Made by a program: the position numbers and the translations under genes. Below are positions 1-36,037 of a DNA stretch of 36,037 nucleotides, piece after piece (the first letter of the stretch is position 1; every line of letters begins with the position of its first letter). Origin of the DNA: Methylomonas sp. (GTDB taxonomy: Bacteria > Pseudomonadota > Gammaproteobacteria > Methylococcales > Methylomonadaceae); the NCBI GenBank assembly GCA_026989395.1, contig JALSJK010000001.1:1-36037 (forward strand), written 5' to 3'. The notes beneath the pieces are model-generated. The model was not told where the DNA came from and did no database searches. It worked only from the letters and a program-made list of their open reading frames with translations.

Positions 1-157
1 TTTCTTCAAGACTTAGGTGTTTGTAGCTCATTGTTAGCCTCTGTGAATAGCTTGGTAACTGTTTACATTGTACACCTGAGTCTTGATCCTAATACTAAGG
101 TGTATTGCTTTCAGTTACATACAGAGGTTATGCACTTATTATACGAATCCAGGTTTT

Positions 158-1060
158 ATGAAATTACCTACAGTAAAACAATTACTTTATTTAGTGGCTT
201 TGGATGAACACCGGCATTTTGGCAAAGCCGCCAAATCCTGCTTTATTTCACAGTCCGGATTTAGTATTGCGATTAAAGAACTAGAGGACTTATTGCAAGT
301 TCAATTAGTCGATCGGACCAATAAGTCTGTAACAATAACGGCGATAGGTAAGCAAGTGGTTACTAAGGCACGCTTGTGTTTGCAAGAACTTGAGTTGCTA
401 GCCGAAATTCCTAGAGATTCGCAATATCCATTATCAGGAAAATTAGTTTTAGGTGTTATTCCTACCATTGCACCTTTTTTGATGCCTTTATTAATGGAAC
501 CCATTCGTACCCAGTTTCCAGCTTTGAAATTATTTTTAAAAGAACAGACTACGCAATTACTTTATGATGAATTAATGGCCGGTTATATTGATTTAATGCT
601 GGTTGCTTTACCTTATGAGTTCAAACATGTCGATGTCATGCCTTTGTTCAAGGATCGTTTTATGCTGGCCTGCCATACTCATACCAAGTGGATTAATAAA
701 CAAAAAAAGCTGGTCGATCAGTTACAGGAGGACAGTGTTTTATTACTAGAAGATGGCCATTGTTTACGCGAACATACATTATTAGCCTGTAAATTATTGC
801 ATACTAACAAAGTGAATCAATTTGCTGCGACCAGTATTCACACCTTGTTACAAATGGTTGAAATTGATTTGGGGGTGACTTTTATACCAAAAATGGCTCA
901 AAATTCGGCGCTGCTGGCAAATTCAAAGCTTGAGGTATATCCATTTGATAATCAAAGCTATCGTGAAATTGGTCTGGTTTGGCGAAAAAACAGCAGCCAT
1001 GATGAGGAGTTTCGTTGTTTTGGTGAATTTATTCAAAGAACGTATGCTGTAGAAAATTGA
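158..1060 (+). CDS. oxyR: OxyR-type LysR-family peroxide-sensing transcriptional regulator
   Basis: LysR-type DNA-binding regulator of 300 residues, the usual OxyR length. The N-terminal winged helix-turn-helix (about residues 1-60) begins MKLPTVKQLLYLVALDEH, followed by the two-lobed effector domain. The OxyR signature GHCLREHTLLAC is present, with Cys202 and Cys211 nine residues apart, matching E. coli Cys199 and Cys208 that form the H2O2-induced disulphide. This makes OxyR much more likely than a generic LysR protein. An in-frame ATG at 83 would add 25 residues unlike the family, so the start at 158 is preferred on alignment; its ribosome-binding site is weak. Expected role is activation of peroxide-defence genes. 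No catalase or peroxiredoxin gene lies beside it in this window. Confidence 0.9.
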   Translation: MKLPTVKQLLYLVALDEHRHFGKAAKSCFISQSGFSIAIKELEDLLQVQLVDRTNKSVTITAIGKQVVTKARLCLQELELLAEIPRDSQYPLSGKLVLGVIPTIAPFLMPLLMEPIRTQFPALKLFLKEQTTQLLYDELMAGYIDLMLVALPYEFKHVDVMPLFKDRFMLACHTHTKWINKQKKLVDQLQEDSVLLLEDGHCLREHTLLACKLLHTNKVNQFAATSIHTLLQMVEIDLGVTFIPKMAQNSALLANSKLEVYPFDNQSYREIGLVWRKNSSHDEEFRCFGEFIQRTYAVEN

Positions 1061-1072
1061 GAAAAGAATGAA

Positions 1073-1225
1073 TCAATCTTCATAGATTGTATCAATCAGA
1101 CCTTTAAACCAGCGCGGTCTGAAAATAACGGCATATAAACAAATCATGCTGGTGATTGGGAACGGACCCATACCAATGACGATCATAAAAATGAGAAATA
1201 AAGCGGTGTAGATCCGTGTTTTCAT
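1073..1225 (-). CDS. small hydrophobic membrane protein, 50 aa, unknown function
   Basis: A 50-residue ORF on the minus strand between oxyR and nfeD. It begins MKTRIYTALFLIFMIVIGMG and ends in a charged tail (LIDTIYED). Residues 6-36 are strongly hydrophobic, broken by a GPFP turn at about 20-23, so it could be one long or two short membrane segments. The stretch FRPRWFKGLID after the hydrophobic part looks like a cytoplasmic, positively charged anchor. No good Shine-Dalgarno is seen. I do not recognise the family. It is called because start-to-stop composition is protein-like, it fills an otherwise empty gap, and it does not overlap neighbours. It faces away from nfeD, so the 85 bp between them could hold divergent promoters. 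Confidence 0.5.
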   Translation of the reverse strand: MKTRIYTALFLIFMIVIGMGPFPITSMICLYAVIFRPRWFKGLIDTIYED

Positions 1226-1253
1226 GGTTTGAAATTATTCGCCTTGGTTCTAA

Positions 1254-1282
1254 TTGCAGTCATGCGTCAGTAAGCGTACACT
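1254..1282 (+). promoter_or_regulatory. candidate sigma70 promoter for the nfeD operon
   Basis: TTGCAG at 1254-1259 and TACACT at 1277-1282 are separated by 17 bp, about 28 bp before the nfeD start. Both hexamers match the consensus only in part. A purine-rich stretch (gcggggg) serves as ribosome-binding site just before the ATG. Confidence 0.3.
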
Positions 1283-1309
1283 CAAATTAAGTTTACAACA
1301 AGCGGGGGT

Positions 1310-2719
1310 ATGATGCCTGCAATTATTCAGTCCAATATCGTTTGGTTTCTGAGCGTAGTAATCATGATATTTCAGAGTGCATTTGCAATTGACGAAGGCA
1401 ATGCACATGGCAACCAAAACAATTTTGAACCCCAGAAAATCGTTCAGTTACAAATTGATGGCCCTGTTGGGCCTGCAACTTCAGATTATTTGACCAGAAA
1501 TCTGGATAAAGCAGCCGATCTACACGTATTATTTGTACTTATTCGTATTGATACGCCGGGAGGGCTTGATACCTCGATGCGAGAGATAATAAAAAAAATT
1601 ATTGCCTCACCGGTTCCCGTTGTAAGTTTTGTTGCGCCGAGTGGTGCCAGAGCGGCGAGCGCAGGAACCTATATTCTGTATGCCAGCCATATCGCTGCTA
1701 TGGCGCCGGCCACCAATTTAGGTGCTGCAACTCCCGTGCAACTAATTAATCCAGGTCAACTGGGTAAAGACAAGCCCTCTGGGAAGGAAACCCAGGACCA
1801 ACAACCAAATGTGATTATCGATGACCCCATGGCGCATAAAGTTATCAATGATGCGGTTGCCTATATTCGCGGCTTGGCAAAAATGCGCGGTAGAAACGAA
1901 CAATGGGCCGAGAAAGCAGTACGAGAAGCGGCGAGTCTACCTTCTGAAGAAGCATTGATTCATCACGTCATTGATATTTTAGCCGCTAATGAGACTGATT
2001 TAATCCGGCAGTTGGATCAACGAAAAATTAATGTACTGGGACAGGAAGTAACCCTACATACGCAGCATGCAGTTATCGAAAAGATTGACCCTGACTGGCG
2101 TAGTGAACTTCTTGCGGTCATAACCAACCCCAATGTTGCTTACATTTTGATGTTGATAGGGATTTATGGGTTGATTTTAGAATTTTACAATCCCGGAAGC
2201 GTGGTGCCTGGTACGGTTGGTGCGATATGCCTACTATTGGCATTATTTGCCTTTCAGGTTTTACCCATTAACTATGCAGGAATGGCATTAATTATTTTTG
2301 GAATTGCCCTGATGATAGCTGAGGCATTTGTGCCCAGTATTGGTGTGCTTGGATTTGGCGGCGTTGCTTCGTTTGTCATCGGTTCAATAATTTTGATGGA
2401 TACTGATGCTCCCGGTTTTGGTATTAATTTAGGATTAGTAGCTGGATTAGCCTTAAGCAGCGCCTTGTTTTTAATATTGGCACTGGGTTTATTAGTGAAA
2501 TCAAGGCAAGTTCCAGTGGTTTCAGGTCGAGAGGCATTAATAGGTGAAACAGGACAAGCGCTAGAAGATTTTGATGTAATCGGTATGGTTAGGGTTCATA
2601 GCGAAAACTGGCGGGCTAGGTCGGAAAGGCCGATTCATAAAAATGAAAAAGTGATTGTTTATGATATTGATGGTTTAACCTTGCTGGTGAAGCCTTTGCA
2701 ACAACCAAAACAGGAGTAA
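1310..2719 (+). CDS. NfeD family membrane-bound ClpP-class serine protease
   Basis: Long-form NfeD (NfeD1b type), 469 aa. Order: signal/anchor at residues 8-26; ClpP-like protease domain about 45-230 with [10 protein letters not shown], then the nucleophile in ASAGTY (Ser117) and a probable catalytic Lys177 in [12 protein letters not shown]; four or five membrane helices at about 265-405; and a C-terminal OB-fold NfeD domain at about 405-465 ([18 protein letters not shown]). In archaeal homologues this protease cleaves the C-terminal tail of the partner stomatin, which fits the slipin gene next door. ATGs at 1310 and 1313 are both possible starts. The stop codon abuts the next gene (TAATG), so co-translation is likely. 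Confidence 0.88.
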
Positions 2720-2724
2720 TGATC

Positions 2725-3465
2725 ATGTTGAGTTATTTTACTTATGTATCTCTGGGTATTCTTTTTATTATTTTAATTAGCGCCTTCCGTATTTTACGGG
2801 AATATGAGCGAGGCGTTATCTTCATGCTTGGTCGATTTTACAAAGTTAAAGGGCCAGGTTTCATTATTGTTATCCCCTTGATACAGCAAATGGTTAAGGT
2901 GGATTTACGAACCATTGTCATGGATGTACCCACTCAGGATGTTATTTCCCGAGATAATGTGTCGGTCAAGGTTAACGCCGTGGTTTATTTCCGGGTGATT
3001 GATCCCGATAAGGCCATTATTCAGGTAGAAAATTATTATGATGCGACCAGCCAATTAGCTCAAACGACCTTAAGATCAGTACTAGGCCAGCATGATTTGG
3101 ATGAAATGCTTTCCAGTCGGGACAAATTAAACGTAGATATTCAGGAAATTCTTGATGTCCAAACAGATGCCTGGGGGATAAAGGTCGCAAATGTTGAAAT
3201 TAAACATGTAGATTTGGATGAAAGTATGATTCGTGCGATTGCTAAACAAGCGGAAGCCGAGCGGGAGCGTCGAGCAAAAATTATTCATGCGGAAGGTGAA
3301 ATGCAGGCTTCAGCAAAATTACTGGAAGCAGCGACTATTTTGTCAAAGCAACCTCAAGCCATTCAGCTTAGATATTTACAAACATTGACAGAAATAGCGG
3401 GGGAAAAATCCTCAACTATTGTTTTCCCGCTTCCTATTGATCTTTTAAAATCGAGTAAAACATAA
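2725..3465 (+). CDS. slipin (stomatin/prohibitin-family membrane scaffold)
   Basis: SPFH/band-7 protein of the bacterial slipin type, about 246 aa. An N-terminal membrane segment ([13 protein letters not shown]) is followed by the slipin hallmark [14 protein letters not shown], the SPFH core, and a C-terminal coiled-coil helix rich in Ala/Glu/Arg ([19 protein letters not shown]). It likely forms oligomeric inner-membrane assemblies and is the partner or substrate of the NfeD protease upstream; that pairing is well known. An ATG at 2719 overlaps the nfeD stop, but AGGAG at 2712-2716 sits only two bases from it and eight from the ATG at 2725, so 2725 is preferred. The gene is followed without a gap by the kinase gene. 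Confidence 0.88.
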
Positions 3466-5025
3466 ATGAATGATTTACTGACAATGAATGTGTTACTTGA
3501 AAACTTGCAAAATCCTGCGCTTTATCCTCATTCGGTGGCTCAATTTGAGGTGCTAGAAACTCATATTTCTTGGGTATTACTGACGGGTGATTATGCCTAT
3601 AAAATCAAGAAGCCAGTTAATTTCGGGTTTCTGGACTTTTCAACCCTGGGCAAAAGACATCATTATTGTGATGAAGAACTGCGTCTTAATCGGCGCTTGG
3701 CGCCAGAACTATATCTTGAAGTTGTTGTAATAACTGGAGACGAAGAGGAGCCACAGATTAATGGAAATGGACCGATTCTTGAATATGCTGTAAAAATGAG
3801 GCAATTTCCACAATCGAATGTACTGAATAATTTGTTAAAGTCTGAGCAGCTCAGTGTAGAACATCTCGATGAGTTGGCCAATGTCATTGCAAATTTTCAT
3901 GCAAATGTGGAAATTGCCGATGAATCCATGAATTTTGGCTCACCAGAAAAAATTATAAAACCCATACTGGAAAATTTTATACAGATTCGTCAATCCCTGA
4001 TTCATCCACTCAACGAGGGATTAAGGTTGCTGGAAGAATGGAGCAAACTTGAACATCAGCGCCTTGTTGCAGTTTTTGAATACCGAAAAAAACAGGGTTT
4101 TATCCGAGAATGCCATGGTGATTTGCATCTGGCTAATATTGTACTTTTTGACAACAAAATCATTCCTTTTGACGGAATTGAATTTAATAATAACTTGCGC
4201 TGGATTGATGTGATGAGCGAGCTGGCTTTTTTGGTGATGGACCTCAAAGCCCACCAGCGACAGGATTTTGGATTTCGGGTTTTGAACAGCTATTTGGAGC
4301 AAACAGGCGATTACTGGGGTTTACAGATATTTCGATTTTATTGCGTTTATCGGGCCATGGTTAGAGCCAAAATAAATATCCTGAATTGTCAACAGCACAA
4401 AGATGAACAAAGTTTTTCCAAAGCGTACCAGGAATACAATAATTATCTTCAATTGGCATCTGAATATACCCAAACAACTTCCAGAAAACTGGTTATTTGT
4501 CATGGTTTTTCTGGTTCCGGAAAAACCGTTGTTTCCCAGTTATTGTTACAGCATTTACCTGGAATACGAATTCGATCAGATGTGGAAAGGAAACGATTGT
4601 TTGGAATGGAACCTGAAACGCGAAGTCACTCCAGCCCCAAAAGTGGATTGTATTCGCCAGAAATTAATCAGCAAACCTATCTGCGTTTGTTGGAACTGGC
4701 AAAAAGTATCTTAACTTCGGGTTTTTCAGTCATTGTTGATGCGACATTTTTAAAACATCAGCAACGGCGGCTGTTCCAGAATTTAGCGTTGGAGCTTGAT
4801 GTTCCCTTATCTATTGTTTCATGCCAGGCCAAGGATTCTGTTTTGCGGCAACGGGTGATTAATAGAGAACGGGTTGGTAAAGATGCTTCAGAAGCTGGCG
4901 TTGCAGTTTTAGAACTACAAATGCGGGAAATTCAGCCATTGTTGCCCGAAGAAAAAAAAGCGGCTGTTATTGTGAATACGGCAAAGGAAATTCAGATTGA
5001 CAAAGTTATAAAAAAATTACAATAA
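3466..5025 (+). CDS. fused aminoglycoside-phosphotransferase-like / P-loop kinase protein (COG2187-COG0645 type)
   Basis: Two-domain protein of 519 aa. Residues about 20-330 resemble the APH/choline-kinase-like fold: AYKIKKPVNFGFLDFSTL near the N-terminus and the catalytic loop CHGDLHLANI (His217-Gly-Asp219), then the metal site PFDGIEFN. Residues about 340-519 form an AAA/P-loop kinase with Walker A GFSGSGKT at 347-354 and a lid-like segment RINRERVG-type (VINRERVGKDASEAG). Such fusions are common in proteobacteria, but their substrate is not known to me; the aminoglycoside name reflects fold only and is not evidence of resistance. The ATG directly follows the slipin stop, so it belongs to the nfeD-slipin operon. 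An internal ATG at 3484 is an alternative start. Confidence 0.82.
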   Translation: MNDLLTMNVLLENLQNPALYPHSVAQFEVLETHISWVLLTGDYAYKIKKPVNFGFLDFSTLGKRHHYCDEELRLNRRLAPELYLEVVVITGDEEEPQINGNGPILEYAVKMRQFPQSNVLNNLLKSEQLSVEHLDELANVIANFHANVEIADESMNFGSPEKIIKPILENFIQIRQSLIHPLNEGLRLLEEWSKLEHQRLVAVFEYRKKQGFIRECHGDLHLANIVLFDNKIIPFDGIEFNNNLRWIDVMSELAFLVMDLKAHQRQDFGFRVLNSYLEQTGDYWGLQIFRFYCVYRAMVRAKINILNCQQHKDEQSFSKAYQEYNNYLQLASEYTQTTSRKLVICHGFSGSGKTVVSQLLLQHLPGIRIRSDVERKRLFGMEPETRSHSSPKSGLYSPEINQQTYLRLLELAKSILTSGFSVIVDATFLKHQQRRLFQNLALELDVPLSIVSCQAKDSVLRQRVINRERVGKDASEAGVAVLELQMREIQPLLPEEKKAAVIVNTAKEIQIDKVIKKLQ

Positions 5026-5074
5026 GCAGCAATTGTAGACAGAAAGCTTAATAGATTATGCAACTAAATGAGTT

Positions 5075-5863
5075 TTAGGCTTCCAGCGGTGACTCCCGAA
5101 ATGTTACGTCAATAATAATATCAATCAGCTTGAGCACATCATCACTTTTTCTTGCATCGATTGGAACTACGGGCCATTGCATATCAAATTTTTTCATAAA
5201 TCGCTTATAGTCGGCAATATCATGTTTATTATTTACATCGAAATGGGTAATGCCAACAACGGCGTGATTAGATTGTAAAAATTCCTGGTTGTGGGTTAGA
5301 TAAAAATTCAAGTCTTCAAGCGGTGATTTTTGATTATTATTGATTAGTATGATCAAGCCGCTGGCACCTTCCGTTAAAATTGCCCCCATAAAACTGAATC
5401 TTTTTTGTCCTGGGGTGCCATATAAATGGATTTTGCTTTTTAACTGATGGTTATAAGTGCCATAATCCATCGAGGTGGTTGTCGTTTCTTTGAGCAAAGC
5501 GGTTTCGTCGGACGGTACGGTCTCTGTTGTGATGGGATCTGAGTCACTAATTGCACCGATTGCGGTGGTTTTGCCAGCACCAACACTTCCCGTGATAACC
5601 AGTTTTACTTGCGACGGAATTCTCACGTTATTATTTTTTTTTGTGGTTGTTTTGGGTGATTGTATAATTTTTTCTTGATAGTTTGCCGCTATTTCAGAGT
5701 TCTGAATTGCAGCAGGGACAAAAATCTTGGATTTTTGTTTGGTTTTGGGATGTTTGCGTTTCGCTTTAGCAGGCCTTTTTTTAGATTTAGTTTTCCTTGA
5801 TTCAGGCTGTTCATCTGTTTGCTTTTTTCGGAAAAAAGAGGTGAATTTGTTGAAAAAACTCAT
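5075..5863 (-). CDS. small Ras-like GTPase with N-terminal amphipathic/basic extension
   Basis: 262 aa, of which about residues 85-255 form a small GTPase domain: P-loop GSVGAGKTT (92-100), YGTPGQ (148-153) replacing the classical DxxG, THFD (206-209) as the specificity motif in place of NKxD, and PIDARK (234-239) as the G5-like loop. This matches the bacterial GTPase family of actinobacterial CvnD and relatives of MglA. Unlike its paralogue at 7281 it carries an 84-residue extension: an F/K-rich amphipathic start (MSFFNKFTSFFRKK) and a Lys/Arg-dense linker at 24-46, which could bind membrane or nucleic acid. It is convergent with the kinase gene and divergent from the TPR gene, whose 259-bp shared upstream region probably holds its promoter. 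The cellular role is unknown. Confidence 0.82.
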   Translation of the reverse strand: MSFFNKFTSFFRKKQTDEQPESRKTKSKKRPAKAKRKHPKTKQKSKIFVPAAIQNSEIAANYQEKIIQSPKTTTKKNNNVRIPSQVKLVITGSVGAGKTTAIGAISDSDPITTETVPSDETALLKETTTTSMDYGTYNHQLKSKIHLYGTPGQKRFSFMGAILTEGASGLIILINNNQKSPLEDLNFYLTHNQEFLQSNHAVVGITHFDVNNKHDIADYKRFMKKFDMQWPVVPIDARKSDDVLKLIDIIIDVTFRESPLEA

Positions 5864-6026
5864 GATGTTATAAAAAGAAATTCAATTAATATAAGACTTC
5901 TAATAGTGATACCCTGATGTCGCAAAACAATGGAACATTTTGCTCAAATGGTCGTCAAGTTATGATGTTTAGTATAGAATCATATGACCAATAGTTGCTT
6001 TTTTTACAAATCTTACCATTAAAAAG

Positions 6027-6042
6027 TGTGATCTGGTTCACA
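6027..6042 (+). promoter_or_regulatory. perfect CRP/Vfr-type binding site
   Basis: TGTGA-tctggt-TCACA, an exact match to the TGTGA-N6-TCACA core of CRP/Vfr sites, flanked by A-rich sequence on the left and AT-rich on the right. Its centre lies about 88 bp before the TPR gene start and about 170 bp before the GTPase start on the other strand, so it could serve either gene. No convincing -10 box was found at the classical class I or class II distance on the plus strand. Confidence 0.6.
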
Positions 6043-6122
6043 TAATTATTGTAGCAAATAGAAAAAGTGTAAATACAAACTATCTTTCCTTAAATATTAA
6101 TTAAGATTAACTGGTAAAGAAA

Positions 6123-6836
6123 ATGGCATTAAATTCTTCATTGTTAGTTACTGGAGAAAAGGCTGATGAAGAACAGGTTTTTTCTGATACAAGTTTTGTT
6201 TTCTCAAAGTATGATAAACATCAGTTTCCCCTGCATCATATTCTAGAGGATGAAGATATTCTGGATAATTTGGTTCATGAAATAACCAAAAGGCCAAAAA
6301 ATCTGATTACCCATATTCAGCGTATCAATTTTTGCTATAAACGGAATAGCTCAGAGCAGCTATTTGCGGCACTTTCTGATTTTTTTAGGGTTTTAGAGCA
6401 TAAAGGTATTGAGATTAGTCGCCGGATGTTTGCAGGTGTCAAAAATAAGTTAGCGCCTGATCGAGAAGAACAATTACGCCAATATTTAGATAATCGGGCT
6501 GAACTCACGGAAAATCAGTTCTGCGTTCTAGGGAAAGGCATCATAGGTACTGTTAATTTGGTCCAACAAATTTATTCAGCAGGAGAACAGGAACATGATC
6601 CGTTGGTATTGGCCCGTGATTATATTGAATATAGTCAATTGGATGAAGCTAAACGAGTTTTAGAAAAAGCAATCGTAGAAATTTCAAAAAGGGAAGCATT
6701 ACATGTTGAACTCTTGAGGCTTTACAAGGCAACAAAAGATATTAGCGGTTTTCATAAAATGTATGAAGCATTAAAAGCGCTTAATAATCCGATGCAGGAT
6801 GAATGGGATCGAATGAATGAATATTTTAAGGCCTGA
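6123..6836 (+). CDS. tetratricopeptide-like protein with FimV-type C-terminal segment
   Basis: 237 aa, no signal peptide or membrane segment, so cytoplasmic. The first 135 residues are mostly charged helix without a family I recognise (LEDEDILDNLVHEITKRPK, then FAALSDFFRVLEHKGIEISR). Residues about 165-230 carry a TPR-like unit (LARDYIEYSQLDEAKRVLEK, followed by ELLRLYKATKDISGFHKMYE) that resembles the repeat at the C-terminus of FimV, where LAKAYIDMGDAEAAKNIAEE occurs in this same window. A role as adaptor in polar or pilus organisation is an inference from that similarity and from the GTPase genes on both sides. A perfect CRP-type site lies upstream. The ribosome-binding site is weak (aaagaa). 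Confidence 0.75.
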   Translation: MALNSSLLVTGEKADEEQVFSDTSFVFSKYDKHQFPLHHILEDEDILDNLVHEITKRPKNLITHIQRINFCYKRNSSEQLFAALSDFFRVLEHKGIEISRRMFAGVKNKLAPDREEQLRQYLDNRAELTENQFCVLGKGIIGTVNLVQQIYSAGEQEHDPLVLARDYIEYSQLDEAKRVLEKAIVEISKREALHVELLRLYKATKDISGFHKMYEALKALNNPMQDEWDRMNEYFKA

Positions 6837-7042
6837 TTAAGTCTTATTTTTTTCTGTTAATTAAAGGTTTTTTTGTATTATTCTGGTTAGCTCCTTTGGC
6901 AATCCATCAGCTTTAGAATTTCTTCTTTAAATCCCCCAAAGGTACAGTGTAGCCTTATGCTAAATGCTGAAAAAGATTTTATAGGGTGAACTGATTGATG
7001 ATTTCTTCAGCATGAAGGTAATTTTTTTGCTTTCATTCTTTT

Positions 7043-7072
7043 TTTCAATAAGATTCAAACAACTTATTGAAA
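7043..7072. repeat. perfect 10-bp inverted repeat with 10-nt loop
   Basis: TTTCAATAAG at 7043-7052 and CTTATTGAAA at 7063-7072 are exact reverse complements around a 10-nt spacer. Neither side is followed by a T-run in the transcribed direction, so it is more like an operator or a structured leader than a terminator. Confidence 0.6.
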
Positions 7073-7100
7073 CCTTCATAACTTTAGCTACTATTGTAAA

Positions 7101-7151
7101 TATACCCAGAAAAATGTGAGGAATGATTCTCATCGGATATTTTTCTGTATA
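7101..7151. promoter_or_regulatory. imperfect dyad with Fur-box-like core
   Basis: CAGAAAAAT (7107-7115) and ATTTTTCTG (7139-7147) are exact reverse complements, with outer tatac/gtata extending the symmetry. The centre reads gaggaatgattctcatc, close to the gammaproteobacterial Fur consensus core GAATGATTCTC but with one extra G in the left half. It lies about 130 bp before the GTPase start. Function is unproven. Confidence 0.3.
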
Positions 7152-7280
7152 AGTATCTTGATAGAAAGTGAGTGTTTTTTATTTTGCAGCATTTTATGAT
7201 GTTGTTATTTTTAATATCCTCAATAAGATAAATTGTTCATAAATTAATCAAAAATTAATTGAGAAAAAATATAATTAATT

Positions 7281-7826
7281 ATGAGCCACAATAAAATCAT
7301 TTTTACTGGCCCGGTTGGCGCAGGGAAAACAACTGCTATTTCTGCGATTAGTGATGAAATACCCGTTACGACCGAGGCATTGGCAAGTGATTTTATTAAA
7401 TTAAAAAAACCCGAGACGACAGTGGCTATGGATTACGGTATCATTAGGGTTAACGGTGGTGAGAAAATTCATCTCTATGGAACGCCAGGGCAAGAACGTT
7501 TTGATTTTATGTGGGATATTTTGACGCATGGGGGGATTGGGTTAATTCTGTTGCTGGATAATACCCGAGCAGATCCTTTTATTGACATGAAGTTTTTTTT
7601 AAATACGTTTAATTCATTCATAAGAAGAACCAAGGTAGCTATTGGCGTCACACAAACTGACTTAAGCCAAACGCCAAGCATAGAATGTTACCGGGAACAA
7701 CTGGATAAGTTAGGGGTGAATTTCCCGGTTTTTTCAATTGATGCACGAAAAAAAAATGATGTTTCAATGCTAGTCCAATCATTGCTCTATTCTCTTGATC
7801 CTGTTTTTGAGGAAAACTATAAGTGA
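7281..7826 (+). CDS. small Ras-like GTPase, roadblock-associated
   Basis: 181 aa, a minimal GTPase domain with no extension. Motifs: P-loop GPVGAGKTT (10-18), switch I threonines about 46-47 followed by AMDYG, YGTPGQERF (66-74), TQTD (124-127) as the base-specificity motif and SIDARK (152-157). It is clearly paralogous to the GTPase at 5075-5863. Families of this type (MglA, CvnD, the so-called Rup groups) work with roadblock/LC7 proteins that act as regulators or GTPase-activating partners, and a roadblock-like protein is encoded directly downstream. The stop overlaps the next start as GTGA, implying translational coupling. The upstream region is long and AT-rich with dyads that may bind a regulator. 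Confidence 0.86.
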   Translation: MSHNKIIFTGPVGAGKTTAISAISDEIPVTTEALASDFIKLKKPETTVAMDYGIIRVNGGEKIHLYGTPGQERFDFMWDILTHGGIGLILLLDNTRADPFIDMKFFLNTFNSFIRRTKVAIGVTQTDLSQTPSIECYREQLDKLGVNFPVFSIDARKKNDVSMLVQSLLYSLDPVFEENYK

Positions 7827-8467
7827 GTCGATTTACATTAACCAAGGGTTTATATCTTTATCCCACGCCATCTGGCGCTTATCATGCTGTTTCACTGAAG
7901 GACAATGATAAATCAAGAGTTTTTTTGCGAGCAATATTGCAACAAAGGCAAACACCCGAGCTAAATATTGGCAACTTAAAAAGTCTTATGGACGAGAAGA
8001 GTGATGAGAAATGCATGGAGTTATTATTGCATTGCCAAAAGTTAGGATGGATTCAGGGGTTAACTGAGCGGCTAGAATATCCAAAGGGTCCTTTGGATGA
8101 AATTTTGCCGGATTTGTTAGATAAAGTTTCTGCAAGTGGCAAGGTCTTACTTGCTGATAGTCAGGGATTTTATTTGGCTTGTAATGGATTGGATCATGAA
8201 GTGGCTGAAGAATTATCTGCCTTAAGTGCTGATATAGCCACAGTGCATGAGCGTCGATCCGCTTTGTTAATGAATAATATGGGGTTGACGAGTCATGCCT
8301 GGTCGCTGGTTGATGCGGCCGGAAATTCCAATGTAGGGTTTTGGCCGTTATATATTGGCGACAATCGGTTTGTCATTTGTATTTGTGGCGTACCTTATTT
8401 TAATCGGCCAGAATTTGTGACGCTAATTTGGGCTTTAAGTATTCGTTACGCCCGAGATATGATGTAA
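7823..8467 (+). CDS. winged-helix/PqqD-like N-terminus fused to roadblock-like domain
   Basis: 214 aa with a GTG start that overlaps the GTPase stop by 4 bp. Residues about 1-80 look like a small winged-helix or PqqD-like unit: LTKGLYLYPTPSGAY, then helices ending in LLLHCQKLGWIQGL. Residues about 95-210 have the pattern of a roadblock/LC7 domain: DEILPDLLDKV, GKVLLADSQGFYLACNG, ELSALSADIATVHERRSA, WPLYIGDNRFVICICGV, and a final helix. A two-part protein of this kind could sense or dock to the GTPase, recalling the division of labour in conservon CvnB/CvnC, but here in one chain. Domain calls are by eye and the N-terminal one is the weaker. Confidence 0.68.
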   Translation: MSRFTLTKGLYLYPTPSGAYHAVSLKDNDKSRVFLRAILQQRQTPELNIGNLKSLMDEKSDEKCMELLLHCQKLGWIQGLTERLEYPKGPLDEILPDLLDKVSASGKVLLADSQGFYLACNGLDHEVAEELSALSADIATVHERRSALLMNNMGLTSHAWSLVDAAGNSNVGFWPLYIGDNRFVICICGVPYFNRPEFVTLIWALSIRYARDMM

Positions 8468-8604
8468 ATCATTTATCTACTTTTCTTCAATTTTTTCATA
8501 CTCAAAGCTTGATTGGAGAAGCATCCCCTAGCCCTTAAACAATTCTTTTTTCAGCTTTGCTTCTAATAGCAAAAAAATTCCTGTCAACTACACTAATACA
8601 TTGA

Positions 8605-8633
8605 TTCAAAGATAAAAATTATTTTTCTTTGAA
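8605..8633. repeat. AT-rich inverted repeat upstream of the roadblock gene
   Basis: TTCAAAGA and TCTTTGAA arms joined through complementary A and T runs give a near-perfect dyad with one bulged base. It lies immediately before a TTGACA box (8641-8646). It may act as an operator or as an AT-rich upstream element; as a terminator for the preceding gene it lacks a T-tail. Confidence 0.35.
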
Positions 8634-8640
8634 AAGTTTA

Positions 8641-8668
8641 TTGACATGTATGTGTCAGTTACTATTTC
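8641..8668 (+). promoter_or_regulatory. candidate promoter with overlapping dyad for the roadblock gene
   Basis: A consensus -35 box TTGACA (8641-8646) and a weak -10 candidate TATTTC (8663-8668, 16 bp spacing). The -35 box overlaps the symmetric pair TGACA-N6-TGTCA (8642-8657), a possible repressor site. The 223-bp gap and its own promoter suggest the roadblock-PAS genes can be expressed apart from the GTPase genes. Confidence 0.35.
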
Positions 8669-8690
8669 ATTATTTTCAAGGTGACCAAGA

Positions 8691-9053
8691 ATGCGCGAAG
8701 ATTTACTTAAATCAATTCTGCAAGAGTTAAGTGGCAGATCAGCTGATATTGAAGCGACTGGAGTTATTTCTACTGATGGATTAACAATGGCTGCAGTATT
8801 GCCAGAAGGAATGGATGAGGATAGAGTAGGGGCTATGAGTGCTGCAATGCTTTCGTTAGGAGATCGTACTTCCCAGGAACTAGCAAGAGGGGCTTTAGAT
8901 CAGGTGCTTATTCGTGGCAATAATGGCTATGTTTTGATGACTCATGCTGGAGACGAAGCCGTTTTGACGGTATTGGCAAGGCCGAATGCAAAACTGGGGC
9001 TTATATTTCTGGACGTAAAACGAGCAGCGGAGCAAATTGCAGAAATGATTTAA
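8691..9053 (+). CDS. roadblock/LC7 domain protein (MglB-like)
   Basis: 120 aa, a single complete roadblock/LC7 domain. Typical elements in order: first helix LLKSILQELSGRSADI, strand-turn EATGVISTDGLTMAAVLP, helix AMSAAMLSLGDRTSQEL, strands DQVLIRGNNGYVLMTHAG and AVLTVLARPNAKLGLIFLD, and last helix KRAAEQIAEMI. Such proteins form dimers and regulate small GTPases; in Myxococcus MglB is the GAP of MglA. Two GTPase genes nearby are the likely partners. A good ribosome-binding site (AAGGTGA) precedes the ATG. The PAS gene begins 13 bp after the stop, so the two are probably one transcript. Confidence 0.9.
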   Translation: MREDLLKSILQELSGRSADIEATGVISTDGLTMAAVLPEGMDEDRVGAMSAAMLSLGDRTSQELARGALDQVLIRGNNGYVLMTHAGDEAVLTVLARPNAKLGLIFLDVKRAAEQIAEMI

Positions 9054-9066
9054 TGAAAGAGGGGCC

Positions 9067-9543
9067 ATGCTAAAAGATATGAATCCTGACGATGTTGTTG
9101 GCGATTATGAAAAGTCTGTCTTAACACTGCATGGTAATATTAGAAGAACAGTTTTTTATACTGAACAGGAAATACCATACCCCGAAGGTAAATTGATTGT
9201 ATCCAGGACTGACTTGACGGGGGTCATAACGCATGTTAATTCATCTTTTGTAGAAATGTCTGGATATACAAAAGATGAATTAATTGGCGCCCCGCATTCG
9301 ATACTTCGGCATCCTGCCATGCCATCGGCAGCTTTCAAGGATTTATGGGATACCATTCGCAACCAGTGTAAATGGCAAGGATATGTCAAAAATTTACGAA
9401 AAGATGGCGCTTACTATTGGGTAAAAGCTGTAGTAATTCCTAATATCAGAAATGGAGAGGTTGTTGGATATACTTCGGTCAGGAGAAAGCCTTCAAGAAA
9501 AAAAATTGAGCAGAGTATTGATCTGTACTCAACGCTCGAATAA
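9067..9543 (+). CDS. stand-alone Aer-type PAS sensor protein
   Basis: 158 aa, one PAS domain at about residues 45-140 that closely follows the FAD-binding PAS of the E. coli aerotaxis receptor Aer: RTDLTGVITHVNSSFVEMSG, then SILRHPAMP, KDLW, KWQGYVKNLRKDGAYYWV. Residues matching Aer Arg57, His58, Trp70 and Trp79 are present (Arg81, His82, Trp94, Trp103), while Aer Asp60 is replaced by Ala84. There is no HAMP, membrane or methyl-accepting domain, so output must go through another protein, plausibly the roadblock/GTPase pair. A redox or oxygen sensor bound to FAD is likely by family but not shown. An AAAGAGG ribosome-binding site precedes the ATG. Confidence 0.85.
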   Translation: MLKDMNPDDVVGDYEKSVLTLHGNIRRTVFYTEQEIPYPEGKLIVSRTDLTGVITHVNSSFVEMSGYTKDELIGAPHSILRHPAMPSAAFKDLWDTIRNQCKWQGYVKNLRKDGAYYWVKAVVIPNIRNGEVVGYTSVRRKPSRKKIEQSIDLYSTLE

Positions 9544-9608
9544 ACACTAATTTTTTTTGAAATTACCGGTAGGGTTGCTGTAAAGTTAGTCAATGAGGTA
9601 TCAGCCAA

Positions 9609-10355
9609 ATGACTAATTATTTTACTATCAGCCCAGATTTTTCCCCAGACCATCTTTCTGGATGGTACATTTTTAATACATGGTTGCAAAAAATCACCAA
9701 TGAACCAATTCGTTTGGTATTTTATGACAATTTTGAATTGCAACGTGAGGCGATTGAAAATGATTGCATAGATTTGATTTATGCAAATCCTTTTGATGCG
9801 GCTATGCTGGTTCGGCATAAAGGGTTTAAACCTTTGGTCAAACCCGATGGTTATTCTGACGAAGCCATTATCGCTGTTCATACGAGCAGCAAGTATAAAC
9901 AAATCATCGATCTACAACCTGGTTCTAGTATCGCAACAACAGATGACCCTGACATATTCATGATGGGGTTGATCCTGATGGAACCAGCAGAGCTTGATAA
10001 GTCTAATGTTGAATTGATTGCTTGTGAAAATTACATCCTGGTTGCCAAACAATTAATTCAGGGCTCTGCAAATGCAGGGATTTTTTTTGCAGAAGCGTAT
10101 GATGATTTGTCTAATATGGTGAAAAAACAGTTGCGGATTTTAGTGCGTAGTCAAATTGACATCATCCATCATTCATTAATGATTGGCCCAAAATTATTGG
10201 AAAAGCACCGGTTATTCCAAGAAGCATTGCTTGAAATGGCAGGTAATGAGAAAGGTAAAGCTGTTTTAGAAAGTTTGGGTTTTGATCGATGGCAGATTGT
10301 AAATGAAGAGGAAATGGAATTTATGATTGACTTAATGGATACATTATCAAGCTAA
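9609..10355 (+). CDS. PhnD-like periplasmic-binding-fold protein lacking a signal peptide
   Basis: 248 aa, resembling the phosphate/phosphite/phosphonate-binding (PhnD/type-2 binding protein) fold: early strand TISPDFSPDHL, then LVFYDNFELQREAIENDCIDLIYANPFDAAMLV, a typical 'gene product spans both lobes' layout, GSSIATTDDPDIFMMGL, and NAGIFFAEAYDDL. Normal PhnD proteins are exported, but this one starts directly with MTNYFTISPDF and has no signal sequence or lipobox, and no transporter permease or ATPase lies next to it. A cytoplasmic ligand sensor is therefore more likely than a transporter part. It follows the PAS gene by 65 bp on the same strand and may belong to that operon. A GAGG precedes the ATG at 10 bp. 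Confidence 0.75.
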   Translation: MTNYFTISPDFSPDHLSGWYIFNTWLQKITNEPIRLVFYDNFELQREAIENDCIDLIYANPFDAAMLVRHKGFKPLVKPDGYSDEAIIAVHTSSKYKQIIDLQPGSSIATTDDPDIFMMGLILMEPAELDKSNVELIACENYILVAKQLIQGSANAGIFFAEAYDDLSNMVKKQLRILVRSQIDIIHHSLMIGPKLLEKHRLFQEALLEMAGNEKGKAVLESLGFDRWQIVNEEEMEFMIDLMDTLSS

Positions 10356-10430
10356 TTTGTAATGGCATCTTTAGCGCAAAAACATCTTGAGAAGCAAAAA
10401 AATAAGGGTTATAGTTAACTGAGTATATGA

Positions 10431-10460
10431 TTGAGTAACTTGTATTATAAGGTATAGAAT
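10431..10460 (+). promoter_or_regulatory. promoter of tRNA-Cys
   Basis: TTGAGT (10431-10436) and TAGAAT (10455-10460) are 18 bp apart, and the tRNA begins 22 bp after the -10 box. Both boxes are close to sigma70 consensus and the distance is right for a tRNA leader. Confidence 0.5.
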
Positions 10461-10481
10461 TACTTGACCCATTGATTTATA

Positions 10482-10555
10482 GGCTGCGTAGCAAAGTGGT
10501 TATGCAGTGGCCTGCAAAGCCATCTACACCGGTTCGATTCCGGTCGCAGCCTCCA
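10482..10555 (+). tRNA. tRNA-Cys (anticodon GCA)
   Basis: A full cloverleaf is visible: acceptor GGCTGCG (10482-10488) pairs with CGCAGCC (10545-10551), the anticodon stem-loop GGCCTGCAAAGCC carries GCA, and the T-arm contains CCGGTTCGATTCCGG. The discriminator base is T, as usual for tRNA-Cys, and the CCA end is encoded in the DNA. It sits between the PhnD-like gene and slt. Confidence 0.95.
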
Positions 10556-10600
10556 TAATCAATAATCCTGCAAATATTTTTGGTGACGGAGATGTGTAGA

Positions 10601-12532
10601 ATGGAATATTCTATTGTACGAAAATTTTTGTTACTGATTTCATTCGTTTTTAGCAATCCAAGTTGGGCGATAATTGAGCCATTAGACTCGTACAGGGATA
10701 ACTTCTTGCGCGTCGAACAGCTAATTCAAAAGGGTGATAGAGAGTTGTTTTTAGCCCAGCTTTCAGATCTTACGGATTACCCATTATATCCATACCTGAT
10801 GTATCAATGGTTACACAAAAACCTTAACCATTCTGCAGAAATTAAAGCTTTTCTCGATCATTTCTCTGGTGGTTATTACGCAGAATTATTAAGGGATGAC
10901 TGGCTAAAAAATTTAGCGAAACGTCATCAGTGGAATGATCTTGTCAATTATTATAGGGGAGATAAAGCGGTTGAAAAACAATGTCGATTTTACTGGGCAT
11001 TGTATAACTTAAATCAAGAAAAAAAAGCTTTGCAGGGAATGGCAAAAATTTGGCCGACAGCTGAGGTTTTGCCTGGGGCGTGTACACAATTGGAGTCGCT
11101 ATTTGTAAAGTCCCCGATGCTCACATCAAAAATGAAGTGGCAACGCTTTGAGGCCTTATTAAGGAAAGATCAGATGGTTCTTGCAAAGCGGATATCAAAT
11201 CTGTTTTCAGGACAAGACAAAAAAATTGCAAATTTTTGGCTAAAGGTTCATCAGAATCCTGCTTTGATTAGCCAAGAAAAAATTTGGCAGAATCAAAAAA
11301 GGCATAAGGCTGGGTTAATTTTTGCCCACGGCGTAGAAAGACTGGCAAAAAGACAACTATCAACTGCCATCAAAATTTGGGATCGAAATAAAAACAATTT
11401 CCACTTGAATAAATTACGTGTCCAGGAAGTTGAAAAAGAACTGGCAGTCTGGATGGTGGTAAGACGCTATAAATCGGCTTATAAACGATTTAATCAGTTG
11501 GTGTTCACTGACCAGGAAATCAGGGAATGGCGGGTGCGAGCTGCATTGTTTGAAAACAATTGGGCGCATGTGCTATCGGCTTTAAATCGGTTAAATAATC
11601 TCGAAAAAATCAAACCCAAGTGGCAATATTGGCGAGCCAGAGCGTATTGGGAAGTTGGTGAGAAGAAGCTAGCGAAAAGGTTGTTTTCTAAGTTAGCTGG
11701 GCGACGTTCCTTTTATGGATTTGTTGCCGCTGATTATTTGGGTCAAGCTTATCAACTGGCTAAAAAGGAAGTTAAATTACCGCGCTTTAAATTGAAAAAT
11801 TTTGTTGAAAACAATGAATTCAAGGCTGTTAAGGAGTTTATGTATTTCAACAGAAAAAAGCAGGCGAGGGAGCAATGGTTTCACGCTTTGAAATTGCTGC
11901 CTGATTGGCAAGTGCCTGCCGCCGCATTGATTGCTCAGGAACAAGGCTGGGATCAGTTTGCATCGGAAACAATAAAGCTGGTAAATCGAGCAGGGGAAAA
12001 TGAAATAGGTTTGCGTTTTTCATTAGCTTTCCATAAGCTGGTTATAAAGCATGCAAAAAAAACTAGGATTGATCCGGCAATTGTATTTAGCCTGATTCGC
12101 AGGGAGAGTGCATTTAACAAAAATGCTGTATCCCCTGTTGGCGCTCGCGGATTGATGCAAATCATGCCTAAAACAGGAAAGTATATTGCGAAAACTCTTC
12201 AAGAAAATTGGCGAAACGCTGACATACTGTTTGATCCAGAAATAAATCTTCGCTACGGTACTTTTTATTATAAGCAGATGCTGAATAGATTTAGAGGTAA
12301 TTTTGCTTTGGCTGCGGCAGCATACAATGCTGGTCCACATCGTGTAAAACGTTGGTTGCCAGAAAATCATACGCTACCTGCTGATATTTGGATTGAAATG
12401 ATACCTTTTGATGAAACGCGAAAATATGTCGTGGCAGTATTAACAAATGCTATTTTTTATCGCCAACAATTAGGCCGTAGCGATTTAAAAATATCTGATT
12501 TGTTGAAAGATGTTATGCCTTTTAGAGGCTGA
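10601..12532 (+). CDS. slt: soluble lytic murein transglycosylase
   Basis: About 643 aa, matching the size of E. coli Slt70. A Sec signal peptide (EYSIVRKFLLLISFVFSNPSWA) leads to the periplasm. The long all-helical superhelix fills residues about 25-470, and the C-terminal lysozyme-like SLT domain carries the catalytic glutamate in RRESAF (Glu502), followed by SPVGARGLMQIMPKTG and AYNAGPHRVKRWLP. It cleaves peptidoglycan between MurNAc and GlcNAc with formation of 1,6-anhydro ends, serving wall turnover. In-frame starts exist at 10580 (TTG), 10583 (GTG) and 10592; the ATG at 10601 is chosen because GGAG ends 9 bp before it and the signal peptide begins there. It follows tRNA-Cys closely. Confidence 0.93.
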   Translation: MEYSIVRKFLLLISFVFSNPSWAIIEPLDSYRDNFLRVEQLIQKGDRELFLAQLSDLTDYPLYPYLMYQWLHKNLNHSAEIKAFLDHFSGGYYAELLRDDWLKNLAKRHQWNDLVNYYRGDKAVEKQCRFYWALYNLNQEKKALQGMAKIWPTAEVLPGACTQLESLFVKSPMLTSKMKWQRFEALLRKDQMVLAKRISNLFSGQDKKIANFWLKVHQNPALISQEKIWQNQKRHKAGLIFAHGVERLAKRQLSTAIKIWDRNKNNFHLNKLRVQEVEKELAVWMVVRRYKSAYKRFNQLVFTDQEIREWRVRAALFENNWAHVLSALNRLNNLEKIKPKWQYWRARAYWEVGEKKLAKRLFSKLAGRRSFYGFVAADYLGQAYQLAKKEVKLPRFKLKNFVENNEFKAVKEFMYFNRKKQAREQWFHALKLLPDWQVPAAALIAQEQGWDQFASETIKLVNRAGENEIGLRFSLAFHKLVIKHAKKTRIDPAIVFSLIRRESAFNKNAVSPVGARGLMQIMPKTGKYIAKTLQENWRNADILFDPEINLRYGTFYYKQMLNRFRGNFALAAAAYNAGPHRVKRWLPENHTLPADIWIEMIPFDETRKYVVAVLTNAIFYRQQLGRSDLKISDLLKDVMPFRG

Positions 12533-12656
12533 TATTAGTTCGGTTATTCGATTTCACACTTGCCTTACCACGGCCTCATAAACGACAGTCTCCTTGATTA
12601 ACAAGAGTTCCGCATCCCCGATTAGCAATATTTATAAGAGTTATTTTATCAAGTGG

Positions 12657-12662
12657 TATAAA
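12657..12662 (+). promoter_or_regulatory. candidate extended -10 promoter element of adk
   Basis: TGGTATAAAAT places an extended -10 (TGn) before TATAAA at 12657-12662, about 62 bp ahead of the adk start. No clear -35 box lies 16-18 bp upstream, which extended -10 promoters can do without. Confidence 0.35.
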
Positions 12663-12685
12663 ATAAAGAGTTTTACTTAATGTAA

Positions 12686-13384
<699 letters not shown>

Positions 13385-13441
13385 ATGCAGTAGGATTTAT
13401 GTTTTTGGGTTTTATATTACAACAAAGATTATTTTAAGCTT

Positions 13442-14851
13442 ATGGCAGGTAAAACGTTATACGATAAATTATGGGATGACCATGTAGTTTATACTGAAGA
13501 AAATGGTTCAGCGCTTCTATATATTGATCGTCAGTTGGTTCATGAAGTTACTTCACCTCAAGCATTTGAGGGAATGCGGCTGGCGGGAAGAAAGCCGTGG
13601 CGAAAATCTCGGAATCTAGCAGTAGCTGATCACAATATTCCTACTACCAAACGTGCAGAAGGCATTGCAGATCCTGTATCACGGTTGCAGGTAGAAACTC
13701 TGGAAAAAAACTGTGAAGAATTTGGTATTACAGAATTTGCAATGACCGATCCAAGACAGGGGATTGTTCATGTTATGGGGCCGGAACAAGGTGCGGTACT
13801 ACCCGGTATGACTGTAGTTTGCGGTGATTCTCACACCTCAACTCATGGTGCATCTGGTGCTTTGGCTTTTGGAATTGGTACATCTGAAGTCGAGCATGTT
13901 TTGGCAACTCAATGTTTGGTACAAAGTAAGTCCAAAAATATGCTGATCAGAGTTAATGGCTCTGTTGGAAAAGGCGTAACAGCAAAGGACATTGTTTTAG
14001 CAATTATTGGAAAAATTGGTACAGCGGGCGGGACTGGCTATGCCATAGAGTTTGCTGGCGAAGCCATTCAGGCTTTATCAATGGAAGGACGAATGACGGT
14101 ATGTAATATGGCAATCGAAGCGGGAGCCCGTGCCGGACTTATTGCCGTTGATGATGTCACAATTAACTATTATCAGGGTCGGCCATTTGCTCCCAAGGGG
14201 GATCATTGGGAGCTAGCCAAAGCTGCCTGGCAGGGCTTGCATTCTGATGAGGATGCTGAATTTGACAAAATTATTGATCTCGATGCGCAAACTATTATTC
14301 CTCAAGTGACCTGGGGAACGTCACCGGAATTGGTGGTTCCGGTTGATGCTGCAGTCCCTGATCCCTCAAATGAACCAGACCCAGTAAAACGCCAAGGTAT
14401 GGAACGCGCTCTTGAATACATGGGGCTTGAGCCAGGCCAAAAAATAACCGAGATTAATCTTGATACCATTTTTATTGGCTCGTGTACTAATTCTAGAATT
14501 GAGGATTTACGTGAGGCTGCAAAAATAGCGAAAGGAAAAAAAGTAGCAAAGAATGTTCATAGGGCATTAGTTGTACCTGGGTCTGGTTTGATAAAACAAC
14601 AGGCCGAAGAGGAAGGTCTAGACCAGATTTTTCTGGAAGCTGGCTTTGAATGGCGTGAACCGGGATGTTCAATGTGCTTGGCGATGAATGCTGATCGACT
14701 GGAAGAAGGTGAGCGTTGTGCCTCAACTTCAAATCGGAACTTTGAAGGTCGCCAGGGCTATGGCGGCAGAACTCATCTGGTTAGTCCTTCAATGGCAGCG
14801 GCGGCTGCAATTGCTGGTCATTTTGTTGATGTTAGAAATTTTACAAACTAG
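13442..14851 (+). CDS. leuC: 3-isopropylmalate dehydratase large subunit
   Basis: 469 aa, aconitase-family catalytic subunit that isomerises 2- to 3-isopropylmalate in leucine synthesis, as a heterodimer with LeuD. The start [16 protein letters not shown] is typical. The [4Fe-4S] cysteines are Cys348 in [13 protein letters not shown] and Cys409/Cys412 in [22 protein letters not shown] and other substrate loops are intact. It is followed 8 bp later by leuD, so the two form an operon. The ribosome-binding site is weak, and no attenuator or leader peptide of leucine codons was noticed in the 57-bp gap after adk. Confidence 0.97.
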
Positions 14852-14859
14852 GTTTTTTT

Positions 14860-15495
14860 ATGAGAGCTTTTAAAACCATTACTTCGCTGGTTGTGCCATT
14901 GGATCGAGCCAATATTGATACTGATGCAATTATCCCAAAACAATTTTTAAAATCTATTCGTAGAACAGGTTTTGGCCCTTTTTTATTTGATGAATGGCGC
15001 TATGAGGATCGAGGCGAGCCGGATATGGATTGCAGTAATCGACCTTTAAAAAAGGATTTCGTACTCAATGATCCTCAATACAAAGGGGCACAAATATTGT
15101 TGACCCGAGAAAATTTTGGTTGCGGTTCATCCAGAGAGCATGCTCCGTGGGCGCTTGATGATTATGGCTTCCGGGTGATTATCGCGCCTAGTTTTGCTGA
15201 TATTTTCTACAATAACTGTTTCAAAAATGGATTATTACCCATTGTATTAGATGAGGAAATTGTCGATAGCTTATTTAATGAACTAGACAAAGGCGATCAA
15301 TTGACTGTTGATTTAGAACAACAGCAGATTGCTACGCCTTCTGGTCGAGTTATCGCTTTTGATGTTGATGAAAATAGAAAATTTAGATTGCTAAATGGTC
15401 TTGATGATATTGCGTTAACACTTCAGCAGGCTGAAAAGATTAAGGCTTATGAAGAACAACGAGCCAAGCGTGCGCCCTGGCTGTTTGCAGATTAA
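14860..15495 (+). CDS. leuD: 3-isopropylmalate dehydratase small subunit
   Basis: 211 aa, swivel-domain subunit that completes the LeuCD enzyme. It shows [17 protein letters not shown] near the N-terminus, the conserved [15 protein letters not shown] loop that positions substrate next to the iron-sulphur cluster, and [17 protein letters not shown]. Length is normal. In many gammaproteobacteria leuB follows leuD and precedes asd; here only an 88-bp gap with no coding content separates leuD from asd. Confidence 0.97.
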
Positions 15496-15583
15496 ATGCT
15501 ACGAGCGTTTCTAAAAGATTTACCTTGGTAGTTTTTGAGCCAAGAAAAATAATTAAGTTTGTCCATGAAAAAATACCTAGTCG

Positions 15584-16606
15584 ATGACCAAAAAATATAA
15601 TGTAGCCGTAGTAGGTGCAACTGGAGCGGTAGGCGAGGCGATGCTGGCTATTCTTGAAGAGCGGAAATTTCCAGTTGATCGAGTATATGCATTGGCCAGT
15701 TCTCGTTCTGAAGGTAAAAGAATTCCATTCAAAGGAGAATCCTTAAAGGTTGAGGATTTGGCAAATTTTGATTTCTCCAAGGTTCAAATTGGATTATTTT
15801 CAGCAGGAGCTTCTATTTCTGCTGAATATGCTCCTAAAGCTGCAGAAGCTGGTTGTGTGGTGATTGATAACACTTCCCACTTTCGCTATGACGACGATAT
15901 TCCTCTTGTTGTACCAGAAGTTAATCCGGACAAAATTGCAGAATATGAAAATCGAGGCATTATTGCCAATCCTAATTGTTCAACTATCCAAATGATGGTG
16001 GCATTGAAGCCCATTTATGATGCAGTCGGACTGGAAAGGATAAATGTTTGTACTTATCAGGCAGTTTCTGGTACTGGTAAGCAGGGAATTGAGGAAGTTG
16101 TGAACCAGACAGCAAAATTATTAAACGGCAAGCCGATTGAAGCAAAGGTCTATCCTAAACAAATTGCTTTTAATGTTTTGCCTCAAATTGATATCTTTAT
16201 GGAAAATGGTTATACCAAGGAGGAAATGAAAATGGTGTGGGAAACGCGGAAAATTCTTGCTGATGATAATATCAAGGTTAATCCGACTGCGGTCAGAGTT
16301 CCTGTATTTTATGGACATTCGGAAGCTGTACATATTGAAACCCGTGATAAGATTTCAGCTGATGAGGTCGTGAAAATTTTACAGGAAAGTCCTGGAGTAA
16401 CGGTTCTTGATGAGCGAATTGATGGTGGTTATCCAACGGCTGTTACCGAGTCATCAGGTCATGACGATGTGTTTGTCGGACGTATTCGAGAGGATATTTC
16501 ACACCCCAGAGGTATCGATATGTGGGTCGTGGGCGATAACGTACGGAAAGGGGCAGCTCTTAATAGTGTACAAATTGCAGAAGAACTGGTAAAAAAACAC
16601 ATCTAG
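15584..16606 (+). CDS. asd: aspartate-semialdehyde dehydrogenase
   Basis: 340 aa, cytoplasmic enzyme reducing aspartyl phosphate to aspartate semialdehyde with NADPH, feeding Lys, Met, Thr and diaminopimelate synthesis. NADP-binding motif VVGATGAVGEAML at the N-terminus; active-site cysteine Cys132 in NPNCSTIQ; RVPVFYGHSEAVH carries the substrate-binding His region. It belongs to the shorter (Bacillus/Pseudomonas-like) Asd group. An upstream ATG at 15565 opens only an 11-codon frame ending inside the gene, so the ATG at 15584 is used. It is 55 bp upstream of fimV in the order seen in Pseudomonas. Confidence 0.96.
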   Translation: MTKKYNVAVVGATGAVGEAMLAILEERKFPVDRVYALASSRSEGKRIPFKGESLKVEDLANFDFSKVQIGLFSAGASISAEYAPKAAEAGCVVIDNTSHFRYDDDIPLVVPEVNPDKIAEYENRGIIANPNCSTIQMMVALKPIYDAVGLERINVCTYQAVSGTGKQGIEEVVNQTAKLLNGKPIEAKVYPKQIAFNVLPQIDIFMENGYTKEEMKMVWETRKILADDNIKVNPTAVRVPVFYGHSEAVHIETRDKISADEVVKILQESPGVTVLDERIDGGYPTAVTESSGHDDVFVGRIREDISHPRGIDMWVVGDNVRKGAALNSVQIAEELVKKHI

Positions 16607-16661
16607 TCTAAGCTTACAAAATATATTTTACTGTTTTATTTTAGAAACTGTGGTGAATGGT

Positions 16662-19127
16662 GTGAAGAAGAGCAACGTGCGCAATTTGACTAAAACTTTT
16701 GCAGCTGTATCCTTATTAACTCCCATGGGAGCTTATTCCTTAGGAGTAGGCGATATCAAATTGCATTCTGCGCTTAATCAGAATCTAGATGCTGAAATAG
16801 CATTAGTTCTATCCGATACCGAAAAGCTTGAAGACATCAAGGTGACATTGGCGCCGCCTTCCAAATTTGAAGAGGCAGGTGTGCCTTGGAGTCATTTTCT
16901 TTCACAAATTAAATTTAAAACGATCACCAAGGCAAACGGTGCCATTGTCATCAAGCTGAGTTCTAAAGAAGTGCTTAGAGAACCTTTTCTGGATTTTTTG
17001 CTGGAAGTCAGTTGGCCCAAAGGTGATGTTTATCGGGAATTTACAGTGTTGGTTGATCCTCCTGCTGTATATCAACAAAAAGTTATTCCTGTTGCAACCA
17101 AGTTAGCAGAAAAGAGAAAAGTTCAGCCATCAACAAAAATAAGTGAAGGCAAGCGGCAGCCCTTCACTTCATCGGAAAATTATTCATCAGTTCGAGAATT
17201 TGGACCAACCAGTAACAGAGATACGCTTTGGAAAGTCGCTGAAAAAATAATTGGTGACAGGGATATCTCTGTTGAGCAAATGATGATTGCTTTATATGAA
17301 GCAAACCCTGAAGCTTTTTATAAACCAAACGTAAATGCTTTATCTGCGGGGGCTGTATTAAAAGTACCTGAAGAAGACGTTGTGCTTCGAATCAGTCGTC
17401 GCCAGGCAAGAAAAGAATTTTCCAAGCAGGTAAAAGCCTGGAGAGGACAAGTTAAAGTAGCTTCTAAAACGGCTCATAAAACTGCTGAACCCATACAAAG
17501 TAAGAGTCAATTACAATTAAGAGCGCCTACAGAAGCAGAAATTAATAATCAGGTTCAGGTAACGCCAAGTGTTAGTGAAAGTGGGCAGAATTTACCCGAA
17601 TCCACAACAGAAATCGAGAGTTTTAGCCAAGAAAATCAAGAATTAAAAAACAGGCTGGATAAACTTGAGAATCAGTTGGCAAAAATGCAAGAAATGCTGG
17701 AGGTCAAGGACGAGCAGCTCGCCACATTGCAGAGTGAGAAACTTCAAGAAAAAACCAAACCAGCTCCATCAAAAACTGTTGCAGAAGAAAAGCTTGAAAA
17801 AACAGAGTCTGTAAAACAAGTTGCCGTTCAAAAACCAAAACCGAAGGTAACGCCAAAACCAGCGGTTCAGCCAGAAGCTGAAACTGATTGGTACAATATT
17901 ATTTTGGGTAGCGCAGGATTTGCCGCTCTTGGATTATTGGGATGGTTATGGTGGCGTAAACGTAAAGCTGAAGAAGAAATCAACAGTGAGAGTATGTTTG
18001 CAGCTTCAAGCCAGATTAGTTTGCCTGAAACTGATCAGGATTTGACAATTCCAGTTGCCGAGGATAAGAAAGATACTAGTTATGATGTAGGTACAGTAGG
18101 GGAAAGTTCATTTCTAAGTGAATTTACACCAAGTGATTTTGACGCCTTTGAAACAGATCAATCAGAAGTTGATCCGATTGCAGAAGCGGATGTTTATTTG
18201 GCCTATGGTCGTTATCAGCAAGCAGAAGACCTTATGCGGCAGGCCATTGAAAAGCAGCCGGACAGAGATGAATGCAAGTTGAAATTGTTGGAAATATTTT
18301 ATGCCAATGAAGATAAAAAGGCATTTGAGAGTTATGCAGAAGAATTGAATGCATCTGATAAGAAAAAAGATCAGGAATTCTGGAAAAAAGTTTCTGAAAT
18401 GGGTATTGCTCTTTTACCTGATAATCAACTCTTTGCTGATAAGCCTGAAGTGGAAGAGGTCTCTGAAAATGAAACCAATGTTTCTGATGAAGATATTTTG
18501 CAGCCAGATTTTTCTGCACCAGTAACTGAATCTGATGTTGATGAATCGGAAGGTTTGGAATTTGATATTACTTCCCTCAGCAATGTTGATAAGCATGCCG
18601 AAGAAGGCCTGGATTTAGCAAGCGAACTGGATGATTCTGATAGCAATACCATTGATTTCGATTTAGGTGAATCAACATCCGATGTACAAGAGAGTTCCGC
18701 TACAAGAAGTGTTGAAGAGGAAATTGAAGTTCTGGATTTATCCAGTGACGAAGAATTGGTTGATACTCAGGAAGAGTTAGCAGATTTTGATTTTGGCGAT
18801 ATTGAAGGGAAAACTGATGAATCAACTCCAGATGTCGCTGTTGAAGGAGAAAACCTAGAGCTTAAAGTTGGCGGCGCTGAAGATTTTAATTTCCAACTCG
18901 ACCAAGAAGCAACAGCTTCTCCAGCCCCTAAAAATGAGTCCGCTAGTGATCTTGCGACAGTAAGCGATATTACTGATATGGATGAATTTGAAACTAAAAT
19001 TGATCTCGCAAAGGCTTATATTGATATGGGAGATGCAGAAGCAGCAAAAAATATTGCTGAAGAAGTCTTGGAGAAAGGGTCAGATACGCAAAAGCAAGAA
19101 GCGAAAGAAATAATTAATCAGTTGTAA
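16662..19127 (+). CDS. fimV: FimV, inner-membrane hub protein for polar type IV pilus functions
   Basis: About 821 aa. Order: signal peptide (KSNVRNLTKTFAAVSLLTP); FimV N-terminal domain with LGVGDIKLHSALNQNLDAEI; peptidoglycan-binding LysM domain at about 181-237 (TLWKVAEKIIGD ... KVPEED); coiled coil about 321-362 (QENQELKNRLDKLENQ); one membrane helix about 412-432 (IILGSAGFAALGLLGWLWW); then a very acidic cytoplasmic region with TPR units; and the conserved FimV C-terminal repeat (DLAKAYIDMGDAEAAKNIAEE). In Pseudomonas it organises polar pili and supports cAMP synthesis. All nearby starts are GTG; 16662 is favoured because GGTGA lies 5 bp before it (16650 and 16653 are alternatives). Linked truA is not present next to it. 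Confidence 0.93.
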   Translation: MKKSNVRNLTKTFAAVSLLTPMGAYSLGVGDIKLHSALNQNLDAEIALVLSDTEKLEDIKVTLAPPSKFEEAGVPWSHFLSQIKFKTITKANGAIVIKLSSKEVLREPFLDFLLEVSWPKGDVYREFTVLVDPPAVYQQKVIPVATKLAEKRKVQPSTKISEGKRQPFTSSENYSSVREFGPTSNRDTLWKVAEKIIGDRDISVEQMMIALYEANPEAFYKPNVNALSAGAVLKVPEEDVVLRISRRQARKEFSKQVKAWRGQVKVASKTAHKTAEPIQSKSQLQLRAPTEAEINNQVQVTPSVSESGQNLPESTTEIESFSQENQELKNRLDKLENQLAKMQEMLEVKDEQLATLQSEKLQEKTKPAPSKTVAEEKLEKTESVKQVAVQKPKPKVTPKPAVQPEAETDWYNIILGSAGFAALGLLGWLWWRKRKAEEEINSESMFAASSQISLPETDQDLTIPVAEDKKDTSYDVGTVGESSFLSEFTPSDFDAFETDQSEVDPIAEADVYLAYGRYQQAEDLMRQAIEKQPDRDECKLKLLEIFYANEDKKAFESYAEELNASDKKKDQEFWKKVSEMGIALLPDNQLFADKPEVEEVSENETNVSDEDILQPDFSAPVTESDVDESEGLEFDITSLSNVDKHAEEGLDLASELDDSDSNTIDFDLGESTSDVQESSATRSVEEEIEVLDLSSDEELVDTQEELADFDFGDIEGKTDESTPDVAVEGENLELKVGGAEDFNFQLDQEATASPAPKNESASDLATVSDITDMDEFETKIDLAKAYIDMGDAEAAKNIAEEVLEKGSDTQKQEAKEIINQL

Positions 19128-19134
19128 AGTCCAC

Positions 19135-19166
19135 TTTTTCAAAGTAATTATTACTTTGTAGAAAAA
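19135..19166. terminator. hairpin between convergent fimV and sspB
   Basis: CAAAGTAA (19140-19147) and TTACTTTG (19151-19158) form an 8-bp stem with a 3-nt loop, extended by T and A runs on the outside. Because the flanking runs pair with each other, neither strand has a free T-tail, so it is at best an atypical bidirectional terminator. Confidence 0.35.
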
Positions 19167-19241
19167 ATATGATCAACCGTGATTTTTATATTTAAAGCTT
19201 GTTTATCCTTTTAGACAGAAGTTCGATTTGTTATAAGGGAG

Positions 19242-19616
19242 CTATTTTACAACCCGTAATTTTGGTTTTGGTGGAGTAGGTTCAGGGGGTGGTTCGCCGG
19301 AGGGATCATCATGCTCATCAAATACCATGCCTTTGCCATTTTCCTTTGCATAAATTGCATTTACAGCAGAGACGGGTGCCAAAATATGCATTGATTTTCC
19401 AGAAAACCTTGCGTCAAATTGTACTTCATCATTGCCAAGTGAAAGATTTTGGACGGCCTCTGGTCTGATATTTAATACTATTTTTCCATTTTGGATAAAG
19501 TCTTCGGGCAACGAGCACCCTTCTTGTTCGGCATCAATGAGTAAATGGGGTGTTAAGTTGTTATCAATTATCCACTCATAGATTGAGCGGATCAAATAAG
19601 GTTTAAGCGGCGTCAT
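19242..19616 (-). CDS. sspB: ClpXP protease specificity-enhancing factor
   Basis: 124 aa adaptor that delivers ssrA-tagged proteins to ClpXP. N-terminal substrate-binding domain starts MTPLKPYLIRSIYEWIIDN and continues with LNIRPEAVQNLSLGNDEVQF; a flexible proline-rich acidic linker (DPSGEPPPEPTPPK) leads to the C-terminal ClpX-docking peptide KLRVVK, which matches the known XB motif. The start overlaps the sspA stop by 4 bp (ATGA), giving the classic sspA-sspB operon. Confidence 0.95.
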   Translation of the reverse strand: MTPLKPYLIRSIYEWIIDNNLTPHLLIDAEQEGCSLPEDFIQNGKIVLNIRPEAVQNLSLGNDEVQFDARFSGKSMHILAPVSAVNAIYAKENGKGMVFDEHDDPSGEPPPEPTPPKPKLRVVK

Positions 19617-20242
19617 TTGACAGTAGTGTCCATTTCTTTTTCTATTCCAGTCAAACTGGAAATAAATCCTTCTCGATTAAATTGGCGTTGGGCGTAATTG
19701 TTTAATGCTTCGCCGGGTAAATCAATGCCTAGTGCTGGAAGACGCCAAAGTAAAGGAACTAATGCACAGTCAATTAAAGAAAATTCATCACCCATAAAAT
19801 AAGGTTGGGCTTGAAAAATAGGTTCTGCAGAAAGTAGACTTTCTTTCAGCATTTTCTTAGCTCGCGCGGATTTTTTTTCTCCGGAATTAATGATTTCATC
19901 GAACAATTGATACCAGTCCTGATCAATTCGTTTGATAATCATTCTGGCCTTTGCCCTAGAAACTGGATCCATTGGATGTAATGGGGGGTGCGGGAAACGT
20001 TCGTCTAGATATTCCATGATGATACGTGCATCATAAAGAACCAGACTTCGTTCTACCAGAGTTGGAGAGACCCCGGTTGGATTCAGTTCCAATAGATCTT
20101 CAGGAGGTTCCGAAGGGTCATAAAATTCAATGTCTGCACTAACGCCTTTTTCGTACATCGCAAAGCGTACACAATGACTCATTGCGCAATCAGAAGATGA
20201 AAAAAGAGTCATAGTTGACTTGCGGGGATTAAGGTTTACCAC
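19613..20242 (-). CDS. sspA: stringent starvation protein A
   Basis: 209 aa, glutathione-transferase fold without the usual enzyme activity; in E. coli it binds RNA polymerase during starvation. The N-terminal thioredoxin-like part shows STMTLFSSSDCAMSHCVRFAMYEKG, and the C-terminal helical part includes the PYFMGDEFSLIDCALVPLLWRL region. A pair of cysteines (Cys19 and Cys24) lies where GST catalysis would occur, which may allow thiol chemistry; that is inference. The GTG start at 20242 has GAGG 10 bp upstream, and homologues also carry about 10 residues before MTLF. The promoter lies in the 130 bp before it. Confidence 0.93.
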   Translation of the reverse strand: MVNLNPRKSTMTLFSSSDCAMSHCVRFAMYEKGVSADIEFYDPSEPPEDLLELNPTGVSPTLVERSLVLYDARIIMEYLDERFPHPPLHPMDPVSRAKARMIIKRIDQDWYQLFDEIINSGEKKSARAKKMLKESLLSAEPIFQAQPYFMGDEFSLIDCALVPLLWRLPALGIDLPGEALNNYAQRQFNREGFISSLTGIEKEMDTTVK

Positions 20243-20291
20243 GTATCTATAACCTCGTTAATGAAAGAAAAGTTGAGAAATTTAACAAGGA

Positions 20292-20297
20292 ATTATA
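20292..20297 (-). promoter_or_regulatory. candidate extended -10 promoter element of sspA-sspB
   Basis: On the minus strand TGTTATAAT gives a perfect TATAAT preceded by TGn, about 50 bp before the sspA start. No strong -35 box is present at 16-18 bp. Confidence 0.45.
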
Positions 20298-20374
20298 ACA
20301 AAGTTATTAGTTGATGCGGTTTCATAATGAATGATTAAAATTAGAAGCTCAAGAAAGTCTAATTAATTAATCTG

Positions 20375-20408
20375 GTCTCATCTGCATAAATTTCAATGCA
20401 GATGAGAC
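20375..20408 (-). terminator. strong hairpin terminator of petABC
   Basis: GTCTCATCTGCAT (20375-20387) and ATGCAGATGAGAC (20396-20408) form a perfect 13-bp stem with an 8-nt loop, 9 bp past the petC stop. The following minus-strand sequence is AT-rich (cagattaattaatt) rather than a pure T-run, so termination or 3' end protection of the pet transcript are both possible. Confidence 0.6.
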
Positions 20409-20417
20409 AATGATAAA

Positions 20418-21167
20418 TTAACGTAAATTACCCCAGGTTGATTCTTTTTTATGGATGTCTTTCCAGTACTCCTTTTTCAACAAGTAAGCAACCACAGTAA
20501 ACAGAAGTAAATAAAATAAAACATATTTACCAATTCTTTTCCGCTCGAGCTGATGTGGCTCCCCAACATAAACCAGGAAATTGACAAGATCATTTACGAA
20601 CCTGTCAAATTCTTTTGGTGCTAACTCACCTGATTCAATCAGTCTGAGTTTTGTTAGTTGTTCCTTGCCTGAAATATTTCTGTAAACGGCCTGTTGCAAT
20701 CCTTGCAGCTGCCAGAGAGGATTAGGCATGCCTACATCTTTAAGAATCGCGTTATTTACGCCCAGGGTTTTGGTTTTATCGATGTAGAAGCTTCTCAAGT
20801 AAGTATACAGCCAATCAGCTCCCCGAGAGCGGGCAATTAACGATAGGTCAGGCGGTTCAATACCAAACCATCTTTCGGCATCATGCCCATTCATGGCTGA
20901 GTGCATGGTGTCATAAATACTAGCACCTTCCGGCGCTATTTCTTCTAACACCTGTTCCTCTTCAATACCAAAATCGTAAGCCATTCTGATATAGCGAATA
21001 TGTTTTGCGGAATGGCATCCTAGACAATAATTCACGTAGTTTTTTGCGCCTCGCTGTAATGAGAGGCTATCAGTGAGGTCTATTTCCGCTTCGTCAAGTT
21101 TATATTCACCGCCAGCCGCCATGACAACAAAAGGCAGCATTAATAATATTGTTATTAGTTTTCTCAT
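20418..21167 (-). CDS. petC: cytochrome c1 of the bc1 complex
   Basis: 249 aa. A signal peptide (ITILLMLPFVVMAAG) exports the haem domain; haem is bound covalently at CLGCH (Cys48, Cys51, His52) and by the likely axial Met147 in DVGMPNPLW. The domain is anchored by a C-terminal membrane helix (YVLFYLLLFTVVAYLL), ending in a basic tail. It passes electrons from the Rieske protein to soluble cytochrome c. It lies 2 bp after petB, the third gene of the petABC operon. The small size, without insertions, is typical of gammaproteobacteria. Confidence 0.95.
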   Translation of the reverse strand: MRKLITILLMLPFVVMAAGGEYKLDEAEIDLTDSLSLQRGAKNYVNYCLGCHSAKHIRYIRMAYDFGIEEEQVLEEIAPEGASIYDTMHSAMNGHDAERWFGIEPPDLSLIARSRGADWLYTYLRSFYIDKTKTLGVNNAILKDVGMPNPLWQLQGLQQAVYRNISGKEQLTKLRLIESGELAPKEFDRFVNDLVNFLVYVGEPHQLERKRIGKYVLFYLLLFTVVAYLLKKEYWKDIHKKESTWGNLR

Positions 21168-21169
21168 AA

Positions 21170-22570
21170 TTAATCAAGGCTGTCTTTAAGTTTTTTAACA
21201 ATTCTAATCCCGGCTTTTTTCAATCCATCAGGATCAGGTTTTCTTTTTAATACGAGTTTCCCCTCGGCTGTTTTCACTGGTTTTTTCACGGTCACTTCAT
21301 CAAACAATCGTTTAAGATCCTGTATTCGTTCTTCGAGGGTTGGTTGATGCGTAACTCGTGCGGGTACACGTTTGGTTTTTTCCCAGCGAGTATAGACAGG
21401 CATTAGCAAGAAAAAGCCAAAATAAATAACTGTGAATATTCTGGCAAAAATAGTTGCTGTTGGTGTGGCAGGTTGTGTGCCTAAATAACCTAATGCAAAG
21501 AAACTGATAACAAAAAGTAGCAAGGCCTTTTTATAAATTCCACCTCGATAGCGAATGGATTTAACCGGCCCTCGGTCTAGCCACGGTAATAAAAATAACA
21601 CAAATATGGCGCCACCCATGCCAATGACCCCGGCAAATTTATCCGGAATGGCTCGCAAAATTGCATAAAATGGGGTGAAGTACCATAGTGGTGCAATATG
21701 TTCCGGTGTCGCTAAAGGATCCGCCGGAATGAAATTGTCGTGCTCCAAGAAGTAGCCTCCCATTTCCGGCATGTAAAAAATGACAATGGAAAAGAAGAAC
21801 AAAAATACTCCTACGCCAACAATATCTTTTACTGTGTAATAAGGATGGAAGGGTATGCCATCAACCGGCACACCAAAGGGATCTTTGGATTCTTTTATTT
21901 CAATACCATCCGGGTTGTTGGAACCAACTTCGTGTAATGCGACCAGATGCAGGAAAACCAGCATGATTAGAATCAAGGGAATAGCAATAACGTGGAATGC
22001 AAAAAACCTGTTGAGTGTTGCATCAGAAATAACATAGTCTCCTCTGATCCATAAAGCCAATTCATCACCAACAATGGGAATGGCGCTGAACAGAGATATA
22101 ATGACCTGAGCACCCCAAAACGACATTTGCCCCCAAGGTAATAGATAACCCATGAATGCTTCTGCCATTAGACAAAGGAAGATCAACATGCCAAAAATCC
22201 ATATTAATTCTCGAGGTTGTTTAAAGGAGCCATAAATAATCCCTCTGAACATATGGAGATAGATGACAATAAAAAAAGCCGAAGCTCCGGTTGAATGCAT
22301 ATATCTGATTAACCAGCCCCAGTTAACATCTCGCATGATGTATTCAACTGAGTCAAAGGCCAGTTTTGCATCCGGCTTGTAGTTCATTGTTAATAAAATG
22401 CCGGTAATAATCTGATTGACAAGAACCAGTAATGCTAGAGAGCCAAAAAAATACCAGAAGTTAAAGTTTTTTGGCGCGTAATAGTGCGCCATATGTTCGT
22501 TCCACAGCTTGGCTAACGGAAAGCGTTTTAATATCCAGTTTCCACAATCTGCTAAGTGTTTTGATTTCAT
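21170..22570 (-). CDS. petB: cytochrome b of the bc1 complex, with C-terminal extension
   Basis: 466 aa, eight-helix cytochrome b carrying the two haems b and the quinone sites. His ligands lie in helices II and IV (for example YMHSTGASAFF and FAFHVIAIPLIL). The Qo motif PEWY reads PLWY (IAPLWYFTPFYAILR), a variant of the kind seen in several proteobacteria. After the last helix and KRVPARVT there are about 59 extra residues, highly basic (VTVKKPVKT, LKRKPDPD, IVKKLKDSLD), beyond the roughly 400 residues usual in gammaproteobacteria; they would lie in the cytoplasm. The start overlaps the petA stop by 4 bp (ATGA). Confidence 0.94.
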   Translation of the reverse strand: MKSKHLADCGNWILKRFPLAKLWNEHMAHYYAPKNFNFWYFFGSLALLVLVNQIITGILLTMNYKPDAKLAFDSVEYIMRDVNWGWLIRYMHSTGASAFFIVIYLHMFRGIIYGSFKQPRELIWIFGMLIFLCLMAEAFMGYLLPWGQMSFWGAQVIISLFSAIPIVGDELALWIRGDYVISDATLNRFFAFHVIAIPLILIMLVFLHLVALHEVGSNNPDGIEIKESKDPFGVPVDGIPFHPYYTVKDIVGVGVFLFFFSIVIFYMPEMGGYFLEHDNFIPADPLATPEHIAPLWYFTPFYAILRAIPDKFAGVIGMGGAIFVLFLLPWLDRGPVKSIRYRGGIYKKALLLFVISFFALGYLGTQPATPTATIFARIFTVIYFGFFLLMPVYTRWEKTKRVPARVTHQPTLEERIQDLKRLFDEVTVKKPVKTAEGKLVLKRKPDPDGLKKAGIRIVKKLKDSLD

Positions 22571-23178
22571 GCTTGTGCTCCTTCCTCAGCGTCGTCTTCA
22601 CCAATAATTATGAAAGTTTCAGTAATGTAACGATGGGGAGGAATATCCAAATTTGTTGGGGCAGGGACGCCTCGATATACGCGTCCTGCCAGATCAAACC
22701 AGGAGCCATGGCAGGGACAGAAAAACCCGCCTTTCCAGTCAGAACCTAAATCACTGGGTGCAATTTCAGGTCTGAAAGTTGGTGAACAGCCAAGATGAGT
22801 GCAAAGGCCAATCGTAACAAATAGTTCGGGTTTGATAGACCGATAACGGTTTTTACAGTATTCAGGTTGTATTGATTCATTCGACATTGGGTCACTGAGT
22901 TTGTCCTCAAGTGTATCGAGTGTCTCCAAAGCCTCTGGGGTTCTGTTTAACAGCCATGCCGGTTTGCCTCGCCATTCGACTCGTAACAGCTGGCCTGTTT
23001 CCATTTTGCTGATATCAACTTCCGTCGGTGCGCCAGCAGCTAAGGCTTTAGTACTTGGCTGCATTTGAGCGAGAAAAGGAACTGCCAGATAGCCGGCGCC
23101 AACGGCACCTACGACTGTCATTGCAGTAGTTAAGAACTGGCGTTTGGAAGTATCGACATCGACGCCTTCAATATTCAT
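22567..23178 (-). CDS. petA: ubiquinol-cytochrome c reductase Rieske iron-sulphur subunit
   Basis: 203 aa. The N-terminus has a Tat-like export/anchor segment, SKRQFL followed by a hydrophobic helix (TVVGAVGAGYLAVPFL); the twin-arginine pair is Lys12-Arg13. The Rieske [2Fe-2S] site is complete: CTHLGC (Cys126, His128, Cys131) and CPCHGS (Cys154, Cys156, His157). It moves electrons from quinol to cytochrome c1. A good AGGAG ribosome-binding site precedes the ATG. First gene of petABC. Confidence 0.96.
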   Translation of the reverse strand: MNIEGVDVDTSKRQFLTTAMTVVGAVGAGYLAVPFLAQMQPSTKALAAGAPTEVDISKMETGQLLRVEWRGKPAWLLNRTPEALETLDTLEDKLSDPMSNESIQPEYCKNRYRSIKPELFVTIGLCTHLGCSPTFRPEIAPSDLGSDWKGGFFCPCHGSWFDLAGRVYRGVPAPTNLDIPPHRYITETFIIIGEDDAEEGAQA

Positions 23179-23534
23179 CTTATAACTCTCCTGCTGTGGT
23201 GTTTTGCATGCAAGTGCCAGTTTAATTTGAACGCATGAGTGCGATGGGCTGCGTTAATTACAAAAGGCAAACAAAATGAATCTTGCTTTTGTGTTCTGGC
23301 GCTTGATATGCAAATTTATTGTTTTTTATTTCGCACGAACAATATACCTTAGAGACGCGAGGATTTGAAGCAGATATTGGATTTTTTATAAGGGAATTAT
23401 TTATAAAATTTGTTCAGTTGTGCTGATGATGCCGAGTAATCTTAGTGATTGGTTTTATTCTTTGTAAAGAAAAAGCCGGCGTGATGGGGTGTGTTTCAAT
23501 AGGTGAAAACTGTTGAATTAAGAATGTTTTTTCT
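23179..23534. other. 356-bp intergenic region between hisC and petA
   Basis: No gene is supported here. It contains the petABC upstream region: a 160-bp leader, a moderate promoter at 23341-23369, and AT-rich sequence after the hisC stop without a clear terminator. Genes often found between hisC and petA in relatives (algW/mucD-type protease, rpsI) are absent. Confidence 0.6.
23341..23369 (-). promoter_or_regulatory. candidate sigma70 promoter of petABC
   Basis: On the minus strand TTCAAA (23364-23369) and TATATT (23341-23346) are 17 bp apart. This leaves a long 5' leader of about 155 nt before petA. Hexamers match consensus moderately. Confidence 0.3.
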
Positions 23535-24617
23535 TTATTCTTTTGCCAAAATGTTTTTTAGCACAGTAAGAAAATTTTGGTTTTCTTCAGGCCTTCCAAC
23601 AGTGACGCGTAAACAATCGGTCAATAATCCGCCTTGTGGAGACAGGTTTTTAATGAGAATTCCTTGTTCTTTTAATGACAAAAAAATTGATGCGGCTTTG
23701 TCAGCTGGTGTGCGGAATAATAAAAAGTTGGCTGCGCTTTCGAAAACTTTTATTTCTGAAATAGCATTTAGCGCATTGAAAAGTGCGGTACGATCCTGGC
23801 AGATTTTCTGAGTTTGTTCTGCAAACAGACTTTGTTGTGTAAGAGCGAAGTCTGCGGTGATTTGTGTAAGGACATTGATATTGTAGGGTAAACGAATTTT
23901 ATTGAGTTGTTTAATAATCCCTGTGGAACCGATAAAAAAACCTAATCGAATTCCCGCCAGGCCAAGTTTGGAAAGCGTTCGCATGACCAACAGGTTCTCA
24001 TATTTATCTAAATCATTGAGCAAAGTAGCATCAGCAAATGGTGCATAGGCTTCGTCAATAACGACTAGGCCGGGTGATGTTTCAAGGATTTCGAAAATGA
24101 ATGATTTTTTGAATAAATTGGCTGTTGGATTATTTGGATAAGCTAAAAAAACTACCCTTGGTTGATGTTTTGTAATGGCATCAAGCATAGCTGGTAAGTC
24201 AAGTTCAAAACTATCAGATTGTAAAGGAATGCCATGATAGTTCAAACCTAAACTTTGTGCTATTTGCCGGTACATGACGAAGCTGGGTTCAGGAGCAAGA
24301 ATGCTGGAATCTGGCGGTAATGCCATGAGCAAGACCTGAATCAGTTCATCAGAACCATTGCCAAATAGAATTTCAAATTGATCAGGTATTTGATTTAACT
24401 TCCTGATAGTTGCTGCAAGGTCTTGGACATCAGGATCTGGGTAACGATTAAGCTGGCAGTTGCGTAATTTTTCAAGCCATTTTTCAATAATGTCCGCGGG
24501 CCACTGATATGGATTTTCCATGGCATCGAGTTTAATTAAACCAGAGGCATTGGCAACTTTGTAAGTGGCCATTTCGCCAATTTCCGGCCGGAAAAAAGAG
24601 CTGGGATTTATTGCCAT
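23535..24617 (-). CDS. hisC: histidinol-phosphate aminotransferase
   Basis: 360 aa, PLP-dependent class I/II aminotransferase of the histidine pathway (imidazole-acetol phosphate + Glu to histidinol phosphate). Visible motifs: KLDAMENPYQWP near the N-terminus, FGNGSDELIQ binding the PLP phosphate, YPNNPTAN, VIDEAYAPFAD, and the PLP lysine Lys217 in MRTLSKLGLAGIRLGF. It begins 5 bp after the hisD stop and is the last gene of the mla-murA-his run. A second HisC-like paralogue elsewhere cannot be ruled out. Confidence 0.95.
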   Translation of the reverse strand: MAINPSSFFRPEIGEMATYKVANASGLIKLDAMENPYQWPADIIEKWLEKLRNCQLNRYPDPDVQDLAATIRKLNQIPDQFEILFGNGSDELIQVLLMALPPDSSILAPEPSFVMYRQIAQSLGLNYHGIPLQSDSFELDLPAMLDAITKHQPRVVFLAYPNNPTANLFKKSFIFEILETSPGLVVIDEAYAPFADATLLNDLDKYENLLVMRTLSKLGLAGIRLGFFIGSTGIIKQLNKIRLPYNINVLTQITADFALTQQSLFAEQTQKICQDRTALFNALNAISEIKVFESAANFLLFRTPADKAASIFLSLKEQGILIKNLSPQGGLLTDCLRVTVGRPEENQNFLTVLKNILAKE

Positions 24618-24622
24618 TGCTA

Positions 24623-25933
24623 TTAACTTTTATCAGTGATACGGTATTCAGCAGATCTGGCATGGGCAGTCAAGCCTTCCCCTCTAGCTAAAACAGAGGC
24701 GGTTTTTCCTAGAAAATTAGCGCCTTCAGGCGAGCAAAAAATCAAGCTGGAACGTTTTTGGAAATCATAAACTCCAAGCGGTGATGAGTAACGGGCTGTG
24801 CTTGATGTAGGAAGTACGTGATTGGGGCCGGCGCAGTAATCGCCAAGTGCTTCCGCTGTATAGCGGCCTAAAAAGATAGCGCCGGCATTATGAATTTTGT
24901 CGCTTAGTGCTTGCGGTTCGGCCACAGACAATTCCAGATGTTCGGGCGCGATGGAATTACATACTTCAGCGGCTTCTTCTAAGCTTTGAGTATGAATTAA
25001 AGCGCCCCTTCTGGAGAGCGATTCTTTAATAACATCAGCACGTTCCATTTCTGGTAATAAACGAGAGATACTTTGTTCAACAGCATCCAAGAATTGGAGG
25101 TCATCAGAAAGCAAAATGGCCTGGGCGTTTTCATCATGCTCTGCCTGTGAGAAAAGATCCATAGCAATCCAGTCAGGATTGGTTTTGCCATCACAGATAA
25201 CAAGGATTTCAGAAGGACCGGCAATCATGTCGATGCCAACCTGACCAAAGACCAGTTTTTTTGCTGTGGCTACATAGACATTTCCTGGGCCTACAATTTT
25301 ATCGACTGCAGGGATGGTTTCAGTTCCATAGGCTAGTGCAGCAATTGCCTGAGCGCCGCCGATCGTAAAAACACGATCTACACCTGCTACATGAGCCGCC
25401 GCAAGAACCAGCTCATTCACCTCACCTTTTGGTGTGGGAACGACCATGATTAATTCACCTACTCCGGCAACTTTTGCAGGAATAGCGTTCATTAAAACTG
25501 AGGAGGGATAAGCAGCTTTTCCGCCTGGAACGTATAAACCGGCTTTATCCAGTGCGGTGATTTTTTGACCTAAAATGTTGCCATTTTCTTCTTGATATTG
25601 CCATGACTGCATTTTTTGTTTTTCTGCATAAGTGCGAATGCGCTCAGCAGCTGTTCGTAATGCCTGGGCCTTATCAGTGTCCAATTTTTCCCAGGCAGCT
25701 TTTAGTTTATCATGGCCCAGTTCTAATTCACTACATCTGGAAAAATGACATTGGTCAAAGCGGTTGGTGTAATCAACAACCGCTTGATCGCCTTGTTCAC
25801 GAACCGTACTGATAATCTCAAGTACTTGTTGATGAAGTTCCAGGTCAGAGCTTTCATCCCAACTGGTCAGCGAGTTGAGTTGTTTGTTAAAGTCTGTTGA
25901 TGTTGTCGATAAACGGGGTATTGAAATGTTCAT
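24623..25933 (-). CDS. hisD: histidinol dehydrogenase
   Basis: 436 aa, zinc enzyme carrying out the last two oxidations to histidine with NAD. Conserved segments: [62 protein letters not shown] and [23 protein letters not shown]. Full length. It starts 3 bp after hisG, which implies co-translation, and precedes hisC. Confidence 0.97.
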
Positions 25934-25936
25934 GAT

Positions 25937-26563
25937 TCACCTTTTAGCAAGAGTGATCTCAAATTGGTTGATTAAGGTTTGAATCGCCTGATGTTTCATT
26001 TTCATGGCAGCCTTATTTACTACCAAGCGTGAGCTGATTTCGGTAATCAGTTCTCGTGGCTCAAGTCCGTTAGCTTTTAATGTGTTGCCGGTGTCAACCA
26101 GGTCTACAATACAATCAGCGAGCCCAACCAATGGCGCAAGCTCCATAGAGCCATATAATTTAATGATTTCAGCCTGAATTCCCTTGCTGGCGAAATATAG
26201 CCGTGCGGTTTTAACATATTTTGTTGCGACCCTGACTCGTCCCGAAATTTCAGGTTTATCTTTATGGGTAGCAGTCATTAAACGGCAACCGGCAATTTTG
26301 AGATCAAGCGGTTCATATAGACTTTCCGCACCATGTTCTAAAAGCACATCCTTACCGGCAATTCCCAAATCAGCGGCGCCGTATTCAACAAATGTAGGGA
26401 CGTCAGTAGCACGGATAATAACCAGCTTCACGTCATCTCGCGTAGTATCCAGAATTAATTTTCGACTGGTTTTGGGGTCGTCAGTAGGCTGTATTCCTGC
26501 TTCGGCAAGCAGCGGTAGCGCTTCTTCAAAAATTCTGCCTTTTGAGACGGCGATAGTAAGCAT
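25937..26563 (-). CDS. hisG: ATP phosphoribosyltransferase, short form
   Basis: 208 aa, the first enzyme of histidine synthesis (ATP + PRPP). It begins [19 protein letters not shown] and contains [21 protein letters not shown] and [19 protein letters not shown]. It lacks the C-terminal regulatory ACT-like domain of the long form (about 300 aa), so by family knowledge it needs HisZ as partner for activity and feedback inhibition; no hisZ is present in the window. It lies 26 bp after murA in the same direction. Confidence 0.95.
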
Positions 26564-26589
26564 GTAAAAAACCTTAAGCTATTTAGTAT

Positions 26590-28180
<1,591 letters not shown>

Positions 28181-28182
28181 CG

Positions 28183-28650
28183 TTATTTTTTGTCAGATTT
28201 ATTCTGATATAAAAACTGGCCAATCAATTTTTCGAGAACAATGGCTGATTGGGTATATTCAATAACGCTGCCATCTTCCAGATAATCCTCAGAACCGCCG
28301 GCATTTAATCCTACATATTGTTCGCCAAGCAAACCGGCAGTTAGAATGCTTGCTGATGTATCATCAGGAAGGGTATTGTATTGTTTGTCAATACGCATTT
28401 CAACAACCGATTCGTAGGTTTGTGTATCAAAGCGAATATCGGTGACTCTGCCAATTCTGACGCCTGCAATTGAGACTGGGGATTTTACCTTCAATCCGCC
28501 AGAATTTTCAAAGCGGGCATAAACAGTATAACCTTCATCTTCGGTCAGAGGATTCAGATTGCTGACATGCATTGCCAGGAAAAACAGGGCAACAATACCA
28601 GAAGCGACGAACAGGCCAACTAGAAGTTCAAGGGTTTTGCATTGCTGCAT
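28183..28650 (-). CDS. mlaD: MlaD, MCE-domain substrate-binding subunit
   Basis: 155 aa. An N-terminal membrane anchor (LELLVGLFVASGIVALFFLAM) is followed by one MCE domain: YTVYARFENSGGLKVKSPVSIAGVRIGRV and the conserved hydrophobic loop ILTAGLLGEQYVGLNAG. Six MlaD subunits form the lipid channel above MlaE in the periplasm. An in-frame TTG at 28665 could extend it by five residues; ATG 28650 is preferred because GGAG lies 9 bp upstream and it begins MQQCKTLELLVG like homologues. It starts one base after the mlaE stop. Confidence 0.92.
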   Translation of the reverse strand: MQQCKTLELLVGLFVASGIVALFFLAMHVSNLNPLTEDEGYTVYARFENSGGLKVKSPVSIAGVRIGRVTDIRFDTQTYESVVEMRIDKQYNTLPDDTSASILTAGLLGEQYVGLNAGGSEDYLEDGSVIEYTQSAIVLEKLIGQFLYQNKSDKK

Positions 28651-28651
28651 A

Positions 28652-29434
28652 TCAATCGTCTCCAAACATCATTGCAGTTAATAGGAAATCCAGGCCCAGG
28701 ACGGCAAATGCAGAATTGACAACAGTACGGGTTGTAGCTCGACTGACTCCTTCGGAAGTGGGTATGGCATCATATCCTTCGAAAAGAGCAATCCAGGAAG
28801 TAACAAAACCGAACACTATGCTCTTAATTACACCATTCATAATATCATCATAAAAATCAAGATTTGCTTGCATTTGTGACCAAAAAGAGCCTTCATCAAC
28901 GCCGAGTAGTCCGACTCCCACCATCTCGCCGCCGAGTATTCCTACGGCGCTGAATAAAGCGGCAAGAATTGGCAGAGAAATAAAACCGGCAAAAAAACGC
29001 GGCGCAATAATTCTTTTGACTGGGTCAACTGCCATCATTTCCATACCAGATAACTGTTCTGTTGCTTTCATTAGGCCAATTTCGGCAGTCAAGGCTGAGC
29101 CCGCTCTACCAGCAAACAACAAAGCAGCAACAACAGGTCCCAGTTCCCGAACCAGGGATGCGGCAACCATAACGCCAAGTGACTCTTCGGCGCCGAAATC
29201 AGAAAGTGTGTAGTAGCCTTGAAGGCCAAGTACCATACCGACAAAAAGTCCGGAAATAACAATAATTAAAAAAGTGAGTACACCGACGAAATAAAGCTGT
29301 CTGATTAATAAACCAGGGCGCAATAATATATCAGTCAGGCCGCTTAGAGTATGTCCCAAAAATAAACTTCCGCGTCCAAGTTTGGCTAAGCTTTGCAAAG
29401 TAAATCGCCCGAGTTGGCGGGTAAGTTGAATCAT
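28652..29434 (-). CDS. mlaE: MlaE, permease of the Mla phospholipid transporter
   Basis: 260 aa, inner-membrane permease with five or six helices: [31 protein letters not shown], then the conserved [32 protein letters not shown] stretch typical of MlaE/YrbE, and C-terminal helices ending [10 protein letters not shown]. It works with MlaF, MlaD and MlaB to move phospholipids between the membranes. It follows mlaF by 9 bp. Confidence 0.95.
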
Positions 29435-29443
29435 TTCCTTGAA

Positions 29444-30292
29444 CTAGAGGTAAGAAAGTAGATCTTCAATGTAATCCTTGGCAGGATAATGGAAAGGGAC
29501 AGGGCCATCGGCGTTACCGTGCATGAATTGCCTGACCCATTCTGAATTTGAGTTTTCAATTTCTTCAGGTGTTCCCTGGCCAACAACATGACCTCCGGAA
29601 ATGACATAAATATAATCCGCTATAGATGCCGTTTCCTGAACATCATGCGATACGATAATGCTGGTTAAACCTAAAATAGTATTTAATTTTTTAATGAGTT
29701 CAACGAGTACGCCAAGTGAAATTGGATCCTGGCCAGTAAAAGGTTCGTCATACATGATCATCATTGGATCAAGTGCGATAGCTCTCGCTAAAGCCACGCG
29801 TCTTGCCATGCCGCCTGATAATTCATTAGGCATCAGATTACGAGCGCCTCGTAGCCCGACAGCCTGAAGTTTCATGAGCACTAGTGAGCGAATCATTGCT
29901 TCACTGAGTGCCGTGTGTTCACGCAAGGGGAAGGCAATGTTATCGTAGACGTTCATATCCGTCAGTAATGCACCACTTTGAAATAACATGCCCATTCGTT
30001 TGCGCAGTTGATAAAGCGATTTCAGAGAGAGTTGGTGGACGTTGTTTTGATCAACAATAACAGAACCCTGGTCAGGTTTTAGTTGGCCGCCAATTAATTT
30101 TAACAGGGTGGTTTTCCCTGTACCACTTGGACCCATGATGGCGGTAATTTTTCCGCGTTGAAAGTCTAACGAAATTGAATCAAATATTTTTCGGGTACCT
30201 CTCGAAAAAGATAAATTTTTTATTGAAACTAATGTTTCATCTACTTGCGTACCCTCAGGCATTCTAGGTGGTTTTTTTATTTTAAAAAACAC
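29444..30292 (-). CDS. mlaF: MlaF, ATPase of the Mla phospholipid transporter
   Basis: 282 aa from the GTG at 30292; an ATG at 30262 giving 272 aa is an equally possible start and closer to the E. coli length of 269. Walker A GPSGTGKTT (54-62), Q-loop MLFQSGALLTDMNVYDN, signature LSGGMARRVALARA, Walker B IMIMYDEPFTGQDP, H-loop SHDVQ. The C-terminal tail QFMHGNADGPVPFHYPAKDY matches MlaF. First gene of the mlaFEDB-murA-hisGDC run, divergent from yrbG. Confidence 0.95.
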   Translation of the reverse strand: MFFKIKKPPRMPEGTQVDETLVSIKNLSFSRGTRKIFDSISLDFQRGKITAIMGPSGTGKTTLLKLIGGQLKPDQGSVIVDQNNVHQLSLKSLYQLRKRMGMLFQSGALLTDMNVYDNIAFPLREHTALSEAMIRSLVLMKLQAVGLRGARNLMPNELSGGMARRVALARAIALDPMMIMYDEPFTGQDPISLGVLVELIKKLNTILGLTSIIVSHDVQETASIADYIYVISGGHVVGQGTPEEIENSNSEWVRQFMHGNADGPVPFHYPAKDYIEDLLSYL

Positions 30293-30406
30293 TATTGTCC
30301 ATGACGATCGCTAACTAAGTCAAATCGAGTAAAAATTATTCATTGGAAAACAGCTACCATGCGTAACTTGGTTCATGGCATAATAAGCAATTTTCGAACC
30401 ATACTG

Positions 30407-31372
30407 ATGATAATTAACACGATTGCCTTGCTAGGAGGCTTGGTTCTGCTGATTTTTTCTGCCGACCGTTTCGTCGATGGGGCTGTTTCGATAGCGAAAA
30501 CTTTTGGCATTTCACCCTTGTTAATTGGTCTTACTATTGTTGGCTTAGGTACTTCTGCCCCCGAAATTCTGGTTTCAGCAATTGCCTCATGGCAAGGAAA
30601 CTTTGGCTTGGCCATTGGCAATGCATTAGGCTCAAATATTGCTAATATTGGCCTGATATTAGGTGCGACTGCGTTAATTTCACCGCTTGGTTTTCATTCT
30701 CGTTTACTTAAACGGGAGCTGCCTGTTCTATTGGTTGTTAGCGCTGTATGTTATGGGCTTGCGTTTGACGGCCTTTCAATAGTTGATAGCATCATTATGA
30801 TAACTGGCTTGATACTATTTCTGTGGTGGCTTGTTTATACGGCAAAAAATGACATGCGGAAAGATATTCTCGCTGTTGAATTTGAAGAGGAGTTATCTGA
30901 CGGCTTGCCTTTGTATAAGGCCTGGGTATATTTTATTCTCGGGCTTTTAGGACTGATGATAAGTTCAAAAATACTTGTCTGGGCAGCGGCTAATATTGCC
31001 CAGTATTTTGGTGTCAGTGATTTGGTTATCGGATTAACAATCGTTGCGTTAGGGACCAGTTTGCCAGAATTGGCAGCTTCTATTTCCAGTGTTTTGAAAA
31101 ATGAAGATGACTTGGCCGTGGGTAATGTTATTGGTTCAAATATGTATAATTTGTTGGCCGTATACTCAGTGCCAGGATTATTTTCCTCGGGGTCTGTAGG
31201 AGAACATGTGCTGTTTCGGGATTTTCCGGTCATGCTTGGCTTCACCGTGGGTTTGTTTGTTTTAGGATTTAGTTTTTTTAAGCCCGGAAAAATTTCACGT
31301 TTTGAAGGTGGGATTTTGTTGTTTTGTTATGTGACCTACCAATGTTTCCTCTATCAGTCAACAATTTCATGA
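30407..31372 (+). CDS. yrbG: YrbG family sodium/calcium exchanger-like membrane protein
   Basis: About 322 aa, inner-membrane cation antiporter of the CaCA family with around ten helices. The two inverted alpha-repeats are clear: GLGTSAPEILVS near the N-terminus and ALGTSLPELAAS in the second half, each followed by a GN(A/V)(L/I)GSN motif. A start at 30359 would give 337 aa; 30407 is preferred because the residues to IFSADR then match the E. coli spacing exactly, although its ribosome-binding site is poor. Ion specificity is by family only. It ends with an ATGA overlap with kdsD, the order seen in E. coli. Confidence 0.87.
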   Translation: MIINTIALLGGLVLLIFSADRFVDGAVSIAKTFGISPLLIGLTIVGLGTSAPEILVSAIASWQGNFGLAIGNALGSNIANIGLILGATALISPLGFHSRLLKRELPVLLVVSAVCYGLAFDGLSIVDSIIMITGLILFLWWLVYTAKNDMRKDILAVEFEEELSDGLPLYKAWVYFILGLLGLMISSKILVWAAANIAQYFGVSDLVIGLTIVALGTSLPELAASISSVLKNEDDLAVGNVIGSNMYNLLAVYSVPGLFSSGSVGEHVLFRDFPVMLGFTVGLFVLGFSFFKPGKISRFEGGILLFCYVTYQCFLYQSTIS

Positions 31373-32349
31373 CGAAAATTGATTCATTGCAAATAAAAAC
31401 CTCTGGCTTGACGGTTGTAGAGATCGAGATGCAAGCAGTGGCAATGTTGAAACGCAGGATTGATAACAATTTTGTTAAAGCTTGTGAGCTGCTTTTCAAC
31501 TGTAAAGGTCGAATTGTCGTTATCGGGATGGGAAAGTCAGGTCATATCAGTGGTAAGATTGCTGCTACTTTAGCCAGCACAGGTTCCCCCGCTTTTTTTG
31601 TACACCCTGGCGAAGCCAGTCATGGTGATCTTGGTATGATTACCCAGCAGGACGTGGTTTTGGCTTTATCGCATTCAGGCGAAACAGATGAGATTCTGAC
31701 GATTTTGCCCATAATCAAGCGTCTTGGTGTTTCTCTGATTGCAATGACAGGCCAGCAAAAATCATCTTTAGCTTCATTTGCTGATGTTCATCTGGATGTC
31801 AGTGTTGAGCAAGAAGCTTGCTCTTTAGGTTTGGCGCCGACATCCAGCACTACAGTGATGCTGGTAATGGGGGATGCGCTCGCTGTTTCATTATTAGAAG
31901 CTCGAGGATTTACCCGAAATGATTTTGCTTTATCGCATCCGGGGGGCAGTCTCGGTAAACGCTTGCTATTAAAAGTTGCGGATCTTATGCATTCTGGTCA
32001 TGAAATTCCAGTTGTTTCGGAATCAGCGTTAATAAGTGATGCTTTATTGGAGATGACGGAAAAAAAATTAGGTATGACTGCGGTGGTTGATAACAATGAT
32101 AAGGTCTCAGGTATTTTTACTGATGGGGATTTGCGCAGGATGCTAGGCCAAAATTTTGATGTTCATACTACATTGGTTTCAAAAGTGATGACTCGACATT
32201 GTGCTGTTATCACTCAGCATATTCTGGCAGCAGAAGCAATGCAGATTATGGAGGAAAAGAAAATAAATGCCTTGATTGTCGTAGATGATGATCACAAGCC
32301 AGTGGGCGCTTTAAATATGCACGATCTGATTCGAGCAGGAATTGTATAA
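31369..32349 (+). CDS. kdsD: arabinose-5-phosphate isomerase
   Basis: 326 aa, converts ribulose-5-phosphate to arabinose-5-phosphate for Kdo synthesis. SIS domain at about 40-170 (GMGKSGHISGKIAATLASTG, VHPGEASHGDLGM, LALSHSGETDEI) and two CBS domains at about 205-325 (MHSGHEIPVV, FTDGDLRRML, NALIVVDDDHKPVGALNMHDLIRAG). A longer frame begins at a TTG at 31324, but the ATG at 31369 overlaps the yrbG stop as ATGA and gives the E. coli length (328). Confidence 0.95.
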   Translation: MTKIDSLQIKTSGLTVVEIEMQAVAMLKRRIDNNFVKACELLFNCKGRIVVIGMGKSGHISGKIAATLASTGSPAFFVHPGEASHGDLGMITQQDVVLALSHSGETDEILTILPIIKRLGVSLIAMTGQQKSSLASFADVHLDVSVEQEACSLGLAPTSSTTVMLVMGDALAVSLLEARGFTRNDFALSHPGGSLGKRLLLKVADLMHSGHEIPVVSESALISDALLEMTEKKLGMTAVVDNNDKVSGIFTDGDLRRMLGQNFDVHTTLVSKVMTRHCAVITQHILAAEAMQIMEEKKINALIVVDDDHKPVGALNMHDLIRAGIV

Positions 32350-32353
32350 ATTT

Positions 32354-32884
32354 ATGTTGGATGTTATTGAGAAAGCAAAAAAACTAAAACTTCTGATTTT
32401 GGATGTTGATGGCGTGTTGACGGATGGTAAATTATTTTTTGACGATCAAGGCAAAGAATACAAATCTTTTCATGCAAGAGACGGCCATGGTATAAAATTG
32501 CTCCAGCGTACCGGGGTTGAGGTTGCTGTTATTTCTGGCAGAAAATCAGCATCAGTTGCTTTGCGGATGAGAAGCCTGGGTATTGAGTATGTTTATCAAG
32601 GTCATGAAAATAAAATTGCAGCTTTTGAAGAAGTTGTCAAAAAAGTGGGTTGCCACGTCGATCAGGCTGCCCATGTTGGGGATGATTTGCTGGATTTGCC
32701 CTTGATGACTCGTGTTGGATTATCAATAGCTGTTAATGATGCAGTAAAAGAAGTCAAGCAGTTTGCAGACTGGTGTACCTCACTTTCTGGAGGCGAAGGT
32801 GCAGTTCGGGAAGTTTGTGATCTGATTATGCAGGCACAAGGGACATTTACAAAGATTGTCGATGATTATAAAAATAATGGCTGA
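32354..32884 (+). CDS. kdsC: 3-deoxy-D-manno-octulosonate 8-phosphate phosphatase
   Basis: 176 aa HAD-family phosphatase that makes Kdo from Kdo-8-P. Catalytic motif LILDVDGVLTDG in the N-terminal region, AVISGRKSASV (motif II), and HVGDDLLDLPLM (motif IV). It lacks a cap domain, as KdsC does, and acts as a tetramer in the family. The ATG at 32354 lies 4 bp past the kdsD stop; AGGA is 13 bp upstream. The end overlaps lptC by 8 bp. Confidence 0.95.
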   Translation: MLDVIEKAKKLKLLILDVDGVLTDGKLFFDDQGKEYKSFHARDGHGIKLLQRTGVEVAVISGRKSASVALRMRSLGIEYVYQGHENKIAAFEEVVKKVGCHVDQAAHVGDDLLDLPLMTRVGLSIAVNDAVKEVKQFADWCTSLSGGEGAVREVCDLIMQAQGTFTKIVDDYKNNG

Positions 32885-33434
32885 AAGATACCAGTTTTAT
32901 GGGTTAATTAGTGTCTTTGCGCTAATTATGTGGTGGATGGCACAGTTAACTGTCTCCAAGCAAGTCGTTTCTTCTGAAATCCCTTCCAATAGTCCGGATT
33001 ACTTTAGTAATGGTTATGAAAAAATTGAAATGGATCTGGAAGGAAAGCTTAAAAGTCGAGTTATAGCTGATAAAGTTGTTCATTACAGCGCAACTGATAT
33101 TGCTGAGCTGGAAAATCTGGTCATGACCATGTATAAACCCGAAGCACCTGCATGGGTCATTCGTTCTGAAACCGGAACAGTTCCGGCCGGCGGTAGAGAT
33201 ATTTTTCTCAATGGTAAGGTATTTATTGATCGAGAAGAAGCTCCAGGTTTTAGTAAAATTAAAATTATCACTTCAAATTTAAAAGTCAAACCGGATATAA
33301 ATTACGCTGAGACTGACGAGTGGACTGATTTGATTATGCCCCCCAATAAAACCTCAGGAAAAGGTATGGAAGCAACTTTTAGTAGCCCCATTCACTTGAA
33401 GTTATTAGCTAATGTACGAGGAATCTATGAATAA
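32877..33434 (+). CDS. lptC: LptC, LPS export bridge protein
   Basis: 185 aa. A single N-terminal membrane helix (YGLISVFALIMWWMA) anchors a periplasmic beta-jellyroll with YFSNGYEKIEMDLEGKLKSRVIAD and later beta strands. LptC takes LPS from the LptBFG complex and passes it to LptA. The ATG at 32877 overlaps the kdsC end (ATGGCTGA), a tight coupling. Sequence conservation in this family is low; the position between kdsC and lptA supports the call. Confidence 0.9.
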   Translation: MAERYQFYGLISVFALIMWWMAQLTVSKQVVSSEIPSNSPDYFSNGYEKIEMDLEGKLKSRVIADKVVHYSATDIAELENLVMTMYKPEAPAWVIRSETGTVPAGGRDIFLNGKVFIDREEAPGFSKIKIITSNLKVKPDINYAETDEWTDLIMPPNKTSGKGMEATFSSPIHLKLLANVRGIYE

Positions 33435-33936
33435 AATCGTGTTTTTATTTTTGGGCTTAACGAGTTTCTACTCAAGCCTCAGTTTGGCGCTGGTCAATGA
33501 TTCAGATCAGCCTATAACGATAGATTCCAATAGTGCGGTTTATGATGAAAAAAAGGGACTCAGTATCTATTATGGTAATGTTATTTCCATTCAGGGAAGT
33601 CTAAGGGTCAACTCGGATAAATTAGTTGCTTATTTGCGCGATGGAGATGTTGTAAAGCTGGTTTGGACGGGTAAGCCGGCCCGATTCAAGCAAAAGCCTG
33701 AAGGCGGCAAAGAAGAAATACATGGTAAAGCGCTGACTCTGGAATATTATCCTGACAAGGCTTTGTTTATCCTTATCAAGGAGGCGGTGGTGACGCAAGG
33801 AGCAAACACCTATAAAAGTGATTTAATAAAATATGATACCCGGAATTCAGTCGTCAAGGCGGGCGAAAGAAATACTGACAATAACCGTGTCAGGGTTATT
33901 CTCAAACCCAAGAAAAAACAACCCAATACAAAGTAA
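33427..33936 (+). CDS. lptA: LptA, periplasmic LPS-transport protein
   Basis: 169 aa. Signal peptide [21 protein letters not shown], then an OstA-like beta-jellyroll: [56 protein letters not shown] and [23 protein letters not shown]. It polymerises into the bridge between LptC and LptD. An ATG at 33412 would add five residues; 33427 is preferred as GAGG lies 5 bp before it. The gene overlaps lptC and its stop overlaps the lptB start (TAATG). Confidence 0.94.
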
Positions 33937-34661
33937 TGGCACGATTAGCAGCAAAAAATCTGGTTAAAAGTTATCACGGTCGGAAAGTAGTCAATAATGT
34001 TTCGCTGCATGTGGATACCGGAGAGGTTGTGGGGCTATTAGGGCCCAATGGTGCTGGGAAAACCACCAGTTTTTATATCATGGTGGGGTTGATAAAAGCC
34101 GATGAAGGAGATGTTTTACTTGATGATTTAGATATTACCCATTATCCCATGCATGTCAGGGCCAAAATGGGAGTGGGCTATTTGCCGCAGGAACCTTCAG
34201 TCTTTAGAAAATTAACAGTAGCTGATAATTTACGGGCAGTTTTACAGCTTCGCTCCGATTTAACGGATGGCCAAATTGAATTATTAATTGAAGAACTTCT
34301 CCAGGAATTTCATGTTGGTCATCTTCGTGATAATGTGGCGATGGGGTTGTCCGGAGGTGAGCGTCGCCGGGTCGAAATTGCTCGCGCCTTGGCTACAGAT
34401 CCGCAATTTATTTTACTTGATGAACCTTTTGCAGGTGTTGATCCGCTTTCGGTTATTGATATTCAAAAAATAATCGAGCATTTAAGAGATAGAAATATAG
34501 GAATTTTGATAACCGAGCATAATGTGCGGGAAACTTTGGGAATTTGTGATCGAGCTTATATTCTAAATGAAGGTCAAGTAATTGCTGAGGGAGATGCAGG
34601 GGAAATTGTTAACAATAATGAAGTAAGGAAGGTGTATTTGGGTGAGAATTTTAGCCTATAG
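33936..34661 (+). CDS. lptB: LptB, ATPase of the LPS exporter
   Basis: 241 aa ABC ATPase driving LPS extraction with LptF and LptG. Walker [10 protein letters not shown] (36-44), [18 protein letters not shown] at the Q-loop, signature [19 protein letters not shown], Walker [17 protein letters not shown]-loop ITEHNVRE. The C-terminal helix ends [10 protein letters not shown] as in E. coli. It shares a base with the lptA stop, and rpoN begins 37 bp downstream, the gene order common in gammaproteobacteria. Confidence 0.97.
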
Positions 34662-34698
34662 TCTACTATTAGTCGTAAAGCACTGAATAATTAATAGT

Positions 34699-36037
34699 AT
34701 GAAACAATCCTTACAACTACGTATTGGCCAGCAGTTATCAATGACGCCGCAATTGCAGCAGGCGATCAAATTGCTGCAATTATCGACACTGGATTTACAA
34801 CAAGAAATTCAACAAGCGCTTGATTCCAACATGATGCTGGAAGTTGCCGAGGACGATACTGCAAACGAAGCAGCCAGTCAAAATTTGGAAAACAAGACTG
34901 AACAGCAAACTGCGACTGCCGAGGAAGGCCAGTCTGTTGAGCTTTCAGAAACCATGGCAACCGATAATATTCCCGATGAGTTACCTACTGATAGCTCTTG
35001 GGAAGATGTTTTTGATGTCGCCCAAATTACTTCAAATATCCAGGCATCCGCTGAACAGCCAGATTTTGAGGTATTGCGCAGCAAGGATGAAACCTTGCTG
35101 GACCATCTGTTCTGGCAGCTGGACACCATGCAGTTTTCAGAACGTGATCATGCCATTGCCATGGCCATTATTGATTCAGTCAATGAAGAAGGTTATTTGC
35201 TCGATACCCTGGAAAATATCCATCAGGGTTTGCAGGACCAGCTTGAAGATTTGTATCTGGATGAAGTGCAGGCAGTTTTGCATCGAGTGCAGCGCTTTGA
35301 TCCTGTTGGCGTTGCGGCGGTTGATCTTGCTGATTGCTTAACAATTCAATTGCAGCAAATGCCAGACGATACGCCGTTCAGAGATGAAGCGATTGTACTG
35401 GTGTCGCGGTATCTGGATTTACTGGCAGGGCAGGACCAGGTCAAATTGATTCGCAAATTGGGGGTGACTGAACAACAGTTAAGCGACATTGTTGCCTTGA
35501 TACGAATGCTGGATCCCAGGCCGGGAAATAGCATCCAAAGCTCAACGGCAGATTATGTCGTGCCTGATGTTTTTGTCGCCAAGGTCAATGGTCATTGGCA
35601 GGTCAGCCTGAATCCCGAGATTGCACCAAAATTGCGTATCAATTCGGCTTATTCCGGCATGATAAAAAGAGCCGATAACAGCAAGGATAACACCTGCATG
35701 AAAGATCATTTGCAGGAGGCCAAATGGTTTATTAAAAGCCTTTACAGTCGCAATGATACGTTACTGCGGGTCGCGAAAAGTATTGTCGAAAAACAGGAAG
35801 GTTTTTTCGAACATGGCGCCATCGCGATGAAACCGATGGTGCTGAGAGATATTGCCGAAGAACTGGAACTGCATGAATCAACCATTTCCAGGATTACCAC
35901 CCAGAAATATATGCACACACCCAATGGCATTATTGAATTCAAATACTTCTTTTCCAGTCATGTTTCAACAGCAGCGGGAGGGGAGTGTTCGGCAACCGCC
36001 ATCAAAGCCTTTATCAAAGAACTGGTTTCAGGAGAAA
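34699..36037 (+). CDS. rpoN: RNA polymerase sigma-54 factor, 3' end beyond the window
   Basis: An open frame of 446 complete codons running off the window edge. Region I starts MKQSLQLRIGQQLSMTPQLQQAIKLLQLSTL, the part that responds to bacterial enhancer-binding ATPases; an acidic region II with many Glu/Gln follows (about 55-115); the core-binding region III begins near LLDHLFWQLDTMQFSE; and the HTH-bearing part shows LRDIAEELELHESTISRITTQKYMHTPNG. The RpoN box that contacts the -24 element lies past the edge. No frameshift is seen. No strong ribosome-binding site precedes the ATG. hpf, ptsN and rapZ would be expected next. Confidence 0.96.
   Translation, partial: MKQSLQLRIGQQLSMTPQLQQAIKLLQLSTLDLQQEIQQALDSNMMLEVAEDDTANEAASQNLENKTEQQTATAEEGQSVELSETMATDNIPDELPTDSSWEDVFDVAQITSNIQASAEQPDFEVLRSKDETLLDHLFWQLDTMQFSERDHAIAMAIIDSVNEEGYLLDTLENIHQGLQDQLEDLYLDEVQAVLHRVQRFDPVGVAAVDLADCLTIQLQQMPDDTPFRDEAIVLVSRYLDLLAGQDQVKLIRKLGVTEQQLSDIVALIRMLDPRPGNSIQSSTADYVVPDVFVAKVNGHWQVSLNPEIAPKLRINSAYSGMIKRADNSKDNTCMKDHLQEAKWFIKSLYSRNDTLLRVAKSIVEKQEGFFEHGAIAMKPMVLRDIAEELELHESTISRITTQKYMHTPNGIIEFKYFFSSHVSTAAGGECSATAIKAFIKELVSGE

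Follow-up and report, generated by a model that had tools for sequence, protein, structure and literature searches.

Six genes of a Methylomonas sp., encoding a TPR protein, the GTPase G2, a winged-helix/roadblock protein, a roadblock protein, a PAS protein and a PhnD-like protein, form a conserved Methylococcales locus. As judged from its motifs and gene content, this locus is a 'Group 3 MglA' system of the kind known from beta- and gammaproteobacteria (PMC4316618), to which PAS, PhnD-like and TPR genes are joined, and not a new kind of system. The six remaining genes are under strong purifying selection despite the loss of the regulator that accompanies them in relatives. New here are this loss with selection kept, a distinct lineage of a second GTPase (G1), fusions of the regulator's receiver-like domain, and protoglobin genes as neighbours. 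Our analysis considered positions 5075-10355 of the window, i.e. of the whole analysed stretch of 36,037 nucleotides, where all seven ORFs claimed in the sequence-only reading are present.

GTPases, roadblock proteins and known systems

The GTPase G2 (181 aa; 7281..7826, forward strand) and the second Ras-like GTPase G1 (262 aa; 5075..5863, reverse strand), which is transcribed divergently from the rest of the locus and starts with an additional basic stretch of about 80 aa at its N-terminus, both match P-loop GTPase models in Pfam. The protein G2 presents the motifs GPVGAGKTTA, TTVAMD, GTPGQ, TQTD and DAR, and G1 presents GSVGAGKTTA, TTTSMD, GTPGQ, THFD and DAR. Both carry the Group 3 signature, with Thr for Arg in the G2 motif, GTPGQ in G3, a G4 motif without Lys and DAR in G5, while the Group 1 signature, an Arg finger in the G2 motif and TVPGQ, is found in neither; it should be noted that GTPGQ and DAR are common to MglA Groups 2 and 3 (PMC4316618). 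Among solved structures, the protein G2 matches MglA (3t12, E 1.1e-4), with some Rab proteins scoring slightly better, and in a tree without sequences of other MglA groups it clusters with the operon GTPases of the relatives and a Neisseria homologue. In the GTPase tree G1 lies in a clade of 14 rows (100/99), apart from the clade of 33 rows to which G2 belongs, which rules out a recent duplication of the two; by its sequence, G1 is another lineage and not a recent copy of G2. Elsewhere, G1-type GTPases mostly adjoin a diverged regulator.

Two roadblock proteins are encoded directly after G2. The first (MglB-1 type by model, structure matches and alignment; 214 aa; 7823..8467, forward strand), the gene of which overlaps that of G2 by 4 bases, gives a weak Pfam Robl match (E 0.065). 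Its model (pLDDT 90.5) contains a roadblock fold at residues 88-211 (Z 11.6 to 3kye and 11.0 to MglB 6hjm), after a helical N-terminus that is winged-helix-like as judged from secondary structure only, and its earlier label of winged-helix/roadblock-like protein stands on these terms. The second (MglB-2 type; 120 aa; 8691..9053, forward strand) had rightly been called a roadblock/LC7 protein (Pfam Robl_LC7, E 4.7e-17). Its five solved-structure matches are three named roadblock proteins, all from Asgard archaea by title, together with CvnB5 (3leq, E 1.5e-10) and Rv3364c; MglB is absent from these five. An orphan roadblock copy in the same genome (G000:C96:5201-5557) is 79% identical to this protein.

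MglA/MglB and the actinobacterial conservons had been named as the known relatives; the closest system is instead Group 3 MglA (Wuichet and Sogaard-Andersen, PMC4316618), which occurs in Neisseria, Stenotrophomonas and Xanthomonas. With it, the window shares the GTPase motifs (no Arg in the G2 motif, GTPGQ, an atypical G4, DAR), the two coupled roadblock proteins and the host group. Group 3 loci have one or two coupled MglB genes, and an adjacent gene for a receiver/winged-helix protein is 'typically' present (PMC4316618); the relatives of the window indeed carry a protein fitting the receiver-linker-winged-helix description, whereas the window and its genome are without one. As the published wording is 'typically', the window locus, in which this regulator is missing, should be considered a derived Group 3 variant rather than a standard member. 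A term search of the main text of PMC4316618 gave no mention of TPR, PAS domain, PhnD or globin.

The other systems compared are more distant or only partly alike. The Snodgrassella mgl operon (PMC11112851) has a Group 3 GTPase, two coupled mglB genes and one orphan mglB, the last being the site of the mutant studied, and the window genome likewise has an orphan copy; in the main text of that paper, the terms tetratricopeptide, PhnD, PAS domain and globin are not mentioned. MglA/MglB/SgmX of Myxococcus xanthus (PMC7519303) also combines a Ras-like GTPase, a roadblock GAP and a TPR protein, which is a comparison of how the systems work and not of their sequences; unlike the window GTPases, Myxococcus MglA is a Group 1 protein with an intrinsic Arg finger and TVPGQ (PMC4316618). 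The conservons (Cvn) likewise pair a GTPase with a roadblock partner, the GTPGQ and DAR motifs common to Groups 2 and 3 are a further likeness, and the 120-aa protein matches CvnB5, but they include the histidine kinase CvnA, and no kinase family was found among the seven window proteins. As far as recognised among the papers listed in our literature search, Group 3 loci are treated in PMC4316618 and PMC11112851, and this search found no described inputs for Group 3 MglA systems.

Conservation of the locus and candidate inputs

Loci of relatives were taken as the best 80 of 190 confirmed places found with the winged-helix/roadblock query. In this order-level set, 76 of the 80 are titled methanotrophs or Methylococcales, and L119, L132, L146 and L158 bear broader names. 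The TPR and GTPase genes are jointly present in 70 of these best 80, and PAS and PhnD-like genes in 65 of the 68 whose sequence extends 2.5 kb or more downstream from the roadblock gene; the grouping is thus not due to chance. The order TPR-regulator-GTPase-winged-helix/roadblock-roadblock-PAS-PhnD is conserved in Methylococcales and partly in other gammaproteobacterial families, while the flanks vary (up to 4.5 kb away, the most frequent ORF family of the flanks is seen in 18 of 66 loci with TPR and PhnD-like genes). The locus of Methylomonas sp. LW13, a non-pathogenic methanotroph, has the complete set (L126). The sequence-only reading had proposed comparing the neighbourhoods of the homologues; in this comparison they co-occur and are not scattered at unrelated loci, so that the claim of a conserved unit is borne out for six of the seven genes, while G1, found in 3 of the 80 order loci, is not a regular member.

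The PAS and PhnD-like genes travel together, being present in 71 and 71 of the 80 order loci and in 12 and 12 of 40 class loci. Among the 27 class loci with enough sequence, both are found in 11 and missing from 16, and they should therefore be considered accessories rather than core components. This pattern would also fit an independent sensory operon that merely adjoins the GTPase/roadblock operon. We consider such independence unlikely, as 65 of 68 order loci keep the pair while the flanks vary and as, in L165, the genes for a diverged regulator and a G1-type GTPase are directly preceded by a second PAS-PhnD pair.

The PAS protein (158 aa; 9067..9543, forward strand) matches Pfam PAS_3 (E 1.3e-15), and its best solved match is Aer (8dik, E 3.9e-35), in agreement with its earlier description as Aer-type. 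The Aer receptor consists of a PAS domain with a membrane anchor, a HAMP and a chemoreceptor domain. What the two have in common is the PAS domain; the window protein is PAS alone, with no second domain found by Pfam over its 158 aa, and its motif is altered, reading RHPAM where 104 of 111 PAS ORFs have RHPDM. The conserved acidic residue of this motif is presumably linked to flavin in Aer-type PAS domains, and the A in its place may mean that the window protein binds no flavin; a literature search for the Aer D60 residue found nothing.

The PhnD-like protein (248 aa; 9609..10355, forward strand) matches Pfam Phosphonate-bd (E 3.5e-36). The distance from the first start codon of its ORF to the first conserved motif (MTNYFTISPDF) is a few residues. 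Of the 68 scored relatives, 66 contain this motif, and in each of these a Met is found no more than 9 residues upstream of it. The ORF thus leaves no space for a signal peptide, as expected for the cytoplasmic protein that had been proposed. PhnD transport binding proteins, in contrast, are exported by means of a signal peptide or lipobox. A sequence search of solved structures gave one match, to TALE protein repeats, which we took as chance.

In other genomes, 13 of 120 loci have a protoglobin gene that separates the roadblock genes or follows closely behind them (4 of the 13 were confirmed with Pfam and also seeded the search profile, and three further weak matches were left uncounted). Of five near-identical orphan roadblock genes, three (G030, G047, G057) also have a protoglobin gene as neighbour. 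None was found in the surroundings of ten diverged roadblock copies (L042-L046, L075-L079) and of the two split loci (L070, L072), or next to the orphan copies of the window genome and its sister G002.

Loss of the regulator

In relatives, a gene of about 400 codons, the regulator, lies between the TPR and GTPase genes, where the window has an AT-rich intergenic stretch of 444 bp (6837..7280). No Pfam family was found for the regulator of the relatives (L059); its assignment as a receiver/winged-helix protein is based on the Phyre2 result in PMC4316618, its position in the locus and its layout. It is present in 69 of the 70 other loci holding TPR and GTPase, and absent from the window and its whole genome. 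No remnant was detected in 6837-7280 (best tblastn E 0.23), and relocation elsewhere in the genome was rejected: the C-terminal half gave a best E of 0.139, and the whole query found only a receiver-like domain in a different protein. A single query for the diverged G1-type regulator gave no match in the genome, a result of little weight, and counts in a promoter/terminator scan were no higher than in shuffles (20 vs 21.2; 3 vs 4.3). While the sister genome G002 retains the regulator (L074), G001 has the same regulator-less arrangement, with 78% identity over 712 aligned bases that include both neighbouring gene ends, and an assembly error is therefore unlikely.

The loss could reflect a changed function of the locus. 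The receiver/winged-helix protein is the published output candidate of Group 3, its winged-helix domain suggesting gene regulation (PMC4316618), and one could thus argue that the switch is mainly transcriptional and that the window locus, deprived of a protein nearly constant in other loci, is a decaying remnant. Between two species without the regulator, dN/dS is 0.009-0.079 for the six genes (for TPR over partial sequence), and the TPR and roadblock proteins are 97% and 98% identical, respectively; we regard this reading as quite unlikely.

The genome's sole match to the regulator's receiver-like domain lies in L081:7569-9548, where it is joined through a long linker to a transmembrane Wzz-like part (GNVR 21.0 bits vs a cut-off of 27.7). 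This protein might have replaced the regulator, with surface polysaccharide length or export as the new output, the more so as two other genomes encode three proteins in which the same domain is joined to PilZ. We regard such a takeover as quite unlikely: G002 has the receiver-Wzz protein alongside the regulator, so that fusion and loss did not come about together, and the ORFs surrounding the fusion gene, judged by eye, show no evident polysaccharide cluster. A broader and still doubtful proposal is that Group 3 regulators owe their receiver-like domain to a transferable docking module for this GTPase/roadblock core, which lineages fuse to one output or another (winged helix, PilZ, Wzz-like copolymerase); the window would then present a switch that has given up its transcriptional output and that, on the input side, has sensors for oxygen/redox and for ligands attached to it (PAS, protoglobin, PhnD-like).

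The TPR protein and the proposed switch

FimV combines LysM, a membrane span and a TPR domain, of which the window TPR protein (237 aa; 6123..6836, forward strand) has the TPR part only. Its model is helical and in two parts, with solved-structure matches of Z about 10, a level common for helical repeats, and no leader was seen by eye. Pfam TPR matches are weak (TPR_19 in 22 of 54 family members; E 0.064 for the window member). When the family profile was run over the whole genome, the sole other place found was the FimV that the window itself encodes (E 2.4e-9), and the homology covers the C-terminal ~80 aa of the TPR protein (profile positions 146-225); on these data the earlier label of FimV-like TPR protein holds. 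At the genome level, pilM is above the cut-off in 272 of 369 class genomes and, by table reading, in 39 of the 41 with a winged-helix (WH) match (Fisher p 2.5e-4, uncorrected for relatedness and genome size). G364 and G375 are the WH genomes without a strong pilM match, and the WH match of G399 is marginal (E 3e-4). A point mutation in the orphan mglB of a Group 3 species was accompanied by soft-agar flares, which its authors read as altered T4P-dependent motility (PMC11112851), and the TPR protein SgmX is bound by MglA-GTP and pili are thereby stimulated (PMC7519303).

With about even confidence, we propose a cytoplasmic Group 3 MglA-type GTPase switch that has lost its regulator output, has itself been kept, and has the FimV-like TPR protein as its likely effector. 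G2 would cycle between GTP and GDP, and the roadblock pair would act on it as GAP or docking partner, by analogy with MglA/MglB. Given their co-location, the Aer-type PAS and PhnD-like proteins, and protoglobin in other genomes, may inform the roadblock/GTPase core about redox, gas or ligand state. The TPR protein would be the most likely remaining effector, through which the polar FimV/type IV pilus apparatus would respond to the GTP state, in the manner of SgmX with MglA in Myxococcus; a path from PAS/PhnD-like input to TPR output on pili is plausible, with indirect support from the FimV homology and the co-occurrence with pilM. In relatives, the receiver-linker-winged-helix protein would be a second, probably transcriptional, output, and in the window lineage this output would have been lost and the switch retained.

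Group 3 MglA systems, according to the present analysis, occur in methanotrophs. With the conserved PAS, protoglobin and PhnD-like neighbours, these systems gain a specific input side that is open to testing (oxygen, redox or ligand), and a regulator-less species that retains the switch represents a natural experiment, which points to a role of the GTPase/roadblock core independent of the winged-helix protein.

Conservation and composition of the locus

All seven ORFs named in the sequence-only reading are present: a second GTPase (5075-5863, minus strand) and, on the plus strand, a FimV-like TPR protein (6123-6836), the operon GTPase (7281-7826), a 214-aa winged-helix/roadblock (WH/roadblock) protein (7823-8467), a 120-aa roadblock protein (8691-9053), a PAS protein (9067-9543) and a PhnD-like protein (9609-10355). 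Their grouping is real, as seen when gene neighbourhoods were compared. A WH/roadblock profile yielded 190 confirmed locations across the collection of genomes, and the best 80, which are the closest ones and of which 76 are titled methanotrophs or Methylococcales, were mapped and mostly keep the same genes in the same order, namely TPR, regulator, GTPase, WH/roadblock, roadblock, PAS and PhnD-like. With presence scored at >60 bits and some contigs stopping within the locus, WH/roadblock was found in 80 of these loci, GTPase in 78, roadblock in 77, regulator in 76, and TPR, PAS and PhnD-like in 71 each. The flanks vary: when ORFs of both strands were grouped by single linkage, the commonest family within 4.5 kb occurred in 18 of the 66 loci having both TPR and PhnD-like.

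Among the 369 genomes of the class, 41 contain a match to WH/roadblock. Our class sample of 40 loci came from 37 of these 41 genomes (G000, the window genome, G011, G375, G399 and some second matches were left out) and contained regulator in 31, GTPase in 29, roadblock in 35, TPR in 31, and PAS and PhnD-like in 12 each. The core thus extends past the order, and PAS together with PhnD-like, found in 11 of the 27 class loci with enough downstream sequence, is a common accessory pair. Three loci (L205, L206, L208) present a reduced variant, with TPR adjoining WH/roadblock and nothing else of the set; regulator, GTPase and roadblock partner were not detected in these stretches.

By sequence, the WH/roadblock protein has a weak roadblock score. 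In its AlphaFold2 model (55 sequences; pLDDT 90.5, pTM 0.86), residues 88-211 form a roadblock fold, matching 3kye with Z 11.6 (rmsd 3.1 over 109 residues) and Myxococcus MglB (6hjm) with Z 11.0; the modelled N-terminus is helical and, by secondary structure alone, winged-helix-like.

A regulator missing from the window genome and a second GTPase

In relatives, a gene for a ~400-aa protein separates TPR from GTPase. This protein agrees in position, length and layout with the "protein of unknown function" that PMC4316618 describes for Group 3, which has a receiver-like N-terminus, a variable linker and a winged-helix C-terminus. A Pfam scan of one such regulator (L059) returned no family. Of the 70 further loci that combine TPR and GTPase, only L092 lacks the regulator; it belongs to G001, the nearest relative and of the same genus. 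L166 has neither regulator nor GTPase, and G002, the third genome of the genus, has the regulator (L074). Its C-terminal half is absent from the window genome (98.14% complete), where the receiver-like domain remains solely within another protein, with a long linker and a transmembrane Wzz-like part (L081:7569-9548, G000:C105; GNVR under its cut-off), of which G002 has a relative. Between the window and regulator-less G001, dN/dS (Nei-Gojobori) is low: GTPase 0.055, WH/roadblock 0.036, roadblock 0.020, PAS 0.079, PhnD-like 0.064 and TPR 0.009, the last from partial sequence near saturation. The switch has therefore been retained without the regulator. Values against G002 were left out, as silent sites are mostly saturated.

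A receiver-like domain profile built from 24 sequences matched 53 of the 369 genomes of the class with E no higher than 1e-5. Thirty-eight of these are also among the 41 WH/roadblock genomes (overlap hand-counted from two tables), and 15 have no WH/roadblock match, three of them (G236, G273, G414) with E <1e-13; the WH/roadblock genomes G358, G369 and G399 gave no receiver-like match at the same threshold. Two Methylococcales carry the domain fused to PilZ (cut-off 22.5 bits): G004 at L232:4219-5391 (minus strand; 30.8 bits) and L233:2490-3863 (33.3 bits), and G045 at L234:3373-4260 (27.8 bits).

The second GTPase shares the motif class of the operon GTPase and falls within a 14-row clade separate from the operon GTPases (100/99). 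It adjoins the module in G000, G002 and G004; in G001, a 97% identical fragment lies at a contig end. Seven of the 11 other clade members (L165, L244, L245, L247, L249, L251, L254) directly adjoin a diverged regulator-like protein, with matches of 21-78 bits, several spanning part of the regulator only; L248 is fused to an N-terminal domain, and no adjoining regulator-like protein was seen for L246, L250 and L252. The separate clade and these neighbours thus indicate that the second GTPase stems from a sister system, rather than from copying of the operon GTPase.

The C-terminal extension of a third GTPase of the window genome (L241:7023-9924, G000:C65) resembles a roadblock on visual inspection; Pfam found no roadblock in this GTPase. 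Next to it come a 220-aa protein and then a dCache-HAMP membrane protein. In Neisseria gonorrhoeae L031 (NZ_CP119142.1; filed as a plasmid, but at 2.17 Mb evidently a chromosome), the GTPase homologue is split across two overlapping frames.

Candidate inputs

The PAS protein is Aer-like, as had been proposed. RHPDM occurs in 104 of 111 PAS ORFs (some genomes counted twice), and the window protein reads RHPAM; the acidic residue of this motif presumably matters for FAD binding in Aer. Some loci also hold a protoglobin gene, either within the roadblock pair or immediately downstream of its second gene: seven of the 80 order loci (L097, L098, L099, L107, L122, L137, L154) and six of the 40 class loci (L177, L181, L182, L187, L188, L195), with three extra weak matches (L200, L202, L207). 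Four were confirmed by Pfam, and the same four seeded the protoglobin profile. Protoglobin further adjoins three (G030, G047, G057) of five near-identical orphan roadblock genes examined (identity 78-81% where listed), those of G000 and G002 having none next door. No protoglobin was seen on the stretches around ten diverged roadblock copies and around split loci L070 and L072, and the window genome has no match to the profile. This recurring haem-type sensor gives the best support obtained for an oxygen or redox input, through co-location only.

The PhnD-like protein, judged from its start, is cytoplasmic, in line with the earlier description. In three relatives (L062, L067, L255), a PhnD-like domain that lies beside or inside the locus carries a fused N-terminal extension, which in L067, the one fusion scanned, is STAS by Pfam.

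Candidate output and place among known systems

Run over the whole window genome, the TPR family profile matches the TPR protein itself and FimV (E 2.4e-9), and nothing else, which upholds the name FimV-like. The TPR model has two helical parts and a flexible linker (pLDDT 83.8, pTM 0.49), and its Z of up to 10.6 over 85 residues against solved TPR proteins is a level common between any helical repeats. In G002, the TPR ORF (L074:4770-5237) is shorter, at 156 codons compared with 237 for the window ORF, and may have lost its FimV-like half or have it out of frame.

Support for pili as the output is indirect. It comes from the homology of the TPR protein to FimV and from the co-occurrence of pilM with WH/roadblock: pilM exceeds the cut-off in 272 of the 369 genomes of the class; for the WH/roadblock genomes the figure is 39 of 41 (read from the table by E-value), with a Fisher p of 2.5e-4 that ignores relatedness and genome size. 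It also comes from the flares on soft agar that accompany mutation of a Group 3 orphan mglB (PMC11112851), and from SgmX, an effector of MglA that is a TPR protein (PMC7519303).

The proposed logic, from sensor to switch to pili, is reasonable but unproved. The earlier claim of novelty was too strong. The main text of PMC4316618 makes no mention of the accessory neighbour genes, which its supplementary tables may list. The window locus belongs to the Group 3 MglA kind as a derived variant, which has lost one typical part and carries conserved accessory genes.
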